Source: Vibrio superstes (GTDB lineage: Bacteria; Pseudomonadota; Gammaproteobacteria; Enterobacterales; Vibrionaceae). Taken from it: a stretch of 64,000 bases of DNA. A program made the position numbers and the translations under genes. Shown here in pieces: positions 1-64,000 of this stretch (the stretch's first letter is position 1; each line of letters begins with the position of its first letter). The notes beneath the pieces are model-generated. The model searched no databases, was not told the DNA's origin, and worked only from the letters and a program-made list of their open reading frames with translations. Location: NCBI RefSeq assembly GCF_003569005.1, contig NZ_BCUR01000001.1:873893-937892 (forward strand), in the 5' to 3' direction.

Positions 1-614
1 AGATCTTGTGTATCAGGCTTACTCAATGAAATGTTGAAATCCCTATTAGCGATTTGAGTTGCCGCGCCTGAAAGTTGATTCAAGGGCTCAAGAGATCGTT
101 TGACGAAGAAGCTAGTTAGCAGTAGAGCAAACAGAAAGGCTGCGATACCCACTCCCAAGGTAAACTCCATGTTCCTCCAAAGAGCCGCATAAGCGACGCC
201 TGGGTGACTTATTATTTCAATCTCTGCCAGTTGTAACCATCCACTGGTAACGACACGTTTCTCATGAATGGTTTGAAAAATATCCAACTCAACCAGCCAG
301 TTCGGCGCATTCTCACCTCTAATTGGATAACTTCTTACTATCTCATCACCCGTTTGCAGCATCACCACTCTGACAGAAGAAAAAGAACTCCCGTCAAATA
401 GGGCATTCACCGCTGTTTCTACAGCGACCGGATCATTGTCTTCTAGGTAGGGAGAGAGGGCGAGGCCGACAGTATTGATCGCATTCTTCACCTCTGAAAA
501 TTGCTTCTGTGCAATGAATTGACGAGATTGGTGATAATCGACATAGAACAAACCCACAAACAATAAACTGAAGGTAAGTGAGATACTGATAAGCAGTTTT
601 GTATATAAAGTCAT
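1..614 (-). CDS. lapD: LapD-type c-di-GMP receptor, N-terminal part (runs off window start)
   Basis: The first 204 residues are visible on the minus strand, starting at the ATG at 614. A membrane helix spans about residues 5-24, a periplasmic LapD/MoxY N-terminal domain follows (about 25-150), then a second helix (about 152-171) and the start of a HAMP linker. The degenerate GGDEF and EAL domains expected in the family lie outside the window. The loop reads VVTSGWLQLAE; Trp126 matches in position the tryptophan of Pseudomonas LapD that binds LapG. Known role of the family: c-di-GMP-bound LapD sequesters the protease LapG in the periplasm, so large adhesins stay on the cell surface. Only 4 bases separate it from lapG, so lapC-lapG-lapD looks like one operon. 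Confidence 0.9.
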   Translation of the reverse strand, partial: MTLYTKLLISISLTFSLLFVGLFYVDYHQSRQFIAQKQFSEVKNAINTVGLALSPYLEDNDPVAVETAVNALFDGSSFSSVRVVMLQTGDEIVRSYPIRGENAPNWLVELDIFQTIHEKRVVTSGWLQLAEIEIISHPGVAYAALWRNMEFTLGVGIAAFLFALLLTSFFVKRSLEPLNQLSGAATQIANRDFNISLSKPDTQD

Positions 615-618
615 AATA

Positions 619-1287
619 TTATTCGTCCAAATTGACCAAAGGCTGGTTTAACACGAGCTTTTTTTGTCGATCTCGAACTTGGTTCCACAAGCTTAATCGA
701 GAAGACTTTCCAGCCACTTTTCCTTGGATACTTTCTTTTGCGAGCCATAAGTGGTCGCCGTTAAAACTGTAAATAGGCACAATGTCGGGGCGTTGCGATG
801 CGGGTAAAATACGAAAATCCAAATTATCTAGAACGAGAGGAACTGAATTTGGAGTAGGGTAGTAGGCAACCACCATATGAAACTGATTCAGTTCAACAGC
901 TTTGGCATAGATAAGCCTGAGTTTGTTTTCATCAATACCAAGCTCTAGGAGGCTGAAGTATTTAGCAATGGTGAAGTCTTCGCAGTCTCCCGCGCCCACC
1001 CCAACAAACTCCATCGGTGTCGCCCAATAGTCCTTTTTTCCCCATAAATGGATATCATCAACAAACATGAATTGATTGAAGAAGTCGTTGATGAGCTTTA
1101 ACTGTTTTAATTCGGGCTTACCCGCCGCATCCGATACGGCATTGCGCCATGCGACGACTCGTTTTCCCGCTCGTTCTCCATAGGCCGCCTCTACCTTGGA
1201 CTTCCAAAGTTGTTCTTCCTTGTTGAGTGCGGACACACTTAATGTCAGTGTCCCTGCGAGTAGTGAAATGATTAAGGGTCTAATCAT
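619..1287 (-). CDS. lapG: LapG-type periplasmic cysteine protease (BTLCP family)
   Basis: 222 residues with an N-terminal signal peptide (about 1-20, ending VSA). It belongs to the bacterial transglutaminase-like cysteine proteinase family. The Cys-His-Asp triad can be placed at C102 (in GDCEDF), H137 (in QFHMVV) and D154 (in VLDNLD); the acidic residues around C102 fit the calcium site known in LapG. The family cleaves the N-terminal retention module of LapA/BapA-like adhesins behind a di-alanine motif, which releases biofilm cells. It lies 5 bases after lapC and 4 before lapD, its inhibitor. No adhesin gene is in the window, so the substrate must be encoded elsewhere. Confidence 0.93.
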   Translation of the reverse strand: MIRPLIISLLAGTLTLSVSALNKEEQLWKSKVEAAYGERAGKRVVAWRNAVSDAAGKPELKQLKLINDFFNQFMFVDDIHLWGKKDYWATPMEFVGVGAGDCEDFTIAKYFSLLELGIDENKLRLIYAKAVELNQFHMVVAYYPTPNSVPLVLDNLDFRILPASQRPDIVPIYSFNGDHLWLAKESIQGKVAGKSSRLSLWNQVRDRQKKLVLNQPLVNLDE

Positions 1288-1292
1288 TTCTT

Positions 1293-2684
1293 CTATTCAC
1301 GCAAGGCGCGCCCTTTGGCGCTTAAAACTGGCTTGAGCAAATAGTCGAGCACTGTTCGCTTACCTGTAATGATGTCCACAGAAGCGGTCATGCCAGGGAT
1401 AATGGGCAACTCCCCATTACTACCAAACCCCGTTTGATCGGTATGAACTCGAACTAGATAAAAACTGTTTCCCTCTTCATCTTGAATGGTATCGGCACTG
1501 ATATGTTCTAAGCGACCCACAAGACCACCGTACTTGGTAAAGTCATAGGCGCTAAATTTGACGATAGCCAACAGGCCGGGACGCAGGAAAGCGATGTCTT
1601 GAGGGGCGATCTCTGCTTCAACCACCAGCATATCTTCAGTAGGAACAATCTCTACAAGGTCCATACCTGGCTGTATAACCCCGCCTACGGTATTGGTGTG
1701 AAGCTTCTTAATGGTTCCGGTTACCGGCGAAGTGACGATTGTGCGACTTACTCTATCTTCCAAGCCCACAGTACTTTGAGTGATCGCAGAAAGCTCATCT
1801 TGGCTGAGGTTGAGCTTTTCTTGTTGTTCTGAGCGAAAGCCTAAAGCAACATCAACTCGACTGAGCAATGCCTCTCTGATTTCCGCGTTAAGTACGGGAA
1901 CACGTCCTCGAGCAGAGTCTAACTCGCGTTTGGTGTCGTTGACTTGTCGTTTCAGCTTGATGAATTCTATCTGCGGTACGATGCCTTCTTCGGCAAGTGG
2001 GGCCATTAGCTCATACTCTTTTTGAGCAAAGTCATAGCCCTGCCTAAGGTTAGACACCCGGCTTCTTACCTCATTAAGGTCTTGAATTTTCTGATCAACT
2101 TGTTGATCTAGCACCCTTAATTGGTTTCTAAGATTATTGAGGTCTTGTCGATACTCCGAACGTTGCCTAGCGGCCAATCTGGGTTGGGTTTCTTCAAAAT
2201 TGGCAGGGTAGATAAGTTTGTCTGTGCTAATAGTGACGCTGTTGCGCCAATTTCGTAGAGTTACGTTTTCTTCTACCTCAATGCTGGCTACCGAGGCGGA
2301 GAGTTGCAGAACCTTAGCGGTTAGGTTGTAGATCTGCTGTTCACGCTCACGAAAATCAGAACGAAATCGAGTATCGTCGATGAGTAGAAGTTGCTGACCT
2401 TTAGTGACCTGCTGGCCTTCTCTTACCAGAAGTTCTTTAACCAGACCGCCCTCTAGGTTTTGTACCACTTGCAGTTGACTGGAAGGGATTACCTTACCGC
2501 TTCCTATGGTGACCTTGTCTAACTCAGCCCAACTTGCCCAACCGATAGCGCAACTGAAGAATAGAAGAACGAACCAGAGCAGTAATCTGGCATTTGAAGG
2601 GGTGTTTAACAGCAGAGCTGCGGTTTTATCATCCACATACTCTAACTCGGTGCGACCGAGATTTTTTAGCTTCTCTTGACTCAT
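1293..2684 (-). CDS. lapC: LapC-type type I secretion membrane-fusion protein (HlyD family)
   Basis: 463 residues. A short cytoplasmic N-terminus is followed by one membrane helix (about 34-52, LLLWFVLLFFSC), a lipoyl-like half motif (QNLEGGLVKELLVREGQQV), a long coiled-coil hairpin (about 105-310) and a C-terminal beta domain ending near VDIITGKRTVLDYLLKP, the usual HlyD/PrtE signature. It should bridge an inner-membrane ABC exporter and a TolC-like channel to secrete a large adhesin. Clustering with lapG and lapD supports the Lap assignment over a generic HlyD. The ABC partner LapB is not next to it: the upstream neighbour is pdxH on the other strand. This is the first gene of the lapCGD operon. 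Confidence 0.9.
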   Translation of the reverse strand: MSQEKLKNLGRTELEYVDDKTAALLLNTPSNARLLLWFVLLFFSCAIGWASWAELDKVTIGSGKVIPSSQLQVVQNLEGGLVKELLVREGQQVTKGQQLLLIDDTRFRSDFREREQQIYNLTAKVLQLSASVASIEVEENVTLRNWRNSVTISTDKLIYPANFEETQPRLAARQRSEYRQDLNNLRNQLRVLDQQVDQKIQDLNEVRSRVSNLRQGYDFAQKEYELMAPLAEEGIVPQIEFIKLKRQVNDTKRELDSARGRVPVLNAEIREALLSRVDVALGFRSEQQEKLNLSQDELSAITQSTVGLEDRVSRTIVTSPVTGTIKKLHTNTVGGVIQPGMDLVEIVPTEDMLVVEAEIAPQDIAFLRPGLLAIVKFSAYDFTKYGGLVGRLEHISADTIQDEEGNSFYLVRVHTDQTGFGSNGELPIIPGMTASVDIITGKRTVLDYLLKPVLSAKGRALRE

Positions 2685-3034
2685 AGGCCATCCATTTGCG
2701 CATTGAGTGAACGAGGAAAATTGAATCTATAACTAGTCTGATATTATCGCGCTGAGATATAGAGAATGTTTTCTCTATAGTATTCTTATTCGTTGTTAAT
2801 GTTAAGTATACGCTCAATTCATTTACTCAGCGTTTACAACTTGTGATGTGTAGTAGGTTGTTGAATTTTCGAAGTAATATTTTTGAGTCAATTGGCTGTT
2901 AATTGCGCTAATGCATGTACAAAGTGACTCAAACTAGGGGGGATACGCGTATCATGCGAGCTTCAACGTAAAACGCCCTTGAGTTCTTTGGCATTGGCGC
3001 GCAAAATTTAACAAAATCGATTTGAGGATGTGAA
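2685..3034. promoter_or_regulatory. Divergent intergenic region between lapC and pdxH
   Basis: 350 bases without a gene. It must hold the lapCGD promoter (leftward) and the pdxH promoter (rightward). The only strong structure is the dyad at 2758-2779. pdxH has a GAGG ribosome-binding site just before its ATG. No terminator is seen. Confidence 0.5.
2758..2779. promoter_or_regulatory. 9-bp perfect inverted repeat upstream of lapC (candidate operator)
   Basis: The arms TATAGAGAA and TTCTCTATA flank a 4-base spacer. The site lies about 75 bases upstream of the lapC start codon. There is no T-run, so it is unlikely to be a terminator; a dimeric regulator site is the simplest reading. The regulator is not identifiable from the sequence. 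Confidence 0.4.
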
Positions 3035-3673
3035 ATGAAGTTAACGGATATTCGTCGAGACTATACCTTAGGGGGTCTTCGCAGAAAGGATTTGAAAGCA
3101 AACCCTGTTGATCAGTTCAATTTATGGTTAGAGCAAGCGGTTGAAGCAAAGCTGACGGATCCCACCGCAATGACCGTGGCGACGGTTGATGAGCGCGGTC
3201 AGCCTTATCAGAGAATCGTTTTGCTTAAGAGTTTGGATGATCGTGGCTTTGTGTTTTACACCAATCTTGGAAGCCGCAAAGCGATTCAGCTGAAAGAGAA
3301 CAATCGAATTAGCCTACATTTCCCTTGGCACCCACTAGAGCGTCAGGTTCATGTTACGGGTGTGGCGGAAAAACTTACTGCAGCCGAAAACTTCAAATAC
3401 TTCACGTCTCGTCCAAAAGAGAGTCAGCTTGCCGCTATTGCGAGTAAACAAAGCTCTCGTATCTCAGCGCGAGGTATTCTGGAAGGTAAGTTCCTTGAAC
3501 TTAAGAAGAAATTTGCAGATGGTGAGATCCCTATGCCGTCTTTCTGGGGTGGATACCGAATAAAGATCGAATCTATCGAGTTTTGGCAAGGCGGTGCGAA
3601 TCGCTTGCATGACAGATTCATTTACACCGCTGACGATAAAGCTGAGTGGGAAATTGAACGCCTAGCGCCCTGA
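3035..3673 (+). CDS. pdxH: Pyridoxamine 5'-phosphate oxidase
   Basis: 212 residues, close to the usual 218 of E. coli PdxH. It is an FMN-dependent oxidase that converts pyridoxine or pyridoxamine 5'-phosphate to pyridoxal 5'-phosphate in the cytoplasm. Family signatures seen are the N-terminal [16 protein letters not shown], the FMN-binding [19 protein letters not shown], and the C-terminal [12 protein letters not shown] ending in ERLAP. The start has a GAGG Shine-Dalgarno 8 bases upstream. An ACT-domain gene follows after 50 bases on the same strand and may be co-transcribed. Confidence 0.97.
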
Positions 3674-3723
3674 TTTACAGTGTAAAGCTGCAATCTTTAA
3701 AACGAGTTAGTTAAGGATAGATA

Positions 3724-4119
3724 ATGTCAGGAATAAAAGAGTTAGATCTGCTTCTTAAGTCAATGGAGCCACTTTTACAGGAAGATGAGTTTGTCTTTTG
3801 TACTGTGGAAGGAAAGCTAAGTGATTATGTTGAGCTTAATCCTGTTGGCACCTTTATAGAACCAGAAGGGTTAACTTTGGTGTTGGAAAGGCGCATTGCT
3901 GAGCAGAAGCAACTCTCGTTTGATGGTGCCTTTCGAATGATTACACTGACCGTGCATTCAAGCCTTGAGGCTGTAGGTCTAACTGCCGCTGTATCAACGA
4001 AACTGGCTGAAAAGGGCATCAGTGCGAATGTGATAGCCGCCTATTACCATGACCATATCTTTGTTCCTGCTGCCAAGGCTGAGCGAGCACTTCAAGCTCT
4101 TAACGAGTTTAGTGAGTAA
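3724..4119 (+). CDS. ACT-domain protein of the COG3602 type
   Basis: 131 residues, soluble, no signal peptide. The sequence resembles the uncharacterised double-ACT family: an N-terminal half with EFVFCTVEGKLSDY and a C-terminal ACT-like half (about 65-125) with LTVHSSLEAVGLTAAVSTKLA and ISANVIAAYYHDHIFVP. ACT domains usually bind amino acids and act allosterically; the ligand here is unknown. It follows pdxH by 50 bases and is closed by the terminator at 4133-4180. Database entries sometimes call this family acetyltransferase; nothing in the sequence supports that. Confidence 0.75.
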   Translation: MSGIKELDLLLKSMEPLLQEDEFVFCTVEGKLSDYVELNPVGTFIEPEGLTLVLERRIAEQKQLSFDGAFRMITLTVHSSLEAVGLTAAVSTKLAEKGISANVIAAYYHDHIFVPAAKAERALQALNEFSE

Positions 4120-4132
4120 GATTCTTAGATAT

Positions 4133-4180
4133 AAAAATCCCGACTTTACGGAGTCACTTCACCTTCGCGTCGGGATTTTT
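4133..4180. terminator. Bidirectional rho-independent terminator
   Basis: A 12-bp perfect stem (AAAAATCCCGAC paired with GTCGGGATTTTT) sits between the ACT gene (+) and btuB (-). It has A-runs and T-runs on both sides, so it can stop both converging transcripts. Confidence 0.9.
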
Positions 4181-4198
4181 ATATTTCGTTAACCAGTA

Positions 4199-6064
4199 CT
4201 AGAAACGGTAATCGATGCCCGCGTAGTAACTTCTCTCTGCACCAACCCAATAAAACTGGTTGAAGGAGTCGTAACTGGTTTCGTAGTCTTCATCAAATAA
4301 GTTATCGACTTTAAACTTAACGTCCAAATTGTCTGTTACTTGATAAGAGCCCGCAAAGTCTACGGTGATGTAAGAGTCTAGCTCTACAGTGCCTTTAGCA
4401 TCAGGGCGTTCACCTGTGTAGTTTGTGGCTAGAGATAGACCGAGTGCTTCGTAGTTATACCCAGCAATCCATTTGTAGTTTTGTTTTGCTCTGCGGTCTA
4501 GTTGACGGTCGTTGGTGCGATCTTGTGGATCTTTCCAATCACCTACTAGAGTATGACGAATCGGACCAGTATCGAAATCGAGGCTTAACTCGATACCCTG
4601 AATACGTGCTTCTTCTACATTGGAAGGAACGAAAGTTAGTGGGTCAGCAACGATAAGATTTTCAATATCATTTTGGTAAGCGACTAACTGCCAAGTGAAT
4701 AAGTCGTAGTAACCGTTCAATCCAACTTCAAAGGATTCGGATTTCTCAGGCTCCAAATCTGGATTACCTGAACCACCAAAGGCATCAGAGTAAAATAGGT
4801 CAAAGAATGTTGGTGCACGGAAGGCAGTACCATAATTACTGGTTAGCTGTATTGAATCAGTAATAAACCAGCCTGCTCCAATACCCCATGTCGTGTTGCC
4901 ACCATAGGCACTATTCTCATCATGACGAACACTTGCCTCTACCAGCACAGGGGATAAATCTATGGCCGTAGTAACAAACACACCTGTGTTATTGCGTGTG
5001 TTTTCTGTGAAATCTTGTACTGGTGTACCGTAGATCTCACCAGAATTATTCGCCTCATCATAGGAGTAATCTACGCCACCGTTTAACGTCACGGCATCAA
5101 TACCTGTATAGGTATTTACCCAAAGTACTGAGGTACGTTTTGAATCAATAAAGCTTCTAGGTGCATTGGTGACGTCATCTCCGTCACTTTGCTCTTCAGC
5201 AGAAAAGTTGATTTGCAGTGACGAGTTAAAGTCATCAACCAGGTAGTTCACATTACCAGAAACAATATAGCTTTCTGTTTCTTGACGCTTTGCAGTACCA
5301 GCAGGACCAAAGTCTCCGACATACTGGTTCTCATAGCGTTGCCAAACGCCGTTGAAACCCGCACTCCAATTGTTATTGATCTGTTTAGTCACGCCACCTG
5401 TTGCAAACTGAGATTTGTAACCAAAGTCTTGATCAATGTCTTGGTCGGTAATGTTGTAGCCTTTACTGCCCTCATTGCTTACTACGATATGACCTTGAGC
5501 GGAATCGGAGAGATCGCCAGCTGAACGCCAACCTTCTTGATGGTAATTGTTTGAACCGCCATTCAGGGTCAGTTCATGCACTGATTCATTGCTTGGTTTA
5601 GTGATAATGGCAATAACACCGCCGATAGCATCTGCGCCATAAACAGCCGCTCGTGGACCTCGTACCACTTCAATGCGTTCGATAGCAAAAGCAGGAATTA
5701 ATCCTAGCGTGTTGTATGTGCCACCCGCAGCAGTGTTTAGACGTACACCGTCTAGCAATATGAGGGTTTGGTTGCTGTTAGAGCCACGAAGAAAAACACT
5801 GTTGTTGCTAGCTTTGGTTCCCTGTCCGCGAACTTCAACGCCAGGTAGTGTTTTTAACACATCATAGGCGCTATCCGCTTGCAGTTGTTTTATTTGTTCA
5901 CGTTCAACGACGCTAACAGAGGCTAATGCAGAGGTTTGAGTTTGTTCAAAACGGTTTGCTGTGACGACAATGGTTTCATCAACTTTTGTTGAATCAGTAT
6001 CTTGGGCAAAAAGTGCAGGGGCATACAGCGAAACAATAGCTGTTGCCAGAATGGATTTATTCAT
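4199..6064 (-). CDS. btuB: TonB-dependent vitamin B12 outer-membrane receptor BtuB
   Basis: 621 residues. Signal peptide about 1-20 (ending LFAQ), a TonB-box-like DETIVVTA, a plug domain (about 40-150) with GVEVRGQGTK and GPRAAVYGADAIGG, then a 22-strand barrel ending in an aromatic residue (IDYRF). It transports cobalamins across the outer membrane using TonB energy. The assignment is strengthened by the cobalamin riboswitch and attenuator directly upstream. An AGGACT ribosome site precedes the ATG at 6064. No other B12 uptake genes are adjacent. Confidence 0.95.
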   Translation of the reverse strand: MNKSILATAIVSLYAPALFAQDTDSTKVDETIVVTANRFEQTQTSALASVSVVEREQIKQLQADSAYDVLKTLPGVEVRGQGTKASNNSVFLRGSNSNQTLILLDGVRLNTAAGGTYNTLGLIPAFAIERIEVVRGPRAAVYGADAIGGVIAIITKPSNESVHELTLNGGSNNYHQEGWRSAGDLSDSAQGHIVVSNEGSKGYNITDQDIDQDFGYKSQFATGGVTKQINNNWSAGFNGVWQRYENQYVGDFGPAGTAKRQETESYIVSGNVNYLVDDFNSSLQINFSAEEQSDGDDVTNAPRSFIDSKRTSVLWVNTYTGIDAVTLNGGVDYSYDEANNSGEIYGTPVQDFTENTRNNTGVFVTTAIDLSPVLVEASVRHDENSAYGGNTTWGIGAGWFITDSIQLTSNYGTAFRAPTFFDLFYSDAFGGSGNPDLEPEKSESFEVGLNGYYDLFTWQLVAYQNDIENLIVADPLTFVPSNVEEARIQGIELSLDFDTGPIRHTLVGDWKDPQDRTNDRQLDRRAKQNYKWIAGYNYEALGLSLATNYTGERPDAKGTVELDSYITVDFAGSYQVTDNLDVKFKVDNLFDEDYETSYDSFNQFYWVGAERSYYAGIDYRF

Positions 6065-6089
6065 TTTGAGTCCTAATACGCGTAGTTGT

Positions 6090-6113
6090 AAAAACGCTTA
6101 TGGTTGCGTTTTT
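6090..6113 (-). terminator. Attenuator hairpin of the btuB riboswitch
   Basis: AAAAACGC and GCGTTTTT pair across an 8-base loop. On the minus strand the stem ends in a run of T and stands between the aptamer and the btuB ribosome site, about 25 bases before the ATG. It fits an intrinsic terminator that forms when cobalamin is bound. Confidence 0.7.
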
Positions 6114-6120
6114 TCTTACT

Positions 6121-6310
6121 GGCAGGTATTCGGACTAATGAGCACTGTAGAGGAATCCCTACAACCTAGCGTCTCACTTCCCGCAATAGGCTATTGCAGT
6201 GTGCAGGGTTACCCCTTAAGACGTTCGTTCTCAAATACCGCTGCGCGTCAGTTTTGGATTCACACCAAATTCCCTTTTAAGCCTGAAATCTCCGATTTCA
6301 TGACACCAGC
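6121..6310 (-). promoter_or_regulatory. Cobalamin riboswitch (aptamer) for btuB
   Basis: Read on the minus strand, the leader shows the conserved blocks of the B12 aptamer in order: GGGAA, GGTGTGAATCC, AACTGACGCGCAGCGGTA, and at the 3' end the B12-box-like TAGTCCGAATACCTGCC. The length of about 190 nt is normal. Bound cobalamin should reduce btuB expression. Confidence 0.92.
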
Positions 6311-6389
6311 GGGGGGAGAGTTTATAGAGTGTTAAAGGGAGTGTCTAGTTCCCTGAAAGACTTGTTAAGTGTGACGAAATGTAATGTTA

Positions 6390-6405
6390 AGTGGCTGTAA
6401 TCACA
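6390..6405. promoter_or_regulatory. Possible CRP site upstream of putA
   Basis: AGTGG-N6-TCACA matches the CRP consensus TGTGA-N6-TCACA at 8 of 10 positions, about 100 bases before putA. Proline catabolism is often under catabolite control, but the match alone is weak. Confidence 0.25.
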
Positions 6406-6504
6406 TTTCTCTTGATCAGTGTTCCGTATTCTTTGCTATGGCTAGTGCTGCTCTGTAGGATTGTCGCCAAATTCATGGTGGTTTTATAGAGCTGAGGAAA
6501 AGCA

Positions 6505-9500
6505 ATGTTTACAGCATCTAGTGTTTTAAATCCCGATTTCATTAACCAACCCAAAGAGGCACTTTGGTCTCTTATTTCACCTATGTATATGGTGGATGAA
6601 TCGGCTTGGTTGAATGAACTACTCAAGTTAGCAGCACCGCTTGAAGAAGAAAAGCAGCGTACAAAACGTCAAACTACGTCTCTAATTGAGGCGATTCGCG
6701 CCGATAAACGTTCAATTCAGATGATTGATGCCCTTTTGTTGGAATACAGCCTAGATACGCAAGAAGGTATCTTGTTGATGTGTCTTGCCGAAGCATTGAT
6801 GCGTATTCCTGACTCTGAAACCGCCGATGCCCTAATCAAAGACAAGCTCACAGTAGCCGATTGGAAGTCTCATCTGAGCCAGTCTGACTCTGTATTTGTT
6901 AATGCTTCGACTTGGGGGTTAATGCTGACTGGTAAGGTGGTTGGCGTTAACAACCAAGAAACAACTAGCCCAAGCTTTGCGCTGTCTAAGCTAGTGAACA
7001 AAATGTCTGAGCCAGTGATTCGTAAGGCAATGCACCAAGCGATGAAGGTCATGGGACACCAGTTTGTACTGGGTCGTGATATTAAAGAAGCACAGAAAAA
7101 CGGAGCGCCACTGCGTAAGAAGGGCTTTACTCACTCTTTCGATATGTTAGGTGAAGCCGCTTTAACCTCTGAGGATGCACAAAAGTACTTCAATGATTAC
7201 TTGATGGCGATCGAGTCTGTTGGTCGAAACAAACAAAATGATGACTCAAGCCCAGCGCCCTCTATTTCGATCAAACTGTCCGCATTGCACCCTCGTTATG
7301 AGGTGGCAAACAAAGAGCGCGTTCTTAACGAGCTTCATGATACTTTGATCAAGCTATTAACTCGCGCTATCGAGTTGGATGTCGCCATCACCATAGATGC
7401 AGAAGAAGCGGATCGTCTTGAATTGTCTCTACAGCTGTTTGAGAAGGTTTACACCAATGATCTTGTTAAAGGTTGGGGTAAGTTTGGTCTGGTGATCCAA
7501 GCGTATTCTAAGCGCTGCTTACCTGTTCTGGTATGGGTGAATGCCTTAGCTAAAGAACAGGGCGATCTTATTCCTTTGCGCCTGGTTAAAGGGGCGTATT
7601 GGGACAGTGAGATCAAATGGTCGCAGCAGGCAGGTTACGCAAACTACCCTGTCTACACCCGCAAAGAAGCCACTGATATGTCTTATCTAGCGTGCGCTCG
7701 CTTCTTATTGAGTGAAGGTGTACGTGGTAATATTTTCCCGCAATTTGCGAGCCATAATGCTCATACCGTTACTGCTATTGCAGAGATGGCTGAGCATACT
7801 GACTATGAGTTCCAGCGCCTGCATGGCATGGGCGACTCACTCTACTACCATGTGATGGAGAAGTATGGCCAGCCTGTGCGTATCTACGCACCAGTGGGAA
7901 GCCATAAAGACTTGCTGCCTTACTTAGTGCGCCGTCTACTGGAAAATGGTGCTAACAGCTCGTTTGTACATCGATTGGTTGATGCCCGTTGTCCGGTTGA
8001 AGACCTAACGCATCATCCCGTTGATACCTTGCTAGCCAATGAAACCCTGCATAATGACCAGATCCCGCTTCCGCCGCAAATCTTCGGTGAGCGTGTGAAT
8101 TCTATAGGGATCAATGTGGATGTTGAGAGTGAAGCGCTACCTTTTGAACAGCAAGTCGCAACCTTCCTTGATAAGCAATGGCAAGGTGCTCCTATCATTA
8201 ATGGATCCATGATCTCCGGAAGTATGATCAAGGAAGAAAGCGTGGTTGCACCTTTTGATCGTAGCCTAACGGTAGGTAAGATCGGTTTTGCGAACCTTGA
8301 TCATGTTTCCGATGCGATTACTACAGCCCAGTCAGGCCTTGAGCACTGGAGATATACATCGGTTGCTCGCCGTGCAGAGTGCCTGAGAAATCTAGCGGAT
8401 AAGCTAGAAGACAATCTTGCTGAGCTAGTAGCCCTGTGTCATATGGAAGCGGGCAAAACAATTCATGACAGCATCGATGAGGTGCGTGAAGCGGTCGATT
8501 TCTGTCGTTATTATGCAGACAACGCGATTCATCTTGGTCCTGAATCCATTCAAGGCTTTGACGGTAATCTGCAATGGTGTGAGAGACATGGTCGTGGCGT
8601 ATTTGTCTGTATTAGCCCATGGAACTTCCCGTTGGCGATCTTCTTAGGTCAAATATCGGCAGCACTTGTCGCGGGTAATACCGTTGTGGCGAAACCTGCT
8701 GAACAAACCAGCTTGATTGCTGCTCGAACCATTGAGTTAATGCTGGAATCTGGTTTCCCTGGCGATGTCATTCAGTTCCTTCCGGGGCGTGGCGCTGAGA
8801 TTGGCTCCGCTTTGACATCTCACCCTTCAATTGCGGGTGTGGCGTTTACCGGCTCTACCGCAACGGCTAAGCGAATTAATCTATCCCTTGCTGAGCGTGA
8901 CAGCCAGCCGGTTCCGTTCATTGCTGAAACGGGCGGTCAGAATGCAATGATTGTCGACTCAACGGCACTTCCTGAGCAAGTGGTTCGTGATGTAGTGCGC
9001 AGTGCGTTTGCTTCTGCAGGCCAGCGCTGCTCGGCGTTACGTGTATTGTTTGTACAAAAAGACATAGCGCCAAGAATTACTAAGTTGATTCAAGGTGCAA
9101 TGAAAGAGCTCAGTGTGGGCCTACCTTATTTGCACAGCACTGATGTTGGTCCTGTGATTGATGAGTTGGCTCAGCAGAAATTGCTCGCACATATCGAGAC
9201 TATGCGCAAAACCCAGAAAGTGGTTGCTGAAGTTGAATTAGACGAGCAGTGCAGTGCCGGAATGTATGTGCCACCTACGGCAATCGAGATCAGTGATATC
9301 TCTGTATTGGAAGAAGAGCAATTTGGTCCAATCTTACATATCGTGCAATTTGAGGCGAGCCAGATCGCAGACATCGTAGACAAGATTAATAATACGGGCT
9401 TTGGTCTAACCATGGGTATTCATTCTCGCAATGAAACCACTTATCGTTGGATTGAGGAGAATGCTCGAGTGGGCAACTGTTATATCAACCGTGATCAGGT

Positions 9501-9675
9501 GGGTGCTGTGGTGGGTGTTCAACCCTTTGGTGGACAAGGGCTATCCGGCACAGGTCCAAAAGCGGGTGGACCAAACTATTTGTATCGCTTTACAGAGCAT
9601 GTATGTCGAAATCGCCAAGTGCAGGATTCAACACAAGAACAGCAATCTTCGCAAACTGATGAGCAAGGAGTATAG
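6505..9675 (+). CDS. putA: Bifunctional proline dehydrogenase / L-glutamate gamma-semialdehyde dehydrogenase
   Basis: 1056 residues. Oxidises proline to glutamate in two steps: FAD-dependent proline dehydrogenase (about 130-500, with SIKLSALHPRYE and the FAD-binding YAPVGSHKDLLPYLVRRL) and NAD-dependent aldehyde dehydrogenase (about 560-1035). The aldehyde dehydrogenase catalytic residues are E808 (in AETGGQNA) and C842 (in SAGQRCSALR). There is no N-terminal ribbon-helix-helix domain, so it should not repress its own operon. It is shorter than long PutAs (about 1200-1320) because the C-terminal ALDH-like domain is missing and is encoded by the next gene. The last codons contain that gene's ribosome site. 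Confidence 0.96.
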   Translation: MFTASSVLNPDFINQPKEALWSLISPMYMVDESAWLNELLKLAAPLEEEKQRTKRQTTSLIEAIRADKRSIQMIDALLLEYSLDTQEGILLMCLAEALMRIPDSETADALIKDKLTVADWKSHLSQSDSVFVNASTWGLMLTGKVVGVNNQETTSPSFALSKLVNKMSEPVIRKAMHQAMKVMGHQFVLGRDIKEAQKNGAPLRKKGFTHSFDMLGEAALTSEDAQKYFNDYLMAIESVGRNKQNDDSSPAPSISIKLSALHPRYEVANKERVLNELHDTLIKLLTRAIELDVAITIDAEEADRLELSLQLFEKVYTNDLVKGWGKFGLVIQAYSKRCLPVLVWVNALAKEQGDLIPLRLVKGAYWDSEIKWSQQAGYANYPVYTRKEATDMSYLACARFLLSEGVRGNIFPQFASHNAHTVTAIAEMAEHTDYEFQRLHGMGDSLYYHVMEKYGQPVRIYAPVGSHKDLLPYLVRRLLENGANSSFVHRLVDARCPVEDLTHHPVDTLLANETLHNDQIPLPPQIFGERVNSIGINVDVESEALPFEQQVATFLDKQWQGAPIINGSMISGSMIKEESVVAPFDRSLTVGKIGFANLDHVSDAITTAQSGLEHWRYTSVARRAECLRNLADKLEDNLAELVALCHMEAGKTIHDSIDEVREAVDFCRYYADNAIHLGPESIQGFDGNLQWCERHGRGVFVCISPWNFPLAIFLGQISAALVAGNTVVAKPAEQTSLIAARTIELMLESGFPGDVIQFLPGRGAEIGSALTSHPSIAGVAFTGSTATAKRINLSLAERDSQPVPFIAETGGQNAMIVDSTALPEQVVRDVVRSAFASAGQRCSALRVLFVQKDIAPRITKLIQGAMKELSVGLPYLHSTDVGPVIDELAQQKLLAHIETMRKTQKVVAEVELDEQCSAGMYVPPTAIEISDISVLEEEQFGPILHIVQFEASQIADIVDKINNTGFGLTMGIHSRNETTYRWIEENARVGNCYINRDQVGAVVGVQPFGGQGLSGTGPKAGGPNYLYRFTEHVCRNRQVQDSTQEQQSSQTDEQGV

Positions 9676-9677
9676 CA

Positions 9678-10373
9678 ATGAAAAAAGCATCTATTTGCTT
9701 CTCAGAAGCACAACACGCCTGGGCACTTTGGAATCAAACACCATACGCTGCTCGCTACGAGCTTCTTAGTTCGGTAGCCACTGAGCTTGCTTTGGAAAAC
9801 TTTAAGGTTCCATTGGCATTTCATCATAAACACAGCGCTCAGTTACTAACTGAACCAGAATTGATGCCGGGGCCAACGGGTGAAACCAATGAGCTATATA
9901 CCGCGGGTCGCGGCGTTGCGCTTATCATGGCTGATAAGTCTGTGGATCTAGGCTGCGCTAAAGCTCTCTATGCACAACTGGCGGTCGCACTTATGTCTGG
10001 AAATTGTGTGCTGCTATGTGTGCAAGACAGTGAACTGGCACAGCAAGTCTTGACGCTTATCGATAATCTACCGCTTCCATCAGGCGTACTTAGTTTGGTG
10101 GAATATGATCAATATGCTCAACTACTGGATAGCGATGTCCGCGTTGTCTGTGTGTTGGGGCAAGAAGTGCTAGTGCAATCAGTTAACCGTAACCTAGCGG
10201 GTAAGGCAGGAGCCATTGCGCCGCTAGTGGCTGAGATTGATTTATACCAAATGCCAGTCGCGCAAGATCCAAAATTGGCTCTTCGATACATTACTGAACG
10301 TACCCGCACGATAAATATTACAGCGGTTGGCGGCAATGCAACCCTGTTAGAGTTAGGTAGTGCTGAACACTAA
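9678..10373 (+). CDS. Separate C-terminal domain of PutA (ALDH-superfamily-like partner)
   Basis: 231 residues, starting 2 bases after the putA stop; its Shine-Dalgarno AAGGAG lies inside the last putA codons, which implies translational coupling. The sequence resembles the non-catalytic C-terminal domain of long (type B/C) PutAs: a Rossmann-like stretch (TAGRGVALIMADKSVDLGC) and the conserved C-terminal motif RTRTINITAVGGNATLLELG, which in long PutAs caps the substrate-channelling cavity. There is no catalytic Cys or Glu of an active dehydrogenase, so the common label '1-pyrroline-5-carboxylate dehydrogenase' is misleading. I infer a non-covalent partner that completes the tunnel. Confidence 0.8.
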   Translation: MKKASICFSEAQHAWALWNQTPYAARYELLSSVATELALENFKVPLAFHHKHSAQLLTEPELMPGPTGETNELYTAGRGVALIMADKSVDLGCAKALYAQLAVALMSGNCVLLCVQDSELAQQVLTLIDNLPLPSGVLSLVEYDQYAQLLDSDVRVVCVLGQEVLVQSVNRNLAGKAGAIAPLVAEIDLYQMPVAQDPKLALRYITERTRTINITAVGGNATLLELGSAEH

Positions 10374-10426
10374 GGTCGGTATGCCGGTCCTATGATGTAG
10401 AAGTATCTGCAACACTCAAATACCAT

Positions 10427-10464
10427 AATACCGAGTTGAAACCTTTGGCTTCACTCGGTATTTT
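10427..10464 (+). terminator. Rho-independent terminator after the putA operon
   Basis: AATACCGAGTTGAA pairs with TTCACTCGGTATT with one bulged base, followed by TTTTG. It closes the putA transcription unit. Confidence 0.85.
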
Positions 10465-10494
10465 GTTATCTGACGTATTTGAGGGATGTGACAC

Positions 10495-11589
10495 ATGGAA
10501 ATTGAGTGTACGAATAAGTATTCACTAGTGGTTCAAGGCGGGGGGCAAAAGGGCGCATTTGCGGCTGGCGTCTTAGACACCTTTATTGCCGCTAACTATG
10601 ATCCATTTTCCTTATATTTAGGCACGTCTGCTGGGGCTCTGAATGTCTCTTCCTTTGTGACCAAGCAACCTGGTCTAGGTTTAGATTTCATCCTTAATTA
10701 CACCACTCAAAACCGCTTTTTCGACTTTAATAGACTGGTTAATAAAGAGCGTGCGACGATGGATCTCGACTGGGCCTTTCAGTTTGTACACAGTGGTGAG
10801 TTCCCATTAGATTTGGAAAAGGGTGCTAAGAACCTTGGTTCTGACAAGCAAGCGTTAGCATGTGTTACCCATGTTGAAGAGATGAAGGATTATTACTTTC
10901 CGATATTTTCTGAAAATTGGTATGACGTGTTAAGAGCCACTTGCGCTATCCCTATGCTTTATCATCAAGAGATTAATATCGATGGGGCAAAATGGGTTGA
11001 TGGAGGCGTCACCGCCACGATTCCTGTCCATGAGGCGTATCGACGCGGAGCGTGCAACATGGTGGTGATTACAACAGAGCCCATCATTGAAAAAGCAGCG
11101 GAAAGCCAATTAGCTATGAATGTTGAACCGCTAGAAAAGCTAAAATTAGAACTAGCTCGTGGTATAGAGTCTTATATCAACCGCCTTGCACCCTTGAGTA
11201 AGAATGAACGCATGAAACAACTGAGTGACGTGTTCTTGAATCGAGTCAGTCAGCTTAAGCAAAGCCATCAGTTTCCCGCGCTCAACTCCCTGCCTAAAAA
11301 CTGGTTGCCGGATACAGAGAAGCTGACCGAAATGATTGCCCATCAATCACACAAGCAATTTAAAGCGCATGCACCCCGCTCGATGGAAATGTTATTTGCT
11401 CATTACATGAATCATTCAAGTATTTCTGAGTTTATGAACCAGCCTCCAGAGGGCGTTACCATCAGAGAGATCGCACCACATAAGCCTCTTAACTGCACAG
11501 GTTTGTTGAGCCACAAAGACGATATCTTTGCAGACTATGAGTCAGGTGTGTTGGCAGGCAAAGACTTTTTATCTAACCTACCAAGCTAA
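10495..11589 (+). CDS. Patatin-like phospholipase (YjjU type)
   Basis: 364 residues, no signal peptide. The N-terminal patatin domain (about 8-200) has the oxyanion-hole glycines VVQGGGQKGAFAAG, the nucleophile elbow GTSAG and the catalytic aspartate motif WVDGG, so the Ser-Asp dyad is intact. The C-terminal part (about 200-364) has no clear catalytic motif and matches the extra domain of YjjU-like proteins. Predicted cytoplasmic or membrane-associated acyl hydrolase; substrate unknown. The next gene starts 25 bases downstream and may be co-transcribed. Confidence 0.85.
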   Translation: MEIECTNKYSLVVQGGGQKGAFAAGVLDTFIAANYDPFSLYLGTSAGALNVSSFVTKQPGLGLDFILNYTTQNRFFDFNRLVNKERATMDLDWAFQFVHSGEFPLDLEKGAKNLGSDKQALACVTHVEEMKDYYFPIFSENWYDVLRATCAIPMLYHQEINIDGAKWVDGGVTATIPVHEAYRRGACNMVVITTEPIIEKAAESQLAMNVEPLEKLKLELARGIESYINRLAPLSKNERMKQLSDVFLNRVSQLKQSHQFPALNSLPKNWLPDTEKLTEMIAHQSHKQFKAHAPRSMEMLFAHYMNHSSISEFMNQPPEGVTIREIAPHKPLNCTGLLSHKDDIFADYESGVLAGKDFLSNLPS

Positions 11590-11614
11590 TTTAGCTTCGA
11601 TAACGGTCTCAACT

Positions 11615-12403
11615 ATGCAGCCTTCTCACGATATTGACTGGTGGCACCTCGCCACCTTTTCTCTTCTTCTTGTTATCCCTTTTGCTATTAATCGCTTTTA
11701 TAGGCTTGAGCTAGGAAAAGATATGGGGTTGTCTATCGCAAGAATGTTTGTGCAGTTGACCCTTGTAGGGGCGTACCTAGAGTTTGTATTTTCGACCAAT
11801 AATCTGTGGCTCAACTTGGCTTGGATTGCAGTGATGCTTGGAGTGGGTGCCAGTGCAATTGTGGGTAAAGCAAAGCTCCCTCGCAAGGTATTGTTTATGC
11901 CTGTAGTGAGTGGCTTGGTTATTGGCCTCGCTCCTATACTTTTCATTTTGTGTTGGCTGGTGGTTCAACCCACCCCAATCTACAGTGCGCAATATGTGAT
12001 TCCTTTGGCGGGGATGCTTCTCGGAAATAGCTTGAGTGGCAACATAGTCTCATTGCAGAATTTATATACTGCGTTCGACGAGAGAAATGAAGAGTATCAG
12101 GTCGCCATTGCGTTGGGCGCCCCGCCTCTATTTGCTACTTTGCCATTTGTAAGAGCCGCTATGCAAAAAGCGTTTGCTCCTATACTGGCGTCGATGGCGA
12201 CAACGGGTTTAGTTACTCTACCTGGAATGATGACGGGACAGATATTGGGTGGCGCTTCACCTATGGTCGCGATTAAATATCAGATGATGATACTGATTGC
12301 TATCTTTGTGATGATGAGTATTTCGGTGACGCTGACTTTGCAATTTAGTCTGCGTAGATCGATTAATGAGAGCGGAAGAGTCGTGGTAGGTTTGATGAAG
12401 TGA
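11615..12403 (+). CDS. fetB: FetB-type ABC transporter permease (UPF0014 family)
   Basis: 262 residues from the ATG at 11615. An upstream in-frame start at 11528 would overlap the patatin gene by 62 bases and add a non-conserved tail, so I prefer 11615. About seven membrane helices; family signature IPLAGMLLGNSLSGNIVSLQN and ALGAPPLFATLPFVRAAM, then GLVTLPGMMTGQILGGASP. E. coli FetB works with the ATPase FetA in iron export or resistance to peroxide. No FetA gene is adjacent, so the ATPase must be elsewhere or the assignment of function is uncertain. Confidence 0.8.
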   Translation: MQPSHDIDWWHLATFSLLLVIPFAINRFYRLELGKDMGLSIARMFVQLTLVGAYLEFVFSTNNLWLNLAWIAVMLGVGASAIVGKAKLPRKVLFMPVVSGLVIGLAPILFILCWLVVQPTPIYSAQYVIPLAGMLLGNSLSGNIVSLQNLYTAFDERNEEYQVAIALGAPPLFATLPFVRAAMQKAFAPILASMATTGLVTLPGMMTGQILGGASPMVAIKYQMMILIAIFVMMSISVTLTLQFSLRRSINESGRVVVGLMK

Positions 12404-12422
12404 TATCCGAGGACATCACTTC
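12397..12422 (+). terminator. Candidate terminator hairpin overlapping the fetB stop
   Basis: GAAGTGAT and ATCACTTC pair across 10 bases. The stop codon lies in the left arm. The following T-tract (AGTTTATTA) is weak. Confidence 0.4.
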
Positions 12423-12435
12423 AGTTTATTACGTA

Positions 12436-13524
12436 TTACTTTTGAACAAAAGCCTGCTCAAGCGGATGATCCAGCTTTAAGGTCTGAGTAGGGAAGGCCA
12501 CATCAGCGTCGTTGTCGTGAATGATTTGCATGATTTGCAGTAGCACATCTTGCTTCACCTCGTGGTATCGAACCCAGTTCACTGTCTTGGTAAAGGTGTA
12601 AACAAAGAAGTCTAAGGACGACGCACCAAAGGTATTGAAGTTCACAATCAATGTTTGGTTTGCATCGATATCTGGATGGTTCTTTAGCATGTGGTGCACA
12701 TCCTCAATGACCTTATCCACCTTAGTTGAATCACTGTAGCGAAGCCCTATGGTTTCGTAGATTCGGCGGTTGGTCATGCGCGAAGGATTCTCTACTACTA
12801 TGTTACTGAACACAGAGTTAGGTACGTAGAGTGGGCGCTTATCGAAGGTGATAATCTTGGTCATTCGCCAGCCGATACGGTCAACCGTACCTTCAATACT
12901 GCGATCTGGAGAGCGAATCCAGTCCCCTACCTTAAAGGGGCGGTCAAAGTAGATCATCATGCCGCCAAAGAAGTTAGAGAGCAGGTCTTTTGCAGCAAGA
13001 CCTGCAATCAAGCCACCGACACCACCAAAGGTAAGTAGGCCGGAAAGGCTCAGTCCGAGGGTTTGCATTACCGTAAGCACACCGATAATGATGACCAGCA
13101 ATCTCGCGAGTTTAGCGACCGCTTGTACCGTAGTGACGTCTCGGTTTTTTTTCTCAAGCAGCTGATTTTCAAAGTTTGTAATGATTCGAGATAGAGTCCA
13201 AATCGCAATACAAATAACCAGAATCAACTTAAGCGTAGAGAGCCAATTAAAGTCATGGGTAAAGTTTTCTTCAAGGAATAATCCCATAGAAACGGTACCA
13301 GGCCACAGCCAAATTAAGGTACTGACAGGAGCCTTAAGACCGTGAATAACGGCGTTATCCCAAGTGATCTTAGTTTTTTCAGCAATGCTTTCGAGTCTTC
13401 CAATTAATAACTTCCAAACCAGCCAGAAAACTAAGCTTAGGGTGGTGATCAGAAATATCTCATTGATGATTGCACTGTCGGTTAACTTAAAAAGATTAAG
13501 CCATTCAGCTTTGGTATGTTCCAT
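12436..13524 (-). CDS. MscS-family mechanosensitive channel
   Basis: 362 residues. Four or five membrane helices in the first 190 residues; the pore-lining helix and following segment read LLTFGGVGGLIAGLAAKDLLSNFFGG, typical of MscS/YnaI-like channels. The cytoplasmic part has the MscS beta domain (FKVGDWIRSPDRSIEGTVDRIGWRMTKI) and C-terminal alpha/beta domain. It should release solutes on hypo-osmotic shock. The start codon overlaps the stop of the upstream LysR gene by one base (TAATG), so the pair is translationally coupled. That coupling is unusual for a housekeeping channel and suggests the regulator controls it. Confidence 0.88.
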   Translation of the reverse strand: MEHTKAEWLNLFKLTDSAIINEIFLITTLSLVFWLVWKLLIGRLESIAEKTKITWDNAVIHGLKAPVSTLIWLWPGTVSMGLFLEENFTHDFNWLSTLKLILVICIAIWTLSRIITNFENQLLEKKNRDVTTVQAVAKLARLLVIIIGVLTVMQTLGLSLSGLLTFGGVGGLIAGLAAKDLLSNFFGGMMIYFDRPFKVGDWIRSPDRSIEGTVDRIGWRMTKIITFDKRPLYVPNSVFSNIVVENPSRMTNRRIYETIGLRYSDSTKVDKVIEDVHHMLKNHPDIDANQTLIVNFNTFGASSLDFFVYTFTKTVNWVRYHEVKQDVLLQIMQIIHDNDADVAFPTQTLKLDHPLEQAFVQK

Positions 13525-14459
13525 TATTGCTTGTTTTCCTTGAGTTGATTATTTTGCACAGCCGTTGCTACTCGAGATTGTAGCCACTGTTGCTTATCAT
13601 TGCTTGCCAGTCCGCTCTTCCAAACCATACTAATGGTAAAGTCACTCACCTCAATAGCGGGCTTTGCGCGAGTGAGCCCATCTGAAATGTAGGGGATCAT
13701 CGACATCAGTTTTGGCACAATACAGATGAGATTTCGCCCTTTTATTAACTGACCAATGGTTAAGAAGTTTCGAGAAATCACCTGCACGTTTCGCTGGTGG
13801 TTTTGCTTTGCTAAGGCGTTATCAGTTGGGGTTACCCATCGACCATCTGGACTAACTAATGCATGGGGAAGACCACAGAACTCCTCCAAGCTCACTGGTG
13901 CACTTAGCCCTGTAGCGACTGGATCGAATAAGCAAACGTGGCTTTCTTTGTAGAGTTCTTGAGATTCAAAGCCTTCGCCGAGTTCAGGAAAGCTTCCGAT
14001 AACCAAGTCTAAGCGTTCTTTTTCAATGATGTCGACAAAGTTGTGCCGATTTACATTGATAAAACTGACCTTAACATTAGGAGCTTGCTCGGTTAATGCG
14101 TCGAATATGAGTGGGGCAAAGACAAACTCGGCGTAATCGGTGAGCCCCAAGCGACAGGTGCCACTAAAAGTTTCAGCATCGAACTTTTCGGGTGATAGGA
14201 TATTGTTTTTAATCACAGATAGAACTTGTTCGACGTCATTGCCCAAGTTGAGAGCCCTTTCTGTCGGCTCCATTTTGTGCCCACTACGATGAAATAGTGG
14301 ATCGTCTAACAGAGAGCGGAGTCGAGATAGGCTATGACTCATAGCCGATTGACTAATGTGCAGCTCACTTGCTGCTGCAGACACACTGCGAGCCCTAAGA
14401 AGGGCTTGAAACGCGACCAACAAGTTCAAGTCAACGCCTTTCCAATTTATCTCTGCCAT
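13524..14459 (-). CDS. LysR-family transcriptional regulator
   Basis: 311 residues. Winged-helix N-terminus (about 8-67: LLVAFQALLRARSVSAAASELHISQSAMSHSLSRLR) and a periplasmic-binding-protein-like effector domain (about 95-300). The HTH and the DPLFHRSGHKMEPTERA continuation are of the LeuO/NodD-like branch. It is co-transcribed with the downstream MscS channel (1-base overlap) and divergent from chrA with about 127 bases between, the usual place for a LysR operator. The effector is unknown. Confidence 0.9.
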   Translation of the reverse strand: MAEINWKGVDLNLLVAFQALLRARSVSAAASELHISQSAMSHSLSRLRSLLDDPLFHRSGHKMEPTERALNLGNDVEQVLSVIKNNILSPEKFDAETFSGTCRLGLTDYAEFVFAPLIFDALTEQAPNVKVSFINVNRHNFVDIIEKERLDLVIGSFPELGEGFESQELYKESHVCLFDPVATGLSAPVSLEEFCGLPHALVSPDGRWVTPTDNALAKQNHQRNVQVISRNFLTIGQLIKGRNLICIVPKLMSMIPYISDGLTRAKPAIEVSDFTISMVWKSGLASNDKQQWLQSRVATAVQNNQLKENKQ

Positions 14460-14586
14460 TGAACCTCCATGATGTGCTTTGTTTGTTTAATCCTATTTCA
14501 TTCATGAAATATATCAATACTATTAATTTGAGTCATAGAGTTGCTTCGCTTAGGGTATGAACAAATTTCATCGCTGGTAATTGGTT

Positions 14587-15735
14587 ATGTTTTCAATTTT
14601 TAAAATATTTTTTGCGTTGGGGTGGGTCAGCTTTGGTGGACCTGCGGCACATATTGGCTATTTCAGAAAAACCTTTGTAGAGCAGAAGCAATGGTTAACG
14701 GATGAGGAATATGCACAGCTGGTTGCGCTTAGTCAGTTTCTTCCCGGCCCAGGCTCTAGTCAAGTAGGGTTTGCTTTAGGCTATAAGCAAGGTGGTATAG
14801 GTGGCGCTTTTGCAGCCTTTTTCGGCTTTACCTTACCATCTGTGATCTTGATGTTAGCGCTGGCGCTACTAAGCAGTAGCTTGCTAGAAACGTCGCTATT
14901 TGTTGCCATTATTCACGCACTTAAATTGCTGGCTGTCGTTGTGGTTGTTGACGCTATTGTGGGGATGTACAAGAATTTTTGTCAGACCAAACAATCTATT
15001 GGCCTGTGCCTCTTTGTGGCGGTTGCCATGTTGCTGTTCAGTGGTATTGCGGCTCAAATTGTAGTGCTATTGATGTGCGCTGTGCTGGGTTCAGTGTGGT
15101 TCAAGCAACAGAATAAGCCTCAAACAAGTTCAATGAAAGGTAAGCTCTCAGTTGCGCCATTAGTCGTTTTTGTGGCAGTGCTGTTAATTGGTCCCTTTGT
15201 CGCAAGCCAAACACCGATACTGAAGATTTTCCATGACTTCTTTTATGCAGGATCTTTGGTATTTGGTGGTGGGCATGTTGTCCTTCCCTTATTACAAAAC
15301 TTGATTGGTGATCAACTCACAACGGATAGCTTCTTAACTGGTTATGCGGCTGCGCAGGCAGTTCCTGGGCCTATGTTTACCTTCGCCACTTACCTAGGTT
15401 ACGAATTATTGCCTCAGCAACCGATTGTCGGAGCATTAGTGGCCACAATGGCGGTGTTCTTGCCGGGGTTCTTATTGGTGCTGTGTGTGATTAACAACTG
15501 GCAGGCACTAGCCTCTATTCCAAGAGTTTCTGCTGCACTAAAAGGTGTGAACGCGGGCGTGGTAGGGCTATTGATTGCTGCGTTATATCAACCCATTTTT
15601 GTCAGTGCGGTAAGCGGCGCGCAAGATTTTGCTATCGTACTCATTGGCTACTTCTTGCTAAAACAGATGAAACTGCCGATTGTCGCTTTGGTAGCAAGCT
15701 TCATTGGTTATGGCGTTCTACTCTCTGTCTTTTAA
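14587..15735 (+). CDS. chrA: Chromate transporter family protein (ChrA)
   Basis: 382 residues from the ATG at 14587; a TTG two codons earlier is less likely. Two homologous halves, each beginning with the CHR motif: first FFALGWVSFGGPAAHIGYFRK with LPGPGSSQ, second FFYAGSLVFGGGHVVLPLL with AVPGPMFTFATYLGY. About ten to twelve membrane helices. The family exports chromate, probably by proton antiport, although many environmental members have no tested substrate. It is transcribed away from the LysR gene, which may regulate it. The gene ends 3 bases before the convergent AraC gene. Confidence 0.9.
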   Translation: MFSIFKIFFALGWVSFGGPAAHIGYFRKTFVEQKQWLTDEEYAQLVALSQFLPGPGSSQVGFALGYKQGGIGGAFAAFFGFTLPSVILMLALALLSSSLLETSLFVAIIHALKLLAVVVVVDAIVGMYKNFCQTKQSIGLCLFVAVAMLLFSGIAAQIVVLLMCAVLGSVWFKQQNKPQTSSMKGKLSVAPLVVFVAVLLIGPFVASQTPILKIFHDFFYAGSLVFGGGHVVLPLLQNLIGDQLTTDSFLTGYAAAQAVPGPMFTFATYLGYELLPQQPIVGALVATMAVFLPGFLLVLCVINNWQALASIPRVSAALKGVNAGVVGLLIAALYQPIFVSAVSGAQDFAIVLIGYFLLKQMKLPIVALVASFIGYGVLLSVF

Positions 15736-15738
15736 GTT

Positions 15739-16794
15739 TTAGTTAGAGGCTTTGCTCGTGTCCATTGCTGGACGCGGGTTCAGCCCATTTTGCTGGGCGT
15801 ATTGCATGGGCGGCAAACCGGTAATGCGCTTAAAGGCACGGATAAACTTTGAGGAGTTGGCATACCCAAGGTGTGAGGCAATGTCAGAAATGCTAAACCT
15901 GCCGTCCTCTAATACTCGGATGGCAAACTGCATGTGCAGTTGTTCAATGACCTTTCGAAATGTGGTGTGTTCATTATTTAGTTTTCGTTGAATGGTGCGT
16001 CTGGAGGTATTGAGGATCTCAGACGCGCTATCAAGGTCGAGTTTACGCTCACCAATGTAAGGCATTAAAGCGGATGCAAACTGCTCATGGTAGGTGGCGA
16101 GCACATCGTACTCTGGTAGAGAATACTGGTAAGGGTTCACATTGAGTTCTTTATAGGCATCTTCTTCTGACAAGACAATAAAAGTGCTCTCTCTATCAAC
16201 AAACACGCCTTGTTTTGCTAACTTCAACTCACCGCCCAATCTATTGATGTCCACATGCTGTAAACCTACAGAAAGGGGAAGCCAATCCTTACCTAACAAT
16301 CGTCGAATGTATTGAACCAAGAAGAATAAGCTCTTCATTTCCAGCCAAAATGCAGAGCCTTGGTAGCGATTTTCATAGTGGTTAGCCGTAGAGATGTGGA
16401 TTTTAACTTGGTTTTGATAGCCCTCCAGTTCCAACTGGATCTCTGATTGACTAGAGCGAGTTTTAAATTGTTCTGTGACTTCGTTGAGAACAGAGACTAG
16501 AGTGCTGTGCTTAAGATCAATAGGGATAGGCCACATAAAGCTCAACTGCGCGGTGCAGTCGACCAAGTAATCAACAAACGTTTGAGATTCAGATTCTTGA
16601 TACAAGGTTTGCATAAAGTGAATGAAGGCGTATTCAGGAATCGACTCTAGGTAGGGGCGCTCAAGGTTTGAAGGTAGCAGTTCTATTGCCTTCGTCATTA
16701 GAGGAGCTGGAAAGTAATGTTGAGCGCAGTTCAATACCAGTCTAATGGTTGCGACTCTTATTAGAGGGATATCGGTATGGGCTGTGCTGCTCAC
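15739..16794 (-). CDS. AraC-family transcriptional regulator
   Basis: 351 residues. The N-terminal part (about 25-210) resembles the AraC-type arabinose-binding-like domain of the OruR/ArgR group, and the C-terminal part (about 240-340) holds two helix-turn-helix units: SASEILNTSRRTIQRKLNNEHTTF and SISDIASHLGYANSSKFIRAFKR. It starts with GTG at 16794, supported by AGGA 7 bases upstream and by no better in-frame ATG. The neighbours (ChrA convergent, a porin-like protein upstream) do not show its target. Confidence 0.88.
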   Translation of the reverse strand: MSSTAHTDIPLIRVATIRLVLNCAQHYFPAPLMTKAIELLPSNLERPYLESIPEYAFIHFMQTLYQESESQTFVDYLVDCTAQLSFMWPIPIDLKHSTLVSVLNEVTEQFKTRSSQSEIQLELEGYQNQVKIHISTANHYENRYQGSAFWLEMKSLFFLVQYIRRLLGKDWLPLSVGLQHVDINRLGGELKLAKQGVFVDRESTFIVLSEEDAYKELNVNPYQYSLPEYDVLATYHEQFASALMPYIGERKLDLDSASEILNTSRRTIQRKLNNEHTTFRKVIEQLHMQFAIRVLEDGRFSISDIASHLGYANSSKFIRAFKRITGLPPMQYAQQNGLNPRPAMDTSKASN

Positions 16795-16835
16795 GGGTAA
16801 GTCCTACTATTCTTATGTTCAACAAAAGTGGGTGA

Positions 16836-16864
16836 GATCCCCGATAAAACATTTCGGGGATGAC
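16836..16864 (-). repeat. Solo REP-like hairpin, reverse orientation
   Basis: ATCCCCGA and TCGGGGAT pair around TAAAACATT, followed by GAC. It is the reverse complement form of the hairpin family seen in the arrays at 26.9, 33.4 and 55.0 kb. A partner in forward orientation stands about 100 bases downstream at 16962. Confidence 0.75.
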
Positions 16865-16961
16865 GTTACCTTAGCTTACTTAATTGAATATGCGTGAACA
16901 ATGTTAAAAATAATGCTGACCGCTGACGCCTGACCGAGTATACCCTCTATCTTCGAATTTC

Positions 16962-16994
16962 GTCGTCCCCGAGTGCCTCTATCGGGGACCTACA
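16962..16994 (+). repeat. Solo REP-like hairpin, forward orientation
   Basis: GTCCCCGA and TCGGGGAC pair around GTGCCTCTA, followed by CTA. Together with the copy at 16836 it forms an inverted pair in the gap between the AraC gene and the porin-like gene. It may also terminate the gene at 17004. Confidence 0.75.
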
Positions 16995-17003
16995 TATTCA
17001 ACC

Positions 17004-17879
17004 CTAAAACAGTCCGGCAAGCTTGTTTTCTACGACAGGGGTGATGTTCAATCCAATCATAAAATCAGGACGTGTCTTCTCATCTTTCTCAATGTAGTAG
17101 TTCGCTTCTAGACCTATCTTCCAAGGCCTGCTACCCATGATCACAGTTTTACTGACCTGAAAGTTCAAAGGGATCTCAGCTTGATCAGTATTCCAGTCGT
17201 AGGTCATTGTCGGCGAGGATGCGATAGTCCAGCCATTGCCGAGCAATTCTACCCAGCCAATCTGCACAGAGGTGCGATTAATATCGTCAATGACATGCTC
17301 ACCATTTATCTTGTCAGAACTATTAGAAACACCCCATAGGTGATTAGGGAAGAAGATAAAGATACGTTCTTTACTTACCTTACCTAACAGCATCTCAGGG
17401 CCCACAGCAAACTGCTCTGAACTAAAACCACTACTGCCTGTAGGTAATTGCGCGATAAGACCAAAGGCGGTGATGTTGCCTGGCGCAGCTTTTGGTGCAT
17501 AGGCAAGATCGAATGAGATGTCACCAAAGCCTGAGTCGTCCCTGTTCAAGTTGCCCACATCGTTGTTGATGACATATGGCAGTGCAGGACGGAAGATGAC
17601 CTTGTCGCCGTTATCCATAGGGAATGGCAGTGCGGGTTGGAACAAGATAGTTGAGCTATCTCCGCCACCCTCATAACCAGAATAATACTGAAACTTAAAA
17701 TTCAGGCTCGCTAACGCAGTGTTTGGATTGGCTAACTCTTTAGCTGCCTTATCCGCTAATGCTTTTTTGTCGGTATCTTGTTCGCTACTCAATGCAGGAA
17801 GCGCAAACAGTGTTGAAAGTAGGGCGACTGAAGTGGCGGCTTTTTTGAAGGATATCGGCATAGTATGACTCACTTGCAA
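17004..17879 (-). CDS. Outer-membrane protein of the phenol-degradation MetA-like (transporter-barrel) type
   Basis: 291 residues from the first ATG, or 285 from the ATG at 17861, which gives a better signal peptide (MPISFKKAATSVALL...LPALSS). The mature part is rich in alternating aromatic/polar strands (FKFQYYSGYEGGG, IFRPALPYVIN, FGDISFDLAYAP, FGLIAQLPTGSSGF) and ends in a phenylalanine, as expected of an outer-membrane beta barrel. Resembles proteins annotated 'transporter' or MetA-like; the substrate cannot be read from sequence. It is divergent from the SMP-30 gene with about 180 bases between. Confidence 0.65.
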   Translation of the reverse strand: MQVSHTMPISFKKAATSVALLSTLFALPALSSEQDTDKKALADKAAKELANPNTALASLNFKFQYYSGYEGGGDSSTILFQPALPFPMDNGDKVIFRPALPYVINNDVGNLNRDDSGFGDISFDLAYAPKAAPGNITAFGLIAQLPTGSSGFSSEQFAVGPEMLLGKVSKERIFIFFPNHLWGVSNSSDKINGEHVIDDINRTSVQIGWVELLGNGWTIASSPTMTYDWNTDQAEIPLNFQVSKTVIMGSRPWKIGLEANYYIEKDEKTRPDFMIGLNITPVVENKLAGLF

Positions 17880-18062
17880 ACGGGTTAGATTGTTCGAATT
17901 GCGCGCATTTTAACCTTTGAGGTTTATTATGATGTCCAATTTGCGCCACGCTTAAATCGAGTTAGTTTGTAAGAAAATAAATAACTGCGAGCCGTCTATC
18001 GGCATTTTTCACTTGTTTATGGTTTCCTCTATCCCACTATAAAAATGAAAAGCTAGGAAGTT

Positions 18063-18923
18063 ATGAGCACGGTTTCTGCACTGCAGCATACCCCTTGTGG
18101 TTTAGGGGAGGGGATTCTTTGGCACCCTGAACGTCAACAAATGTTTTGGATCGATATTATTGAGCATCGATTGTTGTCACTTAAGGGTGAAGAAATTGTT
18201 GATACCCCACTAGAGCGAACCCCTTCAGCTCTTGGGTGGGTTGATAAAAACAGTTTGCTTCTAGCCGATGAGGTAGGTCTTCATTTGCTGGAAATTGAAC
18301 AACAGTCGCTTAAGCTTGTTGTTGGTTTTGAACATGACCCATTGACGCACCGCAGCAACGATGGACGCGCAGATCCTTGGGGCGGCTTTTGGATAAGTAC
18401 GATGCATCGCGATGCCATTGAGGGAGAAGCGGCGTTTTATCGCTACTTTCAGGGCAAGCTTACTAAGGTTATTTCAAATATCACGATACCTAATGGCTGC
18501 TGCTTCTCTGCGGATAAACAGTGGGTCTATTTTACGAATTCTCCTACGGCGCAGATAATGAGGATGAAGCTAGATAAAGACACAGGTTGGCCTATCGCTG
18601 AGCCGGAGCTGTTCATCGACCATTCAGATAACTTCAGAGAGCCTGATGGGGCAATTGTGGCTGATAATGGCGACATGATTAGTGCGCATTGGGGTGCTGG
18701 AGAGCTAGTACGTTATTCTGCAGAGGGTGAGATTGTTGAACGTTATCCTGTTCCCGTTAAACAACCCACTTGTCCTGCATTTGGTGGAGAGAACTTAGAT
18801 ACGCTATTTGTGACCTCAGCTAAAGTTGGTATTGAAGAGCGCTCTGTAAATGAAGGCCAAACACTGGTACTAACCGGAGTGGGTAAAGGCATTGCTGAGC
18901 CTGCAGTGAAGCTATCGCTATAG
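18063..18923 (+). CDS. SMP-30/gluconolactonase/LRE family protein
   Basis: 286 residues, cytoplasmic. Six-bladed beta-propeller family; metal-site motifs are seen: the N-terminal GEGILWHPERQQMFWIDI (Glu ligand), the HRSNDGRADPWGGFWISTM loop with Asn/Asp, IPNGCCFSADKQWVYFTNS (Asn ligand) and REPDGAIVADNGD (Asp ligand). These are the residues that bind the divalent cation in lactonases of this family, so hydrolysis of a sugar lactone is likely. No sugar dehydrogenase or transporter is adjacent to define the pathway. Confidence 0.85.
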   Translation: MSTVSALQHTPCGLGEGILWHPERQQMFWIDIIEHRLLSLKGEEIVDTPLERTPSALGWVDKNSLLLADEVGLHLLEIEQQSLKLVVGFEHDPLTHRSNDGRADPWGGFWISTMHRDAIEGEAAFYRYFQGKLTKVISNITIPNGCCFSADKQWVYFTNSPTAQIMRMKLDKDTGWPIAEPELFIDHSDNFREPDGAIVADNGDMISAHWGAGELVRYSAEGEIVERYPVPVKQPTCPAFGGENLDTLFVTSAKVGIEERSVNEGQTLVLTGVGKGIAEPAVKLSL

Positions 18924-18943
18924 GGTTATAAAACCGATTTTCA

Positions 18944-18969
18944 GAGGCCTGAGAGTAGCACCAGGCCTC
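18944..18969. terminator. Candidate bidirectional terminator
   Basis: GAGGCCTG and CAGGCCTC pair across 10 bases between the convergent SMP-30 and AhpD-like genes. T/A-rich tracts flank both sides but are interrupted. Confidence 0.55.
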
Positions 18970-18984
18970 GATTTCCCTTCTCTA

Positions 18985-19431
18985 CTATTTGTATACCGTC
19001 AACTCATTAGCATGCGTTGCAACACCTAAGCGATTCCAAGCATTCATCATGGTACAAAGAACGATGAGTTGAGCAACGTCGTCTTCTGAAAAGTATTGCT
19101 CTAACGCTTTATAGGTGTCATCGGTAATCCCCTGCGCATAGATATGAACCATCTCTTCAACCAAAGCTAATACGGCTCTTTCTTGATCGGTAAATAGCTT
19201 CGATTCCTTCCACACTGACAATGCAAAGATACGTTCTTGTGTCTCTCCATGTTGCAGAGCCCCTTTTGTGTGAACGTGTATGCAGTAGGCACAACCGTTG
19301 ATCTGAGAGGTACGAACGCGCACTAATTCTTCAATTATCGGATCAATCCCACACTGTTTGAGGTAAGCCTCTATAGCAAAAAACGCTTTGTAGGCTGCAG
19401 GTTGAGTTTTATAGATATTTACTCTAGACAT
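18985..19431 (-). CDS. Carboxymuconolactone decarboxylase / AhpD-like protein
   Basis: 148 residues. The all-helical AhpD fold carries the redox motif QINGCAYCIHVH (CxxC followed by His), as in AhpD-type alkylhydroperoxidases; a glutamate upstream (EELVRVRTSQ) fits the proton-relay position. Predicted cytoplasmic peroxide-reducing or related activity. It is a single gene, convergent with SMP-30 and divergent from the diguanylate cyclase. Confidence 0.88.
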   Translation of the reverse strand: MSRVNIYKTQPAAYKAFFAIEAYLKQCGIDPIIEELVRVRTSQINGCAYCIHVHTKGALQHGETQERIFALSVWKESKLFTDQERAVLALVEEMVHIYAQGITDDTYKALEQYFSEDDVAQLIVLCTMMNAWNRLGVATHANELTVYK

Positions 19432-19589
19432 AACTTCCTTATTATTCTCGATCTCTAGAGGCTAGTAGCCTCCTCGTATGTTCAATTCTAGTCTATTATA
19501 TGCAGTATCTAAGCTGTGCATAATTCATTGATACCAATAAGAAATATTATCTTTTCATTCACGTAATAAATAAGGGTACTCAGTTCTAA

Positions 19590-21158
19590 ATGTCATTATC
19601 GAAGAAAATTCTTTGTATTTTATTACCTGTGTTGATTGCGATGGTCGTTGTCAGTTTTTTTGCGTTGTGGCGATATGTCCTTCCTGTTTTTGTGCAATTG
19701 GAACGTGAAGATGCGATAACAAACTTTGAGCGTGTTGCTGCTCGTTTTCAGGAAGATATCGAAGATTTGGACTTGCAAAATAAAGACTGGGGCGCTTGGG
19801 ACGCTACTTATTCCTTCATTCAAGGAGAGAATCCCGACTATATCGCTGGTAATTTGGGTGTAAATTCATTTAGAAATGGTCAGTTTGATTTCTTGTTCTA
19901 CTTTGATGAGGCTCAGCATCTGTATTGGCATGGCATTTATGATCAAAACGAGGATATGCTGGTTTATGACGCTGCCTTTGTTCAAGAGGTTGTTGACCGA
20001 CTGGAGCACAAACTCGGTGAACAAAGGTTAAATCTATTTAGTCGTGATACCCATTACATGGGGTTTGTGCTTTTAGAAGGTAAGCCCATCGTTTACTCAA
20101 TCCGTCCCATTTTAACCTCGAGAGAAGAGGGGCCTTCCAAAGGGTTTTTGTTGCGTGGACGCTATATTGATACCAATTTGATCGCTGATTTTATCCGGCA
20201 GACTCATGTGCGCTTTGAGATAAAACCTGTAGAGGGCTCCTTGGCGACAGGTCACACTGAGTTGATGGTGAAGGAATTGAATGAAGATACCTTGGTGGTT
20301 TCTCGTTATGTATACAGCTACGGTGTCCCTATTATGTTGGTGGAGTCCTACTTTCCTCGAAACATTAGCCTTCAGGGCAAGGTGGCTATTCAAACCGCTT
20401 TATTTACGAGTATCTTGCTCGGTTCTCTGATGCTGGTGGCGCTTTGGTTCACCCTGCGAAAGATCGTGCTAGAGCCGGTCAGTCGTCTGACTGATAATGC
20501 CTCTGCCATTACAGAAACGAAGGACTATAAGCAACGTACGGAGATCATGTCATCAGATGAGATTGGAGAGCTATCGCGGCAGTTGAACAACATGCTAGAT
20601 GTAATTGAGAACCGAGAAGCGAGCTTGGAGCATGTGCTTGATAAGTTGAAAACCTTGTCAATGACGGATTCTTTGACCCAAATTCCTAATCGTCTAAAAT
20701 TTGATTCTGTTTCTGAATTGGAATGGCGCAGGATGCTACGTGAAAATCAGCCTCTTTCAATCATCATGTGTGACGCCGATTACTTTAAACAATATAACGA
20801 CCACTATGGACATGTAGAGGGTGATGAGTGCTTGGTAGCTATAGCCAAAGTGCTTTATGAGAGCGTGGCACGCCCTGCCGATTTGGTGGCCCGCTATGGC
20901 GGGGAAGAATTTGTGATTCTTTTGCCCAGCACTGATGTAGAGGGTGCGAGATATCTTGCTCAAACCATCCTCGAAAAAATATCTTCGCTACAAATCCCCC
21001 ATGAGAAAAGTCAGGTGTCGCCCCATGTGACGGTAAGTGCTGGTATTGCGAGCGCTGTGCCAAGCTCAGAGAACTCACTTCGACAGTTGATTCTAGATGC
21101 GGACAAAGCCTTGTATCAGGCCAAGAAGAACGGTCGCAATACGTTAGCGACCAATTAA
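19590..21158 (+). CDS. Diguanylate cyclase with CHASE4 sensor and HAMP
   Basis: 522 residues. Membrane helix about 8-30, periplasmic CHASE4 domain (about 35-265) with the family motif NKDWGAWDATYSF, second helix about 268-290, HAMP (about 290-345), short coiled coil and a GGDEF domain (about 350-520). The active site is GGEEF at 437-441 and the inhibitory I-site RPAD is at 428-431, so it should be an active, product-inhibited c-di-GMP synthase. It may feed c-di-GMP to effectors such as LapD, but nothing in the sequence ties it to one. Confidence 0.93.
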   Translation: MSLSKKILCILLPVLIAMVVVSFFALWRYVLPVFVQLEREDAITNFERVAARFQEDIEDLDLQNKDWGAWDATYSFIQGENPDYIAGNLGVNSFRNGQFDFLFYFDEAQHLYWHGIYDQNEDMLVYDAAFVQEVVDRLEHKLGEQRLNLFSRDTHYMGFVLLEGKPIVYSIRPILTSREEGPSKGFLLRGRYIDTNLIADFIRQTHVRFEIKPVEGSLATGHTELMVKELNEDTLVVSRYVYSYGVPIMLVESYFPRNISLQGKVAIQTALFTSILLGSLMLVALWFTLRKIVLEPVSRLTDNASAITETKDYKQRTEIMSSDEIGELSRQLNNMLDVIENREASLEHVLDKLKTLSMTDSLTQIPNRLKFDSVSELEWRRMLRENQPLSIIMCDADYFKQYNDHYGHVEGDECLVAIAKVLYESVARPADLVARYGGEEFVILLPSTDVEGARYLAQTILEKISSLQIPHEKSQVSPHVTVSAGIASAVPSSENSLRQLILDADKALYQAKKNGRNTLATN

Positions 21159-21163
21159 TACCA

Positions 21164-22378
21164 CTATTTTTCTTCCAATAGAGCCTTATCTTGCAGGCTT
21201 TTCTTCAGCACTGAACACAGCAATACAGCACCCATACTAGCTCCAATGCACAAGTAAAGAGCCCCAAGCTCCATCTGATTCGTCACCCAATTACCCACTA
21301 GGTAGCTTCCAAAAAAGCCTGCAATACACATCTGCACCGATCCAGAAAGTGCTGAAACTGAACCTGCATCTTTTTTGTGCGGCTGTAGCAGTAGCGTGAT
21401 TGACAGTGGAAAAGAAAGACCTTGTGCCACGGTAAGCCAGGTAAATGCCCAGACTAGATTGAATACTGTAAACGGAGTAACGAGTAGCCAAAGCCCGGCA
21501 AAGAAGAATAATCCAATGCTCAGTGCGAGCAGCTGAAAGGTGCTGTATCGCTTATTAAGCATGTTGAGCAATAGACTGCCACCTAGCAGGCCAGCCGAGG
21601 GTATGATCATTAGGGTACCGTAGTCGGCTGTACTCATTCCCATTTCTTGCTGCATCAAATAAGGCATGATGGATAGCGACACCACAGCTGCCAGATAGCT
21701 GAACCAGTTATAGGATGCAGAGCCAATAACTTGCGGGTTCTTAATGAGTTGTAAGTACTTACTAAGAACTGACGATGGTTTAAACTTTTGCTTAGCATAC
21801 GGCAAGGTTTCTGGCATCACAAACCAACCTATAACGAATGTAGCGCCGAGATAAACCAATACGAAAGCGAACACGGCATGCCAACTTAAATGGAAGGCCA
21901 CCCATCCTCCAAGCACAGGAGAGAGGATAGGCATGATTGATGCTGTCACAGATAAATAAGCCAAGGCTTTTGTTAATTGTCCACCGTCATAGCTGTCTCT
22001 AAGAACGCTCCGACCCAGTACTGAAGCACTACCCGCTCCTAGTCCCTGCAATAATCGACCGGCCTCAAGAGTGGTGATGCTATCGGAGAAGGCAAGACAG
22101 ATCACGGTGCCGATAAGATAGATAAATTGGCCTAATAGGAATACTGGTCTTCTACCAATGGCGTCTGATAAGGGACCATAAAAGAGTTGTGAGACACCAA
22201 AACCGACCAAGAATAGGGTAACGATCGACTGCAATTGAGATTTGTCCACCTGCAGGCTTTCGCTAATTAAAGGCAGTGACGGTAAGTAAATGCTCACCCC
22301 CATCTGTCCTGTAGCAATGATCATCATTGCCAAGACTAGTGGGCCCAGTTTCATCTTCGAAGAGTGTTTTAATTTCAT
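21164..22378 (-). CDS. Bcr/CflA-family multidrug efflux transporter (MFS, DHA1)
   Basis: 404 residues with 12 predicted membrane helices. Family motifs: MGVSIYLPSLPLISESL in helix 1, the MFS motif A LFYGPLSDAIGRRPVFLLG, and GRLLQGLGAGSASVLGRSVLRD with antiporter motif C-like LSPVLGGWVAF. Proton-driven drug export across the inner membrane is expected (Bcr, CflA, EmrD relatives). It is divergent from a LysR regulator with 78 bases between the start codons, a typical regulator-pump pair. Confidence 0.9.
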   Translation of the reverse strand: MKLKHSSKMKLGPLVLAMMIIATGQMGVSIYLPSLPLISESLQVDKSQLQSIVTLFLVGFGVSQLFYGPLSDAIGRRPVFLLGQFIYLIGTVICLAFSDSITTLEAGRLLQGLGAGSASVLGRSVLRDSYDGGQLTKALAYLSVTASIMPILSPVLGGWVAFHLSWHAVFAFVLVYLGATFVIGWFVMPETLPYAKQKFKPSSVLSKYLQLIKNPQVIGSASYNWFSYLAAVVSLSIMPYLMQQEMGMSTADYGTLMIIPSAGLLGGSLLLNMLNKRYSTFQLLALSIGLFFFAGLWLLVTPFTVFNLVWAFTWLTVAQGLSFPLSITLLLQPHKKDAGSVSALSGSVQMCIAGFFGSYLVGNWVTNQMELGALYLCIGASMGAVLLCSVLKKSLQDKALLEEK

Positions 22379-22456
22379 GTCGAATAGTTTAGATTGAAAT
22401 GTAGTGGATGATAATTACCCGATTAGGAATTAGATTGATTCCTGTAAGGATATAAT

Positions 22457-23347
22457 TTGGATTGGATTCAGAGCCTGAAAAGCTATGTGCTGGTGGTTGA
22501 GGAGGGGAGCTTTAATGGGGCCGCCAGACGACTTTCGACCACAAGCTCTGCGGTTAGCAAGCGCATACAATGGCTAGAAGATAGAATAGGTGTGCAGTTA
22601 TTGAAGCGCACCACCCGTTCGGTAACTCAGACAGAAGCGGGAGCATTGTTCTACGATAGAACCAAGCAGCTTCTCGACCAACTCCAGTCGGTAGTAGACG
22701 AAACTCGCTCAGTCAGCGAAAGCCCGAATGGGATGCTGAAGATTGGGGCGACCATTGCAGTAGGTTCGAAATTCTTAGTGCATTACCTTGATGGGTTCTT
22801 GAAGAAATACCCAGATATTCGAATTCAACTCATTACCACGTCGCCCGGACAGATGCCGGAAATGAGTCTAGATCTGTTTATCACCAGAGAGCTAGAACAT
22901 CTGAATTCACTGAGCTTCAAATCCAAACCATTATTTGAAGATCGCTTGGGTTTTTATGCTTCGCCGAAATACTTGCTCGAGCATGGCGAGCCGCAAGATA
23001 CCACTGAACTGCAACAGCATAATGTATTGATTTTTGGTGAGCAGCTTCATCGAGAGTTGAAATTAGCTGATGGGAAACGACTCTCTCTTAACGGAAATTT
23101 TGCTTCGACCAATCCGGAGGCGATGTTTCACGCGGCCAAGAGTGGGATGGGTATTTTGATTTCTAATGCCGTGATGATTCAACAAGAATTGATGCAGGGA
23201 AGCCTAGTTAAGATCCTCCCTGATGTTCAAGCAAAAGACACTATGGTGTACGCGTATTACCCTAAGCTTGATTATGAGCATACTCGTACCCGATTGTTTC
23301 TAGATTACTTGCAGCAACGTTTAGAAGAAGAGCAGAACGCTTCATAA
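22457..23347 (+). CDS. LysR-family transcriptional regulator, TTG start
   Basis: 296 residues. HTH about 1-60 (GSFNGAARRLSTTSSAVSKRIQWLEDRIG), effector domain about 90-290 of the CrgA-like group. The start codon is TTG at 22457, backed by AAGGA 6 bases upstream and by conservation beginning at DWIQSLKSYVLVVEEGSF; no ATG is available. It is divergent from the Bcr/CflA pump and probably regulates it. Confidence 0.9.
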   Translation: MDWIQSLKSYVLVVEEGSFNGAARRLSTTSSAVSKRIQWLEDRIGVQLLKRTTRSVTQTEAGALFYDRTKQLLDQLQSVVDETRSVSESPNGMLKIGATIAVGSKFLVHYLDGFLKKYPDIRIQLITTSPGQMPEMSLDLFITRELEHLNSLSFKSKPLFEDRLGFYASPKYLLEHGEPQDTTELQQHNVLIFGEQLHRELKLADGKRLSLNGNFASTNPEAMFHAAKSGMGILISNAVMIQQELMQGSLVKILPDVQAKDTMVYAYYPKLDYEHTRTRLFLDYLQQRLEEEQNAS

Positions 23348-23367
23348 GCTCTGCTCTTTGCTCAATA

Positions 23368-24459
23368 TTAGTGGGTATTTGCAACCGCTGCCTTGAACTC
23401 TTCTTTGTACGGCTGCAATTCGCGCCACCATGCATACTGAGCATGACTATTTGGCGACTCTACATCGACCATTTGGCCAAATAGTGGAGTGACCATTTGA
23501 ACCTGCTTACTGTTTGCATGGATAAGAGCGCGCTCAAGTGGCTCAAACCAATCATGTAAAGCAAGATCGAAGGTAGAGTTATGGATAGGCAGCATGGCCT
23601 TGCCTCTTAGGTCTATGTGCGCCTGAACGCTTTGCTCTGGGGTCATGTGAATATCACTCCAGGCATCGTTGTAGGCACCCGTTTCCATCATGGTCAGATC
23701 AAAGGGTCCATATTTTTCTCCGATAGCCTTAAATCCAGAGAAGTAACCCGAGTCGCCACTGAAGAATAGTTTCGCTTGCTCGCCCTTAATTACCCAACTG
23801 GCCCACAAGGTTTGGTCTCTATCAAACAGGCTGCGACCAGAGAAATGTTGAGTCGGTGTCGCTGCGAAGGTAATTGAGCCTATGGTCTTTTCCTGCCACC
23901 AATCTAATTCTGTGATTTTTTCTTGTGGAACGCCCCAGCTTTGCAAGATTTTGCCAATACGCAGCGGAACCAAAAAGTGTTGGACCTTGGTATGTATCGA
24001 TTTGATGACGTTTTTGTCTAGGTGATCGTAGTGATCATGACTGATGACAACCATATCAATAGCAGGAAGCGCTTCAACAGAGATAGCCGCAGGTTGGAAA
24101 CGCTTTGGGCCAGCCCACTGCACGGGTGATGCTCGATCACTAAATACGGGATCAGTGAGAATAGTTTTACCATCTAAACGAATGAGCATACTGCTATGAC
24201 CTAGACGTGCAACTGCAGGGTTAGTGGTATTCTCAATCTCCTCTCGGGATAGGGGAACACTTGGTAAAGCCTGTTGCGGAGTTGGGTGTTCACGATCTGC
24301 AGTAACATAGGATTTAATGATGCCGTAAAGATCACCAAAACCGCTTTTGTATTCGATCTCGCTGTTTTGAAACTTACCGTTTTTCTCAACGGATGAAAAT
24401 TCAGCTGCGTTGATGGTTGTTGCAGACATAAGCAGTGCTCCCAATACAAATCGTTTCAT
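23368..24459 (-). CDS. Periplasmic MBL-fold metallo-hydrolase (RomA / NAPE-PLD-like)
   Basis: 363 residues with a signal peptide (about 1-18, ending INA). The metallo-beta-lactamase core has SHDHYDHLD (zinc site), the central FSGDSGYFSGF and the late PIHNSTFDLALHDW. This matches the Lactamase_B_2 group that includes RomA and N-acyl phosphatidylethanolamine phospholipase D. Substrate unknown. Its promoter region carries a near-perfect 25-bp palindrome and a divergent TetR gene, so it is probably repressed by that TetR. Confidence 0.87.
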   Translation of the reverse strand: MKRFVLGALLMSATTINAAEFSSVEKNGKFQNSEIEYKSGFGDLYGIIKSYVTADREHPTPQQALPSVPLSREEIENTTNPAVARLGHSSMLIRLDGKTILTDPVFSDRASPVQWAGPKRFQPAAISVEALPAIDMVVISHDHYDHLDKNVIKSIHTKVQHFLVPLRIGKILQSWGVPQEKITELDWWQEKTIGSITFAATPTQHFSGRSLFDRDQTLWASWVIKGEQAKLFFSGDSGYFSGFKAIGEKYGPFDLTMMETGAYNDAWSDIHMTPEQSVQAHIDLRGKAMLPIHNSTFDLALHDWFEPLERALIHANSKQVQMVTPLFGQMVDVESPNSHAQYAWWRELQPYKEEFKAAVANTH

Positions 24460-24475
24460 GTAAATGCCATAGCAA

Positions 24476-24500
24476 TGTAAACTATACGGTGTAGTTTACA
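24476..24500. promoter_or_regulatory. Palindromic operator between the metallo-hydrolase and TetR genes
   Basis: TGTAAACTA and TAGTTTACA form 9-bp perfect arms around TACGGTG, in which A-T and C-G also pair. The site is 17 bases upstream of the metallo-hydrolase ATG and 82 upstream of tetR. It is the obvious binding site for the adjacent TetR dimer. Confidence 0.75.
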
Positions 24501-24581
24501 TGCGGAGCTTTAAAAGTAAACTGCTTAGTGTAAAATAAAGTGATGGTTTTTCCTCCACTGTAAATAAGACTCTGACAAATA

Positions 24582-25190
24582 ATGAAAAAAACACGTAGTG
24601 AATTAAAGCGTGAAGCGATCCTTACCGCGGCAAAGCAATCCTTTCTTGAGTTTGGCGTTAAGAACACCAGCATGGATAAGCTTGCTAGCCTTGCGAATGT
24701 GTCTAAGCGCACCGTATACAATCACTTCAGCTCTAAAGAAGCATTGGTGATAGAGCTGGTGGGCATTATGTGGCGAGAAGCGGTCCAAGAGATTAACCTG
24801 GATTATCAGCCAGATATGCCGTTGGAAGAGCAGTTAGAAAAAGTGTTACTGGCAGAAATTGAGGCGAGTTGCGCGCCTGATTACATAGAGTTGGCTCGTG
24901 TTGCTATCGGCCATTATTTTTATTCTCCTGCAGAGCTGCAATTGCAGGTGGCAAAGTTTTCCAAAGAAGATACCGCGATCGCTGTTTGGGCAAAGCAAGG
25001 GATGGCAGATGGTAAACTGAAGGAGTGTGAGGTTAGCTTATTTACTGAGCAAGCCTATGCATTGATAAAAGGATATTATTTCTGGCCGTTGTTAGTAGGA
25101 ATGAGAGATTTCCCTACACAAGAAGAAAAGTGTTTACATGCGCAGCGTAGTGCTGAATTATTGTTAAGTCATTATAAATTAGTGTGTTAG
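24582..25190 (+). CDS. TetR-family transcriptional regulator
   Basis: 202 residues. N-terminal HTH (about 10-55: ILTAAKQSFLEFGVKNTSMDKLASLANVSKRTVYNHFSSKEAL), then a helical ligand domain with a C-terminal AefR-like segment (SLFTEQAYALIKGYYFWPLLVGM). It is divergent from the metallo-hydrolase with a strong palindrome in between, so it most likely represses that gene and itself. The inducer is unknown. Confidence 0.92.
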   Translation: MKKTRSELKREAILTAAKQSFLEFGVKNTSMDKLASLANVSKRTVYNHFSSKEALVIELVGIMWREAVQEINLDYQPDMPLEEQLEKVLLAEIEASCAPDYIELARVAIGHYFYSPAELQLQVAKFSKEDTAIAVWAKQGMADGKLKECEVSLFTEQAYALIKGYYFWPLLVGMRDFPTQEEKCLHAQRSAELLLSHYKLVC

Positions 25191-25229
25191 AGAGTGTATT
25201 CAGCTTCTTAAATACTCCCTAGCAACGGG

Positions 25230-25247
25230 TGTAACTCATAGTGTACA
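25230..25247. promoter_or_regulatory. Candidate TyrR box upstream of aroG
   Basis: TGTAAC-N6-TGTACA matches the TyrR consensus TGTAAA-N6-TTTACA at 10 of 12 positions, including the essential G and C. It is about 185 bases before aroG, a gene under TyrR or Trp control in enterics. TyrR control here is inference. Confidence 0.4.
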
Positions 25248-25429
25248 CCTTGCGTAAAATTTATATATTGTCGAAATATTGCTTTTTAATTAAAAAAGTG
25301 ATTGAAACTCGTTTTCTTCTTAGTTAAGTTGCATGGACACAAGCAAAACAGATGCCGTTACTGCACTGCATAAATTTAGAATGCCAAGTGCTTATTCTGT
25401 AAGCGGTAAGAATTTAAGGATAATCTACT

Positions 25430-26482
25430 ATGTACCAAACCGATGACGTTCGCATCACCAGAGTAAAAGAACTACTACCGCCAATTGCTATTTTGGAACG
25501 CTTTCCAGCAACGGAAACTGCAGCTGCGACCACATATAATTCACGAAAAGCGATTCACGACATTCTAAATGACCAAGATGACCGTTTATTGGTTATCGTC
25601 GGCCCTTGTTCGATTCACGATACAGAGGCGGCACTCGAGTATGGTAAGCGTCTTAAAGTTCTTCGTGATGAGTTAGGTGATCGTCTAGAAGTCGTTATGC
25701 GTGTTTACTTTGAAAAGCCTCGTACTACGGTTGGCTGGAAAGGCTTAATCAACGACCCGTACCTAGACGATACGTTCAAGCTTAACGATGGCCTAAGAAT
25801 GGGCCGTAAGCTGCTTCTAGACCTAACTGATATGGGCCTACCGACGGCAGGTGAGTTTCTAGACATGATCACACCTCAATATGTGGGTGATTTGATCAGT
25901 TGGGGCGCGATCGGTGCTCGTACTACAGAATCTCAGGTTCACCGTGAGCTGGCGTCAGGCGTATCTTGCCCAGTTGGCTTCAAAAACGGTACTGATGGCA
26001 ACATCAAGATTGCGTCAGATGCGATTCGTAGTGCTGAGGCATCTCATCACTTCCTATCGGTAACTAAATATGGCCATTCTGCAATTGTGGAAACAGGTGG
26101 TAACCCGGACTGTCATATCATTCTTCGTGGAGGCAAAGAGCCAAACTACAGCGCTGAGCACGTTGCTGATATTAAGCAACAGCTAGAAGCCTCTAAGCTA
26201 CGTCAAAAGGTGATGATTGATTTCAGCCATGCGAACAGCAGTAAGCAATACCAGCGTCAAATCAACGTCTCTGAAGACGTTTCAGCGCAACTAGCGAACG
26301 GTGAGCAAGCTATCTTCGGTGTTATGATTGAGTCACACCTAGTTGAAGGCAGACAAGACCTAGTTGACGGCAAAGCACCAACATACGGACAGTCTATTAC
26401 TGATGCTTGTATTGGTTGGGAAGACACAGAGAAGGTACTGCACCAACTTGCAGACGCTGTGACGGCACGCCGCAACGCATAA
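25430..26482 (+). CDS. aroG: 3-deoxy-7-phosphoheptulonate synthase, AroG type
   Basis: 350 residues, the same length as E. coli AroG and very similar along its whole length (VVMRVYFEKPRTTVGWKGLI, GEFLDMITPQY, GAIGARTTESQVHRELASG, HIILRGGKEPNYS, VMIDFSHANSSK). First step of the shikimate pathway: phosphoenolpyruvate plus erythrose 4-phosphate to DAHP, metal-dependent. The family has Phe-, Tyr- and Trp-sensitive forms; similarity favours the Phe-sensitive AroG type. It stands alone and ends at a strong terminator. Confidence 0.95.
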   Translation: MYQTDDVRITRVKELLPPIAILERFPATETAAATTYNSRKAIHDILNDQDDRLLVIVGPCSIHDTEAALEYGKRLKVLRDELGDRLEVVMRVYFEKPRTTVGWKGLINDPYLDDTFKLNDGLRMGRKLLLDLTDMGLPTAGEFLDMITPQYVGDLISWGAIGARTTESQVHRELASGVSCPVGFKNGTDGNIKIASDAIRSAEASHHFLSVTKYGHSAIVETGGNPDCHIILRGGKEPNYSAEHVADIKQQLEASKLRQKVMIDFSHANSSKQYQRQINVSEDVSAQLANGEQAIFGVMIESHLVEGRQDLVDGKAPTYGQSITDACIGWEDTEKVLHQLADAVTARRNA

Positions 26483-26507
26483 GCTTCCTAACAGATTTGA
26501 ACTAAAT

Positions 26508-26540
26508 AAAACGCCCTGATGTGAATCAGGGCGTTTTTTA
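26508..26540. terminator. Rho-independent terminator after aroG
   Basis: A 13-bp stem (AAAACGCCCTGAT with ATCAGGGCGTTTT) and GTGA loop, followed by a T-run. It is symmetrical enough to serve the convergent small gene too. Confidence 0.92.
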
Positions 26541-26562
26541 TTGGTATTAGTTGTAGTTTTAA

Positions 26563-26754
26563 CTATTTAGCCTGGTCCAATGCTTTGATCATATCCACCA
26601 GCTCGTCCTCAGTTTTGGGCTCTTTATGGAAGTCCACCGAAGGTGAAGCCCCTCCTTTGAGTACATAAGCCTTTGTCCCGCAGTGATCATAGTGATACCA
26701 AAGTCCGTTTACGCATACGTCGGTGTAGCATCTTGGGTCTTGTTTTAGTTCCAT
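26563..26754 (-). CDS. Small hypothetical protein (63 residues)
   Basis: I do not recognise this protein. The start at 26754 is preferred over an in-frame ATG at 26793 because AAAGGAG stands 7 bases before it. The product is soluble, with three cysteines (CYTDVCVNGLWYHYDHCGT), several aromatic residues and an acidic helical C-terminus (EPKTEDELVDMIKALDQAK). The Cys/His pattern could bind a metal, but no known finger motif is complete. It faces aroG and shares its terminator. Repeat array 1 begins about 165 bases upstream. Confidence 0.6.
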   Translation of the reverse strand: MELKQDPRCYTDVCVNGLWYHYDHCGTKAYVLKGGASPSVDFHKEPKTEDELVDMIKALDQAK

Positions 26755-26875
26755 GCGAATACTCCTTTGTTCACACTTTGTTAACAACCTCACCTTAATT
26801 CAGCGGAGCATTTCAGAAAATGATCTAGATCAATGTTGTTGCGGTTTTGTTATTGGTTTGTGTTTTTTGGTTGGA

Positions 26876-26904
26876 AGCTATCAGCCTTCAGCCTTCAGCG
26901 AAAA
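26876..26904. repeat. Short CTTCAGC direct-repeat tract beside array 1
   Basis: AGCTATCAGCCTTCAGC continues with another CTTCAGC. A related tract (GCTTTCAGCTTATAGCCGTCAGC...) stands at 33319-33347, just before array 2. The role is unknown. Confidence 0.5.
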
Positions 26905-26919
26905 GACTGATATGACTCC

Positions 26920-27450
26920 GTCATTCCAGAGAGCCTTTCTGGCCCGGCATTCCGCTGGGCCGGCATTCCGGTCGGGAATCTAGAAGCGAAGGTGCATCGA
27001 GATCCTCGATAAAAGACCTCGAGGATGACGAGCTTATAGCGAGTGAGGTACTCAACGAGGTCATTCCCGAGGGCTTTTCTGGGCCGGCATTCCGCTGGGC
27101 CGGCATTCCGCTGGGCCGGCATTCCGGTTGGGAATCTGGGAACGCAAATGCAAAGAGATCCTCGATAAAAGACCTCGAGGATGACGAGCGTATAGTGAGT
27201 GACGTGCTCAACGAGGTCATTCCCGAGTGCTTCTATCGGGAATCTAGGAATGCAAATACATCGAGATCCTCGATAAGAGACCTCGAGGATGACGAGCTTG
27301 TAGTGAGTGACGTGCTCAACGAGGTCATTCCCGAGCGCTTCTATCGGGAATCTAGGAATGCAATTACATCGAGCTCCTCGATAAAAGACCTCGAGGATGA
27401 CGAGCTTACAGTGAGTGACGCACTCAACGAAGTCATTCCCCCGCGATAAG
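26920..27450. repeat. REP-like hairpin array 1 (four units, 108-bp period)
   Basis: Four units, each with a forward hairpin (ATTCCCGA ... TCGGGAAT) and a reverse hairpin (ATCCTCGA ... TCGAGGAT). The reverse hairpins begin at 27001, 27157, 27265 and 27373: spacing 156, 108, 108. The extra 48 bases in one interval come from 16-bp tandem copies in the forward hairpin of unit 2. Reading frames run through the array but look like by-products of the repeats. It lies between the 63-residue gene and the 3' side of astB. Confidence 0.9.
26939..27126. repeat. 16-bp minisatellite inside array 1 hairpins
   Basis: CTGGGCCGGCATTCCG is present in two copies at 26939-26970 (first copy with one change) and in three copies at 27079-27126. 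Units 3 and 4 of the array have none; there the hairpin loop is simply GTGCTTCTA or GCGCTTCTA. Confidence 0.88.
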
Positions 27451-27477
27451 AGAAGTCTCTTACAAACCACCAGACAA

Positions 27478-27506
27478 AGAAAAACCCAAGGTGGATAGCC
27501 TTGGGT
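27478..27506 (-). terminator. Minus-strand terminator downstream of astB
   Basis: ACCCAAGG and CCTTGGGT form an 8-bp stem; read leftward it is followed by TTTTTCTTTG. It is the nearest good intrinsic terminator for the astA-astB transcript, about 230 bases beyond the astB stop. Confidence 0.75.
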
Positions 27507-27589
27507 ATGGAGAGTGGGTCTGATATATGTAAGTTAGCCAACTGGTACAAATAAGACCATATTTATGAGGCTTTAAGCCAAGCCTTCTC

Positions 27590-27623
27590 ATTTTGTAGTC
27601 GTTGAGAATGGTGACTACAAAAT
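27590..27623. other. Strong hairpin in the astB 3' region
   Basis: Perfect 11-bp arms ATTTTGTAGTC and GACTACAAAAT around a 12-base loop. No coding sequence is present. It could be part of a structured 3' UTR or a small RNA ending at the terminator at 27478. Confidence 0.5.
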
Positions 27624-27681
27624 AATCCTATCTGGGTTTTAATCGCAAAGCTACTCAATTTGTAAATAAATTGTGGTGCAT

Positions 27682-27713
27682 CAATAAAGTGCAACTAATT
27701 TCATACTTTATTG
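27682..27713. other. Hairpin directly after astB
   Basis: CAATAAAGT and ACTTTATTG form 9-bp arms around 14 bases, 22 bases past the astB stop. AT-rich, with no long T-run; may stabilise the 3' end or act as a weak terminator. Confidence 0.45.
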
Positions 27714-27734
27714 CACTCTATTTTGCGTTTCCGG

Positions 27735-29090
27735 TCATGCTCCTGTTTTCTGGAAATCGTATACAGAACCTAGTTTCAGTATTTGCGTTAGTTCATCCAG
27801 CGCCGACTGACTTTCAGTTAACAAGGCTGGATCGACTAAATATTGTGTAGAAATAGAGTCGCGATAATGTTTATCTACCCACTGATTTAGCGTGGTAAAC
27901 AATGAATCATTCATAATAACAGACTGATTCATGGCCGCTTGCTCTTCAGGAGAAAGAACGACTCGTAAACGCAGACACGCTGGGCCACCGCCATTTTGCA
28001 TACTCTGCTTCAAATCAAAACAAAGTAATTCATCGATACCCTGCTTGCTGGTAATTAAGGTTTGCAGGTAATCAGAGACTTGTGGGTTTTCTTCACACTC
28101 TCTTGGAACGACCAACGCCGTTTTGCCGTTTGGTAGGCTGAGCAATTGGCTGTTAAATAAGTAACTTCCTACTGCGTCGGCAACCGATACTGCAGAATCA
28201 GGAACTTCTATGACATTTAATGGCTTATCTAGCGCGGTACTTAGGCTGTTATAAACAGCGTCTTTGTTCAGAAAAGCGTGTTCGTGGCAGAACATGACGT
28301 CTCTGTTACCCACTGCAATTACGTCATTGTGAAATACACCCGCATCAATAACGTCTGGGTTTTGTTGAGCGAATACTACTTTGTCTTCCGCTAAGCCATG
28401 TATGCGAGCGATAGCAGAGCTTGCCTCTAACGTTTGGCGTGCAGGGAAGCGTTTTGGTTTTGGCATGACACCATTAAACGCACTTTCACCAAATACAAAG
28501 AACCCTACACCACGGTCTCCGTACTCATTACAGAAACGGGTATGGTTTGCTGCACCTTCATCACCAAAGTAATTGCTAGATGGAAGTGCATTATGGTGAG
28601 CAAAGTGGTTAGTATCGCTGAACATCCCCTTTAGGATTCGACCAGTTTGTGGGTGTTCAATAGAGCGATGAAATTTGTTAATTAGGTTTGCTGGCGTAAA
28701 GTGCAGCTTGCCATCGTGCGTATCGCTGCTTGGAGACACAGTAGCCGCGTTTGCTGTCCACATGCTTGATGCAGAGCAGCAAGCCGCCAAAAGCGCAGGT
28801 GAATGCTTAGCGGCTTGTTTTAACACTGAGGCGGTATCGCCGGTAAAGCCTAATTGACGTAGTGTGCCGATATCTGGGCGGGCAAGGGGTGCGATTACAC
28901 CCTGAACCATTCCAAGGTCATGCAGCGCCTTCATTTTCTTTAGGCCTTCTTTGGCCGCTAGTTTAGGGCTAGACGCCTTGGTTTGATTGTTCTTCGAGGC
29001 AAGGTTTCCGTCAGAAAGACCAGCATAGTTGTGAGTAGGGCCCACAAGACCATCAAAATTGGCTTCAACATGTTGGGTTGAGTTGTTCAT
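27735..29090 (-). CDS. astB: N-succinylarginine dihydrolase
   Basis: 451 residues from the ATG at 29090, which has AAGGAG 5 bases upstream; an in-frame GTG two codons earlier lies inside the Shine-Dalgarno spacing and is unlikely. Second enzyme of the arginine succinyltransferase pathway: N2-succinylarginine to N2-succinylornithine, CO2 and ammonia. Signatures: [16 protein letters not shown] at the N-terminus, the active-site His region [11 protein letters not shown], and the catalytic Cys in [13 protein letters not shown]. It follows astA by 20 bases. The remaining pathway genes (astC, astD, astE) are not in the window. Confidence 0.96.
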
Positions 29091-29110
29091 TTTCACTCCT
29101 TGAATGGATT

Positions 29111-30148
29111 CTACTCTTGCTCTGCTAGAGCATTAAACAGTGGGACAAACGGCGCAGAATCGCCTTCTTTTAGCTGCAATTTATCTGCAAGCTTGGTATC
29201 CATAATGATGGTATTACCGTCAAATTGAATCGCTTTGGTTGCGAGGGCTCTAAAGTGCTTCACTTTGCCATTGCTGACTAGATAAGGTATCTCGCTTGGG
29301 GTGATGTCTTCGGCAACTTTTACCGTCGCTAAGCGTTGTTCTCGAACCGCTCTGATATCCCTGACTTGTGATTCCAACATAGGGCCTGCATCGAAAATAT
29401 CGACGTAGTGATTGAAACGGAATCCTTCTGACTCTAGAAGCTTGCGTGCTGGCAGAGTGTGTGGGTGTGTGTGACCAATCACTTCTTGAGCTTCTTCTGG
29501 AAGTAGGTTGGTGTAGATAGGGTTTTTTGGCATTAACTCAGCGATAAACACCTTGTCGTGCATTGATAGCTTATCTGCAATCGCAAAATCTAGGTTGAAA
29601 AAATGACGCCCTAGACCTTCCCAAAACGGTGAGCTACCTTCTTCATCGCTAAAGCCTCGCATTTCAGCAATAACAGTAGAATCAAAGCGTTCTTGGTTTT
29701 GTCCCATGAACAAAAAACGACTCTTAGAAAGCAAATGGCCGTTGTAGCCCTTTCTTGATTCAGGAAGCAAAAACAGAGTGCACAACTCAGTACATCCTGT
29801 ATGGAAATTACTAAGGCTTAGGGTTTGCACCTTGCTGTATACATCAAGTTCACGAGAGGCATGGACAGTGGTATCTAGGTGATAGCTGTAGAAAGGGTCC
29901 TGCAGGCCGACACCGGCTTGAACTGCACACGTCCCTACCAATGTTTGCTGTTCTAGATCTTCAGCAACAAACAAATAGTATCCGTCTTCTAGAGGAGTAT
30001 TGCTCTCAAACGCAGCGCAGCCATCTTCGATCATCTGGTCGATGCGCTTTGGATCATCCTGCATTGAGGTGAAGCCAGTACCTGTTTGTTTCGCTAATTC
30101 CGCCAGTCCTTGACGATCGCTTGCTGTAATTGGACGTATCAACAGCAT
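29111..30148 (-). CDS. astA: Arginine N-succinyltransferase
   Basis: 345 residues, the usual length for AstA. It transfers succinyl from succinyl-CoA to the alpha-amino group of arginine, the first step of ammonia-producing arginine degradation. Family sequence features: [56 protein letters not shown], and [27 protein letters not shown]. First gene of an astA-astB unit; the 381-base region upstream should hold its promoter. It is divergent from a glutamine amidotransferase gene. Confidence 0.96.
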
Positions 30149-30529
30149 AATAAATGCATCCCTTGCAATCTAAAATGAGAAGTCACAATACAGGCTTAGA
30201 AGTGCTTAGCAAGCCTCAAATATTCATTGTGATTGAATAACTCCTTTATTTATTCACTCTTTATGCAGGTTGGCTATCTAGGTATTCAGTTGTTGTCGAT
30301 TTAAAGGGTTGACGTTATAGAAAGCGAGTGACTATTTATGAGATCTCATAATTAGAGCAATAATTTCAAGTTCCGTTCCGAAAGTGTGATCTATCGTCAA
30401 GTTTGTGCTTTGGTTTTGTGGTTGTTTTTTGAGCTTAATTCTTTGCCAAATTGTCGTTGTGAAGAGAAATAAGCGCCTATACTCGTTAATGGCTAGGCGG
30501 ATTTCTCTTAGGATAAGCGAGGGCGATGG
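30149..30529. promoter_or_regulatory. Divergent promoter region astA / amidotransferase
   Basis: 381 bases without a gene. At 30221-30257 there are TATTCA and TGAATA half sites 7 bases apart, then another TTATTCAC. The 7-base spacing equals the gap between half sites of adjacent ARG boxes, but full 18-bp ArgR boxes are not present. No sigma-54 promoter (GG-N10-GC) is clear. Confidence 0.35.
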
Positions 30530-31270
30530 ATGAAAATAGGGATTCTAGTATGCGGGCATTTAGCACCAGCACTTTCTGAAAATTACGGTCAGTACTCAAA
30601 TATGATCGCGTCGGTATTCAAAGCGGTCAACAATGAAATCACCTTCTACGAATATGATGCATTCAATCAGCAGTTGCCTGAACTAGAAGATTGCGACGGA
30701 TACATACTCACTGGCAGTGTCTGTAATGCGTATGATAATGACCCGTGGATCTTAGGGTTAGTAGACTGGATTCAACGCTGTGAAGCAAGACGTAAACCCT
30801 TGGTAGGGATATGCTTTGGTCATCAACTTATCGCTCGTGCGCTGGGTGGAACGGTAGATAAATCATCGAAAGGTTGGGGACTAGGTAATTATGAAGTAAA
30901 CATTATTGCCCAAAAGCGTTGGATGAACCTGTCTATCGATAAGCTTCGAATGCTGGTGAGCCATCAAGATCAGGTGATCACCGTTCCTCGAGGGATGCGC
31001 GTGATTGCCTCAAATGATTTTTGTCCAAACTTTATGTTGGCAAAAGACAACCATATTTTCACTGTTCAAGGGCACCCTGAATTTTCTATGGAATTTACCG
31101 CTGAACTCATAGAAATGCGCAAACATCTAATTAGTGAAGAGCATTATCGTTCCACGTTTGAACAGTTAAAAGAAGCGCCCGACTCAGCCATTGTTTTGCA
31201 TTGGATTGATGCTTTTTTTGTGTTCAATACTCAGTCGATTCAAGAAGAAGGCTTTCAGCAGGCAGGTTAA
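30530..31270 (+). CDS. Class I glutamine amidotransferase-like protein (GMP-synthase GATase type)
   Basis: 246 residues. The catalytic triad is recognisable: nucleophile Cys in PLVGICFGHQLIARALGG, and His and Glu in FTVQGHPEFS. The ILTGSVCNAYDNDPWI motif is typical of stand-alone GATases related to GuaA's glutaminase domain. The second substrate is unknown. The position opposite the arginine-catabolism genes suggests a role in nitrogen metabolism, but this is only context. Confidence 0.85.
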   Translation: MKIGILVCGHLAPALSENYGQYSNMIASVFKAVNNEITFYEYDAFNQQLPELEDCDGYILTGSVCNAYDNDPWILGLVDWIQRCEARRKPLVGICFGHQLIARALGGTVDKSSKGWGLGNYEVNIIAQKRWMNLSIDKLRMLVSHQDQVITVPRGMRVIASNDFCPNFMLAKDNHIFTVQGHPEFSMEFTAELIEMRKHLISEEHYRSTFEQLKEAPDSAIVLHWIDAFFVFNTQSIQEEGFQQAG

Positions 31271-31278
31271 AATAGAAA

Positions 31279-31301
31279 AGGCCTAGAAATTCTCTAGGCC
31301 T
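31279..31301. terminator. Bidirectional terminator
   Basis: AGGCCTAGA and TCTAGGCCT, a 9-bp perfect stem with AATTC loop, with A-rich and T-rich flanks. It separates the amidotransferase (+) from the ABC exporter (-). Confidence 0.85.
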
Positions 31302-31338
31302 GATTTTCTGAAGAGTCGAATAACTTCCGCGTGTTCAG

Positions 31339-33165
31339 CTACTGTGCAATAAACCCGCCGGTTTGATGTGCCCACAACTGTGCGTAGATGCCCTTGCCCT
31401 GAATGAGCTCTTGATGGGTTCCTTCCTCCACTATGTGCCCCTTGTCTAGAACTATGAGTCTATCCATAGCGGCGATAGTTGATAGGCGGTGAGCAATGGC
31501 AATAACGGTTTTCCCTTCCATTAGTTCATTCAGACTCTCTTGAATAGCAGCTTCAACCTCTGAATCCAAAGCCGATGTTGCTTCATCAAGCACCAATATG
31601 GGCGCGTCTTTCAACAGCACGCGAGAGATGGCAATTCGCTGGCGCTGTCCACCTGAGAGCTTCACCCCTCGCTCTCCTACTTGAGCATCATAGCCAAGAT
31701 TACCAAACGGGTCGGTGAGTGTTTCTATGAACTCATGGGCATGGGCTTGTTTGGTTGCAGCAATGAGTTGTTCTTCATTGGCCGTCGGGTTCCCATATAA
31801 GATATTTTCTCGAATGGAGCGGTGCAACAACGAGGTATCCTGCGTTACCATGCCGATATTGCTACGCAATGAGTCCTGAGTAATGGCAGAGATATCTTGT
31901 TGGTCAATACTGATCTTGCCTCCTTCTACATCGTGAAAACGCAATAGAAGGTTTACTAAGGTTGATTTGCCCGCGCCAGAGCGTCCAACTAAGCCTACCT
32001 TTTCTCCGGGTTTAATATTCAAGCTGAGATTGCTTATTACACCCTTATTTTCACCATAGTGAAAGCTAACGTCATCAAAATGTATTCCACCGTTTTCTAC
32101 TTGAATCGGCTTCGCATCTTGTTTGTCTTTGATATCTATAGGCTTAGAGAGTGTCGCCATACCATCAACGGTGGTGCCCATGTTTTCAAACAATGCACCC
32201 ACCTCCCACATGATCCACATCGACATACCGTTCAAGCGCAGAGCCAAGCTGATTGCGATGGCTATGGCGCCAATGCTGATGGCATTATCCATCCACAACA
32301 TGATGGAGATGGCCGCAATGGCAAACACCAATACATAGTTCACCACTTCAACCATCACATTAAAGCCGGTAACAAGGCGCATCTGACGATGAACGGTATC
32401 CAGGAAGCCTTCCATGCCTTCTTCGGCATATTCGGTCTCACGTTTACTGTGAGAAAAGAGCTTAACCGTTGCGATATTGGTGTAGCTATCGACAATGCGT
32501 CCCGTCATGGTTGAGCGTGCATTTGCTTGCTCTGAAGAGACCTGTTTTAGTCGAGGTACAAAGTAGATCTGAATACCAATATACGCGAGTAACCAAGCTA
32601 GCATGGGCAGCATTAAGCGATAATCGGCTTGAGCGAGAAGCACTATGATAGAGGTAAAGTACACGCAGACGTACACAAACACGTCGAGCGTCTTCATCAC
32701 GGTTTCCCTTACAGAAAGGGAGGTTTGCATCACCTTAGTGGCAATGCGCCCTGCAAAATCGTCTTGGTAAAACGACAAACTTTGCTTGAGCAAATAGCGG
32801 TGTGCCATCCAGCGTATAGACATTGGATAATTGCCTAGCAAGGTCTGGTGTTGCACCAGTGAATGCAAGGTGACCAAAATTGGCATCACGATTAATACCA
32901 ACACACCGTAGGTGATGAGCGTATTGGCATTGTCTTGCATGAAGGTGTCAGGATTGCTAGACCCTAGCCAGTCAACAAGTTTACCCATCATGCCAAAGAG
33001 GGACACCTCAACAATGGCGACTATGGTACTGAATAATGCCATCAGTAGCAGAGGTTTTTCAAATCCCTTAGTGTAATAACGACAAAACGCGAAAACCGTA
33101 TTCGGCGGCTGTTCAGGTTCGTTTTTTGGGAAGGCTTTGGTGAATCCTTCGAAGATTTTATACAT
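31339..33165 (-). CDS. ABC-type exporter half-transporter (fused membrane and ATPase domains)
   Basis: 608 residues. Six membrane helices in the first about 340 residues, then an ATPase domain (about 370-600) with Walker A GLVGRSGAGKSTL, Q-loop MVTQDTSLL, signature VKLSGGQRQRIAISRVL, Walker B ILVLDEATSALD and the switch histidine in VIAIAHRLSTI. It should act as a homodimer or with another half. The family (MdlB/MsbA-like) exports lipids, drugs or peptides; the substrate cannot be told. Array 2 lies directly upstream, and a small palindrome at 33290 is in the promoter region. Confidence 0.9.
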   Translation of the reverse strand: MYKIFEGFTKAFPKNEPEQPPNTVFAFCRYYTKGFEKPLLLMALFSTIVAIVEVSLFGMMGKLVDWLGSSNPDTFMQDNANTLITYGVLVLIVMPILVTLHSLVQHQTLLGNYPMSIRWMAHRYLLKQSLSFYQDDFAGRIATKVMQTSLSVRETVMKTLDVFVYVCVYFTSIIVLLAQADYRLMLPMLAWLLAYIGIQIYFVPRLKQVSSEQANARSTMTGRIVDSYTNIATVKLFSHSKRETEYAEEGMEGFLDTVHRQMRLVTGFNVMVEVVNYVLVFAIAAISIMLWMDNAISIGAIAIAISLALRLNGMSMWIMWEVGALFENMGTTVDGMATLSKPIDIKDKQDAKPIQVENGGIHFDDVSFHYGENKGVISNLSLNIKPGEKVGLVGRSGAGKSTLVNLLLRFHDVEGGKISIDQQDISAITQDSLRSNIGMVTQDTSLLHRSIRENILYGNPTANEEQLIAATKQAHAHEFIETLTDPFGNLGYDAQVGERGVKLSGGQRQRIAISRVLLKDAPILVLDEATSALDSEVEAAIQESLNELMEGKTVIAIAHRLSTIAAMDRLIVLDKGHIVEEGTHQELIQGKGIYAQLWAHQTGGFIAQ

Positions 33166-33289
33166 ACATCAATCCTAAAATGCACCTTGCTGAAAGACAG
33201 TAAGAAAAGAGTGAGCAAGGCTTAAATAGTGTTTTTTAAACAGACACTTAGATACATAGGATAGTCGATGATAAGGGAAAGAACATCTT

Positions 33290-33302
33290 AAGAATGATTC
33301 TT
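33290..33302. promoter_or_regulatory. 13-bp palindrome upstream of the ABC exporter
   Basis: AAGAAT-G-ATTCTT is a perfect 6-1-6 palindrome about 125 bases before the exporter start. It shares the spacing of a Fur half-box pair but fits the Fur consensus at only about 9 of 15 positions. Confidence 0.3.
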
Positions 33303-33363
33303 TTATTTGGCAGAGTATAGCTTTCAGCTTATAGCCGTCAGCAGTCAGTTCAGAGCTAAAATA

Positions 33364-34096
33364 GTCATCTCCGAGTTCTCTTATCGGAGACCTAGTTATG
33401 ACGTTGCTAGCTAGGCAGCACAGCAGATGCTCGATAAAACACTTCGAGCATGACGACGTTGGGCTTTGTCAGTCATGAGTGCTTTTATCGGGGATCTAGT
33501 TATTAGATTGCTAGGTAGACAGTACAGCAGATGCTCGATAGAACACTTCGAGCATGACGGAGTTCGGCTTTGTCATTCCCGAGTGCTTTTATCGGGGATC
33601 TAGTTATTGCATTGCCAAATAGGCGGCGCAGCAGATGCTCGATAAAACACTTCGAGCATGACGGAGTTGAGTCCTGTCATCCCGAGAGCTTTTATCGGGG
33701 ATCTAGTTATGACGTTGCTAGGTAGACAGCACAACAGATGCTCGATAGAACACTTCGAGCATGCCAAAGTTGGGCTCTGTCATCCCCGAGTGCTTTTATC
33801 GGGGATCTAGTTATTACGTTGCTAGGTAGACAGCAGAGCAGATGCTCGATAAAACACTTCGAGCATGACGACGTTGGGCGCTGTCATCCCCGAATGCTTT
33901 TATCGGGGATCTAGTTATTACGTTTCTAAGTAGACAGCACAGCAGATGCTCGATAAAACACTTCGAGCATGACGGAGTTGGGCTTTGTCATCCCCGAATG
34001 CTTTTATCGGGGATCTAGTTATGACGTTGCTAGCTAGACAGCGCAGCAGATGCTCGATAGAACACTTCGAGCATGACGAGGTTGGGTTCTGTCATC
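33364..34096. repeat. REP-like hairpin array 2 (seven units, 104-bp period)
   Basis: Seven tandem units. The marker TATCGG begins at 33382, 33486, 33590, 33693, 33797, 33901 and 34005, giving steps of 104, 104, 103, 104, 104, 104. Each unit has a forward hairpin (ATCCCCGA, loop GTGCTTTTA, TCGGGGAT) and a reverse hairpin (ATGCTCGA, loop TAAAACACT, TCGAGCAT). Unit 1 has CTCCGA paired with TCGGAG, a double change that keeps pairing. It fills the gap between the diguanylate cyclase stop and the ABC exporter promoter. Nothing in it looks coding. Confidence 0.93.
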
Positions 34097-34117
34097 TCCC
34101 TACCTCGCAAGCAGTCA

Positions 34118-35998
34118 TCAAGAAGCAGCACTCATAATGGCAAGGTTCTTACCATTTTGTTTGCCTCTATCCGTGGCTTGTAGCGATGACGAAAGTGTCT
34201 TATCTACTGAATCACGTAGGTGAGATACGCCTATGCTGACAGTAAAGTTAACGTTAACGTTATCAAAGGCAAACTTATGTCTTTCGATAGCCTCACGAAG
34301 GTTTTCAGCCAAGCTAAATGCATGTTGCTGATCAACGGCATGATAAAGCACGCAGAATTCATCTCCGCCGGTTCTGGCCGTAGATAGTGTCGACGATGCA
34401 GGGAAGTGCTTTGTGATCACTCTCGACATCTCTAGTATCAACTGGTCGCCACAGGTATAACCGTATTGATAGTTGATCAGCTTCAAGTCATCCACATCAA
34501 TCGTGAGCAGATACACATCACGGTGACCCTTGTAGCGACTGATCTTATTGCGCAGTGTAAACAAATTATCTTGGTTTGTTGTAGCATCACGCAGTGAAAT
34601 TTGTTGCTGGAACAGTACGTTAGACAGAGAAGTCTCGATATACGTTTGTAGTAGCTTCATCAAACTTGAGAATGTCTGAAATCTACTTTCAATGAATATC
34701 ACCCCAGTAAGCCCATTGTGCCCATGTAAAGGAATACGGTAATACTTGGCACTAAACTGAATTTTATTTGCCAGAGGATCGTTACTCGCTGAGCGTTGAT
34801 ATTTCACTTTACTTGCCAGTACGTCGAGAGCGTACTCTTTATCAATGAGGATTAATTGCTCCTGTCCATGGTAATCAATGGTGTAAAACGTGTGACTGTC
34901 ATGATTGTACAGACAAAGCTGCACACGACGGCGTGTACAGAACCTTCCCAATAGATACTGAGTTTGTTTTTTGAACTCTAGCAAGCTCGTTGCTTTTGCT
35001 AAGTCGGAAAGTGCTATTTGTAACTGCTTATTCAGGTAATGAAAGACAGATACAAATAACAATAAGCTCAGTGCCACAAAGGCGATAAGCAGCATTGAGT
35101 AGCTGTGAGCAAACAGTTCAGATCGAGATATTGACGAAAAGTAAATCCAATTCATGCTGTTTTTGGCGTTGTAGGACGCAAGTTTTGCCTCGCCATGGAA
35201 CAAGTAATTGATTGAACCATAGAGTTGATTGTTTGGCAGTACAGTATTTGGATTAAACGTATAGCTTGGTGTATCAGAAAAATAATAACTAACGGGTTGA
35301 GCTCTTTCATCTTGTGAGACCTCACCTGCCATGGAATACTTGTAAACCACCGCCATTTCCCCAATCCTATTTGGGTTAGCGTGGAGTATGACCCTGCCTG
35401 AAGTCCTATCAACAATAAACACATTACCACTGTTTAGAGTACGCAGGTCGATGAAAGACTGGCTTGCATACATTAGATCAAATTCAATAATGTACTGTGG
35501 GATTCCTGCTGGATTTTTCTCACGTAAACCGACAACCCAACGGCGATTCTGACTGCGATAAAGACTGGATATCTGATATCGATTGTCCATGAAACTGATA
35601 TCGGTCCAGCTCGCTTCTGGCATATCAAACTCAGTGGCTTCGGTGTTGTACATGCTGGCATTAAAAATCGCAGTTTCAGATACGGATGTGTTTGTGCTTG
35701 GGTCATAGCGCAAAATATCATTGTAATTCTCTGTATTACGTATGACATCGACAGCGTTTAGGTTTGAAGCACTAGAATCTTCCAGTTCAGCAGAACGATT
35801 TAGAGATGAGAAAATATTGACGCTATTTTTAAGTTGCGCCTGGATCAGCTTAGAAGCCGTTCTTAGATTAGCTTGTGTCTGTTTCAATGCATCATCTTTA
35901 ACACTGGCATAGTGTTGATAAGCAACGAAAATTAATAATGTACTGAGCACGACCACATAGGGTCGCATAAGCCGAATAATAGTTCTTGGTAAAGCCAT
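34118..35998 (-). CDS. Diguanylate cyclase with periplasmic sensor, no I-site
   Basis: 626 residues. Membrane helix about 8-26, periplasmic dCache-like sensor (about 35-295, with NRRWVVGLREKNPAG and SGNVFIVDRTSGRVILH), second helix about 303-325, a linker of GAF-like size (about 330-470) and a GGDEF domain (about 475-625). The active site is GGDEF at 544-548. The residues five positions upstream (STLSTART) lack the RxxD inhibitory site, so product inhibition through that site is not expected. Array 2 begins 22 bases past its stop. Confidence 0.9.
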   Translation of the reverse strand: MALPRTIIRLMRPYVVVLSTLLIFVAYQHYASVKDDALKQTQANLRTASKLIQAQLKNSVNIFSSLNRSAELEDSSASNLNAVDVIRNTENYNDILRYDPSTNTSVSETAIFNASMYNTEATEFDMPEASWTDISFMDNRYQISSLYRSQNRRWVVGLREKNPAGIPQYIIEFDLMYASQSFIDLRTLNSGNVFIVDRTSGRVILHANPNRIGEMAVVYKYSMAGEVSQDERAQPVSYYFSDTPSYTFNPNTVLPNNQLYGSINYLFHGEAKLASYNAKNSMNWIYFSSISRSELFAHSYSMLLIAFVALSLLLFVSVFHYLNKQLQIALSDLAKATSLLEFKKQTQYLLGRFCTRRRVQLCLYNHDSHTFYTIDYHGQEQLILIDKEYALDVLASKVKYQRSASNDPLANKIQFSAKYYRIPLHGHNGLTGVIFIESRFQTFSSLMKLLQTYIETSLSNVLFQQQISLRDATTNQDNLFTLRNKISRYKGHRDVYLLTIDVDDLKLINYQYGYTCGDQLILEMSRVITKHFPASSTLSTARTGGDEFCVLYHAVDQQHAFSLAENLREAIERHKFAFDNVNVNFTVSIGVSHLRDSVDKTLSSSLQATDRGKQNGKNLAIMSAAS

Positions 35999-36337
35999 AC
36001 TGAGTTCGTTGTTTCTTATATTAGTTGAGCGTTGAACGCTATTCAGTTTCGCGGTTACTTTTTGTCCGCTTTGAAACGAAGGGCGATTGTATATGATTTT
36101 AATGTGTGATCAAGTTCTCATTAATCTACTGGCATAGAATGACAAAAATGGTATTTAAGCGCGTTTTTATATTCATGGTATTGATATAAGACAGGGGGAA
36201 TACGGTAAACGGATTCTTTTGGTTACAAATAGTTGGGCTTAAGGCGGGATAATATTGTTTATGTTACGGGAATATTCTGAACGCTGAATAAAGTAGCCCC
36301 AGCAAAAGCTGGAGCTATAAGTATTAAACAGTGAGAG
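35999..36337. other. Intergenic region between the diguanylate cyclase and glgX
   Basis: 339 bases. It holds the diguanylate cyclase promoter on the right-hand side of that gene and the glgX terminator at 36294-36317. Nothing else stands out. Confidence 0.5.
36294..36317 (-). terminator. Terminator after glgX
   Basis: TAGCCCCAGC and GCTGGAGCTA pair with one mismatch around AAAA; on the minus strand a short T-rich tract (ACTTTATTC) follows. Confidence 0.6.
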
Positions 36338-38338
36338 CTAGGCTTCTAAGGTTTCTTGCTTAACCGGCAGTATTTTTGCTGGCCCTTTAGCTTTCAAAAT
36401 AACCAAAGATTGAGGTTTGAGTAACATATCTCTACTGATGGTGCCTTTGCCGGTTTCTGATTCACCGGTATCGCAGATCAATGTCCAACGATCGGTTCCA
36501 CCGTCTGGCAACTTAAAGCGAGCAGGTGTTTGAGATTGGTTAATGTAGTACAGAAGTTCTGCACCATCTTTACCGATACCTAGCTTCAACGAAACCGCGT
36601 TTAGTTGGTTCCAGTCATCCATCTCCATCAAATTACCGTCTGGACGATGCCAGCTTACTCGGTTGTCGTTGCGGGTTTCTCCGCTAAACGCTTCAATGAA
36701 CGGAATCATGTGCTCGCGACGCGCTTCTAGCATGTTCGCAAGCCACAACTTGAAGTTCTCTTCATGTTCTTCAAGTTCCCAATCTAACCAACTGGTTTCA
36801 TTGTCTTGGCAATAGGCGTTGTTATTGCCTTTTTGGGTGTGTGATACCACATCGGCGGTAAGAATGTGAGGAATACTGAAAGAGAACAGCAGGCTACTCA
36901 TAAAGTTACGTTTGCGTTTTATTCGCAACTCGATGATATCAGTACTTGGTGTTTCACCCTCTACCCCCAGGTTATCCGAGCGGTTGTCACCATGACCATC
37001 ATGGTTGTGTTCTCCGTTCTCTTCGTTGTGCTTCATCTTATAAGACACTAAGTCTTGCATGGTGAAGCCATCGTGGTAGGTGATGTAGTTGATGGTCATC
37101 TTGTGTGGCCAACGGCTAGCGCTGTATAAATCACGTGAACCCATAATGCGAGTGGCAAATTCTTTTAAGAAACCCTGATCGCCTCTCCAGAAGCTTCGAG
37201 TAATGTCTCGAAACTTATCATTACACTCATTCCAACCATCAGGGAAGTTACCCACTTGATAACCATTTGGGCCGATATCCCACGGCTCGGCAATCAGTTT
37301 CGTTTCTTTAAGCACAGGGTCTTGTGCTACCGCCTTAAAGAAGGCCGCCTCACGATTAAAATTATCACCGTTGCGACCAAGCGTTGCTGCAAGATCAAAG
37401 CGGAAACCATCAATCTTAAACTCTTGTACCCAGTAACGAAGGGTATCCATTACTAAGGTCAGCGCTGGTTGGTAATTCAGGTCGACGGTATTGCCACAGC
37501 CCGTGAAGTTGGCGTAATGGCAGCCGTGCTTAAGGTAGTATTGGTTGTCTAGTAGTTTTAGGTTGAAGACTGGACCGCCATCACCGCCTTCAGCTGTGTG
37601 GTTGTAAACCACATCTAAAATGACCTCGATGCCATTCTTGTGTAGTTCGCGAATTGTCGTTTTTAGCTCTTGAACTGCATCTGTGTCAGCGTAGCGTGGA
37701 TCAGGAGCCATAAATACATACGGGTTGTAACCCCAGTAGTTGACCTTTTCCATATCCAGTAGGTGTGGCTCATGCATACAAGCAGCAACAGGTAGCAATT
37801 GCAGACAGTTGATGTTTTGTTCTTTATAAAAAGAAAGCATCTCATCACTGACAAGGCCTAGGTATTTACCCCTGTGCTGAGACGGTACCTTCTTATTGAG
37901 TTTGGTCAGGCCTTTGGTGTGAGTTTCAAACAACACGATCTCAGAGCGAGCTAAACGAGGGGGCTCTACTTCTTGCCAATCAAATTCTGAGGAAGTGACC
38001 ACAGACTTAGCCATTGACCAGCTCTTTTCATTAGAAAACGGTGTCTTGTAGTGAAGAGGTTCGCTCAAGGCTTTGGCGTATGGGTCTGACAGCAGGATCT
38101 TTTCGCCATTTGGGTCAATGACGATGAAGCCGTATTCTTGGCCCGCAATAACACCCTCTATATAGATGTGTTTAATGCCAGCGTAGTTTTCGGTGATTGG
38201 GTAGGCTTTGAACTCACCTTTGGAGTCGAAAAGCGCTAGAGAAATCTCTTTGCAGCTGGGTGCATGAATAGAGAAGTTACATCCACTTTTATCTAATTCA
38301 GCGCCTAGCGGATAGGGGCGCGATTTCTTACTACTCAT
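36338..38338 (-). CDS. glgX: Glycogen debranching enzyme GlgX (GH13 isoamylase-type)
   Basis: 666 residues. N-terminal CBM48-like beta domain (about 5-95), GH13 barrel (about 130-560) and a C-terminal beta domain. Catalytic residues are D315 (GFRFDLA), E351 (LIAEPWD) and D423 (YHDGF). It hydrolyses alpha-1,6 branches of phosphorylase-trimmed glycogen in the cytoplasm. The segment before the conserved GNNNAYCQDNE reads ILTADVVSHTQK, where relatives have a GDE-containing motif; the glutamate is replaced. It is divergent from lamB, with MalT-like boxes in the shared region, so it may belong to the maltose regulon. Confidence 0.92.
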   Translation of the reverse strand: MSSKKSRPYPLGAELDKSGCNFSIHAPSCKEISLALFDSKGEFKAYPITENYAGIKHIYIEGVIAGQEYGFIVIDPNGEKILLSDPYAKALSEPLHYKTPFSNEKSWSMAKSVVTSSEFDWQEVEPPRLARSEIVLFETHTKGLTKLNKKVPSQHRGKYLGLVSDEMLSFYKEQNINCLQLLPVAACMHEPHLLDMEKVNYWGYNPYVFMAPDPRYADTDAVQELKTTIRELHKNGIEVILDVVYNHTAEGGDGGPVFNLKLLDNQYYLKHGCHYANFTGCGNTVDLNYQPALTLVMDTLRYWVQEFKIDGFRFDLAATLGRNGDNFNREAAFFKAVAQDPVLKETKLIAEPWDIGPNGYQVGNFPDGWNECNDKFRDITRSFWRGDQGFLKEFATRIMGSRDLYSASRWPHKMTINYITYHDGFTMQDLVSYKMKHNEENGEHNHDGHGDNRSDNLGVEGETPSTDIIELRIKRKRNFMSSLLFSFSIPHILTADVVSHTQKGNNNAYCQDNETSWLDWELEEHEENFKLWLANMLEARREHMIPFIEAFSGETRNDNRVSWHRPDGNLMEMDDWNQLNAVSLKLGIGKDGAELLYYINQSQTPARFKLPDGGTDRWTLICDTGESETGKGTISRDMLLKPQSLVILKAKGPAKILPVKQETLEA

Positions 38339-38949
38339 TCGTTATTTTTGTCTTTTGTTTATTTTGTGAATGGTTTGAGGGTTAAGTTAAAAGGTTTGGC
38401 CAGTTAACGCAAGAGTGATTGTGCCATGAAGCCTGCTCTGAGCAGGTTTTAACTCAATATATTGAACAGCGTACACTATCTATAGGGTTGCTGAACTAGG
38501 CGTTTTTATTGGGCTGGTGGATAGGATGCTCTCTAATAAATGTGTCAAACGTACTTTCGCAAAGGCTAGTTGAGATCTGCATCACGAAATATACTATTTA
38601 ACGAAATTAGCCTGAAAATAAACGGAACTTTTAAATAGAGACATAGATCTAACTCTGCACACAATCAACTGTGACCTTTATCTCTAGCAATTAGGGATCT
38701 CCTCCTTAATTTTGTGATCAACTAGACAAGTAGCTAGATCTACGCCCCCTCACCCCCTCCCTACTTCCCCCGCTATTTAGACAAGGGAGGAGGACTCCGA
38801 CCTTTATCGTTACAACTATTATCTCTCCTGTCGAATAAGAACAGTTTTCACACTTACATTCTTGGTTGGCTGTATTAACGGAATGGACTGTTAAGCAATT
38901 AAGAATGTATTAGAAAAATAAAAAAAATCGTTTCGGGAGTTAACGAATA
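38339..38949. promoter_or_regulatory. glgX / lamB divergent regulatory region with MalT-like and CRP-like sites
   Basis: 611 bases without a gene. MalT consensus GGGGAKGAGG is matched 9/10 at 38748-38757 (minus, GGGGGTGAGG) and 9/10 at 38784-38793 (plus, AGGGAGGAGG), with weaker matches nearby, such as the minus-strand one covering 38699-38705. CRP-like sites with 8/10 matches are at 38670-38685 and 38713-38728. The cluster is 150-280 bases before lamB. Confidence 0.65.
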
Positions 38950-40179
38950 ATGAGAAAGGTAAACCTACTAACAGCTGCAGTTACAGCAGCCCTACTATCT
39001 ACTTCTGCTATGGCAGTAGAATTCAACGGTTACATGCGTGCTGGTACAGGTATCTCTGGCAACAGTGGTTCTGATGTATCAGTAAACAAAAACGGTATTG
39101 GTCGTCTAGGTAACGAGAACGACAACTACTCAGAGTTTGGTCTAGCTCAAGACCTTCAAACTGGTGACACTAACTGGCGTATCGAGTCAATGATTGCTTC
39201 TGGTGCTCCAGGTGCAAACGGCTGGGAAGATGCGGACTTCAACGTTGCTCAGTTTGCGGTTAAAGCAGATGGCATCTTTGATTTTGACAAGGGCGCGAAG
39301 CTTTGGGCTGGTAAGACTTACTACCAACGTAAAGACATCCACATCACTGACTTCTACTACCTAAACACATCAGGTACTGGTGGTGGTATTGAGAACCTAT
39401 CTGTAGGTAATCAAAAGCTATCTCTAGCTCTAATTCAAGACGGCGAGAATGGCGATGATTCTTCTGGCTTTATTGCAGATGCACGTCTAGCTAACATCGG
39501 CCTATGGTCTGACGCTAACCTAGAAATCGCTCTAGCATACAACTTTGCTAATGAAAAAGATGGCGGTTCAGAAGAAGCTGATGACGGCTTGCTAGCTACC
39601 TTCATCCTTCAACAAGGCCTAAGCAACGGCTTTAACCAAACTGTATTCCAGTACGGTACTAACGGTTACGGTGTTCAAGCTGCAAACTTCTGGGGTTCAG
39701 GCTCTTACTACGCTCGTGGCACAGATGCATTCAATGATTCAACTGGTTACCGCTTGCTGAACTGGGGTGTAATCTCAATGGGAGACTCTTGGGAAATGGG
39801 TCACCAGGCTGCATACCTAGCTGGTCAAGACATTGGTGGTCAAGGTCCTGTTGGCAACTACACTGGTCAACAGTTTGATATTGACCAATACTCTGTAGTT
39901 GTTCGTCCTATGTACAAGTGGGATGACACAATGCGTACCGTATTCGAAGCGGGTTACAACGCTGGTGAGAAAATCGCAGACGGCGGTATGGCAACAGAAG
40001 ACTTCGGTAACGCTAAATTCACAGTTGCTCAAGCTTGGGCAATGGGAAGCAGCTTCTGGGCTCGTCCTGAGATCCGCGTATACGGTTCTTACATCCTAGA
40101 TACTGAAAATGATGATGCATTTGGCACTGGTAACGACACTGAGTACGTTGTTGGTATCCAAGCTGAAGCATGGTGGTAA
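38950..40179 (+). CDS. lamB: Maltoporin
   Basis: 409 residues. Signal peptide 1-22 (ending SAMA), mature protein starting VEFNGYMRAGTGIS, the LamB-type first strand. An 18-stranded trimeric barrel is expected; the greasy-slide region KLWAGKTYYQRKDIHITDFYYL and the final strand ending in EAWW are characteristic. It lets maltose and maltodextrins diffuse through the outer membrane. Codon use is biased toward GGT, CTA and AAC, as in highly expressed genes. malM follows after a terminator; malK is not adjacent, unlike the E. coli malK-lamB-malM operon. Confidence 0.95.
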   Translation: MRKVNLLTAAVTAALLSTSAMAVEFNGYMRAGTGISGNSGSDVSVNKNGIGRLGNENDNYSEFGLAQDLQTGDTNWRIESMIASGAPGANGWEDADFNVAQFAVKADGIFDFDKGAKLWAGKTYYQRKDIHITDFYYLNTSGTGGGIENLSVGNQKLSLALIQDGENGDDSSGFIADARLANIGLWSDANLEIALAYNFANEKDGGSEEADDGLLATFILQQGLSNGFNQTVFQYGTNGYGVQAANFWGSGSYYARGTDAFNDSTGYRLLNWGVISMGDSWEMGHQAAYLAGQDIGGQGPVGNYTGQQFDIDQYSVVVRPMYKWDDTMRTVFEAGYNAGEKIADGGMATEDFGNAKFTVAQAWAMGSSFWARPEIRVYGSYILDTENDDAFGTGNDTEYVVGIQAEAWW

Positions 40180-40210
40180 TCAAACCGTTCTAGTTTGAAT
40201 TAGGTTTATC

Positions 40211-40241
40211 AAATAGCCGACACTCAGTCGGCTATTTTTTT
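40211..40241 (+). terminator. Terminator between lamB and malM
   Basis: AAATAGCCGAC and GTCGGCTATTT form an 11-bp stem with ACTCA loop and a run of T. Read-through may set the lower level of malM. Confidence 0.9.
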
Positions 40242-40321
40242 AAGGGCTTTACTCGTCTGTATTTGCTATAAAAGGCAATTCGATTTCAAAGTCATTAAAA
40301 AAATAACAAAGGAAACATCCA

Positions 40322-41152
40322 ATGAAATTACGAGCCTTAGTGTTAATTTGTTGTGTGGCTCTTGCTGGTTGTGCAACCCAAGATACTATTCATCAAGTGG
40401 GGCAATCAGACACTGCTGCCACTTCAGTAGCATCGCTAGTTAAATCACCTTTTGCTCTCGATACTCAAGCGCTGGTGACTATTGATCAAAATACTCAAGT
40501 ATTGAGCAACGATGTCGTCGATAGCCCTATTGTTGCTTTTGAAATCCCTTCAAACCGTGGTGCATTGGATATTTCAGTAACCAGTAACATGACTTCGGAC
40601 AAGAAGTTCTTTTCTCCTGAAATTATGATCGTTACTAACGACGGTGAAGTGATCGAGAAATACGATTCATCGGCATTTGAATATCGCCGTCCGCGTTTAG
40701 CGTGGGGTGATCGTCTAGTAGCCGAAATCAGATTCACACCGCCGGTTGATCAAAAGACGGTCACTATGCTGATCTATACGACTCCGGAAGAACTGGCCAA
40801 AACAACCGATCGCGTTGACCCGTACCGCGCTATGGTAGAAGGTCAGGGCGGTTACATGCCTGAGTTGAAAGACATTCCAACCCCACACTCTAAAACGGGA
40901 AAGTTGGTTGTTGAAGTAGCGGGTGCAAGTGCTGGAATTTTTGCAACAGATGAAGCAAAGAAAGATACTCAAAACCTAGATGCAACCGTGGAGAAGTCAA
41001 CACAAGATTACTACCACAACGCCATTCGCAAGGCTGTCGAAGAAGACAACATGCCAAAAGCCCTTGCTCTACTAGATGAAGCAAAAGAGCTTAACGTAGA
41101 AGGTGCGCAGCAAGTGTACATTGATGCTCTAGAGGCTCGCCAAGCCAACTAA
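40322..41152 (+). CDS. malM: Maltose operon periplasmic lipoprotein MalM
   Basis: 276 residues. Lipoprotein signal with lipobox LAGC (Cys17). The middle has the MalM-type beta domain (IVAFEIPSNRGALDISVTSN, FEYRRPRLAWGDRLVAEI) and a helical C-terminus with a repeat-like KALALLDEAKELNVEGAQQ. Its role in maltose use is still unclear in the family; it is periplasmic or outer-membrane-attached. It has AAGGAAA before its ATG and sits 142 bases after lamB. Confidence 0.92.
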   Translation: MKLRALVLICCVALAGCATQDTIHQVGQSDTAATSVASLVKSPFALDTQALVTIDQNTQVLSNDVVDSPIVAFEIPSNRGALDISVTSNMTSDKKFFSPEIMIVTNDGEVIEKYDSSAFEYRRPRLAWGDRLVAEIRFTPPVDQKTVTMLIYTTPEELAKTTDRVDPYRAMVEGQGGYMPELKDIPTPHSKTGKLVVEVAGASAGIFATDEAKKDTQNLDATVEKSTQDYYHNAIRKAVEEDNMPKALALLDEAKELNVEGAQQVYIDALEARQAN

Positions 41153-41188
41153 ATTTTAACCCGAAATACTTTGTGTATTTGTCCTGTT

Positions 41189-41226
41189 AGCCAGAGAAGG
41201 TGGAAACCTTACTCTGGCTTTTTTTT
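41189..41226 (+). terminator. Terminator after malM
   Basis: AGCCAGAG and CTCTGGCT pair around an inner AAGG/CCTT stem, followed by eight T. Confidence 0.93.
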
Positions 41227-41395
41227 GCATTCATGATTGAAACAATGCATACATTGACGCTCGATCGAGCGGCTCATCATTCCATCCAGTAGCTCGTTAC
41301 TTCATTGAGTTGGAATCTTAGGTAGTTTGGGTTTGTGCCCGCTAAGATACTGGCGCTCCCCAGTATGACGTTTGTTTTTGAGGCGGCAGGTGAGG

Positions 41396-43189
41396 CTATT
41401 TAGCCAATGTCAGCGCTACAGACCCACTCCGTGATAACTGCATGTCAATCTCACCTTCACCATTACGCACCCCCATTTTGTAGAGTGGACCCTCGCTCAA
41501 ATTATCTCGAAGACGATAGATCCCATCATCAAGCCTCCACTTAGTTATGAGTTCTCGCGGTATTGAGATGGAAATATTAAAGGTATTTTCATCGTCGAAA
41601 TTTGCCGCCACAATTAAAAATTCAACGGATTTCGTGGCTGCAGTTGTGCGAGTAAACAAGTAGACACTGTCTCTGCCTTCGGTCAATGGGTCTTCATTGA
41701 CTTGTTGTAGGCTGTCAAAATCTCCAACTAGAGATTTACACTGTAAAGTGAAGTTCATTAGTTTTGAGTAGAAATCTCGCAACGATTTCTCTTGTTCTGT
41801 GAGTTGCCCGCCGTCGAATTTGCCATTGTTCATCCATCTTTGATGATGGGGTACGCCAATGTAGTCGAAGATGGAGGTTCTTGAAGGCTTTCCAAACCCA
41901 GCATCCTCAGCGGCAGGTTCACCGACTTCTTGCCCAAAATAGAGCATTGTGGGCGCTGAGCTCATTAACGCGCTGACTACCATAGCGGGCTTTGCCAACT
42001 CTGCTTTGCCTGCAAACTGTGGTGATGCAATTCGCTGTTCGTCGTGGTTTTCCAGAAAGTGCAGCATGTGCTGTTCTATATCAAACAACTCTTTTTGCAC
42101 ACTATCGATTGAAGATGTCGATTGCTCCCCTCGCATTATCGCTCTGAGGGAGTCATAGAGGCCGACTTTGTCATAAAGATAATCCATTTTTCCCAGCTCG
42201 ATATACTCGCGATAAAGGCTAGGTTGATAGATTTCTGCCAGTAAAAAAGCATCAGGAGATTGTCTTTTGATGCTGGAATTCATGAAGCTCCAAAATTCAA
42301 CAGGCACCATCTCTGCCATATCGTAGCGGAAACCATCTACACCAAGCTCTAACCAATACAGTGCGATATCTCGAAACTTATGCCAGGAATCAGGTACTTG
42401 CTTGTCTTGCCAAAATTCGTAATGTTTCTGATAGCTTAGGCGTCGGTAGTGACCTGGAAGCTCTTCGAAATCCTTACTGCCGTCTGGGCGGATTCCATAA
42501 TTGATTTTTACCGTTTCATACCAATCATCAAAACTTGGCTGAGCAGTGCGTGCGCCATTGCCCGTCCATCTTGCTGGATATTCACAAAACTCTGAGTGTG
42601 AAGTTAAGTGGGGTTTTCCCCCTAGAGGTTCAAACTCTGAGGGTATGTCAGGAATCACGAAGCTTTGCTTTGGAATGTAGTAGAAGTTGTTATCTGGAGC
42701 GTATTCAACGCTTGTATCATCATTTACCCCAAAGTCAGTGACGTTTTTTGGGTTATTTAACCCTCTATACTGGCGCGCTACATGATTGGGGACGATATCA
42801 ATGATAACTTTTAGGTTATGTTTGTGGCACCGCTGAATAAGTTGCTTGAACTCAGATAAGCCTGCTTTGGGATCATCCGCTAGATCTGGGGTAACTGAGT
42901 AATAGTCTTTAACTGCGTAAGGCGAACCTGCTCGCCCCTTGACTACAAGTGGATGATCGATGTGAACATTGATATTCGTATCATCAGCAATAACGGCGTG
43001 ATGTGGAATTCCTGTAAACCAAACGTGTGTCATGCCAAGTTTTCGAATTTCTGAAAGTGCTAAATCAGAAAAATCACCGAGTTTCCCCAGCCCATTTTCT
43101 TCCTTTGTTCCCCAAGGTACATGCCCTGTCTTTTTGTTGCCAAACAATCGAGTAAGTACTTGATAAATATTGAGCTTATTGTGTGCCAT
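41396..43189 (-). CDS. Cytoplasmic alpha-amylase family protein (GH13)
   Basis: 597 residues, no signal peptide. GH13 barrel with conserved region I DIVPNHVAR, region II GVDGFRYDMAEMV (nucleophile D290), region III FLLAEIYQP (acid/base E319) and region IV FLENHDEQR (D383). The C-terminal about 100 residues form a beta domain. It should hydrolyse imported maltodextrins or glycogen fragments. It lies near glgX, lamB and malM but in a separate leftward unit; there is no clear MalT box just upstream. Confidence 0.9.
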   Translation of the reverse strand: MAHNKLNIYQVLTRLFGNKKTGHVPWGTKEENGLGKLGDFSDLALSEIRKLGMTHVWFTGIPHHAVIADDTNINVHIDHPLVVKGRAGSPYAVKDYYSVTPDLADDPKAGLSEFKQLIQRCHKHNLKVIIDIVPNHVARQYRGLNNPKNVTDFGVNDDTSVEYAPDNNFYYIPKQSFVIPDIPSEFEPLGGKPHLTSHSEFCEYPARWTGNGARTAQPSFDDWYETVKINYGIRPDGSKDFEELPGHYRRLSYQKHYEFWQDKQVPDSWHKFRDIALYWLELGVDGFRYDMAEMVPVEFWSFMNSSIKRQSPDAFLLAEIYQPSLYREYIELGKMDYLYDKVGLYDSLRAIMRGEQSTSSIDSVQKELFDIEQHMLHFLENHDEQRIASPQFAGKAELAKPAMVVSALMSSAPTMLYFGQEVGEPAAEDAGFGKPSRTSIFDYIGVPHHQRWMNNGKFDGGQLTEQEKSLRDFYSKLMNFTLQCKSLVGDFDSLQQVNEDPLTEGRDSVYLFTRTTAATKSVEFLIVAANFDDENTFNISISIPRELITKWRLDDGIYRLRDNLSEGPLYKMGVRNGEGEIDMQLSRSGSVALTLAK

Positions 43190-43437
43190 AGCTCTGAATC
43201 CGAAGTGAAAGATCTGCGTTATTAGACAATGAAGAATAGCGAGTATTGGTGGCTTTGTGATTACAAAGGTTGATTTAAGTATGGTTAAGACTGAGAAAGT
43301 GAGATCTTGAACTATAATTTAATCGTATCTTAGCTGCTAGGTAACATTTGTTAGTCTAATGATACCCGCGCTTGGTATGTCTAAATCATCACAATGATGC
43401 AATGACAGACCGAGCTTTTGTTGCACGGAGGTACTGT

Positions 43438-44079
43438 ATGGATACAGTTACTGAGATCATTGCTACCGTCGGCTCGATATTAGCCTTCATGATTGTGTTT
43501 TTAGGCGCTGCGAAATGGTTTTCAAGTCGCACACAACGAGCAGAAAGACGGCGTCAATATGCTGAACAGCAAGCTCATTTAGCTGAAGCGGAGCGAGTAA
43601 TAATTCATAAAGAAAAGGTCGCTCTTGCTGATAATGGACATTTGGCTAAGCAACTTGAATTGGCCCGAGAAAGTGAACAGGTACACCCTAAAGAGGCGGT
43701 ATATTGGTTTGAAAAAGCCGCTTTGCAAGATAGCAGAGACGGCATTGAAGGCATCGTAAGGGTCTGTGAATCAACGTCTGAAGATGTTGTACCCCAAGAT
43801 AAATATCGTTACTGGAGAAATGCTCTCGATGCGTTGAATGGTGATGAGCAGGCCGAGTATGAGCAGGGTATCGCTTTGTTCGAAGGGTTCGGCATTCGCA
43901 GTAATATGGATAAAGGGTTACAGCTTATTGAGCACGCAGCAAGCAGGCGCTGTGTTAGAGCGCAGATGTTTTTAGCTGATTGGTATAAATCGCCGGAAAA
44001 CCCGTTAGCTGATGCAGAAAAAGCCAAGATGTGGAGAAGCATGTCTGAACACGTTGATTTCAACGAACACTCTAAATAG
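43438..44079 (+). CDS. Membrane-anchored Sel1-like repeat protein
   Basis: 213 residues from the ATG at 43438, chosen for the GGAGG 8 bases upstream. One N-terminal membrane helix (about 5-27, EIIATVGSILAFMIVFLGAAKWF), a basic/charged helical region (RTQRAERRRQYAEQQAHLAEAERV) and a C-terminal half with TPR/Sel1-like helices (HPKEAVYWFEKAALQD, EYEQGIALFEGFGIRSNMDKGLQLIEHAA, RAQMFLADWYKSPENPLADAEKAKMW). Sel1 proteins are scaffolds. It precedes the gfc operon by 31 bases and may be its first gene. Not recognised beyond this. Confidence 0.75.
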   Translation: MDTVTEIIATVGSILAFMIVFLGAAKWFSSRTQRAERRRQYAEQQAHLAEAERVIIHKEKVALADNGHLAKQLELARESEQVHPKEAVYWFEKAALQDSRDGIEGIVRVCESTSEDVVPQDKYRYWRNALDALNGDEQAEYEQGIALFEGFGIRSNMDKGLQLIEHAASRRCVRAQMFLADWYKSPENPLADAEKAKMWRSMSEHVDFNEHSK

Positions 44080-44110
44080 AGTGCGCTTGCTCAAATATAA
44101 GGTAGGTACT

Positions 44111-44404
44111 GTGAAGAGTTTTTTAGCTCTATTGCTGGTTAGCTTTGCAAGTTTATCTTTTGCCGCTGAAGAGGTGGCAACGGGCACCGAAGGCGCGAGC
44201 ACTTCAACTGGAACCGCAACCTCTGCTGCATCAACGACGGGTGCCACTACCGGAGGGGTTGCTGCAGGGACCGCCGCCACAACTCTCGCCTCGGGCACGG
44301 TTGTAGGGGCCGTTGTGGCTGTGAGTGCTGTTGTTATTGTCGCTGGTGTAGCGATAGCCGATGCCGGAGATGATTCTCCTTCAACAACAGTTCAAAATCG
44401 GTAG
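44111..44404 (+). CDS. gfcA: GfcA-like small Thr/Ala-rich membrane protein
   Basis: 97 residues from a GTG at 44111, the only start that gives an intact signal peptide (about 1-18, ending LSFA). The mature part is rich in Thr, Ser, Ala and Gly (TGTEGASTSTGTATSAAST) and has one hydrophobic stretch (about 55-84). Length and composition match E. coli GfcA/YjbE, the first genes of the group 4 capsule and yjb operons. Function in the family is undefined. gfcB-like, gfcC-like and gfcD-like genes follow on the same strand. Confidence 0.78.
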   Translation: MKSFLALLLVSFASLSFAAEEVATGTEGASTSTGTATSAASTTGATTGGVAAGTAATTLASGTVVGAVVAVSAVVIVAGVAIADAGDDSPSTTVQNR

Positions 44405-44506
44405 CGCCTAAAAAATCATATGAACTACTTCCTGCCAGGAAGTGGTTTTTTTGTCTGTAATCTATTGTTAATGATGATTTTCTTTGGGATTTGCAAGGAT
44501 GGCAAG

Positions 44507-45157
44507 ATGACACAAAGGATATTACAGCCCTTTGTCCTATGCACACTACTCGTAGGGTGTTCGCAGAAATTTAAAGATGTGGGAGTGACAGTTGAGCAGT
44601 CGGTGTGGGGAGCGGAAGATGTCGTTGTTGCGAATGAGCGATTACAAAAACTGCCTTATGCCAGCCTTTATGCGCGTGTTAATCAAGGTCATCAGATCCA
44701 TATGGTGCTGGCTTATGCTGATGCACTCTCTAGTCAATCCCCAGTTGAATTGAAGTGGGTAGCCCAAGATAGAAGCGTGATTGTCACTGAAGGTGGATTA
44801 ATCACAAAGACGTTGGCCATGCCCATTGCTAACCTAGCGGAGTTGACTACTGAACAATACCCTTTCGGGTCAGAGACCCCTGTATCATGGCAAGCTACAT
44901 ATGATTGGCAACCCGGCTATCGCTATGGCTATCAAGCAACGATCAGTCGGAGTTTAGTAGGGCGTGAAACGGTTGATACCCCCCTGCAACAATTTGAAAC
45001 CAGTCATTACATCGAGACAGTGTATTTCAACGTTCTTGATACAGGTTTTGAAAATCATTTCTGGGTAGATAGTGATGGGAGGGTGATTAAAACCATTCAA
45101 CATATAGGCCCAGACATGAGCACTATCGAGCTCTTGTTAATCCGCGACTTTGGTTAA
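44507..45157 (+). CDS. gfcB: GfcB/YjbF-like lipoprotein
   Basis: 216 residues from the ATG at 44507, with AGGA about 8 bases upstream; an upstream in-frame ATG at 44420 gives a non-lipoprotein tail. Lipobox LVGC (Cys17). The body has beta-rich segments typical of the YjbF/GfcB family (YASLYARVNQGHQIHMVLAY, SVIVTEGGLITKTLAMP, FWVDSDGRVIKTIQHIGP). The family is needed for group 4 capsule or exopolysaccharide assembly at the outer membrane. It is 102 bases after gfcA. Confidence 0.85.
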   Translation: MTQRILQPFVLCTLLVGCSQKFKDVGVTVEQSVWGAEDVVVANERLQKLPYASLYARVNQGHQIHMVLAYADALSSQSPVELKWVAQDRSVIVTEGGLITKTLAMPIANLAELTTEQYPFGSETPVSWQATYDWQPGYRYGYQATISRSLVGRETVDTPLQQFETSHYIETVYFNVLDTGFENHFWVDSDGRVIKTIQHIGPDMSTIELLLIRDFG

Positions 45158-45174
45158 TGGGCTGAAAGTGATCA

Positions 45175-45954
45175 ATGATTAGCCCTCGTTTGATAGCGCC
45201 CATTTATGTTGCCTTCTTATCGATGCTCTGTATAGGGAAGGCCTTGGCTGCGCCGATAACCGTAGAGTTGCCCAATCAAGAGACAGCCCTTTATTACTCG
45301 AGGGCTGTGCGACTAAGCCAAGTACTGATAGATGCGCAAAGGATTGAGCCTAACAGGTTTGCGCTCGCGAATCACTTAGCTTTGTTAGATAAAAAATCGG
45401 AGATGACAACTGAGAAAAAGGAAGTTTTCAATCAGCTTGAACAGCGAGCCAGTAAGCCCAACAACGAGAGTTTAAATCAATCATCCCAAGCGATTTTAGA
45501 ACAGCTTAAGACGTTTACTTATCTTAGAAGGCTACCGTACAGACTTGATGCTGACTGGGCTCGAAGCCAAATATCAACGGACCCTGTTTTAGCCTTTCAA
45601 AATGAAAACACCGAGCTTCGTTTTCGCCTATTACAATCAACCAGACCCACACAAATTCGATTGATGGGAGCGATAGATAAACCCAGCCTAGTGCCATTTG
45701 AGGCTCATTGGCAGCTTTCTGACTATCTAGATAATCATCATATAAACCTGCTATCTGGAGCTCAGAAAAGCCTCGCTTTTGTCATACAGCCAGATGGCGA
45801 GATGATACAACTACCTTATGGCTGGTGGAACGGGAAAGAGGTCTACTTTGCCCCAGGTGCGACTATTTTTATTGGTCTAAGGAGCCTTGCTTGGGAAAAC
45901 GAGGAACTCAACCTGCAGATAGTCGAATTGCTCACTCATAAGGTGGGGCTATGA
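45175..45954 (+). CDS. gfcC: GfcC/YjbG-like periplasmic capsule protein
   Basis: 259 residues. Signal peptide about 1-25 (ending ALAA). Two ubiquitin-like (SLBB-related) domains are expected: the first after PITVELPNQETALYYSRAVRLSQVL, the second near FVIQPDGEMIQLPYGWWNGKEVYFAPGATIFIGL. These features match GfcC, a periplasmic partner of the polysaccharide export machinery. It starts 17 bases after gfcB, and its stop overlaps the next start by 4 bases. Confidence 0.85.
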   Translation: MISPRLIAPIYVAFLSMLCIGKALAAPITVELPNQETALYYSRAVRLSQVLIDAQRIEPNRFALANHLALLDKKSEMTTEKKEVFNQLEQRASKPNNESLNQSSQAILEQLKTFTYLRRLPYRLDADWARSQISTDPVLAFQNENTELRFRLLQSTRPTQIRLMGAIDKPSLVPFEAHWQLSDYLDNHHINLLSGAQKSLAFVIQPDGEMIQLPYGWWNGKEVYFAPGATIFIGLRSLAWENEELNLQIVELLTHKVGL

Positions 45955-48134
45955 GGTTGCGATATGGTGTCGTTATTGGACTGACATTGTTGGGTTCTAT
46001 AAGCCGTGAAAGCTTGGCCGATGATCTCTTTTATAGCGCGCAAGCAACCCCTTCTCAGTCTGATTTTGGTGGTGTTGGCCTAATGCAAATGCCCACAGGC
46101 AGAGTGGCCAGAGAGGGAGAGTTTAGCCTGAATGGCACTTGGAACAACGAATACCATTTTTACAGCATTAGCTTACAGGTGCTTCCGTGGCTTGAGACGA
46201 CAGTGCGTTACACGTTAGTACAAGATTTGCTTTACAGCAGTGACCCTGAGTTTAGTGGCGATAACGAATTGGCGGACAAGGCGATTGATTTTAAGATTCG
46301 TTTACTGCAAGAGAGTCGTTATATTCCCGAATTCTCCATTGGCTTTAGAGATTTTGGTGGTACTGGTTTATTCGATGGGGAGTTTATCGCCGCCAGCAAG
46401 CGTTTTGGTCCTTTTGATGCAACGGTTGGAATGGCTTGGGGATATTTAGGGCAGAGTGGCAATATCTCTAATCCTATGTGCTCCGTGGCGGAACGATTTT
46501 GTGAAAGGCCGAATGACTATAGTGGCAATGGTGGCCAGTTTGATGTGGATCGTTGGTTTTCTGGGCCTGCTTCAATCTATGCAGGGTTAGAGTATCAGAC
46601 CCCGTTTGAACCGCTCTCGTTTAAGGTTGAATACGATACCAATGATTACTCACAAGATGCGCCAGTAGTCAGAGGCACAGCCGATATGACTCAGCATATT
46701 CCTGTGAACTTTGGAATGGTTTATCGCGTAGATGATTGGGCTCAAATTCGAGTCAGTTATGAGCGGGGCGATACGCTGGCGTTAGGTGTAACCTTATCTA
46801 CTAATTTTAATGATCTATACGCTACCTGGGTTGATAAGCGTCCGCCGCAACTAGCTCAACAAAGAGGCTCCTCTTCTGCTACCGATTATGAAAAGCTGTC
46901 CCAAGAGCTCTATGACGTAGCGGGTTATAAGGTGCACAGCATCAGGCAAGGCGAGCAACGAATACTCATTTCTGCAGAGCAAGAAAAATACCGAGATAGA
47001 GACATTGCTCGAAATAGGGCAGCGGTCATTACGCTCAACCATACGCCCTCTTCTGTAAATACGATCTCTATTGTTGAAACTAATAAAGCTCTGTCACTGA
47101 CCGAGACGGACATTGATAGTCAGACTTTTGTGGCGGCACATAAACAACAGTATCTTGATGTTAACTATGATGATGCAGTCTCAGTTAGCAATATCGATGA
47201 CGTTAATTCTAGCCCGCAGTATGAAGATTTCGATCGCTTCGACTACTCCTTCTCACCACAGCTGATTCAGTCATTTGGGTCTGCTGAGAGCTTCTATTTG
47301 TACAGTATTGGTGTTAATGCGGATGCCGGATATTGGCTTACCTCTAATCTGCAGATGAGTGGCTCGCTGTATCTCAACCTATTCGACAACTACGACAAGT
47401 TTAATTACATAGCCCCACCGGATGGCACGGATGTGCCTAGGGTGCGAACCCTATTTAGAGCATACGTGGATGAGAATCGTCTACGCATGAAAAACTTGCA
47501 GCTCACTTGGTTTGAAGATTTTGGGTCTAACTGGTACACGCAATTGTATGGCGGGTATTTGGAAATGATGTTTGCAGGAGTCGGCGGAGAGGTCTTATAC
47601 CGCCCCTTGAACAGCAGTTGGGCGTTTGGTGTTGATGTTAATCTCATTTCCCAACGCGACCCTGAATCATGGTTCGGGGTCTTTGATAGTTCCACTCAAT
47701 ATAGTGAGGTAGATCAGCGCTACTACAACGTTATCGACCAAGGTACTACAGGGTTTGTGACTGCTTACTATGCCCCTAAGTGGTCTTTACTAGACGATAC
47801 CTTGTTTAAGGTCGGCGTTGGTGAGTTTCTAGCCGGTGACTACGGTGCGCGCTTTGATTTCTCCAAGCAATTTGACTCAGGTGTAATTGCGGGAGTCTTT
47901 GCTAGTGTGTCTGACTTAACACCCGAAGAGTATGGTGAGGGGAGCTTTACCAAGGGTTTTTATGTATCGATTCCTTTTGATGTAATGACAGTGAGACCAA
48001 GCCAGAATAGAGCCAATTTTAATTGGCAACCCATCACTCGAGATGGCGGACAAATGCTGATGCGAAAATACGAACTCTTTGAAGTGACAGATGCAAGAAG
48101 CCCTTGGTATCAAAGGCCTCCTTCAGTTCGTTAG
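45951..48134 (+). CDS. gfcD: GfcD/YjbH-like outer-membrane barrel protein
   Basis: 727 residues. Signal peptide about 1-23 (ending SLAD). The YjbH domain begins FGGVGLMQMPTGRVAREGEFSLNG, and barrel strands of aromatic/polar pattern run to the end. A central periplasmic-like part (about 300-430) lies between two barrel segments, as in YjbH. It is expected to help polysaccharide cross the outer membrane. Last gene of gfcABCD; gfcE (export channel), etp and etk are not present, so export must use machinery elsewhere, or the operon works like the stand-alone yjbEFGH of E. coli. Confidence 0.87.
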   Translation: MRLRYGVVIGLTLLGSISRESLADDLFYSAQATPSQSDFGGVGLMQMPTGRVAREGEFSLNGTWNNEYHFYSISLQVLPWLETTVRYTLVQDLLYSSDPEFSGDNELADKAIDFKIRLLQESRYIPEFSIGFRDFGGTGLFDGEFIAASKRFGPFDATVGMAWGYLGQSGNISNPMCSVAERFCERPNDYSGNGGQFDVDRWFSGPASIYAGLEYQTPFEPLSFKVEYDTNDYSQDAPVVRGTADMTQHIPVNFGMVYRVDDWAQIRVSYERGDTLALGVTLSTNFNDLYATWVDKRPPQLAQQRGSSSATDYEKLSQELYDVAGYKVHSIRQGEQRILISAEQEKYRDRDIARNRAAVITLNHTPSSVNTISIVETNKALSLTETDIDSQTFVAAHKQQYLDVNYDDAVSVSNIDDVNSSPQYEDFDRFDYSFSPQLIQSFGSAESFYLYSIGVNADAGYWLTSNLQMSGSLYLNLFDNYDKFNYIAPPDGTDVPRVRTLFRAYVDENRLRMKNLQLTWFEDFGSNWYTQLYGGYLEMMFAGVGGEVLYRPLNSSWAFGVDVNLISQRDPESWFGVFDSSTQYSEVDQRYYNVIDQGTTGFVTAYYAPKWSLLDDTLFKVGVGEFLAGDYGARFDFSKQFDSGVIAGVFASVSDLTPEEYGEGSFTKGFYVSIPFDVMTVRPSQNRANFNWQPITRDGGQMLMRKYELFEVTDARSPWYQRPPSVR

Positions 48135-48278
48135 AGTGTTGGGAGTAAACATTAGGCCACTGAAGCCTTATTGCGATAACTGGATGCAATTAACAAAGAG
48201 AGTGCAAGAGGGCGAGGCAACACGGTGCGCATGGTAATAGCCCTAGATTAGGGCAACGCATTGTAGGGCAGTAAAAAG

Positions 48279-48303
48279 TGACGCCTCTATTGAAGAGGCG
48301 TCA
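48279..48303 (-). terminator. Terminator between gfcD and the lipoprotein gene
   Basis: TGACGCCTCT and AGAGGCGTCA, a 10-bp stem with ATTGA loop; on the minus strand CTTTTTAC follows. A second short hairpin (GCCCTA-GAT-TAGGGC) at 48240-48254 may serve gfcD. Confidence 0.85.
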
Positions 48304-48315
48304 TTGGGCTGTGGT

Positions 48316-49230
48316 TTACCCGGCTGTGCCGCCAGTACCGCCTGTCGGTGGTGGGTTTTCCTCACCGGGAGGAGGAATTACCGCTGGTGGTTCTTCTGGA
48401 AGCTCTTGACCATCTTGAAGAGTGTCATCCGGTAGCGGCTCTTCTGGATCAGGTTCTCGAGCAACAACTTCATCAAATGCACTGTCAACTTTCAAATCTT
48501 CCGACACGTCAATATAGGTTGGCGCACCAGTATCTTGATTTACAGGGAAGTTAGGATCAGCCGCCAATGAAGTAGCAACAGTTTTGGTGACGTTTGTTAA
48601 TTCGTCAGTTGATCTATCTGGCTGAGCCACTAATGCATCAGACAACACTATTGTTGAGGCTTGAACTTTTGCGGCTACATCGTCGCTCATTGAAGCTAAA
48701 GCAGCATCAGGATCGCTTAGAAGTTGGCGTTTTTGAGCATCAGTAAGATCTGCGCCATCAGGCAAAGAGTCTTCAAAGACTTCATCGATAATGTCATCAA
48801 TGATGACATCTTCTCCCGCCGCTTCTAGTTCTTCTATACGCTTATTAATCAGCGTCGTGTAAGGCGTAGCAGCTATTACTGTGTTTGCTTCATACAGTTC
48901 AAGTGGAACTATGTATTGAACATCGCTCATATCTTTACTGTTAGTTTCATCAATGGCACCTTGAGTTGGTCCAAAGCTGACCACACATTGATCTGGGTTT
49001 TCAGTAAATTCAGGGAAGTTGCCTAGACCAATCTCTAAGAAGCCACCGCCCCCAGTTGTACCCATTAACATGTCGCCATCGCCACAGTCGTAGAAAGCTT
49101 CAATGCCTCGAACACCGCCATCATATGCTTGAACAGTAACGTTGGCCGGGGTTACATAATTATCATTGTCACTGCCACATGCCGCTAAAAGGGCACCACT
49201 AACAGCTAATGCGATTATTTTATATTTCAC
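48316..49230 (-). CDS. Acidic lipoprotein of unknown function
   Basis: 304 residues. Lipobox LAAC (Cys18). Residues 20-60 include YDGGVRGIEAFYDCGDGD and a GTTGGGGFLEIGLG turn. A strongly acidic helical middle follows (EELEAAGEDVIIDDIIDEVFEDSL) and a Pro/Gly/Glu-rich tail (PPAVIPPPGEENPPPTGGTGG). I do not recognise a family; the tail looks like a flexible linker exposed at the surface or spanning the periplasm. It lies 73 bases after an outer-membrane barrel gene on the same strand, so the two may be co-expressed. Confidence 0.65.
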   Translation of the reverse strand: MKYKIIALAVSGALLAACGSDNDNYVTPANVTVQAYDGGVRGIEAFYDCGDGDMLMGTTGGGGFLEIGLGNFPEFTENPDQCVVSFGPTQGAIDETNSKDMSDVQYIVPLELYEANTVIAATPYTTLINKRIEELEAAGEDVIIDDIIDEVFEDSLPDGADLTDAQKRQLLSDPDAALASMSDDVAAKVQASTIVLSDALVAQPDRSTDELTNVTKTVATSLAADPNFPVNQDTGAPTYIDVSEDLKVDSAFDEVVAREPDPEEPLPDDTLQDGQELPEEPPAVIPPPGEENPPPTGGTGGTAG

Positions 49231-49303
49231 GATAATCCTCCTGAGTGAAATAAGTGCTTTCCATCCATACTGGAGAGCAAATTAAATTCAGTTCGTATTG
49301 CGT

Positions 49304-49861
49304 TTAGCGCCAGTGGTAGGCCGCTGAGATGCCGAAATAGTTGATGTCTGGACCACCGATATCGTTATACCAAGTGTAGTCCAGGGCTCCAGACCAGTTT
49401 TTGTGGAACTCATATTGAAGACCTACACCAAGATGAGGGGTCCAACCGCTATCATCTTCATATACACCAGAACCATTGGCGCTCCAGTCATACCACTGTG
49501 TACCGACTTTGCCGTAGATGGCGAGGCGATCGACAATATCGTATGAAAGTTTCGCAGAAAGGTTGATGGTTTTAGCATCGTAGCTACCCGAAACATCTTT
49601 GAGATCAGCTTCTCCAAGGTCTTGATAACCAAGTTCGAAAGCAAGCCAGGGTAGTGTTTGCATGCCTACAAATACACCCCAAGAAAAATCTGGGTCGTCA
49701 ACGCGAGTGACGTCTGTTACGCCGGAACCCAGGCTCCCCCAGCTAGTTGTACCTAGGTTGATACCACCATAATAATGATGTTGATGACTTTTGGTTTCTT
49801 CGGCTATTGACGCCGAGGACACCGCAAGCAAAAGTGAGACAGCTAAGCTGATTTTTTTCAT
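49304..49861 (-). CDS. OmpA-like small outer-membrane beta-barrel protein
   Basis: 185 residues. Signal peptide 1-20 (ending ASIA). About eight amphipathic strands: YGGINLGTTSWG, FSWGVFVGMQTL, LAFELGYQDLGE, KTINLSAKLSYDIV, LAIYGKVGTQWYDW, WTPHLGVGLQYEF, WSGALDYTWYND and NYFGISAAYHWR, ending in an aromatic-basic residue pair. No OmpA peptidoglycan-binding domain. It belongs to the OMP_b-brl/OmpA transmembrane group; the role is unknown. Confidence 0.75.
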   Translation of the reverse strand: MKKISLAVSLLLAVSSASIAEETKSHQHHYYGGINLGTTSWGSLGSGVTDVTRVDDPDFSWGVFVGMQTLPWLAFELGYQDLGEADLKDVSGSYDAKTINLSAKLSYDIVDRLAIYGKVGTQWYDWSANGSGVYEDDSGWTPHLGVGLQYEFHKNWSGALDYTWYNDIGGPDINYFGISAAYHWR

Positions 49862-50190
49862 TGGCTGAAATCCCTATCAGTAAAAATCAATTCTTGAACA
49901 CCAAATAGGCATCAAGACCACACTACAATTTATATTAACTTATTGTTTAATAGTAAAGTTTCACTGAATTGAACTATTTGTGATCCTTGTGAGTGAATTG
50001 TGACTATTTGTGGGTGGCGTCACATTTGTGGCTTTATTGTTAGCATGTTGTTGCAGAGATAAGCGCTGTTCTAAAGGTGGTTTCTAGTGAATTGCGCAAG
50101 AATCGGGTTGAGTATCGGTGCGTTAACTATCACACTGATTTAACTTTATTGATTAAATACTCTAGGTTCTCTATTTTGACTCTATCGAGC
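49862..50190. promoter_or_regulatory. Intergenic region with a CRP-like site
   Basis: 329 bases between the divergent OMP and EamA genes. TGTGG-N6-TCACA at 50009-50024 matches the CRP consensus at 9 of 10 positions and lies about 150 bases upstream of the OMP start; several further TGTGA half sites are near. Nothing else is clear. Confidence 0.45.
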
Positions 50191-51075
50191 ATGCTACGCC
50201 TGATCTGTCTAGCTGCAATCTGGGGAGGTTCATTTCTCTTCATGCGCATTTCCGCCAATGCACTAGGTCCTGCTTATCTTATTGAAGCAAGAGTACTATT
50301 TGCCGCGATGAGCTTGCTGGTTGTAGCTTGGTACATGAAGAAGAAACTGGATTTCTCTGCACACACTAAGCACTTCTTTATCATTGGTTTGTTCAATACG
50401 GCGTTGCCTTTTTTGTTATTCGCTTATGCTGCGCAAACCTTACCCGCATCTATTTTATCGATATTGAACTCAACCGCCGCCATTTGGGGAGCTGCAATCG
50501 CTATTGCTTGGTCAAGAAGCCTGCCAACGCTAAGGGTTATCATTGGTCTGATTTCTGGTGTTATAGGGGTAACTATTTTGGTTGGGCTGGATAATGCTCT
50601 TCTACCTGCGGGTTCAGGTGAAGCGATGATTGCAGGTGTTATGGCCGCTTGTTGTTATGGTATCGCCAGTAACTATGCCAAACATGCACCCAAGATTTCC
50701 TCGTTTGACAATGCGCATGGGAGCATGTGGGCAGCGTGCTTGATTGTGCTTCCTTTGTTGCCCTTTATGCCAATTAGAGAAATGCCTGATGTACAGATTT
50801 CGATATCGGTGATTTTGTTAGGCGTTGTATGCACAGGGCTAGCCTATCTTCTCTATTTTAGGCTTATTGAAGATCTTGGGCCACCATCGGCATTATCTGT
50901 GACCTTTTTAATCCCTCTGTTTGGCATTTTATGGGGCTATTTATTTCTTGATGAACAAGTGGGATGGAACACCGCTTTAGGTGCTCTGTTTGTCATTGGC
51001 GGAACTATGCTAGTAACAGGGTTTTCTATAAAGAAAATGCTCGCATCAAATCGAAAGGTGAAACATGAATACTAG
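50191..51075 (+). CDS. EamA-family (DMT) transporter
   Basis: 294 residues from the ATG at 50191, where the first membrane helix begins (MLRLICLAAIWGGSFLFMRI); an ATG at 50077 would add 38 unlikely residues. Ten membrane helices in two EamA repeats (AAIWGGSFLFMRISANALGPAYLIEARVL and GVVCTGLAYLLYFRLIEDLGPPSALSVTFLIPLFGILWG). Drug/metabolite export is expected, substrate unknown. The 3' end overlaps the next gene by 11 bases. Confidence 0.85.
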   Translation: MLRLICLAAIWGGSFLFMRISANALGPAYLIEARVLFAAMSLLVVAWYMKKKLDFSAHTKHFFIIGLFNTALPFLLFAYAAQTLPASILSILNSTAAIWGAAIAIAWSRSLPTLRVIIGLISGVIGVTILVGLDNALLPAGSGEAMIAGVMAACCYGIASNYAKHAPKISSFDNAHGSMWAACLIVLPLLPFMPIREMPDVQISISVILLGVVCTGLAYLLYFRLIEDLGPPSALSVTFLIPLFGILWGYLFLDEQVGWNTALGALFVIGGTMLVTGFSIKKMLASNRKVKHEY

Positions 51076-51889
51076 TCAGCAGCGTCACTACGATACTGTC
51101 GAGAAAGCGATAGTGTTTATTAGGGATCATCTGAATCGTCAGCCAAATCTAGCCGAAGTAGCAGAACATGTTCATTTGAGTGAGTATCACTTACAACGTG
51201 TTTTCACTGAATGGGCAGGTATTTCTCCAAAGCGCTTTATGCAGTCGCTGACCAAAGAGCGTGCGCTTGAGGTGTTAAAGAGCTCCTCGACCCTTATTGA
51301 TGCAGCCAACAATGTGGGTTTGTCAGGGACGGGACGATTGCATGACCTAATCGTGTCTTGCGAGGCGATGACGCCTGGCGAAGTGAAAAGCTTAGGTGCG
51401 CAGTTAATTATCTCTTTTGGTGAAGCATATACACCGTTTGGAACTGCAGTGATTGGTTGGACTGAACGAGGTGTATGCTTTCTACAGTTTGCAGACAGCG
51501 ATGCTTTTGAGACGGTAGCGATACTGAAGGAGCAATGGCCATTGGCGACATTTAAGCAAGCGGACGCGCAAGGTATCGCGAATAGTATCTTTTCTGGATC
51601 CGGCAATAAGGTGCACCTTATTGTTAAAGGAACTAATTTCCAGATTAAGGTGTGGGAAGCGCTGATGAAGAGCCACTCTGGAGAACTGTTCTCTTATTCT
51701 CAGATAGCTGAGCGTATCGGTTCGCCCAAGGCTTCACGTGCCGTCGGCAGTGCTGTAGCGTCTAATACCATCGGTTTTCTAATACCTTGTCATCGCGTTA
51801 TTCGCGGTGATGGCGATGTCGGGCAATTCCGCTGGGGGAGTGACCGTAAGGTGGCGATACAGGGTTGGGAAGCGGCTCAACTGGGTTAA
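51065..51889 (+). CDS. AraC-type HTH fused to methylated-DNA-protein-cysteine methyltransferase (Ada-like, N-terminal domain missing)
   Basis: 274 residues. AraC HTH about 10-105 (NLAEVAEHVHLSEYHLQRVFTEWAG), then an O6-methylguanine methyltransferase domain with the acceptor Cys242 in IPCHRVIRG and the preceding helix YSQIAERIGSPKASRAVGSAV. E. coli Ada has an extra N-terminal zinc domain that senses methylphosphotriesters; it is absent here, so the trigger for gene activation must differ or the HTH only guides repair. It overlaps the EamA gene by 11 bases and is probably co-translated. Confidence 0.9.
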   Translation: MNTSQQRHYDTVEKAIVFIRDHLNRQPNLAEVAEHVHLSEYHLQRVFTEWAGISPKRFMQSLTKERALEVLKSSSTLIDAANNVGLSGTGRLHDLIVSCEAMTPGEVKSLGAQLIISFGEAYTPFGTAVIGWTERGVCFLQFADSDAFETVAILKEQWPLATFKQADAQGIANSIFSGSGNKVHLIVKGTNFQIKVWEALMKSHSGELFSYSQIAERIGSPKASRAVGSAVASNTIGFLIPCHRVIRGDGDVGQFRWGSDRKVAIQGWEAAQLG

Positions 51890-51913
51890 CTGTGCTCGTT
51901 ATTCCGATATGAA

Positions 51914-51945
51914 AAAGCCCGAGCATCTTGCGATGCTCGGGCTTT
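51914..51945. terminator. Bidirectional terminator
   Basis: A 14-bp perfect stem (AAAGCCCGAGCATC with GATGCTCGGGCTTT) with TTGC loop, between the Ada-like gene and the YjiH gene. Confidence 0.93.
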
Positions 51946-51965
51946 CTAACGCTGAGTACCTAGCC

Positions 51966-53351
51966 TTAGAAGATTAGGTGCGCCACACCTGCGATAACTG
52001 GCAGGGTGATCAAGGTTCTTAGAATGAAGATGATGAACAGTTCACCGATATTTACTGGAATCTTACTACCAAGTAGTAGAGCCCCCACTTCTGACATGTA
52101 GATAAGCTGTGTTACCGACATCGCTGCAATAACGAAGCGCGTTAGTTCGCTATCGATAGAAGCAGCCAGAATAGATGGAATGAACATATCAGCAAAACCA
52201 ACGACGATAGTTTGAGATGCCGCTACTGCTTCAGGGATAGCAAGAAGCTCAAGATAAGGGACAAATGGTTTACCCATAATCGCAAATACGGAGGTGTATT
52301 CAGCGATAACCAATGCGATTGTACCTAGGCCCATAACCACAGGTAGCACACCAAAAACCATATCTACTGCGTTTTTAACGCCTTCTTTAGCCACTGCGCC
52401 AACTGAAGTAACCTGACCTGCTTTTCGTAGTGCCAAGTCCATGCCCCAAGAGAAGGTCGAATGGCCTGCAGGAATTGCATTCGCATCATGGTTTGGTTTA
52501 GAGCCATCAATGAATACATCTTTCTTACGGCTTAATGGAGGCAGACGAGGAACAATCACAGCCGCTACAAAGCCCGCTAAGCAGATAGCGCCATAGAAAG
52601 GTAGGAATAGGTGCTCTAGTTCAACTTGAGCGATAACAACCAAGCTGAAGGTAATAGATACAGCCGAGAATGTCGTACCAACAACAGCGGCTTCACGCTG
52701 GGTGTAAAACTTGCTTTCGTATTGCTTGCTGGTCATTAAGATACCAACACTACCATCACCTAACCAAGATGCCATACAGTCGATAGCAGAACGTCCTGGA
52801 AGGTTAAATAGCGGACGCATGATCTTGCTTAATAGGGTGCCAAATAGTTCTAGCAAGCCAAAATTAAGTAGGAAAGGAAGAAGCAAGCCTGCAAAAATGA
52901 ATACAGAGAACAACGTTGGCAACAATCCGTCAAGAACCAGTCCGCCCGTGTTTTCTTCCCAGATGGCTTCTGGGCCAACTTGAAAATAGGTTAGCGCGAC
53001 AGCAAGACCACCGATAATACGCACGGTAAGCCAAAGTGGAGAAGGCTTGAACAATCCATGTAAAAAGTCGTTATCTGCGATAAAGCGTGGCGTTTTGATA
53101 GCGCACAATAGTGACGCTAGTGCCATACCCGAAATGATCAACGTGATAATGCCAATCAAGCTACCATCTAACGCGCCTTGAAGGGTTTTGGCTAATACAG
53201 CAACAGGAATCGTTAGGTTACCGTCATAGCTGATTGGAGCCATGAATAAGAACAACCCGATGATAGAAGGGATGAAGAACATCCAGAAATTGCCTTTTAC
53301 AGGCTGCTCTGCATCGTTCGATGCTGGTTTGTTTGTTGTGTTAGTTTGCAT
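51966..53351 (-). CDS. YjiH-family membrane protein with nucleoside-recognition (Gate) domain
   Basis: 461 residues, about ten to eleven membrane helices. The Gate-domain hallmark GRSAIDCMASWLGDGSVGILMTSKQY is present, as is a second conserved region VGFADMFIPSILAASIDSELTRFVIAAMS. The YjiH group is annotated as an uncharacterised transporter; substrates are unproven. Monocistronic, with terminators on its 3' side. Confidence 0.82.
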   Translation of the reverse strand: MQTNTTNKPASNDAEQPVKGNFWMFFIPSIIGLFLFMAPISYDGNLTIPVAVLAKTLQGALDGSLIGIITLIISGMALASLLCAIKTPRFIADNDFLHGLFKPSPLWLTVRIIGGLAVALTYFQVGPEAIWEENTGGLVLDGLLPTLFSVFIFAGLLLPFLLNFGLLELFGTLLSKIMRPLFNLPGRSAIDCMASWLGDGSVGILMTSKQYESKFYTQREAAVVGTTFSAVSITFSLVVIAQVELEHLFLPFYGAICLAGFVAAVIVPRLPPLSRKKDVFIDGSKPNHDANAIPAGHSTFSWGMDLALRKAGQVTSVGAVAKEGVKNAVDMVFGVLPVVMGLGTIALVIAEYTSVFAIMGKPFVPYLELLAIPEAVAASQTIVVGFADMFIPSILAASIDSELTRFVIAAMSVTQLIYMSEVGALLLGSKIPVNIGELFIIFILRTLITLPVIAGVAHLIF

Positions 53352-53571
53352 TTTTAACTCGTGCTTAACGTCTAAATAAGGACACTAGAATTGTTATGTT
53401 AGATAGTTCATTTGTGAATCTATCAAATTGCGCGCAAGGATAAGCATCTTCGTGTTTGATAGCAATACTATTCATTAAAAATGTCTAATTATTCAGGGTG
53501 AGATTCTGAAATTTATGATCTCCACCATGTTTTGTAACGAAAAAGTGTGCCTTGTTGGTGTTTTGTTGCGG

Positions 53572-53970
53572 TTACAAGAAGTGTTCCATTTGTTCAGAAA
53601 ACTGCACCCAGTCATGTTTGCGCTCTTCGTAGACGGAAAAACTGGGTGGTGGAAAGTCTTGTACGTCGAAAACGCCCATGGGGATGATGGCATACTCCCT
53701 TGCTGCTGATAATGAAAGCAACATGGTTGTGCCACATGCAGGGCAAAAGCTGTGATTGACGGAGTTATTGCTGTCGGCAATTCGAGTGAATTGATTGAGG
53801 TCTCCATTAATGGTGACTTGTTCCAAAAGAAAACGAACTTGGACACCGAAAACACTTCCTGTGCGCTTCTGACAAGAGACACAATGGCATAAAGCTGAAC
53901 GGATAGGAGCGCCTCTAGCGATGATCTCAACCTGACCACAGCTACACGATGCCGTACGAACTTTCTGCAT
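53572..53970 (-). CDS. GFA-family zinc protein (glutathione-dependent formaldehyde-activating-like)
   Basis: 132 residues from the ATG at 53970, which has GGAGGG 8 bases upstream; upstream in-frame ATGs at 53985 and 54048 lack a ribosome site, and the latter lies inside a MITE. Zinc ligands are seen in CSCGQVEI, CHCVSCQKRTGS and FCPACGTTM. The family includes Gfa, but most members have no shown activity. The promoter is probably affected by the MITE that ends only about 32 bases upstream of the start. Confidence 0.85.
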   Translation of the reverse strand: MQKVRTASCSCGQVEIIARGAPIRSALCHCVSCQKRTGSVFGVQVRFLLEQVTINGDLNQFTRIADSNNSVNHSFCPACGTTMLLSLSAAREYAIIPMGVFDVQDFPPPSFSVYEERKHDWVQFSEQMEHFL

Positions 53971-54001
53971 TTTTGTTCCCTCCATGAAGCTGACAATACT
54001 A

Positions 54002-54277
54002 GGGTCTGTTGACCTTTTGCGATTAAATTTTGCTCGACTAGAAACCATTTAATCAAGGCGAGGGGCTTGCCGCCTAGTCATCTAAGCAAAAGACGCTCAA
54101 CGACGAGTAAATGGTTTCTAGCCGAGCCTTTCTTGCCGAGCCCTTCGGGTAGCGTTTGTTGGGCATTTCTACGGCGTTAGTCCCTTTTCATGTGGAACCA
54201 CCACACCTAAAAGTGACTGCCTTGTTTAAATACCCAACAAATCGCTACAAAAATAAACTCAAAAGATCAACAGACCC
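54002..54277. mobile_element. 276-bp MITE with imperfect terminal inverted repeats and TA target duplication
   Basis: The ends GGGTCTGTTGACCTTTTG and CAAAAGATCAACAGACCC are inverted repeats with one mismatch, flanked on both sides by TA. A second, internal inverted repeat of 19 bases with one mismatch (54033-54051 and 54108-54126; core CTAGAAACCATTTA) gives a nested hairpin. There is no transposase gene. Size and structure fit a non-autonomous element moved in trans. Confidence 0.85.
54033..54126. repeat. Internal inverted repeat of the MITE
   Basis: The arms at 54033-54051 and 54108-54126 pair at 18 of 19 positions around 56 bases. The segment between them includes GCGAGGGGCTTGCCGCC. Confidence 0.8.
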
Positions 54278-54383
54278 TAATCATAGCAATGAAACTTGGC
54301 CCAGCTAGGCCAAGAAATCAGGAAAATGTGACAATAAACAGCTGGCCTATAAAGATAGCAGGGTGAGATCTTCTACTTTGCTT

Positions 54384-54401
54384 GTGCGAGATCTCTTACA
54401 A
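54384..54401. promoter_or_regulatory. VarA/UvrY/GacA-like box upstream of csrB
   Basis: TGTGCG-N6-CTTACA matches the GacA-family consensus TGTAAG-N6-CTTACA at 10 of 12 positions. It is about 175 bases before the predicted csrB start, the usual distance for this class of sites. Confidence 0.65.
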
Positions 54402-54559
54402 AGTCGTAGGAGAATAGGATTATCTCAACCAGAAAATAACGGTCGATTTCACTTAAGGTATTGAATTTATTGCGATTGGTATTTATCTGAACAATTTTAG
54501 TGTTGAATGAAAGTCTCACATCTATTGTTAGTGAGGCCAAAAACAACGAAACTTAAGTT

Positions 54560-54943
54560 GTCAGCAGGAAGCAGGCATTATGGAATCTTCAGGATGGAGA
54601 GCAACGACTAGGATTGTCGTTGAAAAAGGATGTAGGACATTGTACGGATACAGAAGTTACTAGGATGGTAGCTTGCAACGGAAAGCAATGGACCCCTCTA
54701 GGACAGAGGAAAGGAACAAACATCAGGACGATGTAAAGGACACCGCTCAAGGAACAAGTGAGTGATACCAGTAAGGATATTGGTCAGCCAGGATAAGGCA
54801 TTGGACACCGCTAGGAAGGCGAGAAAGGATTAAGCTTAGGATAAGCACACTATCATGGATTAGATGCATGGAGCACTTTTAGTAGCCGGACTGCTGCGAG
54901 TAAGACTATAACCCCGATGGGCGCAAGCCCTCGGGGTTTTTCT
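54560..54943 (+). ncRNA. csrB: CsrB-type regulatory RNA
   Basis: About 384 nt with 26 GGA motifs, 17 of them AGGA, many shown in small hairpin loops (CTCTAGGACAGAGG, CATCAGGACGATG). It ends with AGTAGCCGGACTGCTGCGA, very close to the 3' part of E. coli CsrB, and a strong terminator. It should bind many CsrA dimers and free CsrA-controlled mRNAs. No reading frame of size runs through it. The start at 54560 is estimated from a -10-like TTAAGT and similarity at GTCAGCAGG. Vibrios carry several Csr RNAs; which paralogue this is cannot be told. Confidence 0.92.
54910..54943 (+). terminator. csrB terminator
   Basis: AACCCCGA and TCGGGGTT pair around an inner GGGC-GCAA-GCCC stem, followed by TTTTTCTTT. 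Confidence 0.93.
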
Positions 54944-54988
54944 TTGTCTGGAATTTGTTAAACCTTATGCCTACTTACTAATACTTCT

Positions 54989-55307
54989 GACTCAAAACGT
55001 ATCATCATTGAATTAAAACGCACCTCCATTGAACCAAAACGTCCCATCACTGACTCAAAACAGTCATCCCCGAGTGCCCCTATCGGGGATCTAAGTAGCT
55101 CAGCATTAGAAGAGGTCTCCGACTGGTACGCCAGCCCGGTGGTACGCCAGCCCGGTGGTACGCCAGCCCGGAAAAGACCTCGGAAACGACGGTGTAAATG
55201 GAGTGCAATGCTTCACTATATTAATAATCTCTGACTCAAAACGTATTATCATCGAACCAAAACGTACCGTCATTGAACCAAAACGTCCCATCACTGAATC
55301 AAAACAG
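54989..55307. repeat. 21-bp minisatellite of array 3
   Basis: Consensus about GAACCAAAACGTCCCATCACT. Copies at 54989, 55010, 55031 and partial at 55052; again at 55233, 55254, 55275 and partial at 55296. The period is exactly 21 in each case. Confidence 0.85.
55125..55171. repeat. 16-bp minisatellite in the reverse hairpin of array 3
   Basis: GGTACGCCAGCCCGGT occurs three times in tandem in unit 1 (the last copy without its final T); unit 2 has one variant copy (GGTGCGCCAGCCCGG). Confidence 0.88.
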
Positions 55308-55434
55308 TCATCCCCGAGTGCCCCTATCGGGGATCTAAATAGCTCTATAGTTGAAGAGGTCTCCGACTGGTGCGCCAGCCCGGAAAAGACTTCGGAGACG
55401 ACGGTGTAGATTTGGAGACGACGGTGTATTATTG

Positions 55435-57036
55435 CTACGAATTCTCAGTCTTGAAAATATGCACATCTCTTTGAGGGAACGGGATAGTAATGCCGTTCGC
55501 ATCAAACTGGCGTTTAATCTCTTCGGTTACGTCCCAGTACACATCCCAGTAGTCGTCGGTTCTTACCCAAGGGCGGACAATTAGGTCAACGGATGACTCG
55601 TTTAGCGTGTGTACACGTACATTCATTTCAGGATTTTTAAGTACTCTATCGTGGTTTTCTAGAACCTTGATCGCAATTTCTTTCGCAAAATCAAAATCAT
55701 CGGAATACGCAATACCAAACACCATATCGACACGGCGGACACGCTCTGAGGTCATATTGTTGATGACGTCACCCCAAATCTTATTGTTTGGAATCACTAG
55801 GGTTTGGTTATCTAGGGTACGGATTGTAGTTGATACCAAGCTCATATGACTGACGTTGCCTTGAATGCCAGCAACCTGAACTAAGTCCTTCACGTCAAAT
55901 GGGCGGTAGATAAGGATCATGAGCCCTGAAGCAAAGTTAGAAAGAGTGTCTTGCAATGCAAAGCCAATGATGACACCAGCAACACCAAAACCGGTGAGCA
56001 GTGGACCAAGGTTGATGCCTACCTGGGATAAAGCGATTAACAAGCCAATGAAGGTGACGGCTTTAGCAACGATGGAGATAAAAAAGTCCTGCATCAACAC
56101 ACTAAAGTCCATTTTTGAGTGTGATACGCTTTTCTTTACTAGGTTTGCCACCAACCTAGACAAAATGCGAGTGACCCAGAGTATCGCCAAGAACACCAGT
56201 AGCTTAACAAGCAGTGACGGCGAGTTATCTAGCGCCCAGTCTTTAAATGAGTCAAGCCATTCACTGAGTAAACCAAATGCTACATTCACATCTAGCACGT
56301 CTGCATTGATGTCACCTGTCATGGCAAATAAGGTTTGCTTATACTCGGTCACATCCAACCCAAACCCAGACATAAGAGTTACTGTGTTGTTCATGCTTGA
56401 GAGTAAGAAACGTTGCAGCTGCTCAAGGGCAAAAATTTGTTTTTCTAGATCCGCTTTATCCGCCTCAATGGTGTAGTTCATCCGCTCATCGAGTGCCTTT
56501 TTGCGACTATCTAGATAAATAACGATGTCGTATAGCACCTCACTACGTTCTTGAAGATCTTGCTTGAAGAGGGTTTCATCCAACTCTATTCCTAGAGTTT
56601 TAGCCCAACTAAAGGTCGTCGCGAGCTCGGTGTAATAGATATCAACACTACTGATCCTTTGCTGAGTTAAAAACTGGTATTCCGCCTTTTCAGTAGCATC
56701 CGCGTCTCGAGTGCGACTAAACAGAGTTTCCGCTTGTTTATCCGCATGAACAATCAGCGCTTGGAGCATGCTTGCTTGAGCTGGGACAAGAGTCTTTAAC
56801 TCTTTTGAGTCGGGAGACTGCGCGATTAGGTTTGAAATGCTATCCCTAAGCACAGCGTTCTTGCGACGCAATACGTCTTCAAGAAAAAGGGCTTGCTCTC
56901 CCTTTGCTGCCTCAATCTTTTCTAACTGAGCAGTAAACTGTTGTTGTTGTTTTAACAAATGGCTGGTATCAGCTGCTATGGCAATGCTTGCAAAGATATT
57001 GCACAGAAAAATGAGCAGTAGTAATCCTTTACGCAT
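55435..57036 (-). CDS. MscS-family mechanosensitive channel with periplasmic coiled-coil domain
   Basis: 533 residues. Signal peptide about 1-21 (ending AIAA), a long charged helical periplasmic region (about 25-250), then membrane helices from about 270 and the MscS pore segment GPLLTGFGVAGVIIGFALQDTLSNFASG. The beta domain reads FDVKDLVQVAGIQGNVSHMSLVSTTIRTLDNQTLVIPNNKIWGD. It should gate on membrane tension; the periplasmic domain may sense or limit opening. It is unrelated in architecture to the shorter MscS at 12436. Leftward, single gene. Confidence 0.9.
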   Translation of the reverse strand: MRKGLLLLIFLCNIFASIAIAADTSHLLKQQQQFTAQLEKIEAAKGEQALFLEDVLRRKNAVLRDSISNLIAQSPDSKELKTLVPAQASMLQALIVHADKQAETLFSRTRDADATEKAEYQFLTQQRISSVDIYYTELATTFSWAKTLGIELDETLFKQDLQERSEVLYDIVIYLDSRKKALDERMNYTIEADKADLEKQIFALEQLQRFLLSSMNNTVTLMSGFGLDVTEYKQTLFAMTGDINADVLDVNVAFGLLSEWLDSFKDWALDNSPSLLVKLLVFLAILWVTRILSRLVANLVKKSVSHSKMDFSVLMQDFFISIVAKAVTFIGLLIALSQVGINLGPLLTGFGVAGVIIGFALQDTLSNFASGLMILIYRPFDVKDLVQVAGIQGNVSHMSLVSTTIRTLDNQTLVIPNNKIWGDVINNMTSERVRRVDMVFGIAYSDDFDFAKEIAIKVLENHDRVLKNPEMNVRVHTLNESSVDLIVRPWVRTDDYWDVYWDVTEEIKRQFDANGITIPFPQRDVHIFKTENS

Positions 57037-57371
57037 GATGAGATCTCTTTGGAATTGTTATAAAAAATATGAGGTTACAGATGAGCTACCCTAGCTGGGA
57101 GTATAGTTAAACTTTGATCTGTTCGCTGAGCAATAACAGCGAATTTCACTGATTTCTTGATTGTTATCCAATCTAAACTAGCATTTATTAACATAAATAT
57201 AACAAGAATGTATCGTAGGGTTGCAAAGACAACCTAACGCGAGTGTGAAGAATCTTTTAGGGTGCGCATACCTGACCTCTGTCGTTCAGATATGCATTGA
57301 CGTTCAAATGTTCTGATGAGCTGGGTAGATTCCGGCCTCAACATTGGCTCACCAGGAGGGTGATACGCCTA
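57037..57371. promoter_or_regulatory. Divergent region between the MscS gene and the cox operon
   Basis: 335 bases up to the preferred coxB start. A perfect 7-bp inverted repeat (TTCGCTG, 8 bases, CAGCGAA) stands at 57122-57143. The cox promoter should lie between it and about 57290; no -35/-10 pair is obvious. Confidence 0.4.
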
Positions 57372-58568
57372 ATGCGAGACCATAAAGTAATGCGATCATT
57401 CGTGAGAGTAGTCGATCGGCTACGCGCGTGGTTTTTCAGCTTGTGTTTTGGGGCGCTAGTCAGCGTGCCAAGCACCGTCTCGGCTGAAAATACTGAGTCT
57501 TCCTTCAATATGACCCAAGGTGTAACGGAGATAAGCGGCAAGGTGTATCACTTGCACATGCTTATTTTCTATATCTGCGTTGCGATAGCGGTTGTGGTAT
57601 TTGGAGTGATGTTCTACTCCATTATCAAGCATCGAAAGTCCAAAGGCGCAGTCGCCGCTAACTTCCATGAGAGCACTAAGGTCGAGATCATCTGGACCGT
57701 TATTCCAATTCTTATTCTTATCGGTATGGCTATTCCCGCGACCAAAACTCTGATTGAGATGGAAGACACCAGCGAGTCTGATATCACAGTTAAGATCACC
57801 GGTTCACAGTGGAAGTGGCACTACAGCTATTTTGACCACGACGTTGAGTTCTTCAGTTATCTCTCCACCAGTAATGAACAAATTGAGGGTACCGATGAAA
57901 AGGGAGAACATTACCTGCTGGAGGTAGACAATGCCTTGGTGCTTCCTATCGGTAAAAAAATTCGTTTCTTAATGACGTCTGATGATGTGATTCACTCTTG
58001 GTGGGTGCCTGATTTTGCAGTGAAAAAGGACACTATCCCGGGATTCATCAATGAGGCATGGACCAAGATCGATAAACCGGGAATCTATCGCGGGCAATGT
58101 GCAGAGCTGTGTGGTCGCAATCATGGCTTTATGCCTATCGTAGTTCAAGCTGTCGAGGCTGCAGAATTTGATGAGTGGATAGCGAACAAGGAACAAGAAT
58201 TGGCGGTGGCCAAACTCGAAGAGCAGAAAGCCCTAGAAAAAACCTTGGGCATGGATGAGCTGATGGCGTTGGGTAAAGACGTTTACGAAGGTCGCTGTGC
58301 AGTCTGTCATCAGAGTAATGGCTTAGGTGTCGCTAATGTGTTCCCTGCAATGAAAGGCAGCGCAGTAGTGCTTGGGGATGTGAATGGTCATATCGACATT
58401 ATCGTCAACGGTGTGAGTGGAACAGCGATGCAGGCATTTGGCACTCAGCTGACCGCTGAAGAAATCGCGGCCGTCGTCACCTATGAGCGCAATGCTTGGG
58501 ATAATAATACTGGTGATGTAGTGCAAGCTTCCGATGTCAGTACACAAATGAATGCGGAGGGTGAGTGA
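57372..58568 (+). CDS. coxB: Cytochrome c oxidase subunit II fused to cytochrome c (caa3 type)
   Basis: 398 residues from the ATG at 57372; AGGAGG stands 11 bases before it. Other in-frame starts (TTG 57297, ATG 57390) are possible. Signal/anchor region, two membrane helices, then the CuA domain with HSWWVPDF and the ligand set [14 protein letters not shown]-terminal cytochrome c domain carries the haem motif CAVCH and a distal Met in GTAMQAFG. The fusion is the mark of caa3 oxidases. It overlaps coxA by 4 bases. Confidence 0.93.
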
Positions 58569-60196
58569 TGAAAGAGTTCGATAAAACCTCTACCTATGAG
58601 AGTACTGCTACCGATGATCTTCATGCTGGTGGCAGTGCCGATCATGATCACCATGGACCTGCAAAAGGATTAGCGCGCTGGATCTACTCAACTAACCACA
58701 AAGATATCGGAACACTGTATCTATGGTTTAGTTTGATCATGTTCTTCACCGGTGGCGCAATGGCAATGATTATTCGCGCTGAATTGTTCCAACCGGGTTT
58801 GCAACTCGTTGATCCTCAATTCTTCAACCAGATGACTACCGTACATGGCTTAGTGATGGTCTTTGGTGCAGTCATGCCAGCCTTTACCGGCCTTGCTAAC
58901 TGGATGATCCCTATGATGATAGGGGCGCCAGATATGGCCCTTCCACGAATGAATAATTTGAGCTTTTGGATCCTGCCTTTTGCATTCTTAATCTTGTTAA
59001 GCTCGCTGTTCATGCCGGGTGGTGGCCCTGATTTTGGCTGGACCTTCTACGCACCTTTGTCGACGACCTACGGTCCTGATAGCACCGCACTGTTCGTTTT
59101 CTCGGTTCACATTATGGGTATCAGCTCCATCATGGGGGCGATTAACGTCATCGTGACTATCTTCAATATGCGAGCCCCTGGTATGACGCTAATGAAGATG
59201 CCTTTGTTTGTGTGGACTTGGTTAATTACCGCATTTTTGTTGATAGCGGTAATGCCGGTGCTAGCTGGTGCAGTAACCATGGTTCTCACGGATAAATACT
59301 TTGGTACTAGCTTTTTTGATGCTGCCGGTGGTGGCGATCCCGTGATGTTCCAGCATATATTCTGGTTCTTTGGGCACCCAGAGGTGTACATCATGATCTT
59401 GCCATCCTTCGGTATTGTTTCCGCGATCGTACCGGCATTTAGTGGCAAGAAGTTGTTTGGCTATCATTCAATGGTATACGCAACCTGTTCAATCGCACTA
59501 CTGTCATTCTTAGTGTGGGCTCACCACATGTTTACCACAGGGATGCCGGTCTTTGCCGAAATATTCTTTATGTATTGCACCATGCTGATAGCGGTGCCTA
59601 CAGGGGTGAAGGTATTTAACTGGGTAGCCACCATGTGGCGAGGGGCGCTCACCTTTGAGACGCCAATGTTGTTTGCGATTGCCTTTATCGTGCTGTTTAC
59701 CATAGGCGGTTTTTCTGGGCTGATGTTGGCGATAGTCCCAGCTGATTTTCAATACCATGATACCTATTTCGTGGTAGCACATTTTCACTATGTATTAGTG
59801 TCGGGAGCAGTTTTCTCTATTATGGCAGCGGCCTACTACTGGCTACCGAAATGGACTGGCAATATGTACAACCAGAAATTGAGCTTACTCCATTTCTGGA
59901 CATCGATTGTGTCGGTGAATGTCTTGTTCTTCCCTATGCACTTTCTGGGATTAGCGGGTATGCCACGCAGGATCCCTGATTACGCTATCCAATTTGCAGA
60001 TGTGAATCAGATAGTTTCCATTGGCGGCTTTGCATTTGGGCTATCACAGCTGATCTTCTTGTGGGTGGTTATCAAGTGCATCAGAGGTGGTGAAAAGGCT
60101 CCGGCTAAGCCTTGGGAAAGAGCAGAAGGTCTAGAATGGACTGTGCCAAGCCCTGCACCGCATCATACCTTCTCAACGCCCCCTAAAGTGGACTAA
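58565..60196 (+). CDS. coxA: Cytochrome c oxidase subunit I
   Basis: 543 residues, 12 membrane helices. Haem and copper ligands are all visible: [10 protein letters not shown] (haem a), [15 protein letters not shown] (CuB His and cross-linked Tyr), [10 protein letters not shown] (CuB) and [15 protein letters not shown] (haem a3 and a). The D-channel start and NW motif ([23 protein letters not shown]) are present, so this is an A-type proton-pumping haem-copper oxidase. The ATG overlaps the coxB stop (ATGA). Confidence 0.97.
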
Positions 60197-60201
60197 GTGT
60201 T

Positions 60202-60834
60202 ATGAGCAAGGGAATGTCGAATAAGAAGCTAACACTGGTATTGTGTGGCGCCACCGTCGCTATGTTTGGCTTTGGTTTTGCCCTAGTACCTTTGTACGAC
60301 ATCCTTTGCGAGCAGCTGGGTATTAACGGCAAAACGTCTACCGTAGCTGTGCAAGAACCAGAGACTATGCAAGTGGACGAATCACGAACCATAAAGGTCG
60401 AGTTTGTCTCGCACATACCGCCGGGTTTACCTATCACGTTTGAACCTCAATCTAAGGTGATGAAGGTTCATCCAGGACAGATAATTCGCACAGCCTACAT
60501 AGCAACCAACGAATCAAAAATTGCGCTAGTAGCTCAGGCGGTACCTTCCGTGTCTCCAGGTTTGGGGGCAACACACTTCAATAAAATTGAATGCTTCTGT
60601 TTCAATCAACAACCGCTCAATGCTAAGCAAAAGGCGGAGCTGCCGTTGATTTTTTATGTAGAACATGACTTACCAGACTCTATCCATACGCTAACGCTGT
60701 CTTATACGCTGTACGACATCAGTGACAGAGTTGACGATAGTGACCAAAAACTCGCTGCCTTGGCTGTGCCAGAAAAATTGGCTGTATCGGAGCAATTGGC
60801 GCAGACACATGACACGCAAGGAGATGCGTTATGA
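60202..60834 (+). CDS. ctaG: Cytochrome c oxidase assembly protein CtaG/Cox11
   Basis: 210 residues. One N-terminal membrane helix (about 12-30) and a periplasmic immunoglobulin-like domain with the copper motif ECFCFNQQPL (CxC pair), needed to deliver copper to CuB of subunit I. VPLYDILCEQLGINGK after the helix is typical. It begins 5 bases after coxA and overlaps the subunit III gene by 4 bases. Confidence 0.95.
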   Translation: MSKGMSNKKLTLVLCGATVAMFGFGFALVPLYDILCEQLGINGKTSTVAVQEPETMQVDESRTIKVEFVSHIPPGLPITFEPQSKVMKVHPGQIIRTAYIATNESKIALVAQAVPSVSPGLGATHFNKIECFCFNQQPLNAKQKAELPLIFYVEHDLPDSIHTLTLSYTLYDISDRVDDSDQKLAALAVPEKLAVSEQLAQTHDTQGDAL

Positions 60835-61706
60835 GTGACAAGCACGAAACTTATTACGTTCCAGCGCAAAGCCAGTGGCCTTTAGTGGCTGCTTTCGCAT
60901 TGTTTTTTGTTGCAGTTGGAGCAGGACTGACCGTTCAGACCATGAATGATGGTGGTTTATTAGGCCCTTGGCTATTAGCGATTGGCTTTGTTGGTTTGTT
61001 GGTGGTGTTGGCAGGTTGGTTCACTAATGTGGTTCAAGAATCACTTTCAGGCTATTACAGCGCACAAATAGCCCGCTCTTTTAGACAAGGCATGAGTTGG
61101 TTTATCTTTTCTGAGGTGATGTTCTTTGGTGCTTTCTTTGGCGCACTCTTCTATGCACGAATGTTCTCTGTGCCTTGGCTAGGCGGGGCAGACAACAACG
61201 TCATGACCAACGAAGTATTGTGGCCGACCTTCGAGGCCATGTGGCCGCTGACCTTGACTCCTGGGGGCGATACAACGCAAGCCATGGGTTGGCAAGGTCT
61301 TCCGCTAAAGAACACGGTTATCTTATTGTTCTCTTCTGTGACGTTACATATGGCGCACGTTAGTCTTGAGCAGAACAAGCGAATGGCGTTAGTGGTGTGG
61401 CTGGAGTTAACCATAGTATTGGCCGGATTCTTCTTATTCTTCCAAGCCGAGGAGTATATCCACGCCTATCAAGATATGGGACTCACCCTACAATCGGGCA
61501 TCTATGGCAACACCTTCTTCTTGCTGACCGGTTTCCACGGGATGCATGTATTCATAGGTACGATATTTTTGATCGTACTGCTATTTAGAATCAGCAAAGA
61601 CCACTTTTCCCCTAAAGACCATTTTGGCTTTCAAGCAGGAAGTTGGTATTGGCACTTCGTCGATGTGGTATGGCTATGCCTATTCATCTTTGTGTATGTT
61701 ATTTAG
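60831..61706 (+). CDS. coxC: Cytochrome c oxidase subunit III
   Basis: 291 residues, seven membrane helices. Family landmarks: GMSWFIFSEVMFFGAFFGALFYAR, SSVTLHMAHVSLEQN, FFLFFQAEEYIHAYQDMGL, and GFHGMHVFIGTIFLI with the final FVDVVWLCLFIFVYV. It stabilises proton uptake into subunit I. It overlaps ctaG by 4 bases and is the last rightward gene before a solo REP-like hairpin and a leftward small gene. Confidence 0.95.
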   Translation: MSDKHETYYVPAQSQWPLVAAFALFFVAVGAGLTVQTMNDGGLLGPWLLAIGFVGLLVVLAGWFTNVVQESLSGYYSAQIARSFRQGMSWFIFSEVMFFGAFFGALFYARMFSVPWLGGADNNVMTNEVLWPTFEAMWPLTLTPGGDTTQAMGWQGLPLKNTVILLFSSVTLHMAHVSLEQNKRMALVVWLELTIVLAGFFLFFQAEEYIHAYQDMGLTLQSGIYGNTFFLLTGFHGMHVFIGTIFLIVLLFRISKDHFSPKDHFGFQAGSWYWHFVDVVWLCLFIFVYVI

Positions 61707-61740
61707 GGAATCTGACTTCGGACTGCGCCAATATTAATAC

Positions 61741-61770
61741 GTCATCCTCGAGCGCCCCTATCGAGGACCT
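61741..61770 (+). repeat. Solo REP-like hairpin after coxC
   Basis: ATCCTCGA and TCGAGGAC pair around GCGCCCCTA, followed by CTA, the forward form of the array hairpins. Compared with the copies at 55 kb the stem has CCTCGA/TCGAGG instead of CCCCGA/TCGGGG, a compensating pair. Confidence 0.75.
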
Positions 61771-61807
61771 ACTCGTTACAAGGACAGACTCAAACTTTGG
61801 GGAAACC

Positions 61808-62029
61808 CTAATAAGGGCGCTGATTAGGCACCACCCATCCCAGCTTCAACGCTAGGATCAAAAACAGGATAACAACAGCAGATAACGCAACACGGCGACC
61901 AAGATAACGACTCATAGGCACCTTCGAATCAGGCTCTTCTCGCACCATATGTACCATTGCTAGAGCAAGGTTGAAGATAATAAATAGCAGTAACAGGATG
62001 ATGATTAATTTGAACAGCAGTGGTGACAT
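61808..62029 (-). CDS. DUF2909-type small membrane protein
   Basis: 73 residues from the ATG at 62029, with AGGAG 7 bases before it. Two membrane helices (about 5-26, LFKLIIILLLLFIIFNLALA, and about 48-66, RVALSAVVILFLILALKLGW) joined by a charged loop with PMSRYLGRR. The DUF2909 family commonly sits in cox clusters in the opposite direction, as here, and may aid assembly or stability; its function is unknown. Its 5' coding end is antisense to the start of the SURF1 gene. Confidence 0.8.
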   Translation of the reverse strand: MSPLLFKLIIILLLLFIIFNLALAMVHMVREEPDSKVPMSRYLGRRVALSAVVILFLILALKLGWVVPNQRPY

Positions 62030-62771
62030 CAGGTCTCCTAGGTCTTCAAAAAAAGCTCTTTGGATAGTAGCGACTGTCTTAACTGTGGTTCTGTTTTTGG
62101 TTCTGGTCAAATTGGGCTTCTGGCAATTGTCTCGTGGAGAAGAAAAGTTACTCCTTGAGCAACAACTGCAAGATAGGGAGCAGATGACACCTATGGTAAT
62201 TGAGCAGTTAGCAGAGATAGACAGTGAATTCACCCTTACCGGTTTCCCTTTGCAGGTAGATGTTGAACCAGAAAGTATCCCTCTAATTTACATTGATAAT
62301 GTGACGGTTGAGGGAAGGGTTGGGTATACCGTACTGCAACCCATGTCTGTCTATTTTCAGGGTGAAAAACAAACATTATTGGTTGAGTTAGGGTTTGCTG
62401 TGGCGCCTTCTACCCGAGACCGACTACCAAGAGTCAATGGTATTGAAACAGCGCAAAATATAGTCGGGCAGGTGTATCAGCGAAGCATCAACCCATTAAG
62501 CAGTGATGTGATGCAAGAACAAATGCTAGAGGGCATTCGTATTCAAAACCTTAATCTAAAACAGTTATCTAAGGTGTTAGATACTCCCTTGTTTGATTTT
62601 GTTCTTCAGCCGTACGTCTTGCCAAATAATGATCTGCCGAAGATTTGGTCACCCTACCCAATGACCTCACAGAAGCATTTTGGATATGCGTTTCAATGGT
62701 TTGGTATGGCCGCGGTTTATGCCCTGCTCGTTGTCTTATTTGTGGTAAGAAAGAGGAAAGTGAAGGAATGA
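61998..62771 (+). CDS. SURF1-family cytochrome oxidase assembly protein
   Basis: 257 residues if started at the ATG at 61998; 62001 and an ATG at 61971 are alternatives. Membrane helix about 20-40 (KKALWIVATVLTVVLFLVLVK), the motif GFWQLSRGEEK, a periplasmic domain with GYTVLQPMSV, and a C-terminal helix after HFGYAFQWFGMAAVYALLVV, all typical of SURF1/Shy1, which helps haem a insertion. The start region overlaps the opposite-strand DUF2909 gene by about 30 bases. It ends in an ATGA overlap with the next gene. Confidence 0.88.
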   Translation: MMINLNSSGDIRSPRSSKKALWIVATVLTVVLFLVLVKLGFWQLSRGEEKLLLEQQLQDREQMTPMVIEQLAEIDSEFTLTGFPLQVDVEPESIPLIYIDNVTVEGRVGYTVLQPMSVYFQGEKQTLLVELGFAVAPSTRDRLPRVNGIETAQNIVGQVYQRSINPLSSDVMQEQMLEGIRIQNLNLKQLSKVLDTPLFDFVLQPYVLPNNDLPKIWSPYPMTSQKHFGYAFQWFGMAAVYALLVVLFVVRKRKVKE

Positions 62772-62773
62772 CT

Positions 62774-63334
62774 ATGCAAAGCCAAGCGATTTATCCTCAG
62801 CAAAAACAGGGACGGCTTAAGCTACTGGCTTTGATCCTGATATTTGCTTTACCAGTGGTTGCCGCTCACTTGATTTTAAATCAAGGATGGTATCAGTCAG
62901 GGGTCACGAATAAAGGTGTGCTTATTGAGCCTAGGTTCACCTTTGAATCCGCGGGTCTTGTGAGCCCTGTTGCCGATGCTTGGCAGTTGGCCTTTATTGT
63001 TCCTGATAAGTGCGATCAAGTGTGTGAGCAAAGATGGCACTTATTGAACCAGAGCTATATTGCTCTTGGAGCGTACAGTGAACGAGTAGTGGTCACTTTA
63101 TATGTGTCAGAAACAGCGGATAAATCTTGGCTTGCGAAAAACCAATCTAATTACCCTATTTTGCAGTTGAACTCGCAGTCTGTCCCCGTTGAGTCTCAAG
63201 ATTACTTGCTAGTCGACCCACTAGGGCAGTGGGTAATGCGTTATCCGCAGGCTGAAGAGAATACGCTGGTGGCGCAAAATAAGGGGCTTATCGCCGACGT
63301 ACGAAAAATCCTTAAGCTTTCACGAGTCGGATAG
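62774..63334 (+). CDS. Membrane-anchored CxxxC protein of the cox cluster
   Basis: 186 residues from the ATG at 62774 (AAGGA with 6-base spacing); the ATG at 62768 touches the Shine-Dalgarno. One N-terminal helix (about 15-35), then a periplasmic domain with FIVPDKCDQVCEQRWHL. The CxxxC at the start of a helix recalls the copper site of SCO/PrrC thioredoxin-like chaperones, but the rest is divergent and the usual distal His is not evident (DYLLVDPLGQWVMRYP has the terminal SCO-like segment). Between SURF1 and ctaA, so an assembly role is likely. Confidence 0.65.
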   Translation: MQSQAIYPQQKQGRLKLLALILIFALPVVAAHLILNQGWYQSGVTNKGVLIEPRFTFESAGLVSPVADAWQLAFIVPDKCDQVCEQRWHLLNQSYIALGAYSERVVVTLYVSETADKSWLAKNQSNYPILQLNSQSVPVESQDYLLVDPLGQWVMRYPQAEENTLVAQNKGLIADVRKILKLSRVG

Positions 63335-63357
63335 CGACTAATATGCGAGGAAACGAT

Positions 63358-64000
63358 ATGCAAGGACGCATTTCAATACAAAGATTGACCTGGCTAGCCT
63401 TAGTAATGACTTTTGTTGTGATTGCACTAGGTGCTTACACTCGACTCGCCGATGCAGGGCTTGGCTGCCCCGATTGGCCAGGGTGTTATGGGAAAATAGC
63501 AGTACCAATGCAACCCGAAGAGATCGCTAAGGCAGAACAACTGTTTCCTGAGCGAGCCGTGGAAACCCATAAAGCATGGTTAGAAATGATACATCGTTAT
63601 TTTGCGGGCATGTTAGGCCTAGTGGTATTCGCCCTCTCTTTTCTTCTTTGGAAAAGCTCTGCAACTAGCAAAGCCTTTCCTATCGTATTAAGCGCAGTGA
63701 TCATTGCACAAGCCGCTCTTGGCATGTGGACGGTGACGCTGAAGCTTATGCCTGTGATTGTCATGCTGCATTTGCTGGGCGGGTTTACGCTGTTTAGCTT
63801 ACTTGCCTTGCTTATGTGCCGACTAAGAAACACCCCGCAACCCTCGATAAATCTCCCTCATTCATCATTGTTCACGCTACGTGGGTTTACCGTGTTTGCT
63901 ACTGGGGTCTTGCTCCTTCAGATCATGCTTGGAGGTTGGACATCATCCAATTATGCCGCCCTGATGTGTACCTCTTTACCTATATGTCAGGGTGACTGGC
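63358..64000 (+). CDS. ctaA: Heme A synthase CtaA/Cox15, 5' part (runs off window end)
   Basis: The first 214 codons are present. Start at 63358 with GAGGAAA 4 bases upstream. Family motifs: VVIALGAYTRLADAGLGCPDWPGCYGK, the haem-ligand region EMIHRYFAGMLGL, GMWTVTLKLMPVIVMLHLLGGF, and the Cys pair MCTSLPICQGDW at the window edge. It oxidises haem O to haem A for the oxidase encoded upstream. Haem O synthase (ctaB) would be expected next. Confidence 0.93.
   Translation, partial: MQGRISIQRLTWLALVMTFVVIALGAYTRLADAGLGCPDWPGCYGKIAVPMQPEEIAKAEQLFPERAVETHKAWLEMIHRYFAGMLGLVVFALSFLLWKSSATSKAFPIVLSAVIIAQAALGMWTVTLKLMPVIVMLHLLGGFTLFSLLALLMCRLRNTPQPSINLPHSSLFTLRGFTVFATGVLLLQIMLGGWTSSNYAALMCTSLPICQGDW

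Follow-up and report, generated by a model that had tools for sequence, protein, structure and literature searches.

The window, that is, the whole stretch of 64,000 nucleotides analyzed here, carries a csrB small RNA gene together with a predicted upstream control region and an intrinsic terminator (Table 1). The genes on the upstream side encode a Gate/nucleoside-recognition membrane protein, which is presumably of the YjiH type, and a GFA-family protein; an MscS-family channel gene and the start of a cytochrome c oxidase cluster follow on the downstream side. Both flanks of csrB also hold dispersed repeats. Upstream, a 280-bp MITE-like element (54000-54279) with 31-nt terminal inverted repeats (84% complementary) ends approximately 100 bp before the VarA box, and at least 28 copies of at least 250 bases, including itself, are present in the genome. 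Downstream, 54986-55430 contains a 154-nt unit twice (the copies being 90% identical), and parts of this region have 72 matches in the genome, including itself; a tandem run resembling these repeats was seen by eye at approximately 33330-34110. Apart from CsrB, the window has one Rfam match over the gathering score, a cobalamin riboswitch (6104-6325, minus strand, 77.5 bits), which lies directly before a TonB-dependent receptor gene (4199-6064, minus strand).

Table 1. Coordinates of the csrB gene, its predicted control elements and the neighbouring genes in the window
Feature	Position	Strand	Basis or remark
Gate/nucleoside-recognition membrane protein gene, upstream neighbour	51966..53351	-	Domain and synteny
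GFA-family protein gene (PF04828), upstream neighbour	53572..54048	-	Domain and synteny
VarA/UvrY/GacA binding box TGTGCGAGATCTCTTACA, predicted	54383..54400	+	0 mismatches to pattern
Possible third VarA half-site CGTAGGAGA	54405..54413	+	4 bp after box
IHF-like site TAAGGTATTGAAT	54454..54466	-	One mismatch to YAANNNNTTGATW
-35-like TTGTTA	54525..54530	+	TTG at -35 (±1) in 66/74 loci
-10-like GAAACT, deviant	54548..54553	+	17 bp after -35-like word
csrB small RNA gene	54560..54945	+	Predicted transcript ~386 nt, 26 GGA; RF00018, conserved start
csrB intrinsic terminator (AACCCCGA...TCGGGGTTTTTCTTT)	54910..54945	+	Hairpin with T run
MscS-family channel gene, downstream neighbour	55435..57036	-	98% identical in V. 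breoganii
coxB (COX2), start of cytochrome c oxidase cluster	57384..58568	+	Domain and synteny

The Rfam covariance model of CsrB (RF00018) scores 85.4 bits (E 2.7e-21) at 54638-54947 (plus strand), above its gathering score of 71, and the match extends over model positions 1-356 of 356, that is, the full model. The original prediction of a CsrB RNA is therefore upheld by the covariance-model search, and the window csrB is an ordinary member of the known CsrB family. Since the match begins inside the gene and a conserved start, GTCAGCAGG, lies upstream of it at 54560 in the alignment of eight orthologues and in a comparison of 77 loci, the RNA is probably about 386 nt long, with its 5' end probably at this start; a length of about 380 nt had been expected. 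In addition, 26 GGA motifs lie within 54560-54943, exactly the number first counted, and 28 within 54384-54943, with 0 on the opposite strand. Dinucleotide-preserving shuffles of 54560-54945 (1000) contain 12.9 on average (sd 2.3, maximum 20), and 384-nt windows away from csrB, scanned in steps of 8 bases, contain at most 12, so a chance richness in GGA was rejected. In the predicted fold, 22 of the 26 motifs leave two or more bases unpaired and 10 of the 26 reach a hairpin loop, as in the family, where many GGA motifs lie mostly in loops or unpaired. The fold of 54560-54948 has an energy of -112.1 kcal/mol (z -3.4), and none of 100 shuffles was equally stable. The 3' end carries a Rho-independent terminator, which agrees with the strong terminator initially proposed; one pair of its stem is changed from G-C to A-U in two of the eight orthologues. 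Mean column identity across the eight genomes is 93%, and both sides are changed in only 3 of 102 predicted pairs, so this set says little for individual csrB hairpins. Among ORFs of 60 aa and longer, the only ones listed, none overlaps 54560-54945; the gene is non-coding on this measure, and a protein-coding reading was rejected.

For the comparison of upstream regions, 77 csrB loci (L numbers; genomes have G numbers) were used: the window, 70 loci from this genome and 24 others of the genus, and six named loci. They include 71 of the 72 csrB matches in the 25 genus genomes; the sequence profile, which was built from the three csrB copies of this genome, missed L118 (25 bits) as well as eight loci outside the genus (L183-L185, L187, L189-L192), and L186, also outside the genus, matched without a 3' end and was left out. 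According to synteny, the loci were sorted by eye into groups B, C, D, E, F and W; L113 and L168 fit none of them.

The predicted VarA box starts one base to the left of 54384, where the original prediction had its region with a GacA-family site begin, and this site is otherwise as claimed. When up to three mismatches are allowed, the pattern has two matches in the window, namely, the box itself (0 mismatches) and the same site on the other strand (2 mismatches). An inverted repeat of the UvrY/VarA type, as found upstream of sRNA genes activated by VarA/UvrY/GacA, thus precedes csrB, with its centre at approximately -168 relative to the predicted start. A match to TGTNNGAGATCTCTNACA with 0 or 1 mismatch is present in 74 of the 77 loci; the exceptions are L177, which has too little upstream sequence before the contig end, L174 (2 mismatches) and L172 (3 mismatches). 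If no position is favoured in locating the RNA start, the box lies 157-161 bp upstream of it in 71 of 77 loci; with positions 155-172 given a slight preference, the number is 74 of 77. The loci outside this range are then L177 and two with spacings of 168 and 169 bp, approximately one helical turn longer. At the place of the possible third half-site, the word GT[AG][ACG]G, picked after the sequences had been seen, occurs in 68 of 74 loci, compared with 1.5% of windows elsewhere in the same spacers. The box agrees letter for letter with the predicted VarA site of V. cholerae, where, according to passages of PMC6550530, expression was minimal from fusions shortened by 50 nt that include the predicted VarA site. 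VarA would likewise bind the box in the window, and csrB would depend on it. However, passages of PMC6262261 describe one V. tasmaniensis csrB (csrB1) as VarA-independent despite its VarA box, so a box does not prove VarA dependence. The promoters compared below are the 74 with spacers of 157-161 bp, L113, L154 and L177 being left out.

Another finding is an IHF-like site between the box and the promoter, one mismatch away from YAANNNNTTGATW, which we take to be the IHF consensus. An IHF-like match with at most one mismatch starts at -108 to -105 in 58 of the 74 promoters, whereas 40 rounds of shuffles, which do not model the relatedness of the promoters, gave clusters of at most 5. When every promoter with 60% identity or more to one already kept is removed, 33 of the remaining 48 have the match at the same position (shuffles at most 4). 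Such a match somewhere in the spacer is found in 61 of 71 loci, but shuffled spacers also often contain one (mean 25.8, maximum 35); only the fixed position is striking. This position is occupied in 7 of 9 promoters of group W, 18 of 24 of B, 16 of 21 of C, 7 of 7 of D, 6 of 6 of E, 4 of 6 of F and 0 of 1 ungrouped; 16 of the 74 lack the site at -108 to -105, including L035, one of the eight close orthologues. When the spacers are aligned at their right ends, information peaks at approximately -106 to -89, at the TTG of the -35 and at the -10, and the first peak reads approximately TAANNNNTTG followed by A/T, presumably the reverse of the IHF consensus. Since the IHF-like site is found in all six groups, the layout of VarA box, IHF-like site and promoter is probably older than the divergence of these groups. 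By the same layout, IHF would bind upstream of the window csrB, and full expression may depend on it. According to passages of PMC4682653, full UvrY binding and the CsrB level in E. coli require IHF, but csrC does not; for V. fischeri, passages of PMC4573307 describe an ihfA allele whose effect on two traits was independent of GacA. In the literature searched, part of it in the form of passages, we found no description of such an IHF site for the csr genes of Vibrio; PMC6550530 and PMC6262261 each contain the word IHF (or ihfA) a single time, among their references.

The core promoter of the window csrB has an unusual -10 region. In all eight close orthologues, the window included, GAAACT stands 17 bp after a TTGT-type -35. 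The usual -10 form, TANNNT, is present in 24 of 24 loci of group B (L177 left out), 21 of 21 of C, 7 of 7 of D and 6 of 6 of F, as well as in 1 of 2 ungrouped loci, but in only 1 of 10 of group W and in 0 of 6 of group E, which reads TTTAAT. GAAACT keeps the A at place 2 and the T at place 6 and matches only three of the six consensus bases; transcription may therefore start elsewhere or be weak. Because it is identical in all eight orthologues, we read GAAACT as selected rather than decayed, and it could make the csrB promoter fully dependent on its activators. What is new here is the VarA/IHF-like/promoter layout shared by the genus, together with this conserved deviant -10 of the window csrB.

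The genome (4.7 Mb, 5 contigs) is near V. breoganii, and the MscS neighbour is also 93% identical in V. inusitatus and 94% identical in V. comitans. It contains three csrB matches. Two lie on a 1.67-Mb contig, namely the window copy and a shorter match of 46.8 bits, which falls below the Rfam gathering score; the other, of 84.3 bits, is on a 2.89-Mb contig. The shorter copy, L113 (G000:C1:277030-277286), has 16 GGA in its last 390 nt and a VarA box with 0 mismatches; its spacing of 169 bp exceeds the usual distance by about one helical turn. The 1.67-Mb contig is taken to be chromosome 2, the smaller replicon, on the basis of its size and of the orthologous V. breoganii, V. comitans and V. inusitatus contigs, which are titled chromosome 2. 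The partners of a CsrB RNA are encoded in the genome as well: one csrA, a varA with an intact frame (427 bits, cut-off 280) and a varS/barA-type kinase (1371 bits, cut-off 890). The gene after varA was recognised by eye as uvrC. A disruption of varA was considered and rejected, as the listed TAG proves to be the in-frame stop codon that follows ...DTETL, and a TTG can serve as the start of the frame. With csrA present, the csrB RNA would be expected to bind and sequester CsrA.

The original prediction had also placed csrB among genes of c-di-GMP control in the window. The two diguanylate cyclases are real, as GGDEF proteins at 19590-21158 and 34118-35998, and so are the gfc genes, as members of the YjbF/GfcB, GfcC and YjbH families at 44420-48134. 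LapD holds only in part: the window edge cuts the gene, so that only an N-terminal piece (3-614), presumably of LapD, is present; the piece adjoins a BTLCP protease and an HlyD protein. A tie between these genes and the csrB RNA is a suggestion from proximity.

The location of csrB near mscS and coxBA on the smaller replicon is an unusual place in this Vibrio group. The order of yjiH-type gene, GFA gene, csrB, mscS, coxB and coxA is common to six named loci and G015, some of these loci being without the GFA gene or having extra ORFs between; G016 has no mscS next to csrB, and G014 has only the yjiH-type gene in common. Around mscS relatives, 12 named loci were scanned, and csrB adjoins mscS in the six closest (V. 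breoganii, V. comitans, V. inusitatus, V. ezurae, V. halioticoli and Vibrio sp. UCD-FRSSP16_30), with no csrB over the gathering score in the other six. The commonest other csrB locus is that of group C, which holds csrB in 20 of the 25 genus genomes. In this genome, G014, G015 and G016, by contrast, the genes of the group C locus are present in order and no csrB or box was found there; of the four, only this genome gave a match to the flanking gene F9, and here approximately 70 bp separate the matched parts of the two flanking genes. The two locations therefore exclude each other in the 25 genus genomes, the range of this check; G013 has csrB at neither. Moves of csrB are described for 13 other Vibrio and Aliivibrio genomes in passages of PMC6262261, so the process of relocation is known and the window case is an addition to it. 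Other arrangements were also seen. At the group C locus, L123 (G003:C1:2468201-2480818) has a pair of nearly identical csrB genes separated by approximately 2.3 kb, and three ORFs belonging to a single family lie close by; other families of the order have five or six csrB matches per genome (L185 in G033; L183 and L184 in G025), several of them close together in G033 and G025 and some of those of G025 overlapping.

A tree of the 77 csrB genes unites the window copy and the seven orthologues closest to it in one clade of eight (100/100), attached at an unresolved fork whose branches are long; L154 and L158 fall elsewhere, although their neighbourhoods partly match that of the window csrB. In a tree of 68 genes, from which the long or odd rows L113, L121, L143, L152, L154, L158, L172, L174 and L178 were removed, the eight are again one clade, and its place is not fixed: when the clade is held with group F, C or B, p-AU is 0.285, 0.061 or 0.010, respectively. 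In neither tree had the bootstrap converged. The window csrB may have arisen by relocation from C, by relocation from F, or by loss and a new duplication.

Taken as a whole, 54383-54945 is very probably a csrB gene that would be activated by VarA and IHF and whose RNA would sequester CsrA. Phosphorylated VarA would bind the inverted repeat, and perhaps the third half-site, centred approximately 168 bp upstream of the RNA. IHF would bend the DNA near -106, which would allow VarA to reach RNA polymerase at a core promoter composed of the TTG of the -35 and the weak GAAACT -10. With most of its 26 GGA motifs unpaired, the approximately 386-nt transcript would bind many CsrA dimers, and CsrA would leave its mRNA targets upon binding.

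The replacement of TANNNT by GAAACT and the two other csrB matches in the genome would also suit a copy that is decaying or silent, its -10 lost after the move to the smaller replicon and its function carried by the other two. A dead copy would be expected to drift, however, and the conservation of the gene in eight genomes, all of which keep the box at the standard spacing and GAAACT although much of the spacer differs, makes such a decay very improbable. The same deviant -10, conserved in all eight, could instead be read by an alternative sigma factor or another activator in place of VarA and sigma-70, so that the signal differs from that of the sibling copies, and the VarA-independent, boxed csrB1 of V. 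tasmaniensis (PMC6262261, passages) offers a precedent. Against this stand a VarA box with 0 mismatches in all eight orthologues, its standard spacing and the TTG at -35, and we regard a change of regulator as unlikely. That the region is merely GGA-rich DNA with a chance match and no regulatory function, as the repeats in the flanks might suggest, has next to no probability given the full-length covariance match, the exact box, the terminator and the orthologues.

The proposed VarA- and IHF-activated csrB resembles known systems in several respects. Like csrB, csrC and csrD of V. cholerae (PMC6550530, passages), it would belong to a set of three copies encoding CsrA-directed sRNAs under VarS/VarA, with the same letters in the VarA site; its position near yjiH, mscS and cox and the deviant -10 are what was observed for the window csrB. 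Similarly, csrB1-4 of V. tasmaniensis LGP32 are sibling copies with upstream VarA sites that change place by duplication and relocation (PMC6262261, passages); the genomes in Fig. 1 of that paper do not include the window clade, and its main text mentions neither halioticoli nor breoganii. No literature on V. breoganii with CsrB was found. In E. coli csrB (PMC4682653, passages), an 18-nt inverted repeat also lies far upstream, centred at -183/-182 compared with approximately -168 here, a partial half-site, TGTAGGAGA, follows 5 bp after the box compared with 4 bp here, and a putative IHF site lies between box and promoter, the role of IHF being demonstrated there and deduced here.

Genes such as csrB are missed by protein annotation, and their copy number and control bear on the strength of the Vibrio answer to VarS/VarA signals. 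The layout shared by most of the 74 promoters predicts that IHF is a general co-activator of the Vibrio csr RNAs. For the lineage of V. halioticoli and V. breoganii, we tentatively suggest, as a possibility that is still rather doubtful, that csrB left an older locus, moved to a place close to the terminal oxidase genes on the second replicon and gained a conserved non-standard -10 that would keep it silent without VarA and IHF, which would make it an all-or-none, enhancer-like csr copy.
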